Shown here in pieces: positions 1-64,000 of a stretch of DNA of 64,000 bases. Both the position numbers and the translations under genes were made by a program. The stretch is taken from contig NZ_JAHRXF010000025.1 in NCBI RefSeq assembly GCF_019104725.1, positions 1 to 64,000 on the forward strand, read 5' to 3'. Origin of the DNA: Streptomyces corallincola (lineage in GTDB: Bacteria; Actinomycetota; Actinomycetes; Streptomycetales; Streptomycetaceae). How positions within the stretch are numbered: position 1 is the stretch's first letter; each line of letters opens with the position of its first letter. The notes beneath the pieces were generated by a model, which was not told the DNA's origin, did not search any database, and saw only the letters and a list, made by a program, of their open reading frames with translations.

Positions 1-2
1 CC

Positions 3-251
3 GTGAAGAGCGGGGCGAACGGGAAGGGCGAGGGGAGCGGCAAGAGCGGTCAGACCGCAGCCGTCTCCGGTCGCCACGCCTCCGCCGCGCCGGAGACCTA
101 CACGGTCCGCGAGGGCGACACCCTCGCCTCCATCGCCGACTCCCTTGGTGTCGCGGGCGGGTGGCACGCGCTGTACGCGGCCAACGAGCAGGCGGTCGGC
201 GGCGACCCGAACCACATAGCCGCCGGTCAGACCCTCCGAGTCGGTGGCTAA
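3..251 (+). CDS. C-terminal part of a LysM-domain protein (5' end outside window)
   Basis: The open frame enters from the left edge, so only the last 82 or so residues are visible; the GTG at position 3 is unlikely to be the true start. The visible part begins with a Gly/Ser/Lys-rich linker and ends in a LysM peptidoglycan-binding module (YTVREGDTLASIADSLGV, then HIAAGQTLRV). This matches the C-terminus of the rpfA product encoded just downstream, which suggests a second secreted cell-wall lytic protein of the Rpf type. The catalytic part cannot be seen, so that assignment is inference. Confidence 0.7.
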   Translation: MKSGANGKGEGSGKSGQTAAVSGRHASAAPETYTVREGDTLASIADSLGVAGGWHALYAANEQAVGGDPNHIAAGQTLRVGG

Positions 252-346
252 TCGGGCGAAAACCAACGCCAGTTGACGCCCCGTTTCGGTGGCTAATGTC
301 CGCTTTGGTGAAAGTGTGGGATGAGTCTCAGAAGCCCTGATCGTCT

Positions 347-376
347 TTGAAAATCCCGCGATCACCTGTCTACGGT
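347..376 (+). promoter_or_regulatory. Candidate promoter of the riboswitch-rpfA transcript
   Basis: TTGAAA (347-352) and TACGGT (371-376) are separated by 18 bases. Transcription would begin near 383, about 30 bases before the riboswitch aptamer, giving a leader of roughly 240 bases ahead of rpfA. Confidence 0.5.
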
Positions 377-411
377 CATGACCGCTCGTCACCACGGGCC
401 CCGGCCGTCGC

Positions 412-606
412 AACGCCGAATCCTGCCAGCGACCACCCGGGAACAGTCGTCGCGTCATGCGCCGCAGGCAGGAGCGGGGGACCCAGGTAAGTGCCGTAGG
501 GCGGCAGTTGACGCCGCCGACGGCTAGGGGTGGAGCCGTGTCCCGGACAGGGGCACGGCCGGGCAACTCAACCGGCCCGAACCCGACAGCTCACCTCGCA
601 GGCGTC
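412..606 (+). promoter_or_regulatory. c-di-AMP (ydaO/yuaA-type) riboswitch upstream of rpfA
   Basis: The leader holds the conserved blocks of the ydaO family in the right order: GCCGAATCCTGCC (415-427), GGGGGACCCA (476-485), GGGGTGGAGCC (529-539), and finally CCGAACCCGACAGCTCACCT with CGCAGGCG to its right (577-604). The outer stem can close between ACGCC (413-417) and GGCGT (601-605). The family binds cyclic di-AMP and usually turns expression off. In Streptomyces it is known to sit upstream of cell-wall lytic genes including rpfA. The aptamer ends about 18 bases before the start codon, so control may act on transcript elongation or on ribosome access; the sequence alone does not decide. Confidence 0.92.
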
Positions 607-611
607 GGTGA

Positions 612-1352
<741 letters not shown>

Positions 1353-1414
1353 GCCCCGCACGGCGAGTGGGCCCGGTGCGGCACGTGTGCCCCGTACGGC
1401 CCGAATCGCCGTAG

Positions 1415-3034
<1,620 letters not shown>

Positions 3035-3169
3035 GCTAGGCGGACGAACGGGTCCCGGTGAGCCGATCAGGGTCACCCGGCGCCCCGTCCTGAGCCAGTC
3101 GTACGTACGTCCCCGTACCCGGTCCCGTACCGTGTGCGGGGACGTACGCGTGTGAAGGGGAGGCGGGAC

Positions 3170-3646
3170 ATGGCCGTGAAGGACCGGGACCGGTTCTCCA
3201 CCACGACCAGGCTCAAGCTGCTCGGCGAGCAGACCGCGGCCAGGGTCTACCGCTCCCAGACCAAACGGCAGGCCCGCCGCTCCCGGCTCACCGGCCGGGC
3301 CGCGCTGCTCGCGCTGGTGCTCTGCTCGATGATCGTCGCCCTCGCCTACCCGATGCGGCAGTACGTCTCGCAGCGCGCCGAGATCGCGGACCAGCGGCGC
3401 CAGCAGCAGCAGGCCCGCACCCGCGTCGAGCAGCTGCGCGACCTCAAGGCCCGCTGGCAGGACGACGCCTACGCCGAGCAGCAGATCCGGCGGCGGCTGC
3501 ACTACGTGAAGCCCGGCGAGACCGGATACATCGTCGTGGACCCGGACGCGGCCAAGCAGTCCCGCGCCGACCTCGGCGCCGCGCACCGGCCCTGGTACGC
3601 GAACGTCTGGGACGGCGTGGACAAGGCCGACGCCTCCGACCAGTGA
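3170..3646 (+). CDS. divIC: Septum formation initiator, DivIC/FtsB family
   Basis: 158 residues with the layout of the family: a basic cytoplasmic N-terminus of about 45 residues, one membrane segment (AALLALVLCSMIVALAYPM), an extracytoplasmic coiled coil rich in Glu, Gln and Arg (about residues 65-105), and a conserved end including QIRRRLHYVKPGETGYIVVD. These proteins form the FtsL/FtsQ-type divisome subcomplex. The position directly after eno is the usual actinobacterial context. ATG 3170 is preceded by GGGGAGG at 3157-3163; an upstream GTG lacks such a site. Confidence 0.9.
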   Translation: MAVKDRDRFSTTTRLKLLGEQTAARVYRSQTKRQARRSRLTGRAALLALVLCSMIVALAYPMRQYVSQRAEIADQRRQQQQARTRVEQLRDLKARWQDDAYAEQQIRRRLHYVKPGETGYIVVDPDAAKQSRADLGAAHRPWYANVWDGVDKADASDQ

Positions 3647-3716
3647 GACCGGCCCCGCGCCCCCCCCGGGGGGGTGCCGGGCCGTCACCGACCAGAAAGC
3701 AACTCCGAAAGCAGTC

Positions 3717-4304
3717 ATGGAAACGCCTCCGCCGCCCACCCCGCGCACCGAGCCCACCGACGCCGACGTGGCGGCCTTCCAGCAGCAGCTCGGCCGCCCC
3801 CCGCGCGGTCTGCGCGCCATCGCCCACCGCTGTCCCTGCGGTCGGCCGGACGTCGTGGAGACGGCGCCCCGGCTGCCCGACGGCACGCCCTTCCCGACGA
3901 CGTACTACCTGACGTGCCCGCGCGCGGCCTCCGCGATCGGCACGCTGGAGGCGAACGGCGTCATGAAGGAGATGACCCAGCGGCTGGCCGAGGACCCGGA
4001 ACTGGCCGACGCCTACCGGGCCGCGCACGAGGACTACATCCGGCGCCGCGACGAGATCGAGGTGCTGGCGGGCTTCCCGAGCGCCGGGGGCATGCCGGAC
4101 CGGGTCAAGTGCCTGCACGTCCTGGTCGCCCACTCGCTGGCCGCCGGACCGGGCGTCAACCCGCTCGGCGACGAGGCACTGGCGATGCTCCCCGAGTGGT
4201 GGGCCAAGGGCCCGTGCGTCACGGCGGGCGGCCCGTGTGCCGAGGCCGCGGACGACACCGGGGCCGCCGGGGCCACCCGGGGTGCCGAGGAGGCCGCCCA
4301 GTGA
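3717..4304 (+). CDS. DUF501 family protein
   Basis: 195 residues. The DUF501 signature is present: QLGRPPRGLRAIAHRCPCG, a TTYYLTCPRA segment, and a C-terminal KCLHVLVAHSLA with GVNPLGDEAL. The paired cysteines (CPCG, TCP, KCLH) suggest a metal or structural site, though no function is established. It is genetically tied to ppx: its TGA overlaps the next start by four bases. The C-terminal 20 residues are a low-complexity Ala/Gly tail. A role in polyphosphate or septum biology is suggested only by its neighbours. Confidence 0.85.
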   Translation: METPPPPTPRTEPTDADVAAFQQQLGRPPRGLRAIAHRCPCGRPDVVETAPRLPDGTPFPTTYYLTCPRAASAIGTLEANGVMKEMTQRLAEDPELADAYRAAHEDYIRRRDEIEVLAGFPSAGGMPDRVKCLHVLVAHSLAAGPGVNPLGDEALAMLPEWWAKGPCVTAGGPCAEAADDTGAAGATRGAEEAAQ

Positions 4305-5242
4305 CCCGCGTGGCCGCCGTGGACTGCGGTACGAACTCGATCCGCCTGCTGGTCGCCGACGCGGACCCGGAGACGGGCGAACTGACCGACCTGGACCGCC
4401 GGATGACGATCGTGCGGCTCGGCCAGGGCGTGGACCGCACCGGCCGCCTCGCCCCCGAGGCGCTGGACCGCACCTTCGCCGCGTGCCGGGAGTACGCGGA
4501 GGTCATCGCGGCGCACGGGGTGGACCGGGTCCGCTTCGTCGCCACCTCCGCCTCCCGCGACGCCTCCAACCGCGACGACTTCGTCCGCGGTGTGGTGGAC
4601 ATCCTCGGCGTCGAGCCCGAGGTCATCAGCGGCGACCAGGAGGCGGAGTTCTCCTTCACCGGCGCCACGAAGGAACTCACCGGCGGCGACGACCTGGCCC
4701 GCCCCTACCTCGTGGTGGACATCGGCGGTGGCTCCACGGAGTTCGTCGTCGGCGACACCGGCGTCCGCGCGGCCCGCTCGGTGGACGTGGGCTGCGTCCG
4801 GATGACGGAACGCCACCTCGTCCACGACGGCGTGGTCAGCGACCCGCCGACCCCGGACGAGATCGCCGCGATGCGCGCGGACATCGAGGCGGCGCTGGAC
4901 CTGGCCGAGCGGACGGTCCCCCTCAAGGAGGCCCGCACCCTGGTCGGCCTGGCCGGTTCGGTCACCACCCTCTCCGCCATCGCCCAGGACCTCCCCGCGT
5001 ACGACACGACGCGCATCCACCACTCCCGGATGACCCTGGACCAGGTCCGCACGATCACCGAGCGCCTGCTGGCCTCCACCCACGCCGAGCGCGCCGCCGT
5101 CCCCTCCATGCACCCCGGCCGCGTGGACGTCATCGCGGCGGGCGCCCTGGTCCTCCTGACGATCATGACCCGCGTCGGCGCCGAGGAGGTCGTCGTCAGC
5201 GAACACGACATCCTCGACGGCATCGCGTGGTCACTGACCTGA
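4301..5242 (+). CDS. ppx: Exopolyphosphatase / pppGpp phosphohydrolase, Ppx-GppA family
   Basis: 313 residues, the short actinobacterial form without the C-terminal HD domain of the E. coli enzyme. The ASKHA-type phosphate loops are intact: AAVDCGTNSIRLLVAD at the N-terminus, VISGDQEAEFSFTGA with the catalytic Glu, and VVDIGGGSTEFVVG. It releases phosphate from polyphosphate chains or converts pppGpp to ppGpp; which substrate dominates cannot be read from sequence. GTG 4301 overlaps the DUF501 stop (GTGA), indicating translational coupling. Confidence 0.9.
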   Translation: MTRVAAVDCGTNSIRLLVADADPETGELTDLDRRMTIVRLGQGVDRTGRLAPEALDRTFAACREYAEVIAAHGVDRVRFVATSASRDASNRDDFVRGVVDILGVEPEVISGDQEAEFSFTGATKELTGGDDLARPYLVVDIGGGSTEFVVGDTGVRAARSVDVGCVRMTERHLVHDGVVSDPPTPDEIAAMRADIEAALDLAERTVPLKEARTLVGLAGSVTTLSAIAQDLPAYDTTRIHHSRMTLDQVRTITERLLASTHAERAAVPSMHPGRVDVIAAGALVLLTIMTRVGAEEVVVSEHDILDGIAWSLT

Positions 5243-5246
5243 CCAC

Positions 5247-5285
5247 GCGGACGACCCCGGAGTCTCCGGGCTCCGGGACGTCCGC
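5247..5285. terminator. Bidirectional terminator between ppx and the toxin gene
   Basis: An outer stem (GCGGACG 5247-5253 with CGTCCGC 5279-5285) encloses CCCGGAG-T-CTCCGGG. It fills the 45-base space between two convergent genes. Confidence 0.6.
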
Positions 5286-5287
5286 TC

Positions 5288-5557
5288 TCAGATGGTGCGG
5301 TGGACGTCGCGCCGGTCGCCGATCTTGACGACGAGGACGACGAGCTCGCCGTCCTCGACCCGATAGGCGACCCGGTAGCTGCCGACCCGGAGCCTGAAAA
5401 GGCCCGACGGACCGGTGAGCTTCTTGATGTCGGCGTCCTCACGGTACGGATCATCGCCGAGCGCGGTCAGCGCGGTCAGGATGCGCATGGCGGTGGGCCG
5501 GTCGATGGCCCGGAGTTGCCGCTGTGCCGCCGCGGTGAACCGGAACGCGTACTTCAT
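5288..5557 (-). CDS. RelE/ParE-family toxin
   Basis: 89 residues, typical for RelE toxins. The N-terminus KYAFRFTAAAQRQLRAID and the C-terminal core GLFRLRVGSYRVAYRVEDG followed by VVLVVKIGDRRDVHR are the family's conserved beta strands and basic residues. Members cleave mRNA at the ribosome. The gene is the second of a pair: its ATG overlaps the antitoxin stop by four bases (5554-5557), the normal antitoxin-first order. The exact RelE subgroup cannot be fixed without alignment. Confidence 0.88.
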   Translation of the reverse strand: MKYAFRFTAAAQRQLRAIDRPTAMRILTALTALGDDPYREDADIKKLTGPSGLFRLRVGSYRVAYRVEDGELVVLVVKIGDRRDVHRTI

Positions 5558-5826
5558 GCCGCGTCGTCGGCGTGATCGGCGAACAGATCCGCCAGCAGCT
5601 CGGACATGGACACCGTCGGGCCGTCCTCGGCCAGAACGGCCTCCGCCTCGCGCGCCAGCAACACGTCGGCTGCTTCCTCCAGCGCGTAGAAGTCCGCGAT
5701 GGGCACCACGGCCGCCACGGGCACGCCGTTGCGGGTGATCACCGTCGGTGTGCCCTCCTCGGCGTGGTTGATGTGGTCCGCCAGGTGCGCGCGGGCTTCC
5801 CTCACGGTCACGATGTTGTCGGCCAT
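5554..5826 (-). CDS. Phd/YefM-family antitoxin
   Basis: 90 residues. The N-terminal half has the Phd/YefM DNA-binding fold (IVTVREARAHLADHINHAEEG, then PTVITRNGVPVAAVVPIADF). The acidic C-terminal half (DGPTVSMSELLADLF) is the expected toxin-binding tail. ATG 5826 is chosen because the homology begins there; a frame extending upstream would read through the promoter repeat. It should neutralise the toxin encoded next and repress its own promoter. Confidence 0.88.
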   Translation of the reverse strand: MADNIVTVREARAHLADHINHAEEGTPTVITRNGVPVAAVVPIADFYALEEAADVLLAREAEAVLAEDGPTVSMSELLADLFADHADDAA

Positions 5827-5834
5827 GAAGAAAG

Positions 5835-5854
5835 TGTACGCATGATGGTGTACA
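5835..5854. promoter_or_regulatory. Candidate antitoxin operator (TGTACG/TGTACA pair)
   Basis: TGTAC (5835-5839) and GTACA (5850-5854) form an inverted repeat 9 bases upstream of the antitoxin start. The E. coli YefM-YoeB operator is built from TGTACA hexamers; here the two hexamers are TGTACG and TGTACA, 14 bases centre to centre. Binding by this antitoxin is inference. Confidence 0.5.
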
Positions 5855-5975
5855 CGCGAGCGGTCTCGGGAGTGAGCGCCCACGCGTCCACCCCCGTCTG
5901 AGCAGCCCCGCACAACGTCTGAGCGGGGAAAAGGTGTCTTGGGCGATCATCGGGTGCCCCTCGCCCCGGAAACAT

Positions 5976-5991
5976 CGTGAAGTTCTTCACA
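5976..5991. promoter_or_regulatory. Rex-type redox operator upstream of ndh
   Basis: CGTGAAGTTCTTCACA matches the Rex operator TGTGAACNNNTTCACA at 11 of the 13 specified positions, with the same spacing. Rex senses NADH/NAD+ and represses respiratory genes in Streptomyces. The site lies 319 bases before the ndh start and 150 bases from the divergent antitoxin start. The remainder of the gene-free stretch 5827-6309 has no credible gene: it would be a long ndh leader containing a TTGACA (6168-6173) without a good -10 partner. Confidence 0.65.
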
Positions 5992-6309
5992 AGGATTTCC
6001 GCTCAGGGGGAGGGCCAAAAGGGGCCGGTTGGCCCTTCCGGGGGGTGCTGGACGGGTTGAACATGTTCAGTTGCAGGGGGTGAAGGAGCCCGCGTCGCGC
6101 GCGGCACGTGTGGGTGAGAGGGAGGTGAGAGAGCTCCGGAGGGCAAGAGTCGCTGCTCACACGGCCTTGACAACGGGGCGAACCGGGCCCGGGCCCGCCG
6201 ACGCCTCCGGGTGCGTCCCAAGCGGGGCGCGGAGGATAACACAGGGGTGGGTGAACCTTGTGAAGGGGCGCACGAGCACCCCCCTGAGGGCGGGTACATA
6301 CTCGATCCC

Positions 6310-7686
6310 ATGAGCACCACGGAGCGTCCCAGGATCCTCGTAGTAGGCGGTGGGTACGTAGGCCTGTACGCAGCTCGGCGCATCCTCAAGAAGATGCGCT
6401 ACGGCGAGGCGACCGTCACGGTCGTCGATCCCCGGTCGTACATGACCTACCAGCCCTTCCTCCCCGAAGCCGCCGCCGGCAGCATCTCCCCCCGGCACGT
6501 CGTCGTCCCGCTGCGACGCGTGCTGCCGAAGGCGGAGGTCCTCACCGGCCGGGTCACCACCATCGACCAGGACCGCAAGGTCGCCACGATCGCCCCCCTG
6601 GTGGGCGAGGCGTACGAGCTGCCGTTCGACTACCTGGTCATCGCGATGGGCGCGGTCTCCCGCACCTTCCCGATCCCCGGCCTCGCCGAGCAGGGCATCG
6701 GCATGAAGGGCATCGAGGAGTCCATCGGCCTGCGCAACCACGTGCTGGAGCAGCTGGACAAGGCCGACTCCACGACCGACGAGGAGATCCGCCGCCGGGC
6801 GCTCACCTTCGTCTTCATCGGCGGCGGTTTCGCCGGTGCCGAGACCATCGGCGAGGTCGAGGACATGGCCCGCGACGCCGCCTCGTACTACCGCAACGTC
6901 TCCCGCGAGGACATGCGCTTCGTGCTGGTGGACGCCGCCGACAAGATCCTCCCCGAGGTCGGCCCCAAGCTCGGCCAGTACGGCAAGGAGCACCTGGAGA
7001 GCCGCGGTGTGGAGATCTACCTCTCCACCTCGATGGACTCCTGCGTGGACGGCCACGTCGTGCTGAAGAACGGCCTTGAGGTCGATTCCAACACCATCGT
7101 CTGGACGGCGGGCGTCAAGCCGAACCCGGCGCTCTCCCGCTTCGGCCTCCCCCTCGGCCCGCGCGGTCACGTGGACTGCGAACCGACGCTCCAGGTCAAG
7201 GGCACCGACTACATCTGGGCCGCCGGTGACAACGCCCAGGTCCCGGACCTCGTCGGCCGCAAGGCGGGCAACGAGAACGCCTGGTGCCCGCCGAACGCCC
7301 AGCACGCGCTGCGCCAGGCCAAGGCCCTCGGCGACAACGTGGTCTCCGGCATGCGGGGCTTCCCGCAGAAGGAGTACGAGCACGCCAACAAGGGTGCGGT
7401 CGCCGGTCTCGGCCTGCACAAGGGCGTGGCGATGATCGTCATGGGCAAGATGAAGATCAAGCTCAAGGGCCGCCTCGCCTGGTACATGCACCGCGGCTAC
7501 CACGGTCTGGCCATGCCGACCTGGAACCGCAAGATCCGCATCTTCGCGGACTGGACCCTCGGCATGTTCCTCAAGCGCGAGGTCGTCTCCCTCGGCGCGA
7601 TGGAGAACCCCCGCGAGGAGTTCTTCGAGGCCGCCCGCCCCGCCCCGGTCGCCGCCAAGACCGAGGAAAAGGCCAAGGCTTCCTGA
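6310..7686 (+). CDS. ndh: Type II NADH:quinone dehydrogenase
   Basis: 458 residues. Two dinucleotide-binding folds are clear: the FAD site ILVVGGGYVGLYAARRIL at the N-terminus and the NADH site FIGGGFAGAETIGE near residue 175. They are followed by the FAD-contacting IVWTAGVKPNP and YIWAAGDNAQVPD. The C-terminal 80 residues contain amphipathic, aromatic-rich helices that attach such enzymes to the membrane. It passes electrons from NADH to menaquinone without pumping protons. ATG 6310 starts at the MSTTERPRILVVGGG homology; the upstream extension is leader. A Rex-type site upstream points to redox control. Confidence 0.93.
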   Translation: MSTTERPRILVVGGGYVGLYAARRILKKMRYGEATVTVVDPRSYMTYQPFLPEAAAGSISPRHVVVPLRRVLPKAEVLTGRVTTIDQDRKVATIAPLVGEAYELPFDYLVIAMGAVSRTFPIPGLAEQGIGMKGIEESIGLRNHVLEQLDKADSTTDEEIRRRALTFVFIGGGFAGAETIGEVEDMARDAASYYRNVSREDMRFVLVDAADKILPEVGPKLGQYGKEHLESRGVEIYLSTSMDSCVDGHVVLKNGLEVDSNTIVWTAGVKPNPALSRFGLPLGPRGHVDCEPTLQVKGTDYIWAAGDNAQVPDLVGRKAGNENAWCPPNAQHALRQAKALGDNVVSGMRGFPQKEYEHANKGAVAGLGLHKGVAMIVMGKMKIKLKGRLAWYMHRGYHGLAMPTWNRKIRIFADWTLGMFLKREVVSLGAMENPREEFFEAARPAPVAAKTEEKAKAS

Positions 7687-7725
7687 CCTCAGGCCTCCTG
7701 ACCCGAGGCCTCCTGACCTCAGGCA
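7681..7725 (+). repeat. Three 15-bp tandem repeats across the ndh stop codon
   Basis: TCCTGACCTCAGGCC (7681-7695) is followed by two near-copies at exactly 15-base spacing, the last ending at 7725. The first copy contains the ndh TGA. It looks like a small slippage expansion of the gene end. Confidence 0.7.
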
Positions 7726-7729
7726 CACC

Positions 7730-7773
7730 CCGAAGGGGCCGCCCGCCATCCGTGGTGCGGGCGGCCCCTTCGG
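7730..7773 (+). terminator. Terminator after ndh
   Basis: CCGAAGGGGCCGCCCG and its exact complement CGGGCGGCCCCTTCGG form a 16-bp stem with a 12-base loop. From here to 8046 I see no gene, only the upstream region of the next methyltransferase. Confidence 0.8.
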
Positions 7774-8046
7774 CGTACCGGAACCACGGTGGACGCGGAG
7801 GCCGCGCACGGCACCGACCCACCCCCCGAACAGGCGTTACGGCCCCCACCGAGGGGACGGACACGCCGCGGGCACCCCGCCCCGCGGAACGCGGACCCGC
7901 CGGACGGCGGATGAGGCGACCGTGTGACGGTTCCGGCAACCTGACAAACCCGTGCCCCCGCGCGGGAATGCCCTCCGCGTGCCGCTCGTTTCCCCGTCCG
8001 ACGACAGACGATCCAGCGGCCCGATTTCCCTTACCGGAGGTGCGCT

Positions 8047-9339
8047 ATGGCCGACGCCGCGTCGCGGCTCAGGAGTCTTGCCGAGCAGTTGCTGGGAGTC
8101 CCGCTCCCCTTGCGGCTGCGCGCCTGGGACGGCTCGGAGGCGGGCCCGCCCGAGGCGCCGGCCCTGGTCGTACGCAACCGCCGCGCTCTGCGCCGCCTGC
8201 TGTTCAAACCCGGCGAACTGGGCCTGGCCCGCGCCTGGGTCTCCGGCGACCTGGACATCGAGGGCGACCTCTACACCGCCCTGAACGCCATGTCGTCGCT
8301 GATCTGGGAGCGCGACGAGGACGCCCCCGGCCTGCTGACGGCGCTGCGCGACCCGGCCGTACGCGCCGCGGCCCGCGACCTGCTCCGGCTGGCCGGTCCC
8401 CCGATCCCCCCGCCCCCGCCGCGCGAGGAGATCCGCAGAACCCGCCACCTGCACACCCGCCGCACCGACAGACGCGCCATCAGCCACCACTACGACGTGG
8501 GCAACGACTTCTACGAGATCGTCCTCGGCCCCTCGATGGTGTACTCCTGCGCGTACTGGCAGCCGGGCGGCACCCTGGAGTCCGCGCAGCGCGACAAGCT
8601 CGAACTGGTCTGCGCCAAGCTCGGCCTGACGGAGGGACAGCGCCTGCTGGACGTCGGCTGCGGCTGGGGCTCGATGGCGCTGCACGCGGCCCGCGAGCAC
8701 GGCGTACGCGTCGTCGGCGTCACCCTCTCCCAGGAGCAGGCCGCGTACGCCCGCAAGCGGGTCGCGGACGCGGGCCTGACCGACCGGGTGGAGATCAGGG
8801 TGCAGGACTACCGGGACGTCACCGACGGCCCGTACGACGCGATCTCCTCCATCGGCATGGCCGAACACGTCGGCGCCGAACGGTACCTGGAGTACGCCAG
8901 GGACCTGTACGCCCTGCTCAAGCCGGGCGGCCGACTCCTCAACCACCAGATCGCGCGCCGCCCGCGGGGCGACGAGTCGGGGTACCACGTGGACCGCTTC
9001 ATCGACTCCTACGTCTTCCCGGACGGCGAACTGGCCCCGGTCGGCACGACGGTCACCCAGCTGGAGCGGGCGGGCTTCGAGGTACGGGACGTGGAGTCGA
9101 TCCGCGAGCACTACGCCCTGACGCTGCGCGAGTGGGTCGCCAACCTGGAGTCGGACTGGACGCGGGCGACCCGGCTGACCAGCCCCGGCCGGGCGCGCGT
9201 GTGGCGGCTCTACATGGCGGCCTCCGCGCTGGCCTTCGAGCACAACCGCATCGGCGTCAACCAGGTCCTGGCGGTCCGCACCCCGGACCAGGGAGCGTCG
9301 GGCCTGCCGCTGCGCACCCGCACCTGGACCGGCGCCTGA
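8047..9339 (+). CDS. Cyclopropane-fatty-acyl-phospholipid synthase family methyltransferase
   Basis: 430 residues. A family-specific N-terminal part (LRNRRALRRL-like segment and LGLARAWVSGDLDIEGDLY) precedes the SAM-binding core: HYDVGNDFYEIVLGPSMVYS, LLDVGCGWGSMALHAAREHG, and ISSIGMAEHVGAERY. The conserved C-terminal Glu/Tyr region (HYALTLREWVANLE) is present. It should methylenate or methylate unsaturated acyl chains of membrane lipids; the product (cyclopropane or branched acyl) cannot be told from sequence. ATG 8047 is 5 bases after GGAGGT. Standing between two terminators, it is probably monocistronic. Confidence 0.9.
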   Translation: MADAASRLRSLAEQLLGVPLPLRLRAWDGSEAGPPEAPALVVRNRRALRRLLFKPGELGLARAWVSGDLDIEGDLYTALNAMSSLIWERDEDAPGLLTALRDPAVRAAARDLLRLAGPPIPPPPPREEIRRTRHLHTRRTDRRAISHHYDVGNDFYEIVLGPSMVYSCAYWQPGGTLESAQRDKLELVCAKLGLTEGQRLLDVGCGWGSMALHAAREHGVRVVGVTLSQEQAAYARKRVADAGLTDRVEIRVQDYRDVTDGPYDAISSIGMAEHVGAERYLEYARDLYALLKPGGRLLNHQIARRPRGDESGYHVDRFIDSYVFPDGELAPVGTTVTQLERAGFEVRDVESIREHYALTLREWVANLESDWTRATRLTSPGRARVWRLYMAASALAFEHNRIGVNQVLAVRTPDQGASGLPLRTRTWTGA

Positions 9340-9356
9340 CCGGACCGCACCAACGG

Positions 9357-9397
9357 CGAGGTCCCGCTCCCCCCGGCGAGGGGGGAGCGGGACCTCG
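9357..9397. terminator. Bidirectional terminator between the methyltransferase and ABC genes
   Basis: CGAGGTCCCGCTCCCCCC and its complement form an 18-bp stem with a 5-base loop between convergent genes. Confidence 0.85.
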
Positions 9398-9421
9398 TGT
9401 CCCACCGGCGAACCCGCGGAG

Positions 9422-11950
9422 CTACTCCGCCTTGATGGCGCCCAGCATGTTCAGCCGGGCCGCCCGCCGCGCGGGCCACAGCGCGGCCAGGATGCCGACG
9501 ACCCCCGCGAGCACCAGGAACAGTGCCATCCGGTCCCACGGCAGGACGAGTTCGTACGTCGGCATCCGTGTGCCCAGCAGCCGTCCGACCGCCCAGCCGA
9601 AGAACACGCCGAGCCCGATGCCGAGCACCCCGCCGAACAGGGAGATGACCAGGGACTCCAGTCGTACCATCCGCTTGACCGCCCGGCGGTCCAGGCCGAT
9701 GGCCCGGAGCATCCCGATCTCCTGGGCGCGCTCGAACACCGACATGGCGAGGGTGTTGACGACCCCGAGGACGGCGACGATCACCGCCATGCCGAGCAGG
9801 CCGTAGACCATGTTCAGGATCAGGGTGAAGGCGGACGCGATGCCGTCGGAGATGTCCTTCCGGTCCTGGACCTGGAGGGCGGGGTTGGAGCCGAGGGCCT
9901 TGACCAGCCGATCCTTGGCGGCCTCCGAGGTGCCACCGGCGGTCTTCACCATGATCTGCATGTCGCTGGGGTCGGCCTGGTGCCGGGAGAGCGTGGCGTT
10001 GTCCAGCATGATGCCCCGGATCATCGCGTTGCCGGTGTAGACCCCGGAGACGGTGAGGCGTACGGCCTTGCCGTCCTCGAAGTACGCGGTGAGTTCCGAT
10101 CCGGCGCGCCAGTGGTGGGCCTTGGCGGTGTCCTGGTCCACGACGACGCGGTCACCGCCGACCCGGAAGGACCCGTCGTCGGTCTTCAGGTCGGTCAGCC
10201 CGCCGATGGTGCGGCCGTTGACGCCGGTCAGGAACTCGGTGCGGCCGTCGATGCGGGAGGGCGCGTCGCGCAGCGGGCTGCTGGCGGTGACGTCCGGGTC
10301 GGCGGCGAGCCGGCGCTCCACGTCCGGGGAGAGCGGACCGTGTGTCGTCATGGAGACGACGTAGTCGGCGCGGATCGCGGAACTGGCCATCCGGTCGATC
10401 GCGTGCTGGAGGCTGCCCGCCATCACCGTCATACCGGTGATCAGCGTCAGTCCGATCATCAGCGCGGACGCGGTGGCGGCCGTACGGCGCGGGTTGCGGA
10501 CCGAGTTCTGGCGGGCGAGGCGGCCCGAGACGCCGAACAGGCGCAGCAGGGGCGCGGCGGCGGCGATCAGTGGCCGGGACAGCAGTGGGGTCAGCACGAA
10601 CACGCCGGTGATCAGCAGGACCGCGCCGAGCCCCATGACGACCTGGCCGATGTCGGTCTTCATGGTGGTGGCCGTGAGGATCGCGGCGGCACCGGCGGCG
10701 GAGAGCAGCGCGCCGAGGGTGTTGCGCAGCACCAGGGACTTGGCGGTCGCCTTGGCGTGCACGCTGCTCATGGCGGCCACCGGCGGGATCTTCGCGGCGC
10801 GGCGGCCGGGCAGCCAGGCGGCGAGCGCGGTGACGACGACACCGACCCCGAGCGCCGCGGCCACCGTGGCGGGCGCGACGACCAGCGGACCGTCGGGCAG
10901 GGTCACGCCGAACGCGTCGAGCAGGCCGCGCAGTCCGGCGCCGATGCCGATGCCCGCGACCAGGCCGGTGACCCCGGCGACCGCGCCGACCAGCAGCGCC
11001 TCGACCAGCACCGAGCGGGTGACCTGGCGGCGGGAGGCGCCGACGGCGCGCAGCAGGGCGAGTTCACGGGTCCGCTGGGCGACCAGCATGGTGAAGGTGT
11101 TGGCGATGATGAAGGTGCCGACGAACAGCGCGATCCCGGCGAACACCAGCAGGCCCTGCCGCAGGCCGCTCATCGACGCGGAGATCTGCTCGGCCTGGTC
11201 CTCCGCGAGCCGGGTGCCGGTGGTGGTCCTGACGGCCTTCGCGGGCAGCGCCCCGTCCAGCGCGGCCTTCAGGGCGGCCTGGCCGGTGCCGGGGGCCGCC
11301 TTCACGTCGATCTCGTCGTACGTGCCCTTCTTGCCGAACAGGGACTGGGCGGTCGGGGTGTCGAACAGGGCGAGGCTGCCGCCCGCGGCGACATTGCCGT
11401 CGTCGGTGGTGAAGATGCCGCTGACGCGCGGGGTGAGGACGGGGCCGTCCACCGAGATCCGTACGGTGTCGCCGGTCCGGTATCCGGCGCGGCGGGCGCT
11501 CGCGGAGTCGAGCAGCACCTCGCCGGGGCCGTGCGGGGCGTGCCCGGAGACCAGGGGGTAGCGGCTGTCCCGGGTGCCCCAGTAGTTGCCGCCCTGGGAC
11601 TGCCAGCCGCTGCCGAGCAGCTTGCCGCTCTTGTCGGCCACGGCGGTGAAGCCGGTGACGACACCGGTGGCGGAGGCGGCGCCGGGGACCTTCGCGGCGC
11701 GTTCGCGCAGCGCCTCGGTCAGCTCGGCCCGCTTGCCGACCCGGTCGCCCTCGGAGTCCTGGAACCTGGGGCGCACGGCGACGTCCACGCCGTCGAAGCC
11801 CTTGGCGGAGCTGTTCTGGTAGGCGTCGGAGACGGTGTCGGTGAAGACCAGGGTGCCGGAGACGAAGGCCACGCCGAGCATCACGGCGAGCACGGTCATC
11901 AGGAGCCGGGCCTTATGCGCGAGTACGTTGCGCAGGGCGGTGCGGAACAT
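9422..11950 (-). CDS. ABC transporter permease, FtsX/MacB-like (two FtsX domains)
   Basis: 842 residues. The first membrane helix (LLMTVLAVMLGVAFVSGTLV) is followed by an extracytoplasmic MacB-type domain. The first FtsX unit then begins FAGIALFVGTFIIANTFTMLVAQRTRELALLRAVGAS; after a further domain a second unit includes AVIVAVLGVVNTLAMSV and RAQEIGMLRAIGL. The repeat architecture with about 8-10 membrane helices fits mechanotransmission-type exporters of lipids, lipoproteins or drugs rather than importers. ATG 11950 overlaps the ATPase stop by one base, so the two genes form one exporter. The substrate is unknown. Confidence 0.9.
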   Translation of the reverse strand: MFRTALRNVLAHKARLLMTVLAVMLGVAFVSGTLVFTDTVSDAYQNSSAKGFDGVDVAVRPRFQDSEGDRVGKRAELTEALRERAAKVPGAASATGVVTGFTAVADKSGKLLGSGWQSQGGNYWGTRDSRYPLVSGHAPHGPGEVLLDSASARRAGYRTGDTVRISVDGPVLTPRVSGIFTTDDGNVAAGGSLALFDTPTAQSLFGKKGTYDEIDVKAAPGTGQAALKAALDGALPAKAVRTTTGTRLAEDQAEQISASMSGLRQGLLVFAGIALFVGTFIIANTFTMLVAQRTRELALLRAVGASRRQVTRSVLVEALLVGAVAGVTGLVAGIGIGAGLRGLLDAFGVTLPDGPLVVAPATVAAALGVGVVVTALAAWLPGRRAAKIPPVAAMSSVHAKATAKSLVLRNTLGALLSAAGAAAILTATTMKTDIGQVVMGLGAVLLITGVFVLTPLLSRPLIAAAAPLLRLFGVSGRLARQNSVRNPRRTAATASALMIGLTLITGMTVMAGSLQHAIDRMASSAIRADYVVSMTTHGPLSPDVERRLAADPDVTASSPLRDAPSRIDGRTEFLTGVNGRTIGGLTDLKTDDGSFRVGGDRVVVDQDTAKAHHWRAGSELTAYFEDGKAVRLTVSGVYTGNAMIRGIMLDNATLSRHQADPSDMQIMVKTAGGTSEAAKDRLVKALGSNPALQVQDRKDISDGIASAFTLILNMVYGLLGMAVIVAVLGVVNTLAMSVFERAQEIGMLRAIGLDRRAVKRMVRLESLVISLFGGVLGIGLGVFFGWAVGRLLGTRMPTYELVLPWDRMALFLVLAGVVGILAALWPARRAARLNMLGAIKAE

Positions 11951-12720
11951 CAGCTCGTACGGCCCTTCGCGTCGAACCGCTTCATCAGGTCGAGGACGGA
12001 GTCGGCGGTGGGGGAGAGGACCTCGTCCACGATCCTGCCGTCGGCGAGGAAGACGACCCGGTCCGCGTAGGCGGCGGCGACGGGGTCGTGGGTGACCATG
12101 ACGACGGTCTGGCCCAGCTCGCGCACGGAGTTGCGGAGGAAGCCGAGGATCTCGGCGCCGGAGCGGGAGTCGAGGTTTCCGGTGGGCTCGTCGCCGAAGA
12201 CGATCTCGGGCCGGGAGGCCAGCGCGCGGGCCACGGCGACGCGCTGCTGCTGGCCGCCGGAGAGCTGGGCGGGGCGGTGGCTCAGCCGTCCGGAGAGCCC
12301 GACCATGCCGATCACCTGCTCCAGCCACGCCTTGTCCGGTTTGCGTCCGGCGATGTCCATCGGGAGGGTGATGTTCTCCAGCGCGGTCAGCGTGGGCAGC
12401 AGGTTGAACGCCTGGAAGATGAAGCCGATCTTGTCCCGGCGGAGCCGGGTGAGCTGCTTGTCCTTCAGCGAGCCGAGTTCGGTGTCCCCGATCCGCACGG
12501 AGCCGGAGGAGAAGGTGTCCAGGCCCGCGACGCAGTGCATCAGCGTGGACTTGCCGGAGCCGGAGGGGCCCATGATCGCGGTGAACTCGGCCTGCCGGAA
12601 ATCGACGGAGACCTGGTCCAGCGCGACCACGCGGGTCTCGCCCTGTCCGTAGATCTTCGACAGCTCGCTCGCGCGGGCGGCCACGGCGGTGGCGCGGCCG
12701 GGGGCGGGGGTGGTGGTCAC
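11950..12720 (-). CDS. ABC transporter ATP-binding protein (LolD/MacB type)
   Basis: 256 residues. All ATPase motifs are intact: Walker A GPSGSGKST, Q-loop FIFQAFNLLPTLTALENI, signature LSGGQQQRVAVARALA, Walker B EIVFGDEPTGNLD, and the H-loop in VMVTHDP. It should power the two-domain permease encoded immediately downstream. GTG 12720 is chosen: AGGAG lies 9 bases upstream and homology starts soon after. The frame continues upstream through low-complexity sequence unlikely to be translated. Confidence 0.92.
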   Translation of the reverse strand: MTTTPAPGRATAVAARASELSKIYGQGETRVVALDQVSVDFRQAEFTAIMGPSGSGKSTLMHCVAGLDTFSSGSVRIGDTELGSLKDKQLTRLRRDKIGFIFQAFNLLPTLTALENITLPMDIAGRKPDKAWLEQVIGMVGLSGRLSHRPAQLSGGQQQRVAVARALASRPEIVFGDEPTGNLDSRSGAEILGFLRNSVRELGQTVVMVTHDPVAAAYADRVVFLADGRIVDEVLSPTADSVLDLMKRFDAKGRTS

Positions 12721-12991
12721 GGGAGGGTGCTCCTGTCGGCGCTGGATGCGGGGGACACGTCCATCGTCCCGTCGGCGCGGGCCGCCGGAATCAGCCGCTG
12801 TTCCGGTTGTGGGGGCGACCTCGGTCGGACACCGGGCGCGGGCCCTCATACCTGGGGAGGACGGCGGACCCCGAGGCCAGGGGCGGTTCCGGTCGTACAG
12901 AACGGGTGGAGCGCCCTCGTTCGGTAGGTGAAATTCCGTCATTCCGCCTTCGCGGCCACCCGGCCCGCGTCACGCTATTGGCAAGTGCGGA

Positions 12992-13001
12992 TGGCGCGTT
13001 C
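12992..13001. promoter_or_regulatory. AdpA-type binding site upstream of bldA
   Basis: TGGCGCGTTC matches the AdpA consensus TGGCSNGWWY at every position; a weaker match (TGGCAAGTGC) lies at about 12979-12988. AdpA binding to the bldA promoter is documented in S. griseus. The gene-free stretch 12721-13119 also holds an unusually AT-rich block (about 13024-13045) between this site and the promoter. Confidence 0.5.
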
Positions 13002-13065
13002 CACGGTCTGATGCACCCTCAGACATCAATAAAATAAGACAACATCGGGCTGTCCCGTCCGCTGT

Positions 13066-13089
13066 TCGGGGGACGTCCCCCGATAGGCT
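13066..13089 (+). promoter_or_regulatory. Candidate bldA promoter with perfect 18-bp palindrome
   Basis: TCGGGGGACGTCCCCCGA (13066-13083) is a perfect palindrome that ends exactly where a TAGGCT -10 hexamer (13084-13089) begins, 30 bases before the mature tRNA. It would therefore occupy the promoter spacer, a place where a bound protein or DNA cruciform could affect transcription. No good -35 hexamer is visible. Confidence 0.5.
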
Positions 13090-13119
13090 GCGGACCGCTC
13101 GAAGCGGCGCTCTTGGCCT

Positions 13120-13203
13120 GCCCGGATGGTGGAATGCAGACACGGCGAGCTTAAACCTCGCTGCCCCTCAGCGGGCGTACCGGTTCAAGTCCGGTTCCGG
13201 GCA
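13120..13203 (+). tRNA. bldA: tRNA-Leu(UAA), the UUA-decoding developmental tRNA
   Basis: An 84-base class II tRNA folds cleanly: acceptor GCCCGGA with TCCGGGC, anticodon stem GCGAG/CTCGC around the loop CTTAAAC (anticodon TAA), a long variable arm, and T arm CCGGTTCAAGTCCGG. CCA is not encoded. TTA is the rarest codon in Streptomyces; this tRNA, bldA, limits translation of TTA-containing regulators of aerial growth and antibiotics. I found no in-frame TTA in the genes called in this window, so its targets lie elsewhere. Confidence 0.96.
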
Positions 13204-13480
13204 CTTTCCTTGAGTTTGCGGTTGTTCACGATGTCGCCGCGCGCTTTCTCCCGCCATGTCCCGCCGGTGCCCTCCCTCCGCCCGGGGCACGTCGGCCGTC
13301 CCCCGCTTCCGCCGCCCGCGCGACCACATCCCCCAGGTGCTCGTCTCAGGGGAATGGTGGGGTTCGTGAAGGTGTTCCGAGGTGGGGGGAGGGAAGATCC
13401 TTCTCAGGTAGTACAGCCGGGCTTTTGCCAATCCATTACTCTTGGGGCAAGGCCACGCAGGGTGGGCATGGAGGAGTGAA

Positions 13481-14344
13481 ATGAGGAGCAGTAACCCGGT
13501 CTTCTCGCGGCGGGGCTTCAGCCGCGACAACGGCTACGCCGGCTTCGGCACCGCACCGCAGGCCGGGTCCGCGCCGAGCGGCAACCCCTACGCGCAGAAC
13601 CCGTACGCGGGCAACCCCTACGCCCAGCAGGGCGTGCAGCAGGGTGCGCCGCCGCAGGCGCCCGCGACCACCGACCGGATGACGATGGACGACGTCGTCA
13701 CCCGTTCGGGCATCACGCTCGGCACGGTCGTCGTCGGTGCCGCCCTTGCCTGGGCGCTGCTGCCGGTCTCGACGACCAGCTACGGGCTCGCCATCGGCTC
13801 CGCCATCGTCGCGTTCGTGCTGGCGATGATCCAGAGCTTCAAGCGCACCCCGTCCCCCGCGCTGATCATCGGGTACGCCGTCTTCGAGGGCGTCTTCCTC
13901 GGTGTGATCAGCGAGATGTTCAACTCCCGCTGGAGCGGCGCGCCCTTCCAGGCGGTGCTCGGCACCTTCGCGGTCTCCGGCGCGACCCTCCTGATCTACA
14001 AGGCGGGCTGGATCAGGGTCACCGCCCGGTACGCCCGGATCGGCATGGCCATCGCCGTGGCGTTCATCGCGGTGATGGCGGTCAATCTGCTGCTCGTGGT
14101 GTTCGGTGTCGCCCCGGACGGCGGCCTGCGCAGCTTCGGCCCGCTCGGCGCGATCGTCGGCATCATCGCCATCGTGCTCGGCGCCTTCTTCCTCACCCTC
14201 GACTTCAAGCAGATCGAGGACGGCATCGCCTACGGCGCCCCGCGCAACGAGTCCTGGCTGGCCGCCTTCGGCCTCACCATGACCCTGGTGTGGATCTACA
14301 TCGAGATGCTGCGGCTGGTCGCCATCTTCAGTAGCAACGACTAG
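13481..14344 (+). CDS. BAX inhibitor-1 / YccA-like integral membrane protein
   Basis: 287 residues. A soluble N-terminus with Asn-Pro-Tyr-Ala repeats (NPYAQNPYAGNPYAQQ) is followed by seven predicted membrane helices, beginning ITLGTVVVGAALAWALL and ending LTMTLVWIYIEMLRLVAIF. The conserved acidic segment before the last helix (LTLDFKQIEDGIAYGAPR) is typical of actinobacterial YccA/BI-1-like proteins. Their role is not established; calcium leak and stress protection are known for distant relatives. ATG 13481 follows GAGGAG. The 275 bases between bldA and this gene hold no other gene. Confidence 0.85.
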   Translation: MRSSNPVFSRRGFSRDNGYAGFGTAPQAGSAPSGNPYAQNPYAGNPYAQQGVQQGAPPQAPATTDRMTMDDVVTRSGITLGTVVVGAALAWALLPVSTTSYGLAIGSAIVAFVLAMIQSFKRTPSPALIIGYAVFEGVFLGVISEMFNSRWSGAPFQAVLGTFAVSGATLLIYKAGWIRVTARYARIGMAIAVAFIAVMAVNLLLVVFGVAPDGGLRSFGPLGAIVGIIAIVLGAFFLTLDFKQIEDGIAYGAPRNESWLAAFGLTMTLVWIYIEMLRLVAIFSSND

Positions 14345-14366
14345 CCGACCCCGTTACGGCACGCGC

Positions 14367-14394
14367 AAGGGCCCCAGGTTCTCCTGGGGCCCTT
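14367..14394. terminator. Terminator between BI-1-like and DUF4287-like genes
   Basis: AAGGGCCCCAGG-TTCT-CCTGGGGCCCTT, a 12-bp perfect stem between convergent genes. Confidence 0.8.
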
Positions 14395-14415
14395 CGCCGT
14401 TTCGCCGCCCGCGGG

Positions 14416-14646
14416 TCAGCGCAGGTTGCGGGCGGCGCGCCGCAGGTCGTACTCGTGCACGAGCGCCTTCGCGTGGCCGTAGGCGAGGTCGTACTCGCTG
14501 CGCAGCCAGCTCACCTTCTCCTCGAAGCGGAACAGGGCGGGACCGTCCTCGACGGTGCGGAGCCAGTCGGACACCTCACGACCGGTGCATTGGGGGATGC
14601 GGGCGAGCAGGTTGCGGTGGGTCTCCTCCGAGAACAGCTGGGACAT
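14416..14646 (-). CDS. Small conserved protein, DUF4287-like
   Basis: 76 residues, soluble, mostly helical and charged. It contains EETHRNLLARIPQCTGREV and a C-terminal EYDLAYGHAKALVHEYDLR, which resembles the DUF4287 segment (the AYGHAKALV motif). ATG 14646 is preceded by GGAGG at good spacing. No function is known; the segment also occurs as a module beside DUF5655 in other bacteria. Confidence 0.75.
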   Translation of the reverse strand: MSQLFSEETHRNLLARIPQCTGREVSDWLRTVEDGPALFRFEEKVSWLRSEYDLAYGHAKALVHEYDLRRAARNLR

Positions 14647-14745
14647 CGGCGCCTCCGAACGCAAAGGGGATGTGAGCCGGTCCTTCACGTCACCGTGCCT
14701 GAGCCTTCGCGCGTTGGCAACAGTCCGGGGCGCTACGCTCGGCCC

Positions 14746-15057
14746 GTGGTTGATACGACGCCCCTGACCCGCGCACTGGACCATTTCGCCGACCGGCTGC
14801 GGGCCGCCCCGCAGAGCCGTCTCCAGCGCGGGGCCGCCGCCGAGGCGCTCGCCCTGGCACGGGAACTCGCCGGATGGACACAGCGCGTGGAGGAGCCGGG
14901 GAGCGAACCCCGGACGATGCCCGACGCGGGCATGTTCGCCGCCGCCGACCAACTGCTCGTGGCCGGGCACGACCTGGCACACGTCCTGGAGAGCGACGGG
15001 GAGGTCGCGGAGGCGGTCCGGCTGGTGGAGGAGGCGCGGGGGCGGGCGGGGGTGTGA
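14746..15057 (+). CDS. Conserved small protein of unknown function
   Basis: 103 residues, Ala/Leu/Arg-rich and probably all-helical, with no membrane segment. I do not recognise a family. Coding is supported by strong third-position GC bias and a sensible start: GTG 14746 comes 6 bases after TACGCT (14734-14739) with no ribosome site, the layout of a leaderless message. It diverges from the DUF4287-like gene 100 bases away, so both may share a control region. Confidence 0.65.
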   Translation: MVDTTPLTRALDHFADRLRAAPQSRLQRGAAAEALALARELAGWTQRVEEPGSEPRTMPDAGMFAAADQLLVAGHDLAHVLESDGEVAEAVRLVEEARGRAGV

Positions 15058-15109
15058 TCACCGGCCCTCGGGCGCGCGGCCCCCTCGCGGCAGCTCACCG
15101 GGGCGTTCC

Positions 15110-15913
15110 TCAGAGGGACGCGATGACCCGGTCCGCCAGGATGTAGAGGGTGTCGTCGCCGCACGCGAAGGTCAGCGTGTAGGCGCCGGAGATGCCGGAG
15201 CCGCCCAGCAGGTAGGGCCGCTCGCCCTCGCGCAGCGCCGCCGCCAGCCGCTCGGCCGTCTCCTTGTGACCCGGCGTCATGCAGAGCGTGGTGCCGTCGG
15301 CGAAGACGTACACGTCCAGGGTGCCGAGCGGGCCGGGCCGTACGTCGGCCAGCTCCACACGGCCGGAGGCCAGCTCCTCCAGGGTCGTCACCGTGCGCTC
15401 GTGACCGCCGGAGACCGGGGACTGCACGGGGACGAAGTCGGGGTGCGAGGGGTGGCGGCGGCGGGCCGCGGCCAGCTCGGGGGAGTCCTCACGGGTGCCG
15501 GAGGCGAAGTCCTCGGCCTCGGTGCTCGGCTCGGACACCGGCTCCAGCGGCTCGATGCCGGTGAAGTCGGCCTGCCGGGGGAGGAAGAGATCGGTGTCGG
15601 GGAAGCCCAGCAGCGAGGGGGCGTCGGTGGCGTCGCGCGCCTCCTGCGCGGCCCAGAACGCGCGGGCCTCGGCCAGCTCCCGCTCCCGCTCCTCGGCGAG
15701 TGCGGCGGAGACGGCCGCGCGTATCTGCTCGGTGTCGGCGGCGGTGCGGGCCGCGGGCAGCAGCGTGCCCGCCGCGGGCACGTGGTTCACCGCGAGCTGC
15801 GCCTGCAGCTCCGTGAGCTGTCGGCGCAGTTTCACGACGGTGCGCAGAACGGCGACGCCCACGGCGCCGGTGGCGGCCGTGGTGAGCAGCAGGGCGATCG
15901 GCATGGCGCTCAC
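15110..15913 (-). CDS. Membrane-anchored protein of unknown function
   Basis: 267 residues. An N-terminal membrane helix (MPIALLLTTAATGAVGVAVL) is followed by a short coiled coil (VVKLRRQLTELQAQL), an acidic low-complexity middle, and a folded C-terminal domain of about 80 residues (TLDVYVFADGTTLCMTPG through YTLTFACGDDTLYILADR). I recognise no catalytic motif. GTG 15913 has GGGAG 7 bases upstream; an ATG three codons later is possible. The 291 bases to the thiolase stop hold no gene. Confidence 0.75.
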   Translation of the reverse strand: MSAMPIALLLTTAATGAVGVAVLRTVVKLRRQLTELQAQLAVNHVPAAGTLLPAARTAADTEQIRAAVSAALAEERERELAEARAFWAAQEARDATDAPSLLGFPDTDLFLPRQADFTGIEPLEPVSEPSTEAEDFASGTREDSPELAAARRRHPSHPDFVPVQSPVSGGHERTVTTLEELASGRVELADVRPGPLGTLDVYVFADGTTLCMTPGHKETAERLAAALREGERPYLLGGSGISGAYTLTFACGDDTLYILADRVIASL

Positions 15914-16204
15914 TGACGTACTCCCAGGTTCAAAGGCGTCCCCCGACTTCCTACATCAGCTTGCGGGGCGGACCGGACAACTGTCAGTGCGTAACGTCAC
16001 GAAACGGACAGGATGTTGGGCGGAACCCTTCCGTCCTGACCCGGTTCACCTGCCGTGACCTGCACCTATGCGTCCTATGGGCGAGATAGGTCACATCCTG
16101 GGGGAGATTGGATCACAAAACGGCCCAGAACCCTGGGGTTTTACGGGTTCCAGACCGTTTCTGACCTGCGGTGCCCGAACGGCTACCGAGGGTGTGCCGA
16201 AACG

Positions 16205-17425
16205 TCAGCTCAGACGCTCGATCACCATCGCCATGCCCTGGCCGCCGCCGACGCACATCGTCTCCAGGCCGAACTGCTTGTCGTGCCACTGGAGCGAGTT
16301 GATGAGCGTGCCGGTGATCCGGGCGCCGGTCATGCCGAAGGGGTGGCCGACGGCGATGGCACCGCCGTTGACGTTCAGCCGGTCCAGGTCGATGCCCAGC
16401 TCGCGGTAGGAGGGGATCACCTGGGCGGCGAACGCCTCGTTGATCTCGACCAGGTCGATGTCGTCGATGGTCAGCCCGGCCCGCTTCAGCGCCTGGCGGC
16501 TGGCCTCGACCGGGCCGAGGCCCATGACCTCCGGGGAGAGACCGGAGACACCGGTGGAGACGATCCGGGCGAGCGGGGTCAGGCCCAGCTCGCGCGCCTT
16601 CACGTCGCTCATGATCACGAGGGCGGCGGCGCCGTCGTTCAGCGGGCAGCAGTTGCCCGCCGTGACCAGGCCGTCCGGGCGGAACACCGGCTTCAGGCCC
16701 TGGACGCCCTCCAGGGTGACGCCCGCGCGGGGGCCGTCGTCCGCGCTGACGACCGTGCCGTCCGGCAGGGTCACCGGGGTGATCTCCCGCTCCCAGAAGC
16801 CCGCCTTGACGGCCTCCTCCGCGAGGTTCTGCGAGCGGACGCCGAACTCGTCCATGTCCTGCCGGGTGACGCCCTTCCAGCGGGCCAGGTTCTCGGCGGT
16901 CTGGCCCATCGAGATGTAGGCGTCCGGGATCAGGCCGTCCGCGCGCGGGTCGTGCCAGGTGGTGCCCTCCTGCTGCGCGGTCGCGGCGGTACGGGCCTCC
17001 GCGTCGGCGAAGAGAGGGTTGTGGGTGTCGGGCAGGCCGTCCGAGCTGCCCTTGGCGAAGCGGGAGACGGTCTCGACACCGGCCGAGATGAAGACGTCGC
17101 CCTCCCCGGCCTTGATCGCGTGCAGCGCCATGCGGGAGGTCTGGAGCGAGGACGAGCAGTACCGGGTGACCGTGCAGCCCGGCAGGTGGTCCATGCCCAT
17201 CTGCACGGCGACGATCCGGCCCAGGTTGTGCCCCTGCTCGCCGCCGGGCAGGCCGCAGCCGAGCATCAGGTCGTCGATGTCCCTCGGGTCCAGCTCGGGG
17301 ATCTTGGCGAGGGCGGCCTGGATGATCGTCGCCGTGAGGTCGTCGGGGCGGAGGTCCTTGAGGGAACCCTTGCCGGCGCGGCCGATGGGGGAGCGGGCGG
17401 TCGAGACGATGACGGCTTCGGGCAT
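16205..17425 (-). CDS. Thiolase, acetyl-CoA C-acetyltransferase family
   Basis: 406 residues. The nucleophilic cysteine lies in [20 protein letters not shown]. The C-terminal signatures are complete: [19 protein letters not shown] with the catalytic His, and [15 protein letters not shown] with the second cysteine. It makes or cleaves 3-ketoacyl-CoA. The CSSSLQ variant is more typical of fatty-acid-degrading actinobacterial thiolases than of biosynthetic acetoacetyl-CoA thiolases (CxSG), so degradation is the likelier role. ATG 17425 follows AGGAG. It stands alone. Confidence 0.92.
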
Positions 17426-17576
17426 CGGGGCTCCTGTGTGGCGTGCGGCTTTTTTCCTACCGGTTGGGAAGTTACCCGTCCGTAGGTGTTCGGGTCATCG
17501 GCGCTGCGGTGTGACACGTGCCGCATCTGTGCAAGCGCTTGCTTGGCTTGTGCGGGCTCTCCTCACTGTGTCCGCG

Positions 17577-18596
17577 TCACTGTGTCCGCGTCGCCACCTC
17601 CGGCTCCGGTACCCGCCGCCTGCGGCGCCGCTTCAGCAGGGCCCAGGGGCCGCGCGGACCGGTCGGCATGGCCGCCGTCACCTCCGTACCCGCCTCCGAG
17701 GCCGCCTCGGCGGCGGCGCGGGCGACCGGGAGGAAGCCCTCGCGGCGGGAGGCGTCGGGGCGGTCCTCCTCGGCGGGCCAGAGGCCGAGTGCGGCACACA
17801 TGGTGGGCAGGACGGCCATCGCGGCGGTCGCGTACCCCTCGGCCGAGGGGTGGTAGTTGTCCGGGCCGAACAGTTCGCGCGGGTTGGCCTCGAACTCCGG
17901 GCCGAGCAGATCGCCCAGGGACACCGTGCGCCCGCCCTGCTCGACCACGCCGATGGTCTGCGCCGCCGCCAGCTGCCGTGAGGTGCGCCGGGCCAGCCAG
18001 CGCAGGGGCTGCTGGACCGGTTCGATGGTGCCCAGGTCGGGACAGGTGCCGACGACCACCTCGGCACCGGCGGTGCGCAGCCGCCGTACCGCTGCCGACA
18101 GGTGCCGGACCGAACGGGTCGGGGGCATCCGGTTGGTCACGTCGTTCGCGCCGATCATGATCACGCAGACGTCCGGGAACGCCTCCGGCGCCGACAGCAC
18201 CTCGGCCACCTGCCGGTCCAGGTCGTCGGACTGGGCGCCGGGCAGCGCCACGTTCCGCAGTCGCACCGGCCGTTCGGCCACCGCAGCGAGTCCCGAGGCG
18301 AGCAGCGCGCCCGGTGTCTGGCCCGCGCGGTGCACCCCCTGACCGGCCGCCGTGGAGTCGCCCAGCATCGCCAGCCGCAGCGGTGGCTCACCGGGGGCGT
18401 CGTACACGTGCCCGTAGATCCCCTCGGCCACCGGGACGCGGTCCGCGCCCCCGTTGCCCACATGGCGCCTGGCCAGCCGCATCTCCGCCAGCAGCACACC
18501 CACCGCCGCCGCTCCGACCAGGCCGACCCCGCCGCCGCCGTACGCGGCACCGGCCGCGATGCGTCGGGCCACCCGTGCCCTCGACATGCTCGTCAT
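17577..18596 (-). CDS. Membrane-anchored SGNH/GDSL-family hydrolase
   Basis: 339 residues. After a basic start and one membrane segment (YGGGGVGLVGAAAVGVLLAEM) comes an SGNH fold: block I LAMLGDSTAAGQGVH with the nucleophilic Ser, block III VCVIMIGANDVTN, and block V PDNYHPSAEGYATAAMAVLP with Asp and His. These are lipid or carbohydrate ester hydrolases; the substrate is unknown, and an anchor facing outward suggests envelope esters. ATG 18596 has GGAGGT upstream; a second ATG follows at 18587. The C-terminus ends in a poly-Arg tail. Confidence 0.88.
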   Translation of the reverse strand: MTSMSRARVARRIAAGAAYGGGGVGLVGAAAVGVLLAEMRLARRHVGNGGADRVPVAEGIYGHVYDAPGEPPLRLAMLGDSTAAGQGVHRAGQTPGALLASGLAAVAERPVRLRNVALPGAQSDDLDRQVAEVLSAPEAFPDVCVIMIGANDVTNRMPPTRSVRHLSAAVRRLRTAGAEVVVGTCPDLGTIEPVQQPLRWLARRTSRQLAAAQTIGVVEQGGRTVSLGDLLGPEFEANPRELFGPDNYHPSAEGYATAAMAVLPTMCAALGLWPAEEDRPDASRREGFLPVARAAAEAASEAGTEVTAAMPTGPRGPWALLKRRRRRRVPEPEVATRTQ

Positions 18597-18754
18597 GCGT
18601 CGCCGCCACCTCCTCGTAGCCGTACACCCACTCCTTGCCCCGTACAGGCCGTGCGTCAATCTCGACGGGGAGTGAACAACCTGCGGGAGGCCCCGCGACA
18701 GGCCCTAGGCTGGCGGAATCACTACGACCGCTGTGCAAGCAACCGGAGACAACG

Positions 18755-20146
<1,392 letters not shown>

Positions 20147-20239
20147 GTGAGGTCGCGGCGGCACTCGGCTGAGTCGGCGCCGTCGCCTTCTCCGGGCCCC
20201 GGCACCCACCCTGAGTGGGTTGGGCTCGTTGGTGGTGAA

Positions 20240-20270
20240 GTGCTACGCACGTGTCACGTGTACGCAGCAC
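20240..20270. repeat. Imperfect 31-bp inverted repeat with two CACGTG cores
   Basis: The arms GTGCTACGCACGTGT and ACGTGTACGCAGCAC match at 11 of 15 positions, and CACGTG occurs at 20248 and 20255. The repeat lies in the 370-base gap between the CBS gene and the converging small membrane protein gene, where no gene is visible. Confidence 0.5.
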
Positions 20271-20516
20271 GGGCTTAACACGGGTTCGGCAGATTAGGGG
20301 GTGTCGGCAGGGCGGGAGCGGCTCCCCGTCCGAGCCGGCGCCGTACGGCGTCAAGGAACTTCCGGAGCGGCTCCCGGACCTCCTGAAACGCCCAGGACGC
20401 GCACGCCCGGCCTGACCCGGCACGCGTCCCTCGCGGGGACCGCCGTCGTCCCGCCCCCCGGAAACGGGGGTGCGGCGGTCCCCGCGCACCTCACTTCTCT
20501 CTCGCTCCTTCGCGTC

Positions 20517-20939
20517 TCACCCCTTCGCGCCGCGCCGTCCCGCGAACAGATCCGGGTTGAGGCGTGCCGCCTGGGCCATGTTCACGCCGACGATGCCCAC
20601 CCACGCGGTGATCAGGCCGGGCAGGCCCGCCAGCGAGGCGGCGATCGCGGAGAGGGGTATCGCCAGCAGGAGTGAGACCACGGAGAGGCCGAAGCGCTCC
20701 GCCCATGAATCGGTGTCCCGCGCCCGGCGGACGTCCCGCGCGTCCTCCATCCGCCGCTCGGCCAGCTGTCGCCGCACCCGGCGGTCCACCGCCTCGTCGA
20801 TGCGCCGGTCCACCTTCTCCAGGAAGGATTCGACCAGCGCCGATTCGTACTCGTCGCCCAGATCCCGGCGCGCCCGCACAGTGGCGTCCAGGTCCTTCTT
20901 GAGATCGGTGTCCCGTGGATCGGGTGCGGTTGCGTTCAT
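20517..20939 (-). CDS. Small membrane protein of unknown function
   Basis: 140 residues. The N-terminal two thirds is a highly charged helical region (YESALVESFLEKVDRRIDE and more Arg/Glu repeats, likely coiled coil); the C-terminal third has two hydrophobic helices (LSVVSLLLAIPLSAIAASLA and GLITAWVGIVGVNMA). I do not recognise the family. ATG 20939 comes 7 bases after TAATCT with no ribosome site, so the message may be leaderless. The 300 bases on its upstream side belong to the RpiR promoter. Confidence 0.75.
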   Translation of the reverse strand: MNATAPDPRDTDLKKDLDATVRARRDLGDEYESALVESFLEKVDRRIDEAVDRRVRRQLAERRMEDARDVRRARDTDSWAERFGLSVVSLLLAIPLSAIAASLAGLPGLITAWVGIVGVNMAQAARLNPDLFAGRRGAKG

Positions 20940-21163
20940 GGGATTCAGATTAGGAATTCCGGCCCTCCGGCACACTGGGGACAACCCCCCTCTTCTCCTG
21001 GGACCCGCCCCACCCGGTCCGCCCCGTACCTCTTGCTCCCGCCCCCGATCCCCCTGCCTCCCAAGCGCCCCACGCGCCCCACGTGCCCCATGCCCCCACG
21101 ACCCTCTCGGCCCTTCCCCCGATCCACCGGAGAACCCCCGAACCGCTTGCCTGCCTGCATAGG

Positions 21164-21185
21164 GTCATGCAAAGTGCTGCATGAC
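21164..21185. promoter_or_regulatory. Perfect inverted repeat, probable operator of the RpiR gene
   Basis: GTCATGCA-AAGTGC-TGCATGAC has perfect 8-base arms and lies 63 bases before the RpiR-family start. Regulators of this family usually bind such repeats near their own gene. The rest of 20940-21248 is C-rich with no gene. Confidence 0.55.
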
Positions 21186-21248
21186 TGAATAGGCAGTCGT
21201 GGCACGGGCCGCCGTCGGCGGGCCGGGACCGGAGGGGAAGCGGGCGTC

Positions 21249-22109
21249 ATGAGCATGGACCCGAGTACAGCGTCGGCGGAAAGCCCCGCCGCGCGGCTTC
21301 AGGCGCTGTTCGAGGGGCACCGGCTGACACCGACCCAGCGGCGCATCGCGCACAGCATGGTCCGCCGCGCCGCCGACATGCCGTTCCTGTCCAGCGTCGA
21401 ACTGGCCGAACTCGCCGGGGTCAGCCAGCCCTCGGTGACCCGGTTCGCCGTGGCCCTCGGCTTCGACGGCTACCCGGCGCTCCGCCGCCACCTGCGCGAG
21501 GTCGTACCCGCCGAACCGGCCGCCGACGCGGGCTCGTACAACGAGTACCAGCAGGCCGTCGAGGCCGAGATCGAGAATCTGCGGCACCTCGCCGACCTGC
21601 TCGCGGACCCGCGCCCGGTGCGGCGGGCCGGGCGCGTGCTCGCCGGGTCCCGGCCGCTGCCGGTGCTGGGGCTGCGCGCCGCCGCCTCGCAGGCGTACGG
21701 CTTCGCCTACTTCGCCGCCAAGGTGCATCCGGACGTACGGCTGCTCAACGAGGGCGGCACGATGATCCACGACCGGCTGGACGCGGCCGTCCGCGCGGGC
21801 GCCTCCGCGCTGCTCTGCTTCGCGCTGCCCCGGCACCCGCGCGAGGTGGTGGACACCCTCGCCTACGCCAAGGACGCGGGGCTGACCGTCGTCACCGTCG
21901 CGGACTCCGCGTTCGCGCCGGTCGCCCGTTACTCCGACCTGCTGCTGCCCGCCGCCGTCGGCACCGGGCTCGCCTTCGACACCGCGTGCGCGCCGATGCT
22001 GCTCGGGCGGGTGCTGCTGGAGGCGCTCTGCGACGATCTTCCGGACGCGCAGGCCCGGTTGGAGGAGTTCGACGCCCGCGCGGCGGCCCGGGGACTGTTC
22101 GTGGAGTGA
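21249..22109 (+). CDS. RpiR/MurR-family transcriptional regulator with SIS domain
   Basis: 286 residues. The N-terminal helix-turn-helix of the family is clear (LTPTQRRIAHSMVRRAADMP, then VELAELAGVSQPSVTRFAVALGF). A C-terminal SIS fold follows (LPVLGLRAAASQAYGFAYFA and LLCFALPRHPREVVDTLAYAK), which binds phosphosugars in relatives. No sugar catabolic genes adjoin it, so the ligand and targets are open. ATG 21249 is used; MSMDP offers a second ATG two codons later. A perfect inverted repeat upstream suggests autoregulation. Confidence 0.9.
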   Translation: MSMDPSTASAESPAARLQALFEGHRLTPTQRRIAHSMVRRAADMPFLSSVELAELAGVSQPSVTRFAVALGFDGYPALRRHLREVVPAEPAADAGSYNEYQQAVEAEIENLRHLADLLADPRPVRRAGRVLAGSRPLPVLGLRAAASQAYGFAYFAAKVHPDVRLLNEGGTMIHDRLDAAVRAGASALLCFALPRHPREVVDTLAYAKDAGLTVVTVADSAFAPVARYSDLLLPAAVGTGLAFDTACAPMLLGRVLLEALCDDLPDAQARLEEFDARAAARGLFVE

Positions 22110-22282
22110 CCCCACCAGGGCACCCCCGTCCCACCACCCCCCTCACCCCCCACCGCCCCTCACCCCGGCCGCACCGCCACATCCCGTCCGGTCACCGCGT
22201 TCCCGCGCTCTCAGGTCCGTCTCAGCTTCCCCGGTTACCGTGCCGCCACGGACGGGGATGTCCGGGAACGAGGAGGACGGGC

Positions 22283-22876
22283 GTGGCGCGAGGCGGAGCG
22301 CAGGGGCTGGCCCGAGTGGCCGTCGTCGTACGGGCCGGGGCCGCGCCCCTGTGGTGGTGCGGGGTCTTCGCGGGCGGTGTGGGGCTGCTGGTGCCGGGAC
22401 TGACCGGGCGTCGGATCGGGGTGTGCGCCGGGGCCGCGCTGTTCCTGGTCGCGGCGGCGGCCGTGGCGCTCGTACGGCGCCGCAGATACGCCGAACTGGC
22501 GCGGGGCGCGTCCCGCGCGGGCAGGCACGACGTGCTCCAGGACCGGGCGGTGAGTCTGCGCGACTGGCGGCGCGGACACCGCTGGTGGCTGCTGGCGGCG
22601 TGCGCGCTCGCCCTGGGCAGCGCGTTCGCCGTACCGGCGGCCGGTGGCATGCTGCTCGCCGGGGCCGGGACGGGACTGTGGCTCAAGGCCGCCTGGGTGG
22701 GCCGCCGCGAACGCGCCGGGGACACCCTGCTGTGGGTCCGGGTGGACTGGCTCGACGCACGCGCCGGGAACCCGGCGGGCAGGGCCGTGAAGGCCCTGCG
22801 CGGCACGGGCGTCGCGGCCGGCGACGCGGCTCCCGGAGGAGCGCGCCGCCGGTCCGCAGCACCGGTCCGGGGCTGA
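22283..22876 (+). CDS. Membrane protein of unknown function
   Basis: 197 residues with four predicted membrane helices in two pairs (LWWCGVFAGGVGLLVPGL, IGVCAGAALFLVAAAAVALV; WWLLAACALALGSAFAV, AGGMLLAGAGTGLWLKAAW), separated by Arg-rich cytoplasmic stretches. No family is recognised. GTG 22283 has a strong AGGAGG 6 bases upstream. It follows the RpiR gene by 173 bases and converges on the roadblock operon. Confidence 0.75.
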   Translation: MARGGAQGLARVAVVVRAGAAPLWWCGVFAGGVGLLVPGLTGRRIGVCAGAALFLVAAAAVALVRRRRYAELARGASRAGRHDVLQDRAVSLRDWRRGHRWWLLAACALALGSAFAVPAAGGMLLAGAGTGLWLKAAWVGRRERAGDTLLWVRVDWLDARAGNPAGRAVKALRGTGVAAGDAAPGGARRRSAAPVRG

Positions 22877-22895
22877 AGGCGTACGCCGACGCCCG

Positions 22896-23267
22896 TCAGA
22901 CCTCCAGGTCCTCCTCGATGCGCTTGAGCTGGTGGCGGGCCATCGCCAGGTTGGCGCGGGCGCCGTCCAGCACCAGGTAGAGGAACAGGCCGTTGCCGCC
23001 CCGGCCCCGGAGCAGGCGGATCAGGTGGTACTGGTCGGTCAGCGTGATCAGGATGTCGTCGATCTCGGCCTTCACGCCGAGGTGCTCCATCGTGCGCATC
23101 TTGGCGCGGATCACGTCGGTGTTCCCGGCGGCGGCCACGTTCAGGTCGAACGTCTTGCTGCCGCCCATCGTGCCCAGCGCCATGCCGCTCGTGTAATCGA
23201 CGAGCGCGACGCCGGTGGCGCCCTCGATGGTGAGCGCTTCCTTCAGTGCGGTCTCGGTGTTCGCCAT
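22896..23267 (-). CDS. Roadblock/LC7-domain protein (third of its operon)
   Basis: 123 residues, a single roadblock/longin fold: ATGVALVDYTSGMALGTMGG, a helical middle, DDILITLTDQYHLIRLL and GNGLFLYLVLDGARANLAMA. Such proteins dimerise and control small Ras-like GTPases; in Streptomyces they usually sit in conservons with a GTPase. Here the last gene of the operon is a roadblock protein and no GTPase follows. ATG 23267 has AGAGGA upstream. It starts 16 bases after the preceding gene. Confidence 0.88.
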   Translation of the reverse strand: MANTETALKEALTIEGATGVALVDYTSGMALGTMGGSKTFDLNVAAAGNTDVIRAKMRTMEHLGVKAEIDDILITLTDQYHLIRLLRGRGGNGLFLYLVLDGARANLAMARHQLKRIEEDLEV

Positions 23268-23283
23268 GAGAAGTCCTCTCGGG

Positions 23284-23862
23284 TCAGCGTTCGGTTGCGG
23301 TGCGCGCCTCGGTGGCCGTGCCACGCGGCGCGCGCGTCGTTCTCGTCCGTTGCGGTGGTGGTCCGGGTACGGGACCGGGCGTGCCCGGTGCACCCGGTGC
23401 ACCCGGTGCACCCGGTGCACCCGGTGAAGCCGGTGTGCCGGGTACGGTGCCGAGCCTCGGGCGGGCGGCCCGCGCCGCGGTCTCCGCGGCGTCCAGCAGT
23501 TCGCCGATGCGGACGGCGGCCCGTCGGCCCTCCAGGTGCAGGCGGCCGACGTTCACCCGGTCCTCGCTGAGCAGCGTCAGCACGGCGGACCGTCCGGCCG
23601 CGTAGGTGGCGACGTAGCCGCGCTCGCCCCGCACCAGGAGTTCCCGGAAGCCGCCGTTGCCGGTGGCGTCGGCCACCCTTACGGCGACCCCGAGCGAGGC
23701 GGCGGTGAGTGCCGCGAGGCCCTCGGGGTCGATGCCGGGGGTGTCGTGGGCGACCACCAGGCCGTCCACCCCGGCAGCGAGGGCACCGGTGAGCTGCGGC
23801 ACGCTGGTGCGCAGCCTGCGTAGTTCGTCCAGTACGGTGCCGAGATCCTGTTCGGACACCAT
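23284..23862 (-). CDS. Roadblock-like protein with collagen-like Gly-Ala-Pro tail
   Basis: 192 residues. The first 130 or so look like a roadblock domain (GVDGLVVAHDTPGIDPEGLAALT, then VYVATYAAGRSAVLTLLSED-type strands with the sequence GYVATYAAGRSAVLTLL). The C-terminus is disordered: repeated Gly-Ala-Pro triplets (residues about 155-170), then an Arg/Thr-rich end. The triplets are encoded by 9-base tandem repeats at about 23389-23427, so length may vary between strains. ATG 23862 is the start of the homologous part; 31 bases separate it from the gene before. Confidence 0.8.
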   Translation of the reverse strand: MVSEQDLGTVLDELRRLRTSVPQLTGALAAGVDGLVVAHDTPGIDPEGLAALTAASLGVAVRVADATGNGGFRELLVRGERGYVATYAAGRSAVLTLLSEDRVNVGRLHLEGRRAAVRIGELLDAAETAARAARPRLGTVPGTPASPGAPGAPGAPGAPGTPGPVPGPPPQRTRTTRAPRGTATEARTATER

Positions 23863-23893
23863 CAGCTCTCTCCTCTCGGCGGAGCGTTGCCGT

Positions 23894-24724
23894 TCAAAGC
23901 GCCTCCAGCGCATCCCTGAGCCTCTTCAGCAGCGCGATGTCGGGGTCGGTGACCGTGAGCGGGGGCGGCGGGGGAGCGGGCGGTGCGTACGGCGGGTGGT
24001 ACGGCACGGAGACCGGCCGGACCAGTCCGGCCGCCGTCAGCCGCCGTACGTCCACCAGGGTGTGGAACGCCTGCCGTCCCAGCGCGCGGGCGATCTCCGG
24101 TGCCGTGCGGACGCCGTCCACCCGGTCCAGGACCGCCCGCCCGCGCGGGGTGACCGGTGCCGTGCCCGCCGGGACGGCGCGGACCAGCGCGGCGGAGTCG
24201 GCCGCCGCGTCCGGCCAGAGCCGGTGCAGCAGCAGCCGCCGGTGCAGCGTCTCCCGCTCCAGCTGCACCACCGGGACCGAGGGCAGCGGGCCCCGGCGGG
24301 GCGTGCTGTCGTACCGGAACCGGCCGGGCGTGCTGCTCGGCGACAGGGCGAAGTACCCCGCGTCGTACAGCGCGTCCAGATGGCACAGGGCGAGCGCGCC
24401 CTCCGGGAGCAGCCCGGCCTCCAGCAGCCGGTGGGCCGCGTCGGCGGGACCGCCCGCTTCCGCCGCCCGCTGCCAGGCGGCCGTGGCCAGGGTTCCGTGG
24501 GCCGTGAGGAGCACGCCGAGACCAGGGGCGTGCGGACTCTCGGCGTGCACCACCCGGCCCCCGGCGAGGTGCAGGGTGCCGTGCTCGCGCTCCAGGACGC
24601 CGGTGGCCTCCTCCTCCGCGAGGCGGCGGAGCATCGGGGAGAGCGCGCCCGTCGTACGGTCCTGGGCGGTGGCCCGGTCGCGCACCGGCAGGGGTGGAGG
24701 CGGCGGTGAGAACGTCACGGTCAT
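23894..24724 (-). CDS. DUF4388-like protein with winged-helix-like C-terminal part
   Basis: 276 residues. Residues about 28-75 (EATGVLEREHGTLHLAGG and RVVHAESPHAPGLGVLLTAHG) resemble DUF4388, a module common in bacterial GTPase and gliding-type signalling proteins. Residues about 190-240 (RGRAVLDRVDGVRTAPEIA, then LVDVRRLTAAGLV) look like a winged helix. Proline-rich ends flank the folded part. ATG 24724 overlaps the upstream stop by four bases (ATGA), so it is translated together with the first roadblock protein. Function is inferred only from association. Confidence 0.7.
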   Translation of the reverse strand: MTVTFSPPPPPLPVRDRATAQDRTTGALSPMLRRLAEEEATGVLEREHGTLHLAGGRVVHAESPHAPGLGVLLTAHGTLATAAWQRAAEAGGPADAAHRLLEAGLLPEGALALCHLDALYDAGYFALSPSSTPGRFRYDSTPRRGPLPSVPVVQLERETLHRRLLLHRLWPDAAADSAALVRAVPAGTAPVTPRGRAVLDRVDGVRTAPEIARALGRQAFHTLVDVRRLTAAGLVRPVSVPYHPPYAPPAPPPPPLTVTDPDIALLKRLRDALEAL

Positions 24725-25110
24725 CCCAGCACCAGCCGGGCCGCCATCTCGCCGAGCCGGATGCGGGCGAGCGCGAGGTTGCCCTCGGCGCGGGCCAGCC
24801 ACAGGTGCAGGAAGACACTGCTGTCGAACGTGGTGTCCACGAACCGCAGCAGGTGGTAACTGTCGCGGTTGCTGACGATCAGATCTTCGACGGGCGGCCC
24901 GCCGTGGTCGCTCCCTCCCGCCGCGAAGGCGCCGTGCTCGGCGGCGAGCCGGGCGAGTTCGGCGGCTTCGGCGGCCGTGGTCTCGTGGTCGTCGCCGGGG
25001 GCTTCCCCGACGGTGCCGAGGGCCAGCCCGCTCGTCCAGTCCACCAGCGCCGCCCCCCGTGCGCCTGGCAGCCGCATGGCCTCCAGCAGGCACTCGTCGA
25101 TTCCGGGCAC
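24721..25110 (-). CDS. Roadblock/LC7-domain protein (first of its operon)
   Basis: 129 residues. The roadblock pattern is ARGAALVDWTSGLALGTVGE, VEDLIVSNRDSYHLLRFVDT and SSVFLHLWLARAEGNLALAR, closely paralleling the last gene of the operon (DYTSGMALGTMGG and FLYLVLDGARANLAMAR). GTG 25110 has GGAGGGGAG upstream. It opens a four-gene operon (25110 down to 22896). Paralogy between the first and last proteins suggests hetero- or homodimers around the DUF4388-like partner. Confidence 0.85.
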   Translation of the reverse strand: MPGIDECLLEAMRLPGARGAALVDWTSGLALGTVGEAPGDDHETTAAEAAELARLAAEHGAFAAGGSDHGGPPVEDLIVSNRDSYHLLRFVDTTFDSSVFLHLWLARAEGNLALARIRLGEMAARLVLG

Positions 25111-25229
25111 CGTGGCTCCCCTCCCGCCGTGGACTTCCGGTTGAGTGACGCCGACACTACGCATCGTGTGCGTGGCGGGTGAGGGGTTTGGCATTTTCCG
25201 TTGGAATGTGCGCCCGGCGTACTAGGGTT

Positions 25230-25262
25230 GGTCAACTGAGGACTGTTTCCCGTCAGTTGACC
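25230..25262. repeat. Inverted repeat between decarboxylase and roadblock operon
   Basis: GGTCAACTGA (25230-25239) and TCAGTTGACC (25253-25262) are perfect 10-base arms around a 13-base loop. It follows the decarboxylase stop by 28 bases and precedes the roadblock operon by 120, so it may be a terminator of the first or an operator of the second. Confidence 0.55.
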
Positions 25263-25290
25263 TATTCGTCCGCTACACGGGCTGCTCCCG

Positions 25291-26694
25291 TCAAGGGCGT
25301 GCGGGCGCGTTCAGGGTGGTGAGGGCCTCCGCGTGCGCCCCTCCCGACTCGGCCACGATCTCCGCCACCGTCTGCGGCTCCCGTACGGCCGCGAACGCCA
25401 CGCCTCCCGTGCCGTCCGGCCCGAAGCCGTAGACACCGGGCCGCGCGAGGGAGTTGTACGCGTAGTGGTGCGCGAAGTAGTACGCCCCCGTGTCCAGCGC
25501 CGCCGCGTGGTCGCCCTGCTCCAGCGGCGGGAGGCTACGGCCCTCGGCGAGCAGGTCGCCGGAGAAGCAGGCCGGTCCGGCCACGTCCTGCACCTCGGCC
25601 GGGCCGGACTTGGGGCGCCCCTCGGCGTCGTACGCCGCGATCCGCAGCGGCCACGCCCCCGGCGCGTACACGGTCCGGGTCGCCACCTGTACGCCCGCGT
25701 GCGTCACCGCGATCCGGCGCCCGCCGCTGCGCTTGGCGTACTCCACCCGCGCCACCACCGTGCCGTGCCGGGCCAGCAGCGACCGGCCGAACTCGGTGAC
25801 CAGGCCGTACCGCCCGTCGAACAGCCCCGGCACCCGCCCGGCCAGCAGCCGCGCGTACTCCGCGTACGTCGGCGAGTCCGCCTCGGCGCCGAAGTCCACC
25901 GGCAGGCCGCCGCCGATGTCCAGGGTGTCGATCTGCCGCCGCCCGGCCGCCGCGTTGATCTCCTCGGCCAGCGCGTACGCCTCCGCCACGCCCCGCGCCA
26001 TCAGCTCCAGCGGGACGCCCTGCGAGCCGGTGTGGGTGTGCAGCCGGGTCAGCCACGGCCGCTCCGCGTAGGCCCGTACGACCCATTCGCGCGCCCCCGG
26101 ATCGCGCAGCGCCACGCCGAACTTGGAGGTCGGGGTGGCCGTCGAGGTCGCGCCGATGGAGCCGCCGCCGATCTGCGGGTTGACCCGGAGCCCGAGCGGG
26201 GAGCGGGGCGGGCCCGAGCGGACCAGCGCGTCCAGCCGGTCCAGCTCCTGCGGGTTGTCCGCGTTGACCGCGATCCCCGAGGCCAGCGCCTCGCGCAGCT
26301 CGGCCGGGGTCTTGGCGGGGGAGTCCAGCACCGTGTGCTCCGGGGCGAGACCCGCCGCGCGGGCGAGTGCCAGCTCGCCCGGACTCGCCACCTCGGCGCC
26401 GATGCCCGCCTCGCGCAGCAGGCGCAGCACCGGGACCAGCGGGCACGCTTTCACCGCGAAGGCGTGCAGCACCGGGGTGCCGGGTGCGGTGACCGCGTCG
26501 AACGCCGCGCGCAGTGCCGCCGCCGACTCCCGGATGCCGGTGACGTCCAGCAGGCCCACGACTGGGGCGTCCGGGTGCAGCAGGCCCTGTCCGACCACCG
26601 CGCGCACCGCCGCGTCCCGCCGGTCGGCGCGGGCGCGGGCCTCGCGGCCGGTCCGCTCGCGGTCGATGCGCTCGCTGTCGGTGCCGTGTGCCAC
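25291..26694 (-). CDS. PLP-dependent decarboxylase, diaminopimelate/ornithine decarboxylase fold (type III)
   Basis: 467 residues. The alanine-racemase-like barrel has the PLP lysine in HAFAVKACPL, then EVASPGELALARAAG, LRVNPQIGGGSIG, LHTHTGSQG, and the phosphate loop DIGGGLPVDFG. The C-terminal sheet domain carries the conserved PACFSGDLLAEGRSLPPL and GDHAAALDTGAYYFAHHYAYN, as in LysA. It should decarboxylate a basic amino acid. It is unlikely to be the main lysA: the sequence is divergent around the substrate loop and it is not next to lysine genes. GTG 26694 has AAGGGA upstream. It diverges from hutU, with 250 bases shared. Confidence 0.82.
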   Translation of the reverse strand: MAHGTDSERIDRERTGREARARADRRDAAVRAVVGQGLLHPDAPVVGLLDVTGIRESAAALRAAFDAVTAPGTPVLHAFAVKACPLVPVLRLLREAGIGAEVASPGELALARAAGLAPEHTVLDSPAKTPAELREALASGIAVNADNPQELDRLDALVRSGPPRSPLGLRVNPQIGGGSIGATSTATPTSKFGVALRDPGAREWVVRAYAERPWLTRLHTHTGSQGVPLELMARGVAEAYALAEEINAAAGRRQIDTLDIGGGLPVDFGAEADSPTYAEYARLLAGRVPGLFDGRYGLVTEFGRSLLARHGTVVARVEYAKRSGGRRIAVTHAGVQVATRTVYAPGAWPLRIAAYDAEGRPKSGPAEVQDVAGPACFSGDLLAEGRSLPPLEQGDHAAALDTGAYYFAHHYAYNSLARPGVYGFGPDGTGGVAFAAVREPQTVAEIVAESGGAHAEALTTLNAPARP

Positions 26695-26883
26695 GGGGTG
26701 TCCCTTCGTGCGGGTTCGGGGGCGGGGCCTCGGGGGACGGGGCCTCGGGGGGTGGGGTCCGGGGAGGCGGGGGGTCGGAGGCGGCGGGCCGGGGGTGTCC
26801 GGTCCGGTGCCGGGTCGCCCTCCTCGTGTTCTGTGCGGCCCCAGCCAAACACGGTGGCGCGTACACACGGCCGCGCCGATGTA

Positions 26884-26920
26884 TTGACTAGGACTATTCA
26901 TCCGGCAAGGATGTGAATAG
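26884..26920 (+). promoter_or_regulatory. hut operon promoter with overlapping operator repeat
   Basis: TTGACT (26884-26889) could serve as a -35 with AAGGAT (26907-26912) as a weak -10 at 17-base spacing. CTATTCA (26894-26900) and TGAATAG (26914-26920) are perfect arms centred between them, and CATCC/GGATG inside extends the symmetry. This is a classical repressor position for a catabolic operon. The remainder of 26695-26883 holds GC-rich short repeats and no gene. Confidence 0.55.
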
Positions 26921-26944
26921 AGGTGGCAACAGAGGAGGCAGACG

Positions 26945-28605
<1,661 letters not shown>

Positions 28606-28609
<4 letters not shown>

Positions 28610-29922
28610 GTTCGGCTACCGGTGCGGGGGACGGCGACGGCTCGGCGGGGGCGGGCGGCTCGGCGCCGACCGCGGCGTCCGTGGCGAACCGGCTCGGAAA
28701 CGCCCCCTCCTTCGCGGAGATGTGGCGGGAACTGCTGCCGCTCGGGCGCGACTCCCGGTCCGGGGGGTATCGGCGGTTCGCCTGGGGCGGGGCCGACGCG
28801 GAGTGCCGGGAGTGGTTCCGGGAGCAGGTCGAAGGGCGCGGGCTCGCCTACGAGGTGGACCGGAACGGGAATCAGTGGGGGTGGCTGGGGGACCCGGAGG
28901 CCGGGGACGCCGTGGTCACCGGGTCGCATCTGGACTCCGTGCCGGACGGGGGCGCGTTCGACGGGCCGCTCGGGGTCGTGTCCGCGCTGGCCGCGCTGGA
29001 CGAACTGCGAGACAGGGGGGCGCGGTTCGGCAGGCCGCTCGCGGTCGTCAACTTCGGGGACGAGGAGGGCGCCCGGTTCGGGCTGGCCTGCGTGGGCTCG
29101 CGGCTCACGGCCGGGCAGCTCGGCGTCGAGGACGCGCACCGGCTGACCGACGCGGACGGGGTGAGTCTGCCGCGCGCGATGGAGGCGGCGGGCTACGACC
29201 CGGACGCGATCGGCGCCGACCCCGAACGCCTCGCCCGCATCGGCGCGTTCGTGGAGCTGCACGTCGAGCAGGGCCGCGCGCTGGACCTGTCCGGGGACGC
29301 CGTCGGCATCGCCAGTGCCATCTGGCCGCACGGGCGCTGGCGGTTCGACTTCCGGGGCGAGGCCAATCACGCGGGCACCACCCGGCTCGCGGACCGGCAC
29401 GACCCGATGCTGTCGTACGCCGAGACCGTGCTCGCCGCCCGCCGGGAGGCCGAACTCGCCGGTGCCGTCGCCACGTTCGGCAAGATCGCGGTCGAGCCGA
29501 ACGGCGTCAACGCCGTCCCGTCCCTGGTGCGCGGCTGGCTGGACTCGCGCGCCGCCGACCAGGCCACCCTGGACACCGTGGTCACCGGCATCGAGCGGGC
29601 GGCGCGGGAGTACGCGGCGGCGCACGGGATCGACCTGGACGTGGTCCGCGAGTCGTTCACCCCGGTCGTGGAGTTCGACCACGCCCTCCGCGACGAACTC
29701 GGCCGCATCCTGGGCCGGGACACCGACCTCACGGTCCCCGTCCTCGGCACCGGCGCCGGACACGACGCCGGAATCCTGTCGGGCCGTGTCCCGACCGCCA
29801 TGCTGTTCGTGCGCAACCCCACCGGGGTCTCCCACTCCCCGGCCGAGTCGGCGGGCGAGGACGACTGCCTGGCCGGGGTGCGCGCCCTCGCCGACGTACT
29901 GGAAGGACTGGCCTGCCGGTGA
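28606..29922 (+). CDS. M20-family amidohydrolase (allantoate amidohydrolase / N-carbamoylase type) in the hut operon
   Basis: 438 residues. All dinuclear metal ligands of the family are present: [37 protein letters not shown] and GTGAGHDAG. By homology the class hydrolyses allantoate, ureidoglycolate or N-carbamoyl amino acids. However, the gene lies between hutU and hutF, overlapping both by four bases (GTGA), and no hutG is present. An N-formylglutamate amidohydrolase role would complete the pathway; that is inference. An N-terminal Gly/Ser/Ala extension of about 20 residues looks disordered. Confidence 0.85.
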
Positions 29923-31256
29923 CCACACGGACGTACTGGCTGGAGCACGCCTGGCTCGGCACCCGTACCGAGCCGGGCGTCGCCCTGGACGTCGCGGACG
30001 GCAGGATCACCGCCCTCCGCACCGGCGCCGACACCCCGCCGCCCGGCGCCGAGGTGCTGCGCGGACTGACCCTGCCGGGCCTGGCCAACGCGCACTCGCA
30101 CGCCTTCCACCGGGCGCTGCGCGGGGTCGTACAGGTCGGCTCCGGCACCTTCTGGACCTGGCGGGAGGTGATGTACTCCGTCGCGGACCGGCTCACCCCG
30201 GACACCTACCACGCGCTCGCCCGCGCGGTGTACGCCGAGATGGCGCTCGCCGGGATCACCTGTGTCGGGGAGTTCCACTACCTGCACCACGCGCCGGGCG
30301 GCACCCGCTACGCCGACCCGAACGCGATGGGTGAGGCGCTGATCGAGGCCGCCGCCGAGGCGGGCATCCGCATCACCCTGCTGGACACCGCCTACCTGTC
30401 GGCGGGCTTCGGTGAGCCCCCGAACCACCATCAGCTCCGCTTCTCCGACGGCGACGCGGAACAGTGGGCCGCACGCTGTTCACTTCTCAAGGAACGGGAC
30501 CACGCCCGGATCGGCGCGGCCGTGCACTCCGTACGGGCCGTACCCGCCGGGCAGTTGGGGACGGTGGCCGGGTGGGCGGCGGAGCGGCGCGCACCGCTGC
30601 ACGTCCATCTCTCCGAGCAGACCGCCGAGAACGACGCCTGTCTCGCCGCGCACGGCCGGACCCCGGCCCGGCTGCTCGCGGACCACGGGGTGCTCGGACC
30701 GCGCACCACCGGTGTGCACAACACCCATCTGACGGATGCCGACATCGCCCTGATCGGCGGCTCCGGCACCGGCACCTGCATGTGCCCGACCACCGAACGC
30801 GACCTCGCCGACGGCATCGGCCCCGCCGTCGCCCTGGAACGCGCGGGCTCCCCGCTCTCCCTGGGCTCCGACAGCCACGCCGTGATCGACCTGCTCGAAG
30901 AGGCGCGCGCGATGGAGCTGGACGAGCGGCTGCGCAGCCGGACCCGAGGGCACTGGACCGCCGCCGCGCTGCTGCGGGCCGCGAGCGGGACCGGGCACGG
31001 CGCGCTCGGCTGGGACGGCGCGGGCATCCTGGAGACCGGCGCGCCCGCCGACTTCACGACGATCGCGCTGGACACCGTCAGGACGGCCGGACCGCCCGCC
31101 CGGCTCGGCGCCGAGACGGCCGTATTCGCGGCCGGAGCGGCGGACGTACGGCACACGGTCGTGGCTGGACGGACCGTGGTGCGCGACGGGGCGCACACCC
31201 TCGTGCCGGACGTTCCGGCGGCGCTGGCCGACGCGATCGGCGCCCTGCACGGCTGA
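29919..31256 (+). CDS. hutF: Formimidoylglutamate deiminase
   Basis: 445 residues, amidohydrolase superfamily. Metal and catalytic segments are complete: [44 protein letters not shown], and [20 protein letters not shown]. It converts N-formimidoyl-glutamate to N-formylglutamate and ammonia, the first half of the five-enzyme hut route. GTG 29919 overlaps the M20 stop by four bases, so the two are translationally coupled. A guanine-deaminase-like reading is less likely given the neighbours. Confidence 0.9.
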
Positions 31257-31321
31257 CCCCCGCCCCGACCGCCACCCGTGCGGACACGGCCCGTGCGGAC
31301 ACCGCCCACCGTGAGGACACC

Positions 31322-32497
31322 ATGAGCAGCACCACCGTCATCACCAACATCGCCACGCTGGTCACCAACGACCCCTCCCTCGGCGACGGTTCCCCCCTCG
31401 GACTGGTCCGGGACGCGGCCGTCGTCGTGGACGGCGACCGCGTCGTGTGGACCGGTGGGTCAAGCAAAGCACCAGCCACCGACAACCGGTTCGACGCGGG
31501 CGGCCGGGCGGTGCTGCCGGGCTTCGTGGACTCGCACTCCCACCTGCTCTTCGCGGGCGACCGCACCGCCGAGTTCAACGCCCGGATGTCCGGCCGCCCC
31601 TACAGCGCGGGCGGCATCCGCACCACGGTCGCCGCCACCCGCGCCGCCTCCGACGCGGAGCTGGAGGCCAACCTCACCCGCTACCTCGCGGAGGCGCTGC
31701 GCCAGGGCACCACGACCTTCGAGACCAAGTCGGGCTACGGCCTCACCGTCGAGGACGAGGCCCGCGCGCTGCGCATCGCCGCCGCCCACACCGACGAGGT
31801 CACCTACCTCGGCGCGCACGTCGTCGCGCCCGAACTCGCCGACGACCCGGCCGCCTACGTGGACCTGGTGACCGGCGAGATGCTGGACGCCTGCGCCCCG
31901 CACGCCCGCTGGATCGACGTGTTCTGCGAGAAGGGCGCCTTCGACGGCGACCAGGCCCGCGCCGTCCTCACGGCGGGCCGCGCCAGGGGGCTGACCCCGC
32001 GCGTCCACGCCAACCAGCTCTCCTTCGGCCCCGGTGTGCGGCTCGCCGTGGAGCTGGACGCGGCCAGCGCCGACCACTGCACGCACCTCACCGACGCCGA
32101 CGTGGACGCGCTGGCCCAGGGGAACACGGTGGCCACGCTGCTGCCCGGCGCCGAGTTCTCCACCCGCGCCGCCTGGCCCGACGCCCGGCGGCTGCTGGAC
32201 GCGGGCGCGACGGTGGCGCTCTCCACCGACTGCAACCCCGGCTCGTCGTTCACGTCCTCGGTGCCGTTCTGCGTCGCGCTCGCCGTGCGGGACATGGGCA
32301 TGACCCCCGACGAGGCGGTCTGGTCCGCGACGGCCGGGGGCGCCGCCGCCCTGCGCCGCACGGACGTGGGCCGGATCGCGCCGGGCGCGCGGGCGGACCT
32401 GGTCCTGCTGGACGCGCCGAGCCATGTGCACCTGGCCTACCGGCCCGGCGTACCCCTGGTCGAGGCCGTCTGGCGGGCGGGCGTGCGCGTGGTGTGA
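31322..32497 (+). CDS. hutI: Imidazolonepropionase
   Basis: 391 residues. It opens the imidazolone ring of 4-imidazolone-5-propionate. The metal site begins [16 protein letters not shown], with [33 protein letters not shown] and [15 protein letters not shown] 31322 has GAGGA upstream. It follows hutF by 65 bases, which contain a short direct repeat (GTGCGGACAC twice). A strong terminator after it closes the operon. Confidence 0.95.
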
Positions 32498-32585
32498 CGA
32501 TCCGGCGCGTTCCCGCGCGCATGACGTGGGACACACCGGGCACCCGGCACCCGGCACCCGGCCCGGAGTGCGCCCGAACACGGAA

Positions 32586-32616
32586 GAAGCGGCCCGGCGG
32601 TGGGCCGGGCCGCTTC
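32586..32616 (+). terminator. Terminator of the hut operon
   Basis: GAAGCGGCCCGGC and its complement form a 13-bp stem with a 5-base loop. Confidence 0.8.
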
Positions 32617-32727
32617 ACGCGGTCGTACGGGGTGTCACGGGTCGTACGGCCTCAGGGGCGGGACGCGCCGGTGCGCGCCGTCACGCGGGGTGTGGGACGA
32701 CCCCCGCGGGGCGGACCCCCGCGTCGC

Positions 32728-33651
32728 TCACTCCTCGACGGTCAGGCCCTTGCGCAGTCGCACCAGGGTCCGCGACAGCAGCCGGGAGACGTGCATCTGG
32801 GAGATGCCCAGCTCCTCGCCGATCTCCGACTGGGTCAGCCCCGCGACGAAGCGCAGGGAGAGGATCTGCCGGTCGCGGGCGGGGAGTTCGGCGATGAGGG
32901 GCTTCAGGGACTCGATGTACTCGATGCCCTCCAGGCCGTGGTCCTCGTAGCCGATCCGGTCCGCGAGCGCGCCCTCGGAGTCGTCCTCCTCGGGCTGCGC
33001 GTCCAGCGAGGACGCGGTGTACGCGTTGGACGCGGCCATGCCCTCGACGACCTCGTCGTCGCTCAGCCCGAGGTGCTCGGCCAGTTCCTGCACGGTCGGC
33101 GCGCGGTCGAGCCGCTGGGCCAGTTCGTCACCGGCCTTGGCCAGCTCGAGGCGCAGCTCCTGGAGGCGGCGCGGTACGCGCACGGACCACGAGGTGTCCC
33201 GGAAGAACCGCTTGATCTCGCCGATGATGGTGGGCATGGCGAAGGTGGGGAACTCCACCCCGCGCGCCAGCTCGAAGCGGTCGATCGCCTTGATCAGGCC
33301 GATGGTGCCGACCTGGACGATGTCCTCCATCGGCTCGCTGCGGGAGCGGAACCGGGACGCGGCGAACTTCACCAGCGCGAGGTTCAGCTCGACCAGGGTG
33401 TTGCGGACGTACGCGTGCTCGTGCGTGCCCTCATCCAGCGCCTCCAGACGGGCGAAGAGGGTCTTGGACAGCGCGCGCGCGTCCACCGGGCCCACCTCGT
33501 CGAAGGGCGGGATCTCCGGCAGCCCCGCGAGGGGGTCGAGGGGATCGAGGGGGTCGAGCGGGTCTTTCGGATCGATGGTCTGATCCAGTTGTTCCGGGTG
33601 GGGTATCGACGCCGCCGTGGGGGTGTGCGAGCCGTCGAGCCGGGGTGACAT
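32728..33651 (-). CDS. SigB/SigF-family RNA polymerase sigma factor
   Basis: 307 residues. Region 2 (NLALVKFAASRFRSRSEP, EDIVQVGTIGLIKAIDRFE, FPTFAMPTIIGEIKRFFRD), region 3 (LRLELAKAGDELAQRL) and region 4 (LPARDRQILSLRFVAGLT with SEIGEELGISQMHVSRLLSR) are complete, without region 1.1. This is the general-stress/sporulation subgroup; position suggests the sigI member of S. coelicolor, from memory. The N-terminus holds four Asp-Pro-Leu repeats encoded by 9-base tandem repeats (about 33527-33562). ATG 33651 follows GGAGGA. An antagonist and an ATPase lie divergently upstream. Confidence 0.93.
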   Translation of the reverse strand: MSPRLDGSHTPTAASIPHPEQLDQTIDPKDPLDPLDPLDPLAGLPEIPPFDEVGPVDARALSKTLFARLEALDEGTHEHAYVRNTLVELNLALVKFAASRFRSRSEPMEDIVQVGTIGLIKAIDRFELARGVEFPTFAMPTIIGEIKRFFRDTSWSVRVPRRLQELRLELAKAGDELAQRLDRAPTVQELAEHLGLSDDEVVEGMAASNAYTASSLDAQPEEDDSEGALADRIGYEDHGLEGIEYIESLKPLIAELPARDRQILSLRFVAGLTQSEIGEELGISQMHVSRLLSRTLVRLRKGLTVEE

Positions 33652-33897
33652 GGGTGTCCTCCATCGTTGTCGGCATAAGGCTGCCGAAGCCAGGTACGTG
33701 CACAGCGGTGTGCGGCGCCTCCGAGCCGGCGTGTGTTTGGGTGTGTCCCACTAGCCCTACCTGCTTTGCCGAGCCGGTCGCAAGTCCCCTCTGTCCCCAT
33801 ATGTCCGATTGTGTGGGGTTGTTCGGCTGTCGGAGTGCGTGGGGAAGGCGTAATGTTCGAGTGCATCAGATGGCCACGACCTCGGGAGAGAGACGGC

Positions 33898-34275
33898 ATG
33901 GACCACGGGACGGTCGGCAGCACACAGTCGGGCCGGCTTCTGGTGGAGGTGCGGGAAGAGGGTTCCAGCGCCGTAGTGACACCGGCGGGTGAGCTGGACC
34001 ACCACACCGCCGATCTCCTGCGCGAACCGCTCGACGACCTTCTCGACAAGGGTTTCGCACGGCTGGTGGTGGACTGCTCCCGGCTGGAGTTCTGCGACTC
34101 CACCGGGTTGAACGTCCTGCTCGGCGCCCGCCTCAAGGCGGAGGCCGCCGGGGGTGCCGTGCATCTGGCGGGCATGCTTCCCGTCGTGGCCCGTGTGTTC
34201 GAGATCACGGGCGCCGAGGCGGTCTTCACCCTCCACGATTCGGTGGAGGCGGCCCTGTCCGGCGAATCCGGCTGA
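33898..34275 (+). CDS. STAS-domain anti-anti-sigma factor
   Basis: 125 residues. The STAS fold is plain: SSAVVTPAGELDHHTADLL, ARLVVDCSRLEFCDSTGLNV, and AVHLAGMLPVVARVFEITG. Ser68 in the motif CDSTGLN is the residue phosphorylated by the cognate anti-sigma kinase in SpoIIAA/RsbV proteins. ATG 33898 has GGGAGAG upstream; an in-frame ATG at 33853 would add 15 residues outside the domain. It is divergent from the sigma factor gene by 246 bases, and probably frees it from an ATPase anti-sigma factor. Confidence 0.9.
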   Translation: MDHGTVGSTQSGRLLVEVREEGSSAVVTPAGELDHHTADLLREPLDDLLDKGFARLVVDCSRLEFCDSTGLNVLLGARLKAEAAGGAVHLAGMLPVVARVFEITGAEAVFTLHDSVEAALSGESG

Positions 34276-34568
34276 CCCGCTCCGGCCACCCCCGGACGTG
34301 CCGCGTCCACGACGTTGCACGGGTCACGCCCAGAACGGGGGTGTTCCGGCGGATCGGTCGGGCAGGAGACAACCTGAGCCCCGTCGTCCGCCGCTCGCGG
34401 CGGCCCGGCGCGGGAACCGGAGAACGCCCCGGGAGCGACCTGGTCGTGAGGGCCTTCTGCGGGCGGCTGACAATCAGGTGCCGCGCGGGCGACGCGCGGA
34501 CCGGCCGGCACCGTACGGTGCCGGACTTCTCAAATCGTGAACTGGTGAATCGGTGAGGTGAAGCGCTG

Positions 34569-35336
34569 ATGAGCACCACCCGGCCCTACTCGCCGGGCGA
34601 CCGCGGCCCGGAGCCGAGCGGTGCCTCCGGGGTGCCGGACGCCTCCGGCGCGTCCGAGCCCGGACGGTCCGGCCCCCGGCTGTCCGGCTCCGTGGTGTCC
34701 GCGGTCTCCGCGGCGGACGCGTCCCCCGGCGGGGATACGGGCTCCGAGGCGGACGCGCTCTCCGAGGGAGGCGTGGTCTCCGACACGGGTGTGGTCTCCG
34801 AGCCCGGCGCGGCCTCCGCGTCCGGTGTCGTCCCCGCGTCCGGTGTCGTCTCCGAGGGGAGTGCCGTCGCCGAGCGGGGCGGGACCCCCGACGGGGGCGG
34901 GGCGGACGGCGCCCAGGAGCACCCGGACGGACAGACCCGCAGGCTGCGGCTGGAGGGGGAGAGCGGGGTCGTACCCCTCGCCCGCGACTTCAGCCGACAG
35001 GCGCTGTACGCGTGGGGCTGGCTGCCCGCCGACTCCGCCGACCGGCGGGCCGCCGCCGAGGACGTCCTCCTCGTCGTCTCCGAGCTGGTCACCAACGCCT
35101 GCCTGCACGCCGAGGGACCCGAGGAACTCCTCCTCAGCTGCGACCGCAAGGTGATCCGCGTCGAGGTGTCGGACCAGGGCAGCGGCCAGCCCGCGCCCCG
35201 CACCCCGCACCGCGCCGGACGCCCCGGCGGCCACGGCATGTTCATCGTGCAGCGCCTCTGCCTCGACTGGGGCGTGCTGCGCATCCCCGGCCGCTCGGGC
35301 AAGACGGTCTGGGCGGAGCTGGGCGGCCCGGCGTAG
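34569..35336 (+). CDS. HATPase anti-sigma-type regulatory protein with long repetitive N-terminus
   Basis: 255 residues. The C-terminal 120 residues are a GHKL/SpoIIAB-like ATPase: the N box AAAEDVLLVVSELVTNACLHA, then EVSDQGSGQPAP and GRPGGHGMFIVQRL. The first 115 residues are Ser/Gly/Val/Ala-rich and repetitive (units like SGVV and SEGG), with no fold expected. It should bind and phosphorylate the STAS protein and may hold the SigB-type sigma factor. ATG 34569 has GAGGTGA upstream. The preceding 293 bases are GC-rich with no gene. Confidence 0.85.
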   Translation: MSTTRPYSPGDRGPEPSGASGVPDASGASEPGRSGPRLSGSVVSAVSAADASPGGDTGSEADALSEGGVVSDTGVVSEPGAASASGVVPASGVVSEGSAVAERGGTPDGGGADGAQEHPDGQTRRLRLEGESGVVPLARDFSRQALYAWGWLPADSADRRAAAEDVLLVVSELVTNACLHAEGPEELLLSCDRKVIRVEVSDQGSGQPAPRTPHRAGRPGGHGMFIVQRLCLDWGVLRIPGRSGKTVWAELGGPA

Positions 35337-35550
35337 CAGCCGCCCCTCGGGCCGTGCCGGACCCGTCAACCGGGCTCGGTACGCGGCTCCGTGGCGCTCC
35401 GTCAGGTCCCGTCGGCGTCCCTCACGGGTCGGCCCGATCTTCCGTTCCTGGTCGGCGGGGCGGCCCCCGGTCCGTGCCGGGGACCGGAAGGTAAGAGCCG
35501 GAGCACCGGTCGCACCCCGGCACCCCGCGCGGGCGGTCTACCATCAGGTC

Positions 35551-36228
35551 ATGACCCGTGTACTGCTCGCCGAGGACGACGCGTCCATCTCGGAACCGCT
35601 GGCCCGCGCCCTGCGCCGGGAAGGTTACGAGGTCGAGGTGCGCGAAGACGGACCCACCGCGCTCGACGCCGGAATGCAGGGCGGTGTCGATCTGGTCGTG
35701 CTCGACCTCGGCCTGCCCGGCATGGACGGCCTGGAGGTCGCCCGTCGCCTGCGTGCCGACGGTCACACCGTGCCGATCCTCATCCTGACCGCGCGCGCCG
35801 ACGAGGTGGACACCGTCGTCGGTCTGGACGCGGGCGCCGACGACTACGTCACCAAGCCGTTCCGGCTCGCCGAACTGCTCGCCCGGGTCCGGGCGCTGCT
35901 GCGGCGCGGGGCCTCCGAGCCCGCGCAGCCGCCCGCCACGCACGGGGTGCGGATCGATGTCGAGTCCCACCGGGCGTGGATGGGGGACGAGGAACTCCAG
36001 CTCACCGCCAAGGAGTTCGATCTGCTGCGGGTGCTGGTGCGCGACGCGGGGCGGGTCGTGACGCGGGACCAGCTCATGCGGGAGGTCTGGGACACCACCT
36101 GGTGGTCGTCCACCAAGACGCTGGACATGCACATCTCCTGGCTGCGCAAGAAGCTCGGCGACGACGCGGCGAACCCTCGCTACATCGCCACGGTACGGGG
36201 CGTGGGGTTCCGCTTCGAGAAGAGCTGA
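35551..36228 (+). CDS. OmpR/PhoB-family response regulator
   Basis: 225 residues. The receiver has the acidic pair in LLAEDDASI, the phospho-acceptor Asp52 in VVLDLGLPGMDG, and Lys102 in YVTKPF. The C-terminal winged helix (LTAKEFDLLRVLVRDAGRVV and KTLDMHISWLRKKLGDD) is typical. ATG 35551 lies 6 bases after TACCAT (35539-35544) with no ribosome site, suggesting a leaderless message. The histidine kinase follows after 146 bases. The signal and targets are unknown. Confidence 0.93.
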   Translation: MTRVLLAEDDASISEPLARALRREGYEVEVREDGPTALDAGMQGGVDLVVLDLGLPGMDGLEVARRLRADGHTVPILILTARADEVDTVVGLDAGADDYVTKPFRLAELLARVRALLRRGASEPAQPPATHGVRIDVESHRAWMGDEELQLTAKEFDLLRVLVRDAGRVVTRDQLMREVWDTTWWSSTKTLDMHISWLRKKLGDDAANPRYIATVRGVGFRFEKS

Positions 36229-36374
36229 GCGGCGCCGCCGCGGCCGACCCCGGCACGCGTCCGCGCGGTTCCCCGCGCCCCCCTGAACGGGCTGCTCCCG
36301 CAGGCGAGTCCCCTCCGGTGTCCCGTCCGTGTGCACCGGCACACTGGTCGTAGCGTCAAACCCCCGGAGGGACC

Positions 36375-37646
36375 GTGCGTCGTCGTCTCATTCAGTCCAC
36401 CCTGGCCGTCGTGCTGGTGGTGATCGCCGTGTTCGGGATCTCGCTGGTGATCGTGGAGACGCGGACGATCAGCAACAGCGCGCAGGAACGGGTGGAGTCC
36501 GAGGCGGTGCGGCTGGCGAGCATCGTGGACAGCAGGATCCTGGCCACGGAGAACGTCAACGCCGAGGTGCTGCGGAACCCGGTGAGCAAGGAGCAGTACG
36601 CGGAGATCCGCATCCCGGGCCGGGCGCCGATCGAGATCGGGACGCGGCCGGAGGGGGACGTGATCCACGCCACCCAGCGCGGCGGCGAGGGCGAGACGGT
36701 CACCGTGCAGGAGCCGCGCTCGGCGGTGACGCGGGAAGTGGGCCGCACCCTGCTGATCATCGGACTGGTCGCGCTGCTCGCCGTGGTCGCGGCCGTCCTG
36801 CTGGCCGTACGCCAGGCCAACCGGCTGGCCTCCCCGCTGACCGACCTCGCGGAGACCGCCGAACGGCTCGGCTCGGGCGATCCGCGCCCCCGGCACAAGC
36901 GGTACGCCGTCCCCGAGCTGGACCGGGTCGCGGACGTGCTGGACGCCTCCGCCGAGCGGATCGGGCGGATGCTGACCGCCGAGCGGCGGCTCGCCGCCGA
37001 CGCCTCCCACCAGCTGCGCACCCCGCTCACCGCGCTGTCGATGCGGCTGGAGGAGATCACCCTCACGGACGACCTGGACACCGTGAAGGAGGAGGCGAAC
37101 GTCGCGCTGTCCCAGGTGGAGCGGCTCACCGATGTCGTACAGCGGCTGCTGACGAACTCCCGCGACCCCCGTACCGGCTCCGCCGTCGCCTTCGACCTGG
37201 ACGAGGTCATCCAGCAGCAGCTGGCCGAGTGGCGGCCCGCGTACCGCAATGTCGGCCGGGCCATCGTCAGCTCCGGCAAACGGCACCTCCAGGCGGTCGG
37301 CACGCCCGGCGCCGTCGCGCAGGTGCTGGCCGCGCTGATCGAGAACTCCCTGATGCACGGCGGCGGCACGGTCGCCCTGCGCACGCGGGTCACCGGCAAC
37401 CAGTCCGTGGTCGAGGTCACCGACGAGGGGCCCGGCGTCCCCGCCGACCTGGGCGCCCGGATCTTCGAGCGGACCATCAGCGGACGCAACTCCACCGGCA
37501 TCGGCCTGGCCGTCGCCCGCGACCTCGCGGAGGCCGACGGCGGACGGCTCGAACTGCTCCAGTCCCAGCCGCCGGTCTTCGGGCTCTTCCTCTCCCGCAC
37601 CGCGCGCCACCACGAGGAGGAGCAGGAGGAGCCGATGGTCCGCTGA
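36375..37646 (+). CDS. Sensor histidine kinase, two membrane helices
   Basis: 423 residues. TM1 (TLAVVLVVIAVFGISLVIV) and TM2 (LLIIGLVALLAVVAAVLLAV) bracket an extracytoplasmic sensor of about 90 residues; a HAMP-like linker follows, then the H box ADASHQLRTPLTALS, N box LAALIENSLMHGGG, and G boxes EVTDEGPGVP and STGIGLAVARDLA. It should phosphorylate the regulator encoded just upstream. GTG 36375 follows GGAGGGA at short spacing. The small sensor resembles cell-envelope stress sensors, but the ligand is unknown. Confidence 0.92.
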   Translation: MRRRLIQSTLAVVLVVIAVFGISLVIVETRTISNSAQERVESEAVRLASIVDSRILATENVNAEVLRNPVSKEQYAEIRIPGRAPIEIGTRPEGDVIHATQRGGEGETVTVQEPRSAVTREVGRTLLIIGLVALLAVVAAVLLAVRQANRLASPLTDLAETAERLGSGDPRPRHKRYAVPELDRVADVLDASAERIGRMLTAERRLAADASHQLRTPLTALSMRLEEITLTDDLDTVKEEANVALSQVERLTDVVQRLLTNSRDPRTGSAVAFDLDEVIQQQLAEWRPAYRNVGRAIVSSGKRHLQAVGTPGAVAQVLAALIENSLMHGGGTVALRTRVTGNQSVVEVTDEGPGVPADLGARIFERTISGRNSTGIGLAVARDLAEADGGRLELLQSQPPVFGLFLSRTARHHEEEQEEPMVR

Positions 37647-37663
37647 GCGGCCCCGGCCCCCGT

Positions 37664-37688
37664 GAGCCCCGTGTGCTCCGCGGGGCTC
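37664..37688. terminator. Terminator between the kinase and GtrA genes
   Basis: GAGCCCCG and CGGGGCTC pair around a 9-base loop; the right arm touches the convergent GtrA stop codon. Confidence 0.55.
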
Positions 37689-38187
37689 AGTACACCCGCT
37701 CGCCCGGCTCCGACTCCTCCGGCTCCGGACCCCGGCCGCCCGCGCCCACCGCGGTCTTCTGCGCGGGCATCCTCCGGAACACCCAGGTGCGGTACGACCA
37801 GAAGCGGAACAGGGTGGCCACGCCGATGCCGACGAACTTGAAGACGTTGCTCTGCAACGGGGTGTCCCAGCCGAAGCCGTAGGTGGCCAGGTAGAGCACG
37901 CCGTTCTCGATGACCAGGCCGATCGCGCTGAACCCCAGGAACAGGGCCAGCTCGCGGGTGCGGCCGGTCTTCTCGCGGTCGCGGTACGTCCAGTAGCGGA
38001 AGCCGACGTAGTTGAAGACGATCGAGACGATCGTGGCGATGATGCTGGCCCGCACCACCGGCAGGTCCGAGACATGCCGGACGAGGTTGAACACGCCGAG
38101 GTTGACGAGCACGCCCGCCCCGCCGACGGCGCCGAACTTGGCGACCTCGCGTACGAGCCTGCGCAGCCCCGAGGAACCACGGTCCAT
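37687..38187 (-). CDS. GtrA-family membrane protein
   Basis: 166 residues with four membrane helices, the first FGAVGGAGVLVNLGVFNLV and the conserved turn FNYVGFRYWTYRD. GtrA proteins are linked to flipping or transfer of polyprenyl-linked sugars for surface polymers, fitting the envelope genes further right. ATG 38187 has AGGAG 11 bases upstream; a longer form from ATG 38235 lacks any ribosome site but lies just after a TAGCAT hexamer, so it cannot be excluded. The C-terminus is acidic and unstructured. Confidence 0.85.
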   Translation of the reverse strand: MDRGSSGLRRLVREVAKFGAVGGAGVLVNLGVFNLVRHVSDLPVVRASIIATIVSIVFNYVGFRYWTYRDREKTGRTRELALFLGFSAIGLVIENGVLYLATYGFGWDTPLQSNVFKFVGIGVATLFRFWSYRTWVFRRMPAQKTAVGAGGRGPEPEESEPGERVY

Positions 38188-38412
38188 GTGCGGTGCAGCT
38201 CCTGTTTCCGTAGGTTCGGCGGCCGTTTTCCGCATGGCCCGGCCGACCCGGCCATGCTAACCAGGTGATCCCCCCGACCGCCCGCGCACGAGGCCATGCC
38301 CCGCGGAACGGGTTGTAAAGAGCATGGAAAGCGCCCGGTAAGAGCCACCCGTGTCCGACACCTTCCGGGAGGCCGATCGGGGTCCGGTCCGGGCGGCCGA
38401 TACGCTGGGGGG

Positions 38413-39552
38413 GTGACGTTCCCGGTAGTCGGCATGATCGGCGGTGGCCAGCTCGCGCGCATGACGCACGAGGCGGGCATCCCGCTGGGCATCAGGTTCA
38501 AGCTCCTCAGTGACACCCCCCAGGACTCCGCGGCCCAGGTCGTCCACGACGTCGTCGTGGGCGACTACCGCGATCTGGAGACGCTGCGCGCCTTCGCGCG
38601 CGGCTGCGACGTGATCACCTTCGACCACGAGCACGTGCCCACCGAGCACCTGCGGGCCCTGGAGGCGGACGGCATCCCCGTCCGGCCGGGGCCCGACGCG
38701 CTCGTGCACGCCCAGGACAAGGGCGTGATGCGCGCGAAGCTCACCGAGATCGGCGTGCCCTGCCCACGCCACCGCATCGTCGCGGACCCGGCCGACGTGG
38801 CCGCGTTCGCCGCCGAGGGCGACGGCTTCCCCGTCGTGCTGAAGACGGTGCGCGGCGGCTACGACGGCAAGGGCGTGTGGGTCGTGGACTCCGAGGCGGA
38901 GGCCGCAGCGCCGTTCCGCGCCGGGGTGCCGGTGCTCGCGGAGGAGAAGGTGGACTTCGTCCGGGAGCTGGCCGCCAACGTCGTGCGCTCCCCGCACGGC
39001 CAGGCCGTCGCCTATCCGGTGGTGGAGTCCCGGCAGGTCGCCGGGGTCTGCGACACCGTGATCGCGCCCGCGCCCGGGCTGGACGAGGACCTCGCACTGC
39101 ACGCCGAGGAGATGGCGCTGACCATCGCCAAGGCGCTCGGCGTCGTCGGCCACCTCGCGGTGGAGCTGTTCCAGACCCGCGACGGCCGCGTCCTCGTCAA
39201 CGAGCTGGCGATGCGCCCGCACAACTCCGGCCACTGGACCCAGGACGGCGCGATCACCTCGCAGTTCGCCAATCACGTCCGCGCCGTCCTCGACCTCCCG
39301 CTCGGCGACCCGCGCCCCCGCGCCCCCTGGACGGTCATGGTCAACGTCCTCGGCGGCGACTACCCGGACATGTACTCCGCGTACCTGCACTGCATGGCCC
39401 GCGACCCCAAGCTGAAGATCCACATGTACGGCAAGGACGTGAAGCCCGGCCGCAAGGTCGGACACGTCAACACCTACGGCGACGACCTGGACGACGTGCT
39501 GGAGCGCGCCCGTCACGCAGCCGGTTATCTGAGAGGCACGATCACCGAATGA
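38413..39552 (+). CDS. purK: 5-(carboxyamino)imidazole ribonucleotide synthase
   Basis: 379 residues, ATP-grasp family. [18 protein letters not shown] opens the N-terminal domain; [19 protein letters not shown] is the ATP lid and [18 protein letters not shown] the Mg/active-site loop. It makes N5-CAIR from AIR, ATP and bicarbonate in purine synthesis. GTG 38413 begins 6 bases after TACGCT (38401-38406), so translation is probably leaderless despite the G run between. It overlaps purE by four bases. Confidence 0.95.
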
Positions 39553-40073
39553 GCCCCGTCGTAGGCATCGTCATGGGGTCGGACTCCGACTGGCCCGTCA
39601 TGGAGGCCGCCGCCAAGGCGCTCGCGGAGTTCGAGATCCCCTACGAGGTGGACGTCGTCTCCGCGCACCGCATGCCCCGCGAGATGATCGCGTACGGCGA
39701 GCACGCGGCCGAGCGGGGCCTGAAGGCGATCGTCGCCGGTGCGGGCGGTGCCGCCCATCTGCCCGGCATGCTCGCCTCCGTCACCCCGCTGCCCGTCATC
39801 GGCGTGCCGGTGCCGCTGAAGCACCTCGACGGCCTGGACTCGCTGCTGTCCATCGTGCAGATGCCCGCCGGGGTGCCCGTCGCCACCGTCTCCGTCGGCG
39901 GCGCCCGCAACGCCGGGCTGCTCGCCGCGCGCATCCTCGCCGTCCACGACGAGGAACTCTCCCAGCGGATGCGGGACTTCCAGCAGGAGCTGAACGACCA
40001 GGCGACCGAGAAGGGCAAGCGGCTGCGGCAGAAGGCCGAGGGTGCCGTCGGCGGCTTCGGCTTCGGGAAGTGA
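39549..40073 (+). CDS. purE: N5-carboxyaminoimidazole ribonucleotide mutase
   Basis: 174 residues. [20 protein letters not shown] and [18 protein letters not shown] contain the conserved Ser and active-site His; [20 protein letters not shown] and [20 protein letters not shown] complete the class I fold. It rearranges N5-CAIR to CAIR, the step after PurK. ATG overlaps the purK stop (ATGA), so the pair is translationally coupled. A basic C-terminal tail of about 20 residues extends beyond the fold. Confidence 0.96.
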
Positions 40074-40080
40074 CGCACTC

Positions 40081-41274
40081 ATGACGCAGACGACCTCCCC
40101 CTCCCTGGACGCGGCCCGCGAACTGCTCCGCGAGTGGCCCGTCGTGGACGGCCACAACGACCTCCCCTGGGCGCTGCGCGAGCGGGTCCGCTACGACCTC
40201 GACAAGCTCGATGTCGCCCACCGCCAGGACGCCGACCTGCACACCGATCTGCCCCGGCTCGCCGAGGGCGGGGTCGGCGCGCAGTTCTGGTCGGTGTACG
40301 TCCCCTCCGACATCCCGGAGCCGGTCGCGGCGACCCTGGAGCAGATCGACTGCGTACGGCAGATGCTCGCCCGTTACCCCGAGCGGCTCGCGCCCGCGCT
40401 GACCGCCGCCGACATGGAGGCCGCCCGCGCCGAGGGCCGCGTCGCCTCCCTGATGGGCGCCGAGGGCGGGCACTCCATCGCCAACTCCCTCGCCACCCTG
40501 CGCGCCCTGCACACGCTCGGGGTGCGCTACATGACGCTCACCCACAACGAGAACGTGGACTGGGCGGACTCCGCGACGGACGCGCCGCGGGTGGGCGGGC
40601 TGTCCGCGTTCGGCCGGGAGGTCGTCCGCGAGATGAACCGGGTCGGCATGCTGGTCGATCTCTCCCACGTCGCCGCCTCCACCATGCGGGACGCGCTGGA
40701 CACCACCACCGCGCCGGTGATCTTCTCCCACTCCTCCGCCCGCGCGGTCTGCGACCACCCGCGCAACATCCCGGACGACGTGCTGGAGCGGCTGCCCGCC
40801 AACGGGGGTGTCGCTATGGTCACCTTCGTGCCGAAGTTCGTCCTCCAGGCCGCCGTGGACTGGACGGCCGCCGCCGACGAGAACCTGCGCGCGCACGGGC
40901 TGCACCACCTCGACACCACCGACGAGGCGATGAGGGTCCACCGGGCCTTCGAGGAGCGCAGCCCGCGCCCCGTCGCCACCGTTTCCACGGTCGCCGACCA
41001 CCTCGACCACATGCGGGAGGTCGCCGGGATCGACCATCTCGGCATCGGCGGCGACTACGACGGCACCGCTTTCACCCCGGCCGGCCTCGACGACGTCTCC
41101 GGCTATCCCCGTCTGGTGGCCGAACTCCTCGATCGCGGGTGGTCCTCCGCCGACCTCGCCAAGCTGACGTGGCGGAACGCGGTGCGGGTTCTGGACGCGG
41201 CGGAGTCGGTCTCCCGCGCGGAGAGTGCTCGGCGGGGGGCGTCCAACGCGACGATCGAGGTCCTGGACGCGTAG
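40081..41274 (+). CDS. M19 membrane-dipeptidase family peptidase
   Basis: 397 residues. All five zinc ligands of the family are present: His25 and Asp27 ([10 protein letters not shown]), Glu128 (LMGAEGGHS), His196 ([10 protein letters not shown]) and His217 ([10 protein letters not shown]), plus the GGDYDGT loop near the end. It should cleave dipeptides, possibly with D-amino acids from wall turnover. ATG 40081 lies 7 bases after the purE stop, so it is likely read from the pur transcript. A degenerate paralogue follows. Confidence 0.92.
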
Positions 41275-41320
41275 CGCTCCGCGGGTTTGGGGGGCGGGGT
41301 GCGTGCCTCGCCCTCTTCGT

Positions 41321-41430
41321 CGCCGGGTGCGGGTGCGTTGTGGTTTGTCGCGCAGTTCCCCGCGCCCCTTGAAGGTGCGTTGTCGGGTGCGGGTCCGTCG
41401 TGGTTTGTCGCGCAGTTCCCCGCGCCCCTT
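41321..41430 (+). repeat. Two copies of a Streptomyces dispersed intergenic repeat at 60-bp spacing
   Basis: TGGTTTGTCGCGCAGTTCCC and the ten bases after it recur exactly 60 bases apart (41341 and 41401), with related sequence on the left of each. GCGCAGTTCCCCGCGCCCCT is a motif I know as common between Streptomyces genes. A weaker relative occurs near 36267-36290. The 41275-41573 gap holds no gene. Confidence 0.7.
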
Positions 41431-41573
41431 TGAGGGCTGCTGCGCAGCCCTTCCTGGGGCTGTTGGTCCCTCGGACGGCGTACTCGTCAGGTGGGTCGCG
41501 TGGTGGGCGTGTGACGGTGGGGGGACGGCGGCCACTGCGGGGTGGTGTGGCCTTGATGACGCGCGGAGGCTTT

Positions 41574-42668
41574 ATGTCGCACCTCCAGGACGGTGTGCCC
41601 GTGGCGGCCGGTCTTGACGAGTTGCCGGATGATCCGTTTCCCGGCGGGGAGGCGGACGACACGTTGCGGCTGGCGCGGGCGGTGTTGGAGCGGTACCCGG
41701 TGGCGGACGGGCGGTGCGGGCTGCCGGGGGTGTTGGCGCGGTCGGGTCGGTGCGACCTGGAGCTGGGCGGGAGTGCCGTGGACACCGATGTGCCCCGGTT
41801 GCGGGCGGGCCGGGTCGGGGCGCAGTTCTGGGCGCTGGACCTGCCCGAGGGGACCGGCGGGGACCGGGCGCTGGCCGCCACCCTGGAACTGCTCGACCTC
41901 GCCCGGGCCGTCATCGCCGCGCACCCGGAGGGCCTGCGCCCGGCACGGTCGGCGGGGGAGGTCATCGACGCCCGGAACTGCGGCCGGACCGCTGTCGTAC
42001 TCGGTCCCGCCGGGGCCCGCGCCCTCGCGGACTCCCTCCCCGCACTGCGCGCCCTGCACACGCTCGGCCTGCGCGTCCTCACCCTGTCCGGCACCGCCTG
42101 GGCGGGCGGGAAGACCGGGCTGACCCGCTTCGGTGAGGAGGTCGTCCGGGAGATGAACCGTCTCGGTGTCCTCGCGGACGTCTCCGGTGCCCCCGAGTCC
42201 ACCGCGCACCGGGTGCTCGCGCTGTCCCGCACCCCCGTGCTGTGCACCCGCTCGGCCGCGAGCGCCCTGCGCCCGCACCCGGACAACGTCTCCGACGATC
42301 TGCTCGGCGCCCTCGGCGCCGCCGGTGGCCTGTGCATGGTGCCGTTCGCCGCCGAGCAGTGCGGGACGGCCGTGGAGGACGTGGCCGACCATCTCGGGCA
42401 CGTACGGGACGTGGCCGGACCGGAGAGCGTCGGCCTCTCCGGTGCGTACGACACCGGAGCCGCGCACCCCGCCGAGCTGGACAACCCCTCCCGCCACCCC
42501 CACCTCGTCGCGGAACTGCTCCGGCGCGGCTGGAGCGACACCGAGCTGTCCCTGCTGACCTGGGGGAACGTCCAACGCGCCCTGCGCAGCGCGGACTTCA
42601 CCGCCCGTGCCGCCCAGGACCGGGGCGAACCCTCACGGGCCCGGCTGGCCGACCTGGACGGCGGCTGA
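41574..42668 (+). CDS. Degenerate M19 dipeptidase paralogue lacking all zinc ligands
   Basis: 364 residues, alignable along its length to the preceding dipeptidase (shared blocks [39 protein letters not shown]). The zinc positions are all changed: His25 to Arg47 and Asp27 to Gly49 (VADGRCGLPG), Glu128 to Ala146, His196 to Gly205, His217 to Arg226; GGDYDGT reads SGAYDTG. The frame is open and keeps normal codon bias, so it is a maintained non-enzymatic protein rather than a decayed gene. ATG 41574 follows GGAGG by 4 bases; ATG 41556 is an alternative. Confidence 0.88.
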   Translation: MSHLQDGVPVAAGLDELPDDPFPGGEADDTLRLARAVLERYPVADGRCGLPGVLARSGRCDLELGGSAVDTDVPRLRAGRVGAQFWALDLPEGTGGDRALAATLELLDLARAVIAAHPEGLRPARSAGEVIDARNCGRTAVVLGPAGARALADSLPALRALHTLGLRVLTLSGTAWAGGKTGLTRFGEEVVREMNRLGVLADVSGAPESTAHRVLALSRTPVLCTRSAASALRPHPDNVSDDLLGALGAAGGLCMVPFAAEQCGTAVEDVADHLGHVRDVAGPESVGLSGAYDTGAAHPAELDNPSRHPHLVAELLRRGWSDTELSLLTWGNVQRALRSADFTARAAQDRGEPSRARLADLDGG

Positions 42669-42702
42669 GGGAGCGCCGGGCGCGCGGGCCGGGGAGGCCG
42701 CC

Positions 42703-43092
42703 CTACCCCTCCTCGATCCTGCACAGGCAGAACGGATGCCCCGCCGGGTCGGCGTACACCTGGAAGTCCTTCGTCTCGCGGTCCGTGAGGTCCAGCGGGC
42801 GGGCCCCCAGCGCGAGCACCTGCTCGTGGGCCCGGTCGATGTCCGCCCAGGTGGGCCCGCCGTCGAAGTCCAGGTGGAACTGCTGGGCGCCCTCGGGTCC
42901 GGGCCACTTCGGGGGTTCGTACGCCTCGGAGCGCTGGAAGCAGAGCCGGGGCCCGTCCGGGACGTGGAGGACGACCCAGTCGTCGTCCTGCGCGTCCGGG
43001 GTGCCGCCCGCGAGGGCCGCGTAGAAGGCGGCCAGCGCGGCCGGGTCGGGGCAGTCGAGGACGACGCTGCGGAGGCGGGCGACGGACGTCAT
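42703..43092 (-). CDS. VOC/glyoxalase-superfamily protein (second of pair)
   Basis: 129 residues, one VOC unit: RLRSVVLDCPDPAALAAFYA at the start and VYADPAGHPFCLCRIEE at the end. This is the actinobacterial glyoxalase-like type common next to regulators; substrates are unknown. It follows its paralogue by 44 bases, shares about half its residues and is probably co-transcribed. ATG 43092 is set by homology and by GAGGAG upstream. Confidence 0.88.
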   Translation of the reverse strand: MTSVARLRSVVLDCPDPAALAAFYAALAGGTPDAQDDDWVVLHVPDGPRLCFQRSEAYEPPKWPGPEGAQQFHLDFDGGPTWADIDRAHEQVLALGARPLDLTDRETKDFQVYADPAGHPFCLCRIEEG

Positions 43093-43136
43093 CGGGGTCT
43101 CCTCAAGGACGGATGGCACAGGGTGTGGGGGTGTCG

Positions 43137-43508
43137 TCAGCAGGTGCACAGGCAGAACGGATGCCCCGCCGGGTCGGCGTACACTCGCCAGCCCCGCTCC
43201 GGCGGGCCGGTCTCCAGCAGGCGGGCGCCCAGTTCCAGCACACCCTTCTCCGCCGCGTCGAGCTGGGCGGCGGGGACATTCAGGTCGAGGTGCATCTGCT
43301 GGCCCCCCTCGGCGGCGGGCCAGCGGGGCGGGACGAACCCCGTGGCCCGCTGGAAGGCCAGCTTCCGGCCGTCCGGGAGCGCCAGTTCCACCCACTCCCC
43401 GTCGTCCTCCTCGCTCACCGTGCCGCCCAGCACCCCGGCGTAGAACGCGGCCAGCGCTCGCGGATCGGGACAGTCCAGGGCGACGACGTCCAGCGTGGCG
43501 AGGGCCAT
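43137..43508 (-). CDS. VOC/glyoxalase-superfamily protein (first of pair)
   Basis: 123 residues with the same unit: LDVVALDCPDPRALAAFYAG and YADPAGHPFCLCTC. Metal ligands expected in true glyoxalases are not evident, so a binding or resistance role is possible. ATG 43508 has AGGAGGA upstream. An extended frame to 43559 would run through a perfect palindrome and is rejected. It is divergent from the CGNR regulator, with a repeat cluster between. Confidence 0.88.
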   Translation of the reverse strand: MALATLDVVALDCPDPRALAAFYAGVLGGTVSEEDDGEWVELALPDGRKLAFQRATGFVPPRWPAAEGGQQMHLDLNVPAAQLDAAEKGVLELGARLLETGPPERGWRVYADPAGHPFCLCTC

Positions 43509-43538
43509 GACTTCCTCCTGGGGCGCGGGGAGCACGGA

Positions 43539-43626
43539 GTTACCGTAGAACGTGCTCATCAGGTAACGCGTTACCTGATGGTTCTGCCCCTGCGGTAACG
43601 GACACAACCCGATTCGCGGAGGTAAC
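43539..43626. promoter_or_regulatory. Operator cluster: five GGTAAC/GTTACC hexamers with a 24-bp palindrome
   Basis: The hexamer occurs at 43539, 43562, 43570, 43594 and 43621 in alternating orientation. The central pair forms a perfect 24-base palindrome (43557-43580) around GGTAACGCGTTACC. The last hexamer overlaps the TAACTT -10 of the CGNR gene. The cluster fills the 126 bases between the divergent VOC and CGNR genes. Confidence 0.7.
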
Positions 43627-43634
43627 TTGCAGCC

Positions 43635-44141
43635 ATGACTGAGCGAGCGCCCGCACCGGGAGGGCTGGTCCTGGTCGAGGCCCTGGTGAACACCCTCGAC
43701 CTGGAGACCGGCGCCGACGCGCTGGACACCGGGCGTGGCCGGGCGGCGCTGGGCATCGGCGCCGCCGGGGTGGAGGACGCCCGTGAGCTGCGCGAAGCGC
43801 TGCGCGTGGTCCTGCTCGCGCACGCCGGGTACCCGCCGCACGCCGAGGTGACCCCGCTCGGCGAACTCCTCGCCGCCGCGCCGCTGCTCGTCACCGTGGA
43901 CCCCGGCGACGGCTCGGCCGCCCTCACCGCCGCCGACACCGGTGCGCTGCGCTCCCGTGTCGCGGTGGCGGTGGCGGAGGCGCTGGTCGCGGGCACCTGG
44001 ACCCGGCTGAAGGCGTGCGAGTCCGTCACCTGCCACTGGGCGTACTACGACCGCAGCCCGGCCGGGCGGGGCCGCTGGTGCTCGATGGGGGTGTGCGGGG
44101 CGCGCGCCAAGATGCGGCGCTACCGGGCCAAGCGGGTCTGA
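43635..44141 (+). CDS. CGNR zinc-finger (ABATE-domain) transcriptional regulator
   Basis: 168 residues. The N-terminal ABATE-type domain covers about residues 10-115; the C-terminal zinc finger holds Cys128, Cys133, Cys149 and Cys154 in KACESVTCHWAYYDRSPAGR and RWCSMGVCGARAKMRRYR. Here CGNR reads CGAR. ATG 43635 follows TAACTT by 6 bases with no useful ribosome site, so the message may be leaderless. Divergence from the VOC pair and the GGTAAC cluster makes it their likely regulator and its own. Confidence 0.9.
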   Translation: MTERAPAPGGLVLVEALVNTLDLETGADALDTGRGRAALGIGAAGVEDARELREALRVVLLAHAGYPPHAEVTPLGELLAAAPLLVTVDPGDGSAALTAADTGALRSRVAVAVAEALVAGTWTRLKACESVTCHWAYYDRSPAGRGRWCSMGVCGARAKMRRYRAKRV

Positions 44142-44223
44142 TCCCCCGCGCTCCGGTCCCGTCCCGCCCGGTTGTCCGGTCCTGCCCGGCCCCCTCCGCC
44201 GCCGCTTGCGGCACAATGCCGGG

Positions 44224-44262
44224 GTGCCGGTCCGGCCGACTGAGCCTCGGCCGGACCGGCAC
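44224..44262. terminator. Terminator between CGNR and UDP-glucose dehydrogenase genes
   Basis: GTGCCGGTCCGGCC and its perfect complement form a 14-bp stem with an 11-base loop between convergent genes. Confidence 0.8.
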
Positions 44263-44321
44263 GTCCGGCCGCCGCCTCCCGCGCGGACGGGGCCCCGGCC
44301 GGTGCCGGGGTGCTGGTGGCC

Positions 44322-45665
44322 CTACGCGCGCGGGCGTCCCATCGCGCGGTACGTCCAGCCCGCGCGGCGCCAGACCTCGGGGTCCAGGGCGTTGCGGCCG
44401 TCGAGGATCAGGCGGGCGGCCGTGACCTCGCCGAGGGAGGCCGGGTCCAGCTCGCGGAACTCGCGCCACTCGGTGAGGTGCAGGACGACATCGGCGCCGC
44501 GTACCGCGTCCAGCGCGGAGTCGGCGTAGCCCAGGGTCGGGAAGACCCTGCGGGCGTTGGCCATGCCCTTCGGGTCGTAGACCGTGACCTGGCCGCCCTG
44601 GAGGTGTATCTGACCGGCCACGTTGAGGGCGGGGGAGTCGCGGACGTCGTCGGAGTCGGGCTTGAAGGCGGCGCCGAGCACCGCGACCCGGCGGCCGAGG
44701 AACGAGCCGCCGCCGAGCGCCTCGCGGGCCATCTCGACCATCTGGCCCCGGCGCCGCATGTTGATGGAGTCGATCTCGCGCAGGAAGGTCAGCGCCTGGT
44801 CCGCGCCCAGCTCGCCCGCGCGGGCCATGAAGGCGCGGATGTCCTTGGGCAGGCAGCCGCCGCCGAAGCCGATCCCGGCGCGCAGGAACTTGGCGCCGAT
44901 CCGGTCGTCGTGGCCGATGGCCTCCGCGAGCTTGGCCACGTCGCCGCCGCCCGCCTCGCAGACCTCGGCCATCGCGTTGATGAAGGAGATCTTGGTGGCC
45001 AGGAAGGAGTTCGCGGCCGTCTTGACCAGCTCGGCGGTCGGGAAGTCGGTCACCACGAACGGTGTGCCCTCCGCGAGCGGGGTGGCGTACACCTCGCGGA
45101 GCAGCTTCTCGGCGCGTTCACCGCGTACGCCGACGACGATCCGGTCCGGGTGCAGGGTGTCCTGGACGGCGAAGCCCTCGCGGAGGAACTCCGGGTTCCA
45201 GGCCAGCTCGGCGTCCGTCCCGGCCGGGGCGTGCTCGGCCAGGTAACCGGCGAGCCGCTCCGCGGTGCCGACCGGCACCGTGGACTTGCCGACGACCAGG
45301 GCGGGACCGCGCAGGTGCGGGGCGAGCGAGGCGAAGGCGGAGTCCACGTACGACATGTCGGCCGCGTACTCCCCGTGCCGCTGCGGGGTGTTCACGCAGA
45401 CGAAGTGCACATCGCCGAAGGCGCCGACCTCGGCCCAGTCGGAGGTGAAGCGCAGCCGCCCGCTGGAGCCCTCGATGCCCTTGACGTGCCGACGCAGCAG
45501 CTCGTCGAGACCCGGTTCGTACATCGGGGTCTCACCCCGCTCCAGCAGGGCGATCTTCTCCGGGACCACGTCGAGACCGAGGACCTCGAAGCCCAGCTCG
45601 GCCAGGGCCGCGGCGTGCGTGGCGCCGAGGTAGCCGGTGCCGATCACGGTGATCTTCAGGCTCAT
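44322..45665 (-). CDS. UDP-glucose 6-dehydrogenase family protein
   Basis: 447 residues. The N-terminal NAD domain starts ITVIGTGYLGATHAAALAEL; STVPVGTAERLA, WNPEFLREG, FIN-type central helices and the catalytic cysteine in AGIGFGGGCLPKDIRAF follow; the C-terminal domain has VLGAAFKPDSDDVRDSPAL. It oxidises UDP-glucose (or a related NDP-hexose) to the uronic acid for surface polymers. ATG 45665 has GGAG upstream. It is divergent from an acyl-CoA dehydrogenase gene. Confidence 0.92.
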   Translation of the reverse strand: MSLKITVIGTGYLGATHAAALAELGFEVLGLDVVPEKIALLERGETPMYEPGLDELLRRHVKGIEGSSGRLRFTSDWAEVGAFGDVHFVCVNTPQRHGEYAADMSYVDSAFASLAPHLRGPALVVGKSTVPVGTAERLAGYLAEHAPAGTDAELAWNPEFLREGFAVQDTLHPDRIVVGVRGERAEKLLREVYATPLAEGTPFVVTDFPTAELVKTAANSFLATKISFINAMAEVCEAGGGDVAKLAEAIGHDDRIGAKFLRAGIGFGGGCLPKDIRAFMARAGELGADQALTFLREIDSINMRRRGQMVEMAREALGGGSFLGRRVAVLGAAFKPDSDDVRDSPALNVAGQIHLQGGQVTVYDPKGMANARRVFPTLGYADSALDAVRGADVVLHLTEWREFRELDPASLGEVTAARLILDGRNALDPEVWRRAGWTYRAMGRPRA

Positions 45666-45836
45666 GGACGTGCTCCAGCTCGGGTGCGTCCGGCACCGGC
45701 GTGCGGTGCGTGGACGGAGACGGACGGGGGACGGGCGGGCCGCCGGGGCGAGCATAGCCGCGGCCCTCGGCGGGAAAATTTCCCCCTGTCGCCAAGCTCA
45801 CGTAGGCGTCTCGCGGAGCGGCCCCTAAAATTCGTG

Positions 45837-45850
45837 TTACTTAACGGTAA
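45837..45850. promoter_or_regulatory. Inverted repeat at the acyl-CoA dehydrogenase promoter
   Basis: TTAC-TTAACG-GTAA stands out in GC-rich surroundings and ends just before a TAGCGT hexamer (45852-45857), about 30 bases before the TTG start. It could be an operator for a TetR- or GntR-type fatty-acid regulator. Confidence 0.4.
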
Positions 45851-45885
45851 TTAGCGTCCCCTGTGTCCTTGGAGCGTGAGAGACC

Positions 45886-47043
45886 TTGGCCGGATCGGCT
45901 GACTTCGACCTGTACCGCCCGTCCGAGGAGCACGGCATGCTCCGCGACGCCGTCCGCGCGCTGGCGGAGGCGAAGATCGCGCCGTACGCCGCCGCCGTGG
46001 ACGAGGAGGCGCGCTTCCCGCAGGAGGCGCTGGACGCGCTGGTGGCGAACGACCTGCACGCCGTGCACGTCCCCGAGGAGTACGGCGGCGGCGGCGCCGA
46101 CGCGCTCGCCACGGTCATCGTCATCGAGGAGGTGGCCCGCGCCTGTGTGTCGTCCTCGCTGATCCCGGCCGTGAACAAGCTGGGCTCGCTCCCGGTGATC
46201 CTGTCCGGCTCCGAGGAGCTGAAGAAGAAGTACCTGGGTCCGCTCGCCAAGGGCGACGCGATGTTCTCGTACTGCCTCTCCGAGCCGGAGGCGGGCTCGG
46301 ACGCGGCCGGTATGAGGACCAGGGCCGTGCGCGACGGGGACTCCTGGGTGCTCAACGGCGTGAAGCGCTGGATCACCAACGCGGGCGTCTCCGAGTTCTA
46401 CACGGTGATGGCCGTCACCGACCCCACCAAGCGGTCCAAGGGCATCTCGGCGTTCGTCGTGGATAAGTCCGACCCCGGTGTCTCCTTCGGCGCCCCCGAG
46501 AAGAAGCTCGGCATCAAGGGCTCCCCGACCCGCGAGGTCTACTTCGACAACGTCCGCATCCCCGCCGACCGCATGATCGGCGCCGAGGGCACCGGCTTCG
46601 CCACCGCGATGGCCACCCTGGACCACACCCGCATCACCATCGCCGCCCAGGCGCTCGGTGTCGCCCAGGGCGCCTTCGACTACGCCAAGGGCTACGTCCA
46701 GGAGCGCAAGCAGTTCGGCAAGCCCATCGCCGACTTCCAGGGCATCCAGTTCATGCTGGCCGACATGGCCATGAAGATCGAGGCCGCCCGCCAGCTCACC
46801 TACGCCGCCGCCGCCAAGTCCGAGCGCGGCGACAGCGACCTCACCTTCCAGGGCGCCGCCGCCAAGTGCTTCGCCTCCGACGTGGCGATGGAGGTCACCA
46901 CCGACGCCGTCCAGCTTCTCGGCGGCTACGGCTACACCCGCGACTACCCGGTCGAGCGCATGATGCGCGACGCCAAGATCACCCAGATTTATGAGGGCAC
47001 CAACCAGGTCCAGCGCATCGTCATGGCCCGCAACCTGCCGTAG
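45886..47043 (+). CDS. Acyl-CoA dehydrogenase
   Basis: 385 residues. The FAD/substrate signatures are intact: [58 protein letters not shown], and the catalytic glutamate region [18 protein letters not shown]. It performs the first beta-oxidation step on short or medium acyl-CoAs. The start is the rare TTG 45886: the protein's conserved N-terminus ([15 protein letters not shown]) begins there, and no in-frame ATG or GTG precedes it. GGAG at 45871 is a distant ribosome site. Confidence 0.93.
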
Positions 47044-47067
47044 CCTCCCGGCGCCCGCACCACGAGA

Positions 47068-47098
47068 AAGGTCCCCCGGCAGCGCGCCGGGGGACCTT
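47068..47098 (+). terminator. Terminator after the acyl-CoA dehydrogenase gene
   Basis: AAGGTCCCCCGGC and its complement form a 13-bp stem with a 5-base loop. Confidence 0.8.
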
Positions 47099-47138
47099 CG
47101 TCCGTGGGTGCGGGGGTCTTGTCTGGCAGGGTGCGGAC

Positions 47139-47675
47139 ATGACGACGAAGACGACACCGGACGGACGACCCGTCCCGCAGCCGAGGGCCACCGAGCGGGA
47201 CCAGTTGGAGGCGTGGCTCGACTTCCACCGGGAGACGCTGGCGCTGAAGTGCGCGGGGCTGACGGACGAGCAGTTGCGGACGGCCTCGGTGCCGCCGTCC
47301 CCGATGACCCTGCTGGGGCTGGTGCAGCACCTGGCGGAGATCGAGCGGAACTGGTTCCGGCGGGTGTTCTCCGGCCAGGACCTGCCCGCGCTGTTCGGGG
47401 ACGGCGAGGGCTTCACGCTCAGCCCCGACCGGGGCATCGACGAGGTGATGGCCGCCTGGCGCACCGAGATCGAGCGGGGCCGCGAACTCATCGCCCTCGC
47501 CTCGCCCGACGACTGCGGCCCGCTGCCCGAACTCCCCGGCCCGGAGTCCGACGTCCTCGGTGACCAGGGCGTCTCGCTGCGCTGGATCATGATCCACATG
47601 ATCGAGGAGTACGCCCGCCACAACGGCCACGCCGACCTCATCCGCGAACGCGTGGACGGCACGGCGGGCGTCTGA
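47139..47675 (+). CDS. DinB-family (DUF664) protein
   Basis: 178 residues. Histidines spaced as in DinB/YfiT metal sites are present: [33 protein letters not shown], and [20 protein letters not shown]. Actinobacterial members include mycothiol-dependent enzymes, so thiol transfer or detoxification is possible. ATG 47139 lies 6 bases after CAGGGT with no ribosome site. It stands between two terminator-like or repetitive stretches. Confidence 0.88.
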
Positions 47676-47857
47676 CCCGGCACCCCGCCCCCGCCCCCGC
47701 GCACCCCGCCCCCGCGCACCCCGCCCCCGGCGGCTCTCACCCGTACGGCCCCGCCCCGCTTGCCGACCGGCCGGTCACATGCGCGGGGGCGGGCACGGGC
47801 GTAGGACGGAAGGCAGACCGGACCCGCTCCGGGTCCGGGCCCGCCGAAGGAGGAGCC

Positions 47858-48220
47858 ATGACCCAGTCCGGTACCGCACCCGCCATGACCCGGCAGACCC
47901 AGGACGCCGTCGAGGCGTGCATGACCTGCCACGGCATCTGCGAGGAGACCATGAGCGCCTGTCTGAACATGGGCGGCCAGGCCCAGCTCCAGATCATGCG
48001 CGCCCTCATGGACTGCTCAGAGACCACCCGTCTCTGTGCCGACATGATGATGCGCCGCTCCCCGATGTCCGCCGACATCTGCGCGATGTGCGCCCGCGCC
48101 TGCGAGATGTGCGCCGAGGCGTGCATGTCCCTCCCCGACGACGCCCAGATGATCCGCTGTGCCGAGGCGTGCCGCCGCTGCGCGGACATGTGCCGGAGCA
48201 TGGCGGGCGCCGCCATGTGA
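47858..48220 (+). CDS. Four-helix-bundle copper-storage protein (Csp/DUF326 type)
   Basis: 120 residues with 15 cysteines placed in CxxC- and CxxxC-spaced helices (EACMTCHGICEETMSAC, then ICAMCARACEMCAEAC and RCAEACRRCADMC). This pattern matches Csp copper-storage bundles, which bind many Cu(I) ions inside the helices. No signal peptide is present, so it is a cytosolic, Csp3-like form. ATG 47858 follows a strong GGAGGAG. The 180 bases before it include GC-rich tandem repeats (about 47681-47730), not an evident copper operator. Confidence 0.9.
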   Translation: MTQSGTAPAMTRQTQDAVEACMTCHGICEETMSACLNMGGQAQLQIMRALMDCSETTRLCADMMMRRSPMSADICAMCARACEMCAEACMSLPDDAQMIRCAEACRRCADMCRSMAGAAM

Positions 48221-48308
48221 GTCCCCGCCCCGCGTCCGGGATGCCCGGTCCGGCCGGGACGCCCCCGAGGGTGGTGTCTCCGGCCGGGCGTGCGGCAGGC
48301 TGGCGGGC

Positions 48309-49163
48309 ATGATCGACACCGACGCGACCACGGCCTTCGACACCGCCGAGCGGGCCATGTGGTCCGGGCGGACCCGCGCCTACGCCCACGGTTTCGCACC
48401 GCTGTGCGCGCACCCCGTCCCCGCGCTGCTCGACGCGGCCGGAGTCGGCCGGGGCACCCGCGTCCTCGACGTGGGCACCGGCACCGGCGCCGCCGCCCTC
48501 GCCGCCCTGGAGCGGGGCGCGCTGGTCCACGCCGTGGACGCCGACCCCGGCATGGCCGCCGAGGCAGGACGGCGCGGGGTCTCCGCGTGCGTCGCCGCGC
48601 TCCCCGGACTTCCCTTCGCGGACGGGGTGTTCGACGCCGTGGTGGGGAACTTCGTCCTCAACCACGTGGGGCGGCCGCGCGCCGCCCTCACCGAACTGCG
48701 CCGGGTGCTCCGGCCGGGCGGGCGGCTGGCCGTCACCCTGTGGGTCGCCCGGCGCGGTGCGGGCCAGGACCTGCTGGGCCGGGCGCTCGCCGAGGGCGGG
48801 GCCGTACCGCCCGCGTATCTGCCCCGCCTCCACCCCGACGAGGACTTCCCCCGTACCCCCGAGGGCGTGGCGGGCCTGCTCGCGGGGGACGGGTTCCACG
48901 GCGTCGAGGCCCATGAGCCCTCCTGGGACCACCTCACCACCGCCGGGGAGTGGTGGGGCGCCGCGGCGGGCGGGGTCGCCACCGTCGGGCTGGTCCTGAC
49001 CGCCCAGGACCCGGAGACCGTCGTACGGGTCCGGCGGGCCTACGACCGGCTCTGCGCGCCCTTCGTCACCGGGCCGTCGCGGTCCACCGGGGACGCGCGG
49101 CGACTGGCCCTTCCCCATGTGGCCGTACTGGCGTCCGGGACGTGGGCGGCTCCCGCCGCGTAG
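48309..49163 (+). CDS. SAM-dependent methyltransferase (class I)
   Basis: 284 residues. SAM motif I is TRVLDVGTGTGAAALAALE, followed by VHAVDADPGMA, PFADGVFDAVVGNFVLNHVG and RVLRPGGRLAVTLW, a UbiE/Methyltransf_11 pattern. The C-terminal half has no recognisable substrate site. ATG 48309 comes 7 bases after CAGGCT. The acceptor molecule cannot be deduced. Confidence 0.88.
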   Translation: MIDTDATTAFDTAERAMWSGRTRAYAHGFAPLCAHPVPALLDAAGVGRGTRVLDVGTGTGAAALAALERGALVHAVDADPGMAAEAGRRGVSACVAALPGLPFADGVFDAVVGNFVLNHVGRPRAALTELRRVLRPGGRLAVTLWVARRGAGQDLLGRALAEGGAVPPAYLPRLHPDEDFPRTPEGVAGLLAGDGFHGVEAHEPSWDHLTTAGEWWGAAAGGVATVGLVLTAQDPETVVRVRRAYDRLCAPFVTGPSRSTGDARRLALPHVAVLASGTWAAPAA

Positions 49164-49242
49164 CGGGGGAGTGGTGGGCCCGAGGCGGCCGGGACGCCGA
49201 GGGCCTCGGCCCGGCCGTACGCCGCGGAGGCGCCCGGACATG

Positions 49243-49276
49243 ACGAGGGGGAGGAACCGGAGTCCCTCCCCCTCGT
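49243..49276. terminator. Terminator between methyltransferase and LCP genes
   Basis: ACGAGGGGGAGG and CCTCCCCCTCGT pair in a 12-bp stem with a 10-base loop between convergent genes. Confidence 0.75.
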
Positions 49277-49309
49277 ACGAGCTCGTGCGAGCGCGCGCCG
49301 ACCGCGACG

Positions 49310-50611
49310 TCAGTTGCCCGTGACCGTCACCTTCTGGTCGTTGTTCAGCTCGTCCACGAGCGTCTTCACCTTCGCCTTGTCCCAGACGAGGTTGCCGCCG
49401 ACCGAGCCGGAGATCGGCATGTTCAGGGAGGTGCCGTCACCGCCGCTGACGCCCTTCATGGCCCAGAACATCGAGGCCAGGTCCCACAGGGACATGTCCT
49501 TGTCCACGGTGAGCGAGTCCAGCCCGGCGCCCATCGTCGGGTAGAACGTGAAGGGGTTCATGACCGTGGACGGGGTCGCCACCTGGTGCGCGAGGGCGGA
49601 CAGGAACTTCTGCTGGTTCTTGGTGCGCTGGAGGTCGGACGCGGCGAAGGCGTGCCGGGTGCGGACGAAGGCGAGGGCCTGCTCACCGTTCAGGGTCTGC
49701 TTGCCCGCCTTGAAGTCGGCGCCGGAGTACTTGTCCTTGAACCCCTTGTCGATGTCGATCTCGACCCCGCCGACCGCGTCCACGATCTTGGCGAAACCGG
49801 CGAAGCCGATCTCCACGTAGTGGTCGATGTGCAGACCGGTGTTGTACTCGACGGTCCGCACCAGCAGGGTCGGCCCGTCTATCGCGTACGCCGCGTTCAG
49901 CTTGTTCTGGCCCAGCGGGCCCCGGATCTTGCCCGACTCCGACCCCTTGAACTGCGGGATCGTCACGTTGGAGTCGCGCGGCAGCGAGATCAGGGTGTCC
50001 CCGTTCCCGCCCACGTGCAGGATCATCATCGAGTCGGTGCGCTGGCCCTCGGCGGAACCGGTGTGCAGCTTCTTCTTCTCCTCGGCCGACATGCCCGCGC
50101 GGCTGTCGGAGCCGACGATCAGGTAGTTCGTGCCGTCGCCGGCGGCCGGGCGGTCGATGACCTTGGAGAGGTCCACGTCCCGGTGCAGCTTGGAGTCGGC
50201 CCAGAAGTACGTGCTCACCGACGTGACCAGCAGCACCGCCGCCAGTGTCAGCACGCCCCACTTGATCCGCCGCCCCCAGTTCGGCGCCGGACGCGGGGGC
50301 CGGGTGCCGGTGCCGTACGGGCCACCGGGACCGCCGGGGCGGTTGCCGTAGACCTGGCCCGAGCTGTACCCGCTGTCGTAGCCGCCGCCCCGGCCGTCGT
50401 GTCCCTGCCCGTCCACGTACGCGGGCTGCTGCGGGACACCGTTGCCGTACGGCGGCGCCGAGGGCTCGCCGTGGCCACGCTGTCCGGGCGGTGCCTGCGG
50501 GCGCCGCACCTGGCGCATCACACGGGCACCCTCCGGCTGCGCACCGGCGCTGCCGTGTCCGTAGCGGGGTCCGCGGTTGTCGTCGGACGGTCCCTGGGGC
50601 CAGTCATTCAT
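49310..50611 (-). CDS. LytR-CpsA-Psr (LCP) family glycopolymer transferase, cysteine-free
   Basis: 433 residues. A disordered Gly/Pro/Tyr-rich cytoplasmic region of about 115 residues precedes one membrane helix (IKWGVLTLAAVLLVTSVSTY) and the LCP domain: NYLIVGSDSRAGM, LISLPRDSNVTIP, NKLNAAYAIDGP, IDHYVEIGFAGFAKIVDAVG and NGEQALAFVRTRHAF. LCP enzymes transfer lipid-linked glycopolymers to peptidoglycan. The KLN and first Arg/Asp positions are canonical; there is no LytR_C domain. ATG 50611 follows CACACT by 6 bases, a leaderless layout. Confidence 0.93.
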   Translation of the reverse strand: MNDWPQGPSDDNRGPRYGHGSAGAQPEGARVMRQVRRPQAPPGQRGHGEPSAPPYGNGVPQQPAYVDGQGHDGRGGGYDSGYSSGQVYGNRPGGPGGPYGTGTRPPRPAPNWGRRIKWGVLTLAAVLLVTSVSTYFWADSKLHRDVDLSKVIDRPAAGDGTNYLIVGSDSRAGMSAEEKKKLHTGSAEGQRTDSMMILHVGGNGDTLISLPRDSNVTIPQFKGSESGKIRGPLGQNKLNAAYAIDGPTLLVRTVEYNTGLHIDHYVEIGFAGFAKIVDAVGGVEIDIDKGFKDKYSGADFKAGKQTLNGEQALAFVRTRHAFAASDLQRTKNQQKFLSALAHQVATPSTVMNPFTFYPTMGAGLDSLTVDKDMSLWDLASMFWAMKGVSGGDGTSLNMPISGSVGGNLVWDKAKVKTLVDELNNDQKVTVTGN

Positions 50612-50729
50612 GCGGCCAGTGTGCAGGGTCGCGGTATGGGCCCCACAAGGCCTGTCGGAAAATCAGAGCGGCGCTGTTGCCAAGCTGACACAAAATACGC
50701 GGCGTACGCCTCGGCATAAGGTGGGGGTC

Positions 50730-51278
50730 ATGACAGACCAGGCCACGGACGCGGAACCGGAAATTCCGGGCAAGCCCACGTCCGCCTCGCGCACCACGCT
50801 CAGCCACATCATGACCCACAGTGACACCAACCTGCTGGGCACCGTGCACGGCGGTGTGATCATGAAACTGGTGGACGACGCGGCGGGCGCGGTGGCCGGA
50901 CGGCACTCCGGAGGTCCCGCCGTCACCGCGTCGATGGACGAGATGGCGTTCCTGGAGCCGGTCCGGGTCGGTGACCTCGTCCATGTGAAGGCCCAGGTCA
51001 ACTGGACCGGCAGGTCCTCGATGGAGATCGGCGTCCGGGTCATGGCCGAGCGCTGGAACGAGTCCGCCCCGGCGACCCAGGTCGGCTCCGCCTACCTCGT
51101 CTTCGCCGCCGTGGACGCCGACGGCAAGCCCCGCGCGGTCCCCCCGGTGCTCCCTGAGACCGACCGCGACCGCCGCCGCTACCAGGAGGCCCAGATCCGC
51201 CGCACCCACCGGCTCGCCCGCCGCCGCGCCATCCGCGAACTCCGCGAGCAGCGCGCGGCGGAGGGGTTCCTGGACTGA
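50730..51278 (+). CDS. Acyl-CoA thioesterase, hotdog fold
   Basis: 182 residues. The hotdog signature is SHIMTHSDTNLLGTVHGGVI (with its Asp and the His-Gly-Gly turn), then KLVDDAAGAVAGRHSGG, as in YciA/BFIT thioesterases. A basic C-terminal helix (RRTHRLARRRAIRELREQR) is a typical addition. It releases fatty acids from CoA. ATG 50730 comes 7 bases after TAAGGT; the message is probably leaderless and diverges from LCP gene 1 by 118 bases. Confidence 0.9.
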   Translation: MTDQATDAEPEIPGKPTSASRTTLSHIMTHSDTNLLGTVHGGVIMKLVDDAAGAVAGRHSGGPAVTASMDEMAFLEPVRVGDLVHVKAQVNWTGRSSMEIGVRVMAERWNESAPATQVGSAYLVFAAVDADGKPRAVPPVLPETDRDRRRYQEAQIRRTHRLARRRAIRELREQRAAEGFLD

Positions 51279-51279
51279 C

Positions 51280-51347
51280 GGCGCCCCCTGGCTCGGCGCC
51301 CCTGGCTCGGCGCCCCTGGCTCGGCGCCCCCGGCTCGGCGGCCCTGG
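51280..51347 (+). repeat. 15-bp tandem repeat, about four copies
   Basis: The unit CTGGCTCGGCGCCCC repeats in the gap after the thioesterase, the last copies with small changes. No gene is visible in 51279-51513. Confidence 0.7.
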
Positions 51348-51513
51348 CCGGGCGGCCTCCCGATCCGGCCGCCCGCGTGCTCTCCCGCACATCCGTCCCG
51401 CCCGCGTGAGAAGGCGAGAAGCGAGAAGCGGGGCCGGAGGTCCCGAGCCTCCTGCCCCGCTGCCCCGCATTCCTGCACCCCGCCCCGTACCGCCGCTCAA
51501 GCCGCGAGGGCGG

Positions 51514-53076
51514 TTACGCCTGGGCCCCGCACACCACCTCGTTGCCGCGCTGGACGCTCTGCTCCGGCCTGCCGGGGTCGTCGGCGCGGACCTGGTGCAC
51601 GGTCCGGAAGTCGGCGCCGACCGTGACCTTGAGCAGCGGGCCCTGACCGGGGGCCGCGCGGAGTTCGCTGCCGGGCAGGGCGGCGGCCAGTGAACGGGCC
51701 GAGCGGTCCCAGCGGGGGTCGTAGGTGATGACGGTCCGCTTGACGGCGTGACCGGCGGCGGTGGTCGGCTGCCGGGTGGTGGCGAAGCCGGTCGCGGCGA
51801 GCGCCGCGTCCGCCTTGCGGGCCAGCCCCGCCGTCGCGGTGCCGTTCTCCACCTGGACCCGGATCGCGTGCGGGTCCACCTCGACGGTCGCCGGGGCGGG
51901 GCCCTTGCGGGGCGGTGCCACCGCGAGCGGCCGGTCGTCGCGCAGCGCCTGGAAGACCCGCCCGGCGGCGGCCGGGTCCCACTTCAGGGTCGAGCCGACG
52001 CCCTTGACGGGGAAGTCCATCTGCCCGATCGGCACGGTGGTGAACTCGGAGGAGGACGGCGAGAAGTTCCGCATCGCCCGCCCGAGGTCCAGCAGTTCGT
52101 CGGTGCCGAACCCGGCGTCCGCCCGCACCGACCCGAGCACCGCCCGCGTCACGTCCCGGAACTTCATCGGGTTCAGCAGCACCCCCGAGGAGGTGGCCCG
52201 CTCGATCAGCGCCGCCAGGAACCGCTGCTGCCGCTTCATCCGGCCCAGGTCGGAGGCCCCGTCCACATGCCGGGCGCGTACGTACTGGAGCGCCTGTCCG
52301 CCGTTCAGCGCGTGCGGGCCGGGGGAGAGGTCGAGCCCGGTGTACGAGTCCTTCAGCGGGACCGCCGTACAGATCCGCACCCCGCCGAGCACGTCCACGG
52401 TCCGCATGAAGCTGGTGAAATCGACCTCCATGTAGTGGTCGATCTTCACGTGGGTCATGTTCTCGACGGTGCCGATGGTGAGCTGCGGACCGCCCTCGGC
52501 GTAGGCCGCGTTCAGCTTGATGGGATGCGCGCCGTGCTGCTTGCCGGTGGTGCGGTCCAGGTGCGCGGGGACCTCCGCGTAGGAGTCGCGCGGCAGGCTC
52601 ACCACGCTCGCCCGCCCCCGGTCCTCCGAGATGTGCACGATCATCATCGTGTCCGTGCAGTGGCAGGGCGCACCGCCGAGGCGGAACGCGCGCCGCTCCG
52701 CCTCGCTGATCTTGTCGCGGCCGTCGGTGCCGACCAGCAGCACGTTCATGCCGTGCCCGGCGCGCGGCCGGTTCTTCATGTCCTTGAACGCGTCGATCCG
52801 GGAGATCCCCGCGTCCAGGCTGGTCACCACCGCGTGGCCGATCCCGGCCGAGGCGAGCACCACCACCGACAGTGTGGTCAGGGCCCGCATGGCCCAGCGG
52901 GGCCGCTTGGGACGCCGCACCCGTGCGGTCCGCGCGGGGGCCGGTGGTACACGGCCGGGCGGCTGCGGTCTGCGCTGCGGCCGGGCGGGGGACCTCGGCG
53001 GGCTGGGCAAGGGACACCTCCGGGCTACGGCCCCGCGACGGATCTCCGCGACGTCGGCGAGGGGCCTTGCGGCCAT
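51514..53076 (-). CDS. LCP-family transferase with LytR_C domain
   Basis: 520 residues. A proline/arginine-rich cytoplasmic start, a membrane helix (ALTTLSVVVLASAGIGHAVV), the LCP domain (NVLLVGTDGRDKI, VVSLPRDSYAEVP, IKLNAAYAEGGP, IDHYMEVDFTSFMRTVDVLG, ALQYVRARHVDGASDLGRM) and a LytR_C domain (VQVENGTATAGLARKADAAL to the end). Extra cysteines (APCHCTDTM, RICTAV) occur. ATG 53076 lies after a TACGGT hexamer (minus strand) with little leader. It is divergent from a glycosyltransferase gene. Confidence 0.9.
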   Translation of the reverse strand: MAARPLADVAEIRRGAVARRCPLPSPPRSPARPQRRPQPPGRVPPAPARTARVRRPKRPRWAMRALTTLSVVVLASAGIGHAVVTSLDAGISRIDAFKDMKNRPRAGHGMNVLLVGTDGRDKISEAERRAFRLGGAPCHCTDTMMIVHISEDRGRASVVSLPRDSYAEVPAHLDRTTGKQHGAHPIKLNAAYAEGGPQLTIGTVENMTHVKIDHYMEVDFTSFMRTVDVLGGVRICTAVPLKDSYTGLDLSPGPHALNGGQALQYVRARHVDGASDLGRMKRQQRFLAALIERATSSGVLLNPMKFRDVTRAVLGSVRADAGFGTDELLDLGRAMRNFSPSSSEFTTVPIGQMDFPVKGVGSTLKWDPAAAGRVFQALRDDRPLAVAPPRKGPAPATVEVDPHAIRVQVENGTATAGLARKADAALAATGFATTRQPTTAAGHAVKRTVITYDPRWDRSARSLAAALPGSELRAAPGQGPLLKVTVGADFRTVHQVRADDPGRPEQSVQRGNEVVCGAQA

Positions 53077-53179
53077 ACGTGGGATTTGTGAGAACCGTAG
53101 GCCGATACGATCTCCAGCCCGCGTCGTCGTCCCGGCGGCGCGCTCCCGTGTCCCCCGTTCGCGGTAACGTGAGGTCCTT

Positions 53180-54208
53180 ATGAACACCAAGCCCGACGTG
53201 CGCCTCCCCGCCGTGTCCGTGATCATGCCCGTGCTGAACGAGGAACGGCATCTGCGCGGAGCGGTCCGCGCGATCCTCGCGCAGGAGTACGGCGGTGACA
53301 TGGAGGTCGTGATCGCCCTCGGTCCGTCCGCGGACCGCACGGACGAGATCGCCGCCGAGCTGGTCGCCGAGGACCCGCGGGTGCACACCGTGCCCAACCC
53401 GACGGGCCGGACCCCGGCCGCGCTGAACGCGGCGATCAAGGCGTCCCGGCACCCGGTCGTGGTCCGCGTGGACGGCCACGGCATCCTCTCGCCGGACTAC
53501 ATCGCCACCGCCGTACGCCTGCTGGACGAGACCGGCGCGCAGAACGTCGGCGGCATCATGCACGCCGAGGGCGAGAACGACTGGGAGCACGCGGTCGCCG
53601 CCGCCATGACGTCGAGGATCGGCGTGGGCAACGCGGCCTTCCACACCGGCGGCCAGGCCGGTCCCGCCGAGACCGTGTACCTCGGGGTGTTCCGCCGCGA
53701 GGCGCTGGAGCGGCAGGGCGGCTACAACGAGGAGTTCGTCCGCGCCCAGGACTGGGAGCTGAACTTCCGCATCCGCGAGGCGGGCGGCCTGATCTGGTTC
53801 TCGCCGGAGCTGCGGGTGTCGTACCGCCCCCGGCCGAGCGTGCGCGCGCTGGCCAAGCAGTACAAGGACTACGGCCGCTGGCGGCACGTCGTCGCCCGGT
53901 ACCACGAGGGCTCGATCAACCTGCGCTATCTCGCCCCGCCGACCGCCGTGTGCGCCATCGCGGCGGGCCTGGTCGTGGGCGCGGCCCTGACCCCCTGGGC
54001 GCTGCTGGTCCCCGGCGGCTACCTCGCGGCGATCGTCGCGGGCTCGGTCCCGGCGGGCAGGGGGCTGCCGCTGACGGCGCGGCTGCGCATCCCGGTCGCG
54101 CTGGGCACCATGCACATGTCCTGGGGCTGGGGCTTCCTGACCAGCCCGAAGTCCCTGGCGCGCAAGGTCATCGCCTCGCGCCGCCCGGCGGTGCCCGCCG
54201 CGGGCTGA
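53180..54208 (+). CDS. Glycosyltransferase family 2 (ExoA-like) membrane protein
   Basis: 342 residues. The GT-A fold shows VSVIMPVLNEERHLRGAVRA, VVVRVDGHGILSPDYI (acidic metal site) and FVRAQDWELNFRIREAGG. Two C-terminal membrane segments (TAVCAIAAGLVVGAALTPWALL and a second) end the protein, as in succinoglycan ExoA-like enzymes. It should extend a polyprenyl-linked surface glycan at the membrane. ATG 53180 follows GAGGT. Four LCP genes flank or follow it, which supports a wall-polymer role. Confidence 0.9.
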   Translation: MNTKPDVRLPAVSVIMPVLNEERHLRGAVRAILAQEYGGDMEVVIALGPSADRTDEIAAELVAEDPRVHTVPNPTGRTPAALNAAIKASRHPVVVRVDGHGILSPDYIATAVRLLDETGAQNVGGIMHAEGENDWEHAVAAAMTSRIGVGNAAFHTGGQAGPAETVYLGVFRREALERQGGYNEEFVRAQDWELNFRIREAGGLIWFSPELRVSYRPRPSVRALAKQYKDYGRWRHVVARYHEGSINLRYLAPPTAVCAIAAGLVVGAALTPWALLVPGGYLAAIVAGSVPAGRGLPLTARLRIPVALGTMHMSWGWGFLTSPKSLARKVIASRRPAVPAAG

Positions 54209-54288
54209 GCGGCCGTACGCCCGACGGCCGGGCGGTGACGCTCAACCGCCCGGCGCTCACCGCCCGCCCGTTTCCCGCACCGCGCCCG

Positions 54289-55953
54289 CTACCACTGGTA
54301 CGGCCTGTACACGTCCATGCACGTGTCGGCCTCGGAGCCGTTCAGCGCGTCGGCGTTGTCCGGCAGGTCGCCCGCCGTGGGCTTCTTCCGCGCGGGGTAG
54401 GCCGTCCCCGTGCGCCAGTCGGAGCCAATCACGACGGTGACCCCGGTGGCGTCGGTGGACTGCTTCACGGAGTCCGGCGGGATGCCGAGCGCCCGCGCGA
54501 CGGCCTGCGCGTCGCCCTTGAGGTCGGCGCTCGGGTAGGTCACGGCCGTCCGCTCCTCGGAGGCCGGGCCGGAGGGGTCGGCGGTCGCCCTGCTGAAACC
54601 TTTGCCCACCAGCTCCCGGCCGATGGCGGACGCCCGCCCGGAGACCGGGGGTTCGGTGGCGGTGCGGGTGGCGTTGCGCACCAGGACACCGAGCCGGTCG
54701 GGGCGCTGCGAGGGCTGCTCGGCCTTCGGACCGCCGTCGCCGCTCTTCCCGCCGCCCTCGCCGCCCTTGGCGTCCGACGCGGTGCCGTTCTTGTCGAAGG
54801 GCACGTCGTCGCGGATCATCTGCCACATCTTGGCCGCGTTGCCGCCGTCCGGTACGACGTGCGCGTCCGGGTCCCGGGGGTCCGGCACCCACGGCATCGT
54901 CGTCATGGTGATGCGGTCGGTCGGCACCGACTTGAGCTGCGTGGCCAGGTCGTACAGCTTCTTGACGCTGCCGATCTCCTCGGAGACCTGGAGGGAGCGG
55001 GTGCCCGCCTCGGCCAGGTCCATCAGCCGGCCGCCGTCGGTGAAGACGTTCTCGCCCTTGAGGGTGCGGATCATCGAGTTCAGGTACATGTGCTGGGCGC
55101 GGGCGCGCAGCGGGTCGCTGCCCCAGGCGTGCCGGGTGCGCAGCCACTGGAGCGCCTGCTTGCCCTTGACGTTGTGCGAACCCTTGGTCAGCTTCAGCCC
55201 CGAGCCGCCCGGCACATTGGGCAGCGGGCGGTCCCACACGTTCTGGTTGACGCACACGTCCACCCCGCCGACGGCGTCGGCCATGCGCACCACGCCCGCG
55301 AAGTCGATCGTCATCCAGTGATCGATGTAGATCCCGGTGAGGTTCTCCCAGGTGGCCAGCGTGCAGCCCGCACCGCCGCGCGCGAGGGAGACGTTGATGA
55401 TGTCGTTGGTCGCGCCGTACGTCTTCCCGGTCGCGGGGTCGGTGCACTTGGGGATGTCCACGCGGGTGTCGCGGGGGATGCTCACCACGGACGCGCTCCT
55501 GCGGTCGGCGGAGAGGTGGATCAGCATCTGGACGTCCGCGAGCGGCGGGTTGCCCACGTTGTCCCGGCTGCCGCCGAGCTTCACGTTCTCCGCGGAGTTA
55601 CGGCTGTCGGAGCCGAGCAGCAGGATGTTCACCGGGGTCTGCCCGGCCCGGTTCGGCGCGGTCCGCAGCGCCTTGGAGTCGTCGGCGCTGCTGCGTCGCC
55701 CCTTCTGGATGTTGTCGTCGAGGTGCTTGAGGTAGACGTATCCGGCCCCGGCCGTGCCGAGTATGACCACCGCGAGCACCGTCGCCGACCAGCGCAGGGC
55801 GCGCCGTCCGCGCGGGCGGGCACCGGCCGCCGTGGTGTCCGGGGGGCCGTCGCCGCCGCGTCCGTCGCCGCCGCGTCCGCCGCCCGCCGCCGTTCTCGCG
55901 CGTCGTTCCGCCCCGGCCGCGCGGGACTCCCCGCGTACTTCGCTCTGCGCCAA
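54289..55953 (-). CDS. LCP-family transferase, Cys-containing subgroup, with LytR_C
   Basis: 554 residues. Membrane helix (LRWSATVLAVVILGTAGAGY), LCP domain (VNILLLGSDSRNS, VVSIPRDTRVDIPKC, GGAGCTLATWENLTGIYIDH, VGGVDVCVNQNV, ALQWLRTRHAWGSDPL) and LytR_C (LGVLVRNATRTATEPPVSGR onward). Three cysteines sit at the same places in the next two LCP proteins. KLN reads DIINVSLARGG here. The start is TTG 55953 with GGAGGG 7 bases upstream; no ATG or GTG gives a better site. Confidence 0.9.
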   Translation of the reverse strand: MAQSEVRGESRAAGAERRARTAAGGGRGGDGRGGDGPPDTTAAGARPRGRRALRWSATVLAVVILGTAGAGYVYLKHLDDNIQKGRRSSADDSKALRTAPNRAGQTPVNILLLGSDSRNSAENVKLGGSRDNVGNPPLADVQMLIHLSADRRSASVVSIPRDTRVDIPKCTDPATGKTYGATNDIINVSLARGGAGCTLATWENLTGIYIDHWMTIDFAGVVRMADAVGGVDVCVNQNVWDRPLPNVPGGSGLKLTKGSHNVKGKQALQWLRTRHAWGSDPLRARAQHMYLNSMIRTLKGENVFTDGGRLMDLAEAGTRSLQVSEEIGSVKKLYDLATQLKSVPTDRITMTTMPWVPDPRDPDAHVVPDGGNAAKMWQMIRDDVPFDKNGTASDAKGGEGGGKSGDGGPKAEQPSQRPDRLGVLVRNATRTATEPPVSGRASAIGRELVGKGFSRATADPSGPASEERTAVTYPSADLKGDAQAVARALGIPPDSVKQSTDATGVTVVIGSDWRTGTAYPARKKPTAGDLPDNADALNGSEADTCMDVYRPYQW

Positions 55954-56080
55954 CTCCCAGCCCTCCCCGCCCTGTGCGCCGTCTCGCGGGACGGTCCCGC
56001 GGGTCCGTCCCGCCTTCGGTTAGACGCACGAAGAGCGGGATAAGTTACCTCCCAGAGGCACACCTTTTATGTGCTAATCC

Positions 56081-56105
56081 GGTCACTCCCGGTCACCGGG
56101 TGACC
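56081..56105. promoter_or_regulatory. GGTCAC repeat cluster upstream of the third LCP gene
   Basis: GGTCACC-G-GGTGACC (56091-56105) is a perfect repeat, with another GGTCAC at 56081. It lies about 130 bases upstream of the TTG start, in an intergenic stretch that also contains AT-rich sequence near 56065-56080. Confidence 0.45.
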
Positions 56106-56190
56106 CGCCCGCGCCCCCGCAAACCCGGATACGGCCCCCAACTCCACACATCTGACGCGGTGTTGAGGGCCGTACGCCGTTACGGAGCGG

Positions 56191-57966
56191 TCAGCTGGCG
56201 CACTTGACCTGATCGGCCGTGGACTGGCTGTCCACCTTGGGCGCCTTGCTGGGCGCGGTCAGGGAGACGCCCGCGCCCTTGAAGTCCTTGCCCAGGGTGA
56301 GTGTCATCGCGGGCAGCCCCTGGGAGTTGGTGACCGAGGCACCCGGCTTCAGCGCGCTGCCCGGCAGCCCCATCAGCGCGGCCAGCTCACGGGCCTGGGG
56401 CGCCTGGTCGGGGGCGTACTCCACGGTGGTCTTCTCCAGCGGCGCCGGGGCGTTGCCCGCGTTCTCCGACTTCAGCACGCCCGCGCTGTTCTGCAGCCAG
56501 TTCAGCTCGGCCTGCGCGCTGCCCGCCGGGGCACCGCCGTTGAGGATGCGCACCCGTACGTCGGCCGGCCCCGACCTGCTGCCCTTGAGGCGGGCCGCCG
56601 CCGCGTCCTTGGCGGCCCGCTGCTCGCGCTTCACCTCGGTGAAGGAGACATCGCCCTTGATGGCGTCGAAGACGGCCGGAGCGGCGTTCGGGTTGACGAT
56701 CACCGTCTTGTGGACGACACCGTCCGCCGGGTTGTCCAGCACCGGCACGGTGACGAAGCTGATGTTCTTCGGCGGGACCCGCTTCAGCTCCAGCGCGATG
56801 TCCTTGAGGGTGCCCGCGCTCTTGATGCCCTGGTCCACGGTGAGTGCCTTGGTGGCCGCCTCCGCCAGGTCCAGCACCTTGGCCGGGTTGGTCAGGGTGT
56901 CGCCGGAGGACATCTGGCGCATCAGCGAGCCCATGAACTGCTGCTGCACCTTGATGCGGTCCAGGTCGCCCTGGTTGCCCCAGCTGTGCCGGGTGCGGAC
57001 GAACGCCAGCGCCTGCTCGCCCTCGATGGTGGACTTGCCCGCGGGCAGGTTCAGGTGCGAGTCCTTGTCGTTGACCGCGTGCGCCACGCACACATCGACG
57101 CCGCCGACGGCCGTGGTCAGCGTCTTCACCGCGTTGAAGTCCACCATCATGAAGTGGTCCGGCGCGATCCCGGTGATCGCCTGGACGGTGCGCATGGTGC
57201 AGCCCGCGTCCCGGCCCTCCTGCCCCAGGCTGGTGTTGAACCGGGTGTTCTCGGTGCCCGGAACCACCTTCGTGGTGCCGTCCGGCTGCTTGGTCGGGCA
57301 GTCCGGCACATCCACGATCAGGTCGCGCGGGATGCTCAGCGCCGTCGCGTTGGACCGGTCCTTGGCGACGTGCAGCAGGATGTTGGTGTCCGCGTGGCCG
57401 ACGCTGCCCTGGTCGCCGTAGCCCGCGTTGCCCTTGCCGGTGCGCTTGTCGGTGCCGATGATCAGGATGTTGAACGCCTCGTCCTTGGCGAATCCGTTCT
57501 TCGCCGCGCTGCCGACGTCGGTCGAGGAGAGGTTTCCTTCGAGGTGCTTGAGGTAGAGGTAGCCCGCGCCGCCCGCGGCGACCAGGAGCAGCGCGGTGCC
57601 GCCCGCCGTCCAGGCCAGCACCTTCTTGGCCTTCGACTTCTTCTTCACCGGCCGACGGCCGCGCCGGGCCGCCGGTTCCGGCTCGGGGCTCCGGCGCCTG
57701 CGCGGTCCGGGGATCTCCGTACCGCCGTCCCCCGCGTCACCGCCGGGCGCGGGCCGCGCGCCGCGCGGGCCGCGCGCACCGGCCGGAGCCTCGGTGCGGA
57801 CCCGGGTCGTGCCGGAGTTCCGGGCGCGGGCCGCACGCGGTCCGGGGACCGGTGACTGCGGGGCGGAACTGCCCAGTCGCAGTTCGTATTCGCCGGTGTC
57901 CGGATTGAGTACCCACTGGTCGGCGGGGTCGATGTCGCCCGCCCGCCCACGGCCTTGCGCGTCCAC
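56191..57966 (-). CDS. LCP-family transferase, Cys-containing subgroup, with LytR_C
   Basis: 591 residues. A 140-residue Arg/Pro-rich N-terminus includes PADQWVLNPDTGEYELRLG, a basic patch KKKSKAKK, the membrane helix (WTAGGTALLLVAAGGAGYLY), LCP domain (AFNILIIGTDKRTGKGNAGY, ALSIPRDLIVDVPDC, DAGCTMRTVQAITGIAPDH, VGGVDVCVAHAV, ALAFVRTRHSWGNQGDLDRI), and a LytR_C region (VRVRILNGGAPAGSAQAEL). GTG 57966 marks the conserved start DAQGRG; an in-frame ATG at 58011 is possible. Closely related to the fifth LCP protein. Confidence 0.9.
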   Translation of the reverse strand: MDAQGRGRAGDIDPADQWVLNPDTGEYELRLGSSAPQSPVPGPRAARARNSGTTRVRTEAPAGARGPRGARPAPGGDAGDGGTEIPGPRRRRSPEPEPAARRGRRPVKKKSKAKKVLAWTAGGTALLLVAAGGAGYLYLKHLEGNLSSTDVGSAAKNGFAKDEAFNILIIGTDKRTGKGNAGYGDQGSVGHADTNILLHVAKDRSNATALSIPRDLIVDVPDCPTKQPDGTTKVVPGTENTRFNTSLGQEGRDAGCTMRTVQAITGIAPDHFMMVDFNAVKTLTTAVGGVDVCVAHAVNDKDSHLNLPAGKSTIEGEQALAFVRTRHSWGNQGDLDRIKVQQQFMGSLMRQMSSGDTLTNPAKVLDLAEAATKALTVDQGIKSAGTLKDIALELKRVPPKNISFVTVPVLDNPADGVVHKTVIVNPNAAPAVFDAIKGDVSFTEVKREQRAAKDAAAARLKGSRSGPADVRVRILNGGAPAGSAQAELNWLQNSAGVLKSENAGNAPAPLEKTTVEYAPDQAPQARELAALMGLPGSALKPGASVTNSQGLPAMTLTLGKDFKGAGVSLTAPSKAPKVDSQSTADQVKCAS

Positions 57967-58197
57967 GGTCGTCCCAATCCTCTGTCGGGGCCACGCGGCG
58001 CCCTCCCCCATCAGGCGCTCGGGTCTCGGTGAACCGGTGCCCGGTCCGAGGCGTACCTCGTCGCCGGGTGCACCGGATCGCACACACTATCCGCCCAGTT
58101 CAGCGTCAAGCGACGCCGGTGACAAATTCCGGTGTCCTACACCTGGGCAATCCCCCTCATTCTCCTGGCCGGTGGTGCGTCACGGGACCGTACGGCC

Positions 58198-59364
58198 TCA
58201 CGCGCACGGATGTTCAGACGCGGTGTTGCCGGAGAAGGTCGGCGCGGGGGAGGCCGGGCCCGACGGGTCGGAACGAGGCGCCTGAGGGGCGGAGCCGTCG
58301 TCGGCGACCGCCACCGGCCGGTCCGCGCGCAAGAGCGCGAACAGCCGCCCGGCGGCGGGCTGTACGAGCTGGTCGCGGTTGGCGTCGTACGCGTACGGCT
58401 CGCGCGGCACGGTCAGGAAGCGGACGCTGCCGGTGGGGATGTCCCGCAGCCCGCGCACCAGTTGGTACAGCCCGCGCAGGCTGGCCAGTTCCGGATCGGT
58501 GGTGAGGGAGGAGGTCGCCGCGTCCAGCACCGGGTACAGCTTCACCGGGTTGAGCAGCACGTCGTCGTCCCACACCTTGTCCACCAGGGCGCCCAGGAAG
58601 CGCTGTTGGCGGGCCATCCGCTCGGTGTCGCTGCCGTTGCCGAGGGACTTGCGGGCGCGGACGTACCCGAGCGCCTGCTCGCCGTTCAGCGTCACCCGGC
58701 CCGCCGGCAGCCGGAGTTTCGCGGCCTTGTCGTCGATCGGTTCCTTCAGGCAGACCTCGACGCCGTCCACCGCGTCCACCATCTCCTTGAACCCGCTGAA
58801 GTCCAGCACCATGTGGTGGTCCACGCGGATGCCGGTCAGCTGCTCGACCGTGCGGATGGTGCAGCCCGAACCGCCCAGCTGGAACGCCTGGTTGAACATG
58901 GTCAGCCGGGGCGTGACACGTCCGCCGCCGGGGGTGCGGCAGTCCGGGACGCGCACCATCAGGTCGCGGGGGAGCGAGACGGCGGTGGCGCTGCGCCGGT
59001 CGGCGGCCAGGTGCAGCAGGATCGTGGTGTCCGAGCGCCCGGTGCCCCGGTCCTGCCCGTAGGCGCCGTTCCCGGCGCCGGACCGGGTGTCCGAACCGAT
59101 CAGCAGGATGTTCTGCGCGCCCTTCGCCAGTGCGGTCGGCCGCTCCCGCTCGTAGCGCGCGAGTTCGTCCGCCGCCGCCTCGTCCGGGGTGATGTTGGCG
59201 CTGAGCTTGGCGTACACGAACCATCCGGCACCGGCCCCGGCGAGCACCAGCACCGCCGCGCCGAGCGCCCCGCCCCGCAGCAGGCGCCGCCGACGGCGCC
59301 GCTCCAGCCCCCGCCCGGTGGCCGAGGCCCCGGCGCCGGTGCCGCCCCCGTCCCGTCCACTCAC
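58198..59364 (-). CDS. LCP-family transferase, Cys-containing subgroup, no LytR_C
   Basis: 388 residues, the shortest of the five. Membrane helix (RGGALGAAVLVLAGAGAGWF) and LCP domain (QNILLIGSDTRSGAGNGAYG, AVSLPRDLMVRVPDC, GGSGCTIRTVEQLTGIRVDH, VDGVEVCLKEPI, ALGYVRARKSLGNGSD). It ends in a Pro/Ala/Ser tail instead of LytR_C. Here the GGV turn reads DGV. GTG 59364 has GGGAGGGG upstream. It is likely redundant with, or specialised relative to, its neighbours. Confidence 0.9.
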   Translation of the reverse strand: MSGRDGGGTGAGASATGRGLERRRRRRLLRGGALGAAVLVLAGAGAGWFVYAKLSANITPDEAAADELARYERERPTALAKGAQNILLIGSDTRSGAGNGAYGQDRGTGRSDTTILLHLAADRRSATAVSLPRDLMVRVPDCRTPGGGRVTPRLTMFNQAFQLGGSGCTIRTVEQLTGIRVDHHMVLDFSGFKEMVDAVDGVEVCLKEPIDDKAAKLRLPAGRVTLNGEQALGYVRARKSLGNGSDTERMARQQRFLGALVDKVWDDDVLLNPVKLYPVLDAATSSLTTDPELASLRGLYQLVRGLRDIPTGSVRFLTVPREPYAYDANRDQLVQPAAGRLFALLRADRPVAVADDGSAPQAPRSDPSGPASPAPTFSGNTASEHPCA

Positions 59365-59511
59365 GGCACCGTGCCCCCTCCCGGCGTACCGACGTCGTCC
59401 CTGTCCCTACGACGATGCGGGCGGGCCGGGGGCGGGGCGCCTTCAGCTGCTCCATGTGGGTGACGGTCGTACGGGCCCCGTGGGACGCGGGAACGCCGGG
59501 CGCATCCTCGG

Positions 59512-60267
59512 CTACCGGTGGACCGCGCCCACCCGCTCGCTCTCGACGCGCCGGGCCAGCCCCTCCGCGTCCAGCCGGTCGAGGTTGCGGCACAGCACGA
59601 CCGAGCCCCCGGCGGCCAGCGGGGCGAACAGGCCCGCGCTCAGCCCCGCCCAGGTGTCGTACGGCAACCCGGACAGCAGGCGGGTGCCCGGTCCGGTCAG
59701 CCCCAGCGCGGGGGCGTCCGCGAGCGCCCGGTCCACCACCTCGGCGCCGCTGTACTCGGCACCCGCGACGATCAGTGCCGGGTCCTCGGCGTCCACCGGG
59801 GCGAACGGCGCGAACCGGTCGCCCTGGCCGGGCACCTCGGCCGCGTAGTCCGCGAAGCCCTCCGGGGTCCGGGGGAAGCGTCCGCCGAGCGGGCGCAGCG
59901 CGAGCGCCAGCCGCTCGCCCCGGCAGGCCCGCGCCACGTCCAGCGTGTCCGGGCCGCTCACCACGACGTCGGCGGCGGCCGGGTCCCCGCCCACGTCCGC
60001 CACGGCGCCGACCGAGGAGCACGCCAGCAGCCACACGGCGGTCTGCCAGTGCGCGGGCAGCAGCAGCGCGACCCGGTCGCCGGGGCCCGCGGACAGGTCG
60101 CCCTGGAGCAGGTTGGCGGTCTTGGCCACCCAATTGGCGAAGGTGGCCACGGAGAGTTCGACGCGTTCGCCCGTGGCGTCGTCGTAGAAGGTCACCAGGG
60201 GGCGCCCGGCGTCCGCGGCGAGCGCGGAACGCAGCAGGTCGGCGGGGGTGCGGTCGTTGGCGGTCAC
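59512..60267 (-). CDS. TIGR03089-family protein (partial adenylate-forming-enzyme-like fold)
   Basis: 251 residues. It aligns with the first half of AMP-binding enzymes: LVTFYDDATGERVELSVATF, NWVAKTANLLQGDL, GDRVALLLPAHWQTAVWLLA, and VVLCRNLDRLDAEGLARRV. The C-terminal half with the AMP/ATP signature loop and catalytic lysine is absent, so adenylation activity is doubtful. The actinobacterial family is of unknown function. GTG 60267 comes 7 bases after TACCCT with no ribosome site. It follows LCP 5 in the minus direction upstream. Confidence 0.85.
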   Translation of the reverse strand: MTANDRTPADLLRSALAADAGRPLVTFYDDATGERVELSVATFANWVAKTANLLQGDLSAGPGDRVALLLPAHWQTAVWLLACSSVGAVADVGGDPAAADVVVSGPDTLDVARACRGERLALALRPLGGRFPRTPEGFADYAAEVPGQGDRFAPFAPVDAEDPALIVAGAEYSGAEVVDRALADAPALGLTGPGTRLLSGLPYDTWAGLSAGLFAPLAAGGSVVLCRNLDRLDAEGLARRVESERVGAVHR

Positions 60268-60378
60268 CCGCGCAAGGGTACGCCCGGCCGGGCCCGCCGA
60301 CCGGGTGCCGCCACCACCGGTTCGGCGGAACGGAAACCGACGACCCGTCAGTTCCGTGATGGACATATTTGTCTGACT

Positions 60379-61788
60379 ATGTTCAAGATCATGCCTATGC
60401 GTGGACTCTTCTCTTCCTCCGTCGGTGCCACCTCGATCGGCGTCACGTGCGCGGTCGCCCTCGCGCTCCCGCTGGCCCTGCCCGCGACCGCCGCGCCCGC
60501 GCACGCGGAGCGGACGGCCGCCACGGGCCGGACCGCCGAGGCCGCCGTCCCCGGCCGCACCGAGTCGCTGCCCCTCGCCCCCCGCACGCGCGAGCGCGTC
60601 CTCGGCCAGGCCCCCGAACAGGGCCTCTACCGTGCCTCGGTGGACTCCTTCTCGATGCTCGGCGTGATCTGGGACGACCCGGACACCCCGCTGCGCGGCC
60701 GGGTCCAGGTGCGCACCCGCGACACCGCCACCGGCACCTGGTCCGGCTGGCAGGACGTGGACACGCACAACGAGGACCACGGCGCCGACCCCGGCACGGC
60801 CGAGCGCGCCGCGGGCCATGTCCGGGGCGCCACGGCCCCGTTGTGGGTGGGCGACTCGGACGGGGTGGACGTACGGGTACGGGCGGAGGCGACCGGTCCG
60901 GACGGACCCGCCGGTCCGGAGGACGCCGGCGGCCCCCGGACCCGTACCGCCGCGTTCCCGCTCCCCGCCGGGCTCCGCCTGGAGCTGGTGGACCCCGGCG
61001 CGGCGGAACCCGCCGGGGGGACGCGCGCCGTGACGGCCCCGGAGACGGACGCGGCGGTCACCGCCGAGGCCGCCAACAGCGACGTCGCGCCCGCCGGGGC
61101 GCTGGAGATCCCCGCGCTGGACCGGGCGGCCACCGAGAAGGAACTCGCGGCCCTCGCGGGCGACGGCCCCCGCGTCAAGCCGCACATCGGACCGCGCCCG
61201 AAGATCGTCACCCGGCACGGCTGGGGCGCCGACGAGAAGCTGCGCGAACGCGGCTTCGTCTACACCAAGAAGGTCAAGGCGGCCTTCGTCCACCACACGG
61301 CCACCGGCAACAAGTACACCTGCTCCCAGGCCCCCTCCGTCATCCGCGGCATCTACCGCTACCACGTCAAGAGCATGGGCTGGCGGGACATCGGCTACAA
61401 CTTCCTCGTGGACAAGTGCGGAACGGTCTACGAGGGCCGGGCCGGGGGCGTCACCAAGGCCGTCCTCGGGGCGCACACGATGGGCTTCAACACCAACAGC
61501 ATGGGCATCGCCGTGATCGGCAGCTTCGGCTCCGCCAAGCCGCCCGCCGCCGCCGTCACCGGCGTGGGGAAGATCGTCGCCTGGAAGCTCGGTCTCTTCG
61601 CCGCCAATCCGAGCGGAAAGACATACCTGACCTCGGGCGGTGGCAACCTCTACCCCAAGGGGAAGAACGTACGACTGAACGTGATCTCCGGTCACCGGGA
61701 CGGGTACTCCACCGACTGCCCGGGCAAGCGGCTCTACGCGAAGCTCGGTTCGGTCCGTTCCAAAGCGGCGAAGCTCCAGGGGCGCTGA
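60379..61788 (+). CDS. Secreted N-acetylmuramoyl-L-alanine amidase / PGRP-like protein
   Basis: 469 residues. A signal peptide (hydrophobic stretch VTCAVALALPLALPATAA, cleavage near AHAERTA) precedes a 220-residue linker and beta-type region, then an Amidase_2/PGRP domain of about 170 residues: KAAFVHHTATGNKYTC, DIGYNFLVDKCGTVYEGRAG, AHTMGFNTNSMGIAVIG, and ISGHRDGYSTDCPG. Zinc-binding His and the conserved Tyr/Cys positions are visible. It should trim wall stem peptides. ATG 60379, 60391 and 60397 are all possible; none has a ribosome site. Confidence 0.9.
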   Translation: MFKIMPMRGLFSSSVGATSIGVTCAVALALPLALPATAAPAHAERTAATGRTAEAAVPGRTESLPLAPRTRERVLGQAPEQGLYRASVDSFSMLGVIWDDPDTPLRGRVQVRTRDTATGTWSGWQDVDTHNEDHGADPGTAERAAGHVRGATAPLWVGDSDGVDVRVRAEATGPDGPAGPEDAGGPRTRTAAFPLPAGLRLELVDPGAAEPAGGTRAVTAPETDAAVTAEAANSDVAPAGALEIPALDRAATEKELAALAGDGPRVKPHIGPRPKIVTRHGWGADEKLRERGFVYTKKVKAAFVHHTATGNKYTCSQAPSVIRGIYRYHVKSMGWRDIGYNFLVDKCGTVYEGRAGGVTKAVLGAHTMGFNTNSMGIAVIGSFGSAKPPAAAVTGVGKIVAWKLGLFAANPSGKTYLTSGGGNLYPKGKNVRLNVISGHRDGYSTDCPGKRLYAKLGSVRSKAAKLQGR

Positions 61789-61953
61789 GGCGCTCCCGGC
61801 CGCGCGCCGCGCGGCCGGGGCGGCGCGTTCATCGCCGTCGGGGGACGGGCGGGGGAGGTCCGGGGGGACCGGCGGGGGGCGGTTCGGGGGAACCGTACGC
61901 CGAGTCTCGCGGGACACCGCGCGGCCATCGGGGGCACCGTCGCACGGTCTGCA

Positions 61954-61987
61954 TACACTGGCCGGCCGAAACGATCAGTTCGGCCGG
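61954..61987 (+). promoter_or_regulatory. Promoter region with hairpin before the nucleotidyltransferase gene
   Basis: TACACT (61954-61959) is a plausible -10. It is followed by CCGGCCGAA-ACGATCAG-TTCGGCCGG (61962-61987), a perfect 9-bp repeat that would cover the transcription start. The 224-base gap contains nothing else of note. Confidence 0.45.
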
Positions 61988-62012
61988 TCCCGGCAGGAAG
62001 CAGAGACGACAG

Positions 62013-63095
62013 GTGACAGAAGCGATTCTCCTGGTCGGCGGCAAAGGCACCCGGCTGCGCCCGCTCACGGTCCACACGCCCAAGCCGATGGTCCCGGCGG
62101 CCGGGGTCCCGTTCCTCACCCACCAGCTCGCCCGCGCGCGGGCGGCCGGTGTGGACCACATCGTCCTCGCCACGAGCTATCTCGCCGAGGTCTTCGAACC
62201 CCACTTCGGGGACGGCGCCCAGCTCGGGCTGCACATCGAGTACGTCACCGAGGACGAGCCCCTCGGCACCGGCGGCGCCCTGCGCAACGTCGCCTCCCGG
62301 CTGCGTTCCGGACCCGACGAACCCGTCCTCGTCTTCAACGGCGACATCCTCACCGGACTCGACATCCGCCGCCTCGTGGACACCCACGGCACCACCGGCG
62401 CGGACGTCTCCCTGCACCTCACCCGCGTCACCGATCCGCGCGCCTACGGGCTCGTCCCCACCGACGACACCGGGCGCGTCCTCGCCTTCCTGGAGAAGCC
62501 GCAGACGCCCGAGGAGATCGTCACCGACCAGATCAACGCGGGGGCGTACGTCTTCCGGCGCTCGGTCATCGACACCATCCCCGCCGGGCGGCCCGTCTCC
62601 GTCGAGCGGGAGACCTTCCCCGGACTGCTCGCCGCCGGGGCGCATCTCCAGGGCATGGTGGACTCCACCTACTGGCTCGACCTCGGCACCCCGGCCGCGT
62701 TCGTGCGCGGCTCGGCCGACCTCGTCATGGGCCGCGCCCCGTCCCCGGCCGTGCCCGGCCGCTGCGGTGACCGGCTCATCCTCCCCACGGCACGGGTCGC
62801 CCCGGACGCCAAGCTGACCGGCGGCACCGTGGTGGGCGAGGGCGCCTTCGTCGCCGGGGGCGCCCGCGTCTCCGGCTCCACCATCCTCCCCGGCGCCGTC
62901 ATCGAACCCGGCGCCGTCATCACCGACTCCCTCATCGGCACCCGCGCCCGCGTCGGCGAACGCTCCGTCCTCACCGGCACGGTCATCGGTGACGGCGCCT
63001 TCGTCGGCCCGGACAACGAACTCCGCTCCGGCGCCCGCGTCTGGTGCGACGCCCGCATCCCGGGCGGCGCGCTGCGCTTCTCCTCGGACCAGTAG
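62013..63095 (+). CDS. Mannose-1-phosphate guanylyltransferase-like nucleotidyltransferase
   Basis: 360 residues. The catalytic signature is AILLVGGKGTRLRPLT; TPKPMVPAAGVPFLTHQLAR, LVFNGDILTG (acidic metal site) and FLEKPQTPEEIVTDQINAGAY continue the fold. The C-terminal third is a left-handed beta-helix with repeated hexads (GGARVSGSTILPGAVIEPGAVI). It makes GDP-mannose or another NDP-sugar for glycans and glycolipids. GTG 62013 has GACAGG weakly upstream. Sugar identity cannot be settled by eye. Confidence 0.9.
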   Translation: MTEAILLVGGKGTRLRPLTVHTPKPMVPAAGVPFLTHQLARARAAGVDHIVLATSYLAEVFEPHFGDGAQLGLHIEYVTEDEPLGTGGALRNVASRLRSGPDEPVLVFNGDILTGLDIRRLVDTHGTTGADVSLHLTRVTDPRAYGLVPTDDTGRVLAFLEKPQTPEEIVTDQINAGAYVFRRSVIDTIPAGRPVSVERETFPGLLAAGAHLQGMVDSTYWLDLGTPAAFVRGSADLVMGRAPSPAVPGRCGDRLILPTARVAPDAKLTGGTVVGEGAFVAGGARVSGSTILPGAVIEPGAVITDSLIGTRARVGERSVLTGTVIGDGAFVGPDNELRSGARVWCDARIPGGALRFSSDQ

Positions 63096-63131
63096 GGCCC
63101 GCCCGGGGGTGCGGCCCGCCCGGGGGCGGCC

Positions 63132-63167
63132 CTGGGAGGTGCCCCCTTCGCGGGCGGCACCTCCCAG
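63132..63167. terminator. Bidirectional terminator after the nucleotidyltransferase gene
   Basis: CTGGGAGGTGCC and GGCACCTCCCAG form a 12-bp stem between convergent genes. Confidence 0.75.
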
Positions 63168-63194
63168 CGAGCGGCCCCCGCACAACTGCCCCGA

Positions 63195-64000
63195 CTACAG
63201 CCCCCCGATGTCCACCTTCCGCATCTTCGGCGCCCGCCGCCCCGGCACCACCCCGCTCAGCAGGATCAGCCGGACGGCACGCTGCCGCTGCCCCGCGTAG
63301 GGGGCGAGGAGCCGCAGCATCTCCGCATCGTCGGCGGACCGGTCACCGGCGAGGGCGAAGCCGATGATGCCGGGGAGGTGGAGGTCGCCCACGGTGACCG
63401 CGTCCACCGCCCCGTGACTGCGCTGGACGACCTCCGCGGAGGTCCAGGGCCCCACACCGGGGACGACCTCCAGCCGTGCCCGCGCGTCGGAGACCGGCAG
63501 GGACACCCCCTCTTCGAGCCGGGAGGCGACCCGCACCGCGCGCAGAATCGTGGACGCCCGCTTGTCGTCCACACCGGCCCGGTGCCACTCCCAGGAGGGA
63601 ATCAGGGCCCACTCACGGGGCGAGGGCATGACGAAGAGGGGACGCGCACTCGCCCCGGCGGGACCGGGCGCCCGCTCACCGAAACCCCGGACGAGCAGCC
63701 GCCAGGCGCGGTACGCCTCCTCGGCGGTGACCTTCTGCTCCAGCACCGACGGGATCAGGGACTCCAGCACGAGACCGGTCCGCGTCAGCCGCAGCCCCGG
63801 CCGCCGGTGCCGCGCGAGCGCCACCACCCGGTGGCGCGGCTCGAACGCCTCGGGCTCGTCGGCGGCGCCGAGCAGCTCGGGCAGCGTGTCCAGCAGCCAC
63901 CCCGCGCCCGGCCCCCACGCCTCCCCGACGACCTCCCCGGCACCGGCGTGCACCCGGAGCGTCCCCGGCCCGGCGGGCGTACGGGCGGTACGCCACACCG
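63195..64000 (-). CDS. HhH-GPD DNA glycosylase, AlkA-like (5' end outside window)
   Basis: Only the C-terminal 267 or so residues are visible; the frame runs off the right edge. The helix-hairpin-helix and catalytic loop are clear: LEVVPGVGPWTSAEVVQRSH and VTVGDLHLPGIIGFALAG, with VLEQKVTAEEAYRAWRLLV in front. The family removes alkylated bases such as 3-methyladenine. The aspartate in GDLHLP stands near the expected catalytic position. It is convergent with the nucleotidyltransferase. Confidence 0.88.
   Translation of the reverse strand, partial: VWRTARTPAGPGTLRVHAGAGEVVGEAWGPGAGWLLDTLPELLGAADEPEAFEPRHRVVALARHRRPGLRLTRTGLVLESLIPSVLEQKVTAEEAYRAWRLLVRGFGERAPGPAGASARPLFVMPSPREWALIPSWEWHRAGVDDKRASTILRAVRVASRLEEGVSLPVSDARARLEVVPGVGPWTSAEVVQRSHGAVDAVTVGDLHLPGIIGFALAGDRSADDAEMLRLLAPYAGQRQRAVRLILLSGVVPGRRAPKMRKVDIGGL

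Follow-up and report, generated by a model that had tools for sequence, protein, structure and literature searches.

The CGNR/VOC locus and its regulator

The window, i.e., the whole 64,000-nucleotide stretch of Streptomyces corallincola DNA that was analyzed, carries a CGNR/ABATE regulator gene and, divergent from it, two VOC genes, the first of which starts 30 nt away from the nearer of two wide dyads (Table 1). Pfam scanning of the regulator gave a PF11706 (zf-CGNR) match of 61.7 bits (cut-off 24) and a PF07336 (ABATE) match that is marginal by sequence, 25 bits for a cut-off of 24.4. Together with the Glyoxalase_6 matches of the two VOC genes, these matches bear out the gene labels of the original prediction. 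Many relatives likewise have a second VOC match beyond the first. Two adjoining dipeptidase-like ORFs also lie in the window; read by eye, the first has DGHNDLPW where the second has DGRCGLPG, which makes the latter a possible non-catalytic paralogue.

Table 1. Coordinates of the features in the window
Feature	Position	Strand	Remarks
Dipeptidase-like ORF 1	40042-41274		
Dipeptidase-like ORF 2	41400-42668		adjoins ORF 1
VOC gene 2, Glyoxalase_6	42703-43092	-	PF18029, 89.7 bits; presumed same operon as gene 1
VOC gene 1, Glyoxalase_6	43137-43508	-	PF18029, 94.5 bits; divergent, presumed target
GGTAAC hexamers	43539-43544, 43562-43567, 43570-43575, 43594-43599, 43621-43626	-, +, -, +, +	
Dyad 1 (VOC side), GTTACC-N17-GGTAAC	43539-43567		half-sites 43539-43544, 43562-43567
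Perfect 24-bp palindrome	43557-43580		inner half-sites of both dyads plus 2-bp junction
Dyad 2 (CGNR side), GTTACC-N18-GGTAAC	43570-43599		half-sites 43570-43575, 43594-43599
Shine-Dalgarno of CGNR gene, GGAGGTAAC	43618-43626	+	GGAGG at 43618-43622; includes fifth GGTAAC
CGNR/ABATE regulator gene	43635-44141	+	168 aa; PF11706 and PF07336; presumed dyad binder
zf-CGNR treble-clef zinc finger	44004-44135	+	Pfam match, 64.2 bits
Codons of CGARAKM (CGNR-motif stretch)	44094-44114	+	third residue covaries with half-site base 4

The regulator has a four-cysteine finger, with Cys128, 133, 149 and 154 invariant among 46 sequences, and its motif is CGAR. A structural model built with the 46-sequence alignment had a pLDDT of 88.1, with block means of 60-67 at the C-terminus, where the end of the finger is poorly resolved. 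The only fold match below E 0.001 found by Foldseek was PDB 3h0n (E 5.1e-06, probability 1.00, TM 0.54/0.50, 22% identity); a phmmer sequence search of the PDB with the window protein returned nothing at E <= 1. The ABATE assignment is based on the marginal PF07336 score and on the fold match to 3h0n, which spans 178 alignment columns. The protein of 3h0n, Jann_2411 from Jannaschia, shares the domain order ABATE + zf-CGNR (PF07336 + PF11706) with the window protein and differs from it in the motif, CQNR as opposed to CGAR. The accessible part of the 3h0n paper describes Jann_2411 as a likely dimer whose treble-clef finger likely binds DNA and whose ABATE domain may bind a ligand, and gives no DNA site for it. 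Two-fold symmetric sites fit such a dimer, and by analogy a DNA-binding dimer is predicted for the window protein.

CGNR/ABATE proteins are common: the window protein has a match at E <= 0.001 in 199/199 Streptomyces genomes (many of these matches being paralogues), and a PF11706 match is present in 273/394 genomes of the class. Our PMC searches for them listed one structure paper and passing mentions. We found no operator or DNA target of a CGNR/ABATE protein in PMC, where most subscription papers are missing, in agreement with the earlier statement that no defined binding site is known.

The wide dyad in promoters of the window clade

The count of five GGTAAC hexamers in 88 bases and the perfect 24-bp palindrome, both reported in the original prediction, were confirmed. 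The whole window has 13 GGTAAC copies, compared to a shuffle mean of 7.61; a Poisson estimate for at least five copies per 88 bases is P ~1e-12, for a stretch that was picked for its density. With at most one mismatch, GGTAACNNGTTACC occurs at a single place in the 6.39-Mb genome, the window locus.

When upstream regions of Streptomyces homologues were first read by eye, two rigid distances were apparent, N17 on the VOC side and N18 on the CGNR side. We defined the window clade as proteins that are 45% or more identical to the window protein (139 loci with 130 distinct upstream regions) and counted dyads with one mismatch allowed per hexamer and a spacing of N16-19. A dyad is present in 129/130 of these promoters and a tandem pair in 119/130. 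Within the tandem promoters, the first dyad has N17 in 109 cases and N18 in 10, the second has N18 in 115 and N17 in 4, and the junction between the dyads is 1 bp in 92, 2 bp in 5, 3 bp in 10, 4 bp in 7, 6 bp in 1 and 7 bp in 4. Column counts (119 and 124 rows) showed that nearly all half-site columns are at least 90% conserved and that parts of the N18 spacer are well conserved too. Relatives with a short leader have the CGNR ATG 9 bases past the end of the right half-site of dyad 2. The finding that had been named as refuting the original prediction, hexamers not conserved next to homologues, was thus not encountered.

These alignments indicate that the conserved element is the wide dyad GTTACC-N17/18-GGTAAC. 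Under the original parsing, the hexamer would be the unit, with the 24-bp palindrome as the principal dimer site and the remaining copies as additional sites of a dense array; the palindrome is indeed perfect in the window, and additional hexamers close to dyad 1 are frequent among relatives. We nevertheless rejected the array and the palindrome as the unit, because junctions of 1 to 7 bp occur while N17 and N18 hardly change. The perfect palindrome of the window results from the 2-bp junction of its two dyads, a length shared by just 5/119 tandem promoters. Furthermore, other CGNR families (e.g., L154-L156) have a lone N17 dyad without a close palindrome. Accordingly, the hexamer-array reading is highly improbable: what stands of the proposed GGTAAC motif is a CGNR-linked operator region, and what does not is the choice of unit.

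Two observations on individual relatives should be added. In many of them (e.g., L032, L034 and L045), the right half-site of dyad 1 is preceded, at 7 bp, by an extra GGTAAC, and a hexamer pair at N10 is found in 36/130 window-clade promoters. The sole region of the clade without a dyad, L104, has an OrfB_IS605 transposase gene directly upstream (L104 221-1420; the first 200 aa of the ORF gave nothing in the Pfam scan, and a 400-aa stretch matched OrfB_IS605), and a VOC match is absent from this locus as well. L104 can be viewed as a natural test case in which a CGNR gene is cut off from its operator.

The fifth hexamer belongs to neither dyad. It overlaps GGAGG, which is located 12 nt before the CGNR ATG, and in long-leader relatives GAGGT is mostly kept at this place while the next bases, as read by eye, vary (TACC, TAGC, TGGC, TAAC). 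It was therefore dropped as an operator candidate and is best read as part of a putative ribosome-binding site. The original prediction also had one hexamer overlapping the -10 of the regulator itself; this overlap is unproven, because a simple scan found no sigma-70-like promoter.

Dyads beyond the window clade and a probable residue-to-base code

CGNR genes were gathered across the class and the phylum by Pfam family, with plasmids added. Three of the 337 loci had proteins that were too short, and L002, L086, L087 and L267-L296 were left out of the family counts, because they were duplicates or had been retrieved with the pattern itself. Outside the window clade, 195 sequences were reduced to 94 greedy representatives at 50% identity (single-linkage clustering had merged families); the upstream region of one was too short, leaving 93. 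In these 93 promoters, WACC-Ns-GGTW was found at N17 in 16 cases and at N18 in 11, compared to ~0.9 expected for each from shuffles, and at N9 in 8, N19 in 4 and N16 in 3 (~1 each in shuffles). Control regions gave one N17 and one N18 case among 94 coding sequences, and one N17 and no N18 case among 92 far-upstream regions. The controls were not flat at other spacings, with N16 in 4/94 coding regions (0.2 expected) and N9 in 3/92 far-upstream regions (0.4 expected); therefore, weight was put on N17 and N18. The everted WACC/GGTW arrangement showed no peak at N17/N18 in the 93 promoters. Direct WACC..WACC pairs peaked at N17 in the coding control (13/94), presumably from conserved codons. It should be noted that a WACC/GGTW dyad with N9 or N16-19 spacing was limited to 37/93 of these representatives.

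In a motif-free test, which counted exact 6-mer inverted repeats containing no more than three G/C, the highest values were at N16, N17 and N18, with 11, 14 and 11 cases versus 2.1-2.6; some other spacings had smaller excesses. Without the G/C limit, the profile of the first 46 clusters had too much noise. A fresh set was drawn from 111 new loci, found by a larger family search plus three that were protein-guided. Of these, 85 were dropped for being too short or for sharing 60% or more identity with an earlier locus or with another new one. The remaining 26 promoters had N17 in 4 cases (0.3 expected), N18 in 2 (0.1), N16 in 2 (0.2) and N9 in 3 (0.2). Outside the phylum, a plasmid of Pantoea anthophila (Gammaproteobacteria) carries GTAACC-N19-GGTTAC between alpha/beta hydrolase and ABATE genes, with a second dyad, GTAACT-N19-GGTTAC, seen by eye just upstream. 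Four other proteobacterial plasmid CGNR genes (three representatives, with the fourth folded into one of their clusters) have no WACC/GGTW dyad.

The genes divergent from dyad-bearing CGNR genes differ in kind. Ten neighbors, hand-picked as real-looking genes from the 20 longest divergent ORFs of dyad-bearing representatives, comprised three MFS, two EamA, and one each of abhydrolase, Glyoxalase_6, acyl-CoA dehydrogenase N-terminal, mycothiol-S-transferase and arginase. Hence the dyad was rejected as a VOC-linked feature; the dyads follow the CGNR gene and not the VOC genes. The earlier suggestion that the paired VOC proteins denote a resistance or dicarbonyl unit is not specially favored, because VOC is just one of several neighbor kinds.

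The half-site changes together with the finger: base 4 of the half-site goes with the third CGNR-motif residue, such that CGNR is paired with GGTT and CG[A/S/T]R with GGTA, in 55/57 cases. The test set was merged at 60% identity into 148 representatives, 61 of which have a dyad; four of these have mixed half-sites and were kept outside the Fisher table. There were 13 non-Asn/GGTA, 2 non-Asn/GGTT (L353 and L425), no Asn/GGTA and 42 Asn/GGTT cases (Fisher 4e-11, kinship ignored); at 50% identity, the numbers were 9, 2, 0 and 34, respectively (6e-08, kinship likewise ignored). Six of the 13 GGTA rows are kin of the window clade. The fresh set contributed more Asn-GGTT cases and one exception (L425), with zero new GGTA. 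A recognition-helix lysine three places past the motif Asn goes with ACC/GGT dyads, which are present in 35/61 representatives with it versus 2/32 without it (p 6e-07, kinship ignored). The residue changes at least six times and the half-site eight times on a quick tree computed with the recognition helix left out. This tree is weakly supported (5/54 inner branches starred), and only two independent contrasts lie on starred branches; 200 random pairings on it gave a half-site change in the same direction 1.7 times on average and never in the opposite one. These results suggest a probable residue-to-base code, to which kinship may contribute.

Other half-sites were found among the 56 representatives without a WACC/GGTW dyad, namely GTAA-N22-TTAC in 8 (0.01 expected) and ACACC-N17-GGTGT in 5 (0.00 expected); both preserve the half-site distance. 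At least one of five dyad classes is present in 83/141 representatives (60% identity) versus 8.7 in shuffles, the classes having been partly chosen on the same data. The window genome has four further CGNR genes, three with the GTAA/TTAC class and one with no dyad class. Several CGNR genes (L157, L158, L168, L169, L187, L184 and L211) have AACC-N9-GGTT upstream, placed over a -10-like TATAGT/TATACT box, and in several N9 loci the start codon directly follows the dyad, giving a leaderless look. The idea that N9 proteins carry a different N-terminal domain was abandoned, as the four that were scanned score as ABATE + zf-CGNR. The N9 dyad of L202 obeys the code despite its spacing.

We searched for GTTACCN{17,18}GGTAAC on the + strand of 101 Streptomyces genomes, with the reversed pattern as a control, and found 84 sites in 55/101 genomes versus 15 for the control. 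Among the 75 of 84 sites listed, 56, in 38 genomes, are within 92 bp of a CGNR match, and 19 are not beside one. GTTACC-N18-GGTAAC sites in G038, G039, G046, G054, G071 and G074 have a common inner GCCGGTAATYTAC and no adjoining CGNR match; judging from their shared interior, they are another conserved element that meets the pattern. In four Streptomyces genomes (G007, G011, G063 and G067), a similar N17 site recurs at a distance of ~137-141 kb from the CGNR gene and is possibly a second target or a site of another regulator.

The 19 sites away from CGNR matches would fit a different transcription factor that binds the dyads and has the CGNR gene as only one of its targets. Against this, an exact-pattern search of the S. 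corallincola genome found no dyad besides the two of the window (one further N17 site has one mismatch), dyads of the same geometry precede CGNR genes with unlike neighbors, and the half-sites change along with residues of the CGNR finger. We consider a different factor very unlikely.

Proposed regulation by the CGNR/ABATE protein

We regard it as quite probable that the region is an operator pair for the adjoining CGNR/ABATE protein, which would bind each dyad as a dimer and repress both promoters until relieved by a ligand. One treble-clef finger would contact each inverted GGTAAC half-site, and the ABATE dimer would hold the half-sites at their distance of 17 or 18 bp (23-24 bp from center to center). 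With both dyads filled, the VOC operon (dyad 1) and the regulator itself (dyad 2) would be repressed, and derepression would follow when the ABATE domain senses a small molecule. We infer physical binding, the stoichiometry of one dimer per dyad, repression and the ligand from the sequence comparisons. The original prediction that a CGNR-linked operator region controls the CGNR gene together with the VOC pair divergent from it is probably correct.

A competing proposal concerns the sign of regulation. The CGNR protein could bind the dyads and activate the VOC genes, e.g., upon ligand binding; no promoter was recognized in the window, and divergent regulator-target layouts are common for activators too, such as those of the LysR type. 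On the other hand, the dyad ends near the CGNR start codon in several relatives or spans a -10-like TATAGT, as in the N9 relatives L157 and L211, which have this box within the dyad, immediately ahead of the start codon. The half-site ending 9 bases before the CGNR start and the TATAGT inside N9 dyads are positions that suit repression of the CGNR gene; thus, activation is an unlikely reading, and repression is preferred.

The proposed repression resembles that exerted by local repressors of the TetR type, whose genes are divergent from enzyme or efflux genes, with dyads in the shared promoter and a ligand domain in the protein. The layout of the window is similar, its ligand domain being presumed. 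The window regulator is outside the TetR family, however: it has zf-CGNR and ABATE domains, a Pfam scan at E <= 0.001 found no helix-turn-helix domain in it, and its half-sites are far apart (N17/18).

Extending the proposal, we slightly favor the view that the whole CGNR/ABATE family uses one operator grammar with a readable residue code and half-sites at a family-typical distance. Under this grammar, the treble-clef finger would read the half-sites, and the ABATE dimer would set the spacing to N17/18, or to N9 in some subfamilies. Asn as the third motif residue would specify GGTT, and Ala, Ser or Thr (usually then ..KM) would specify GGTA, while recognition helices without the lysine would read GTAAnn or GTCAnn half-sites.

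The region thus appears to be a real, strongly conserved operator region that was misparsed at first, and it offers a testable grammar for the CGNR family. The dyad layout beside many unrelated members provides a first testable DNA target for this family, and an operator with rigid spacing and a residue-to-base rule makes DNA binding by its members directly testable. The divergent VOC enzymes, hydrolase and efflux-type transporters point to small-molecule sensing, and ligands could be screened with reporters. If the code is true, the target of an uncharacterized CGNR regulator would be predictable from its sequence.
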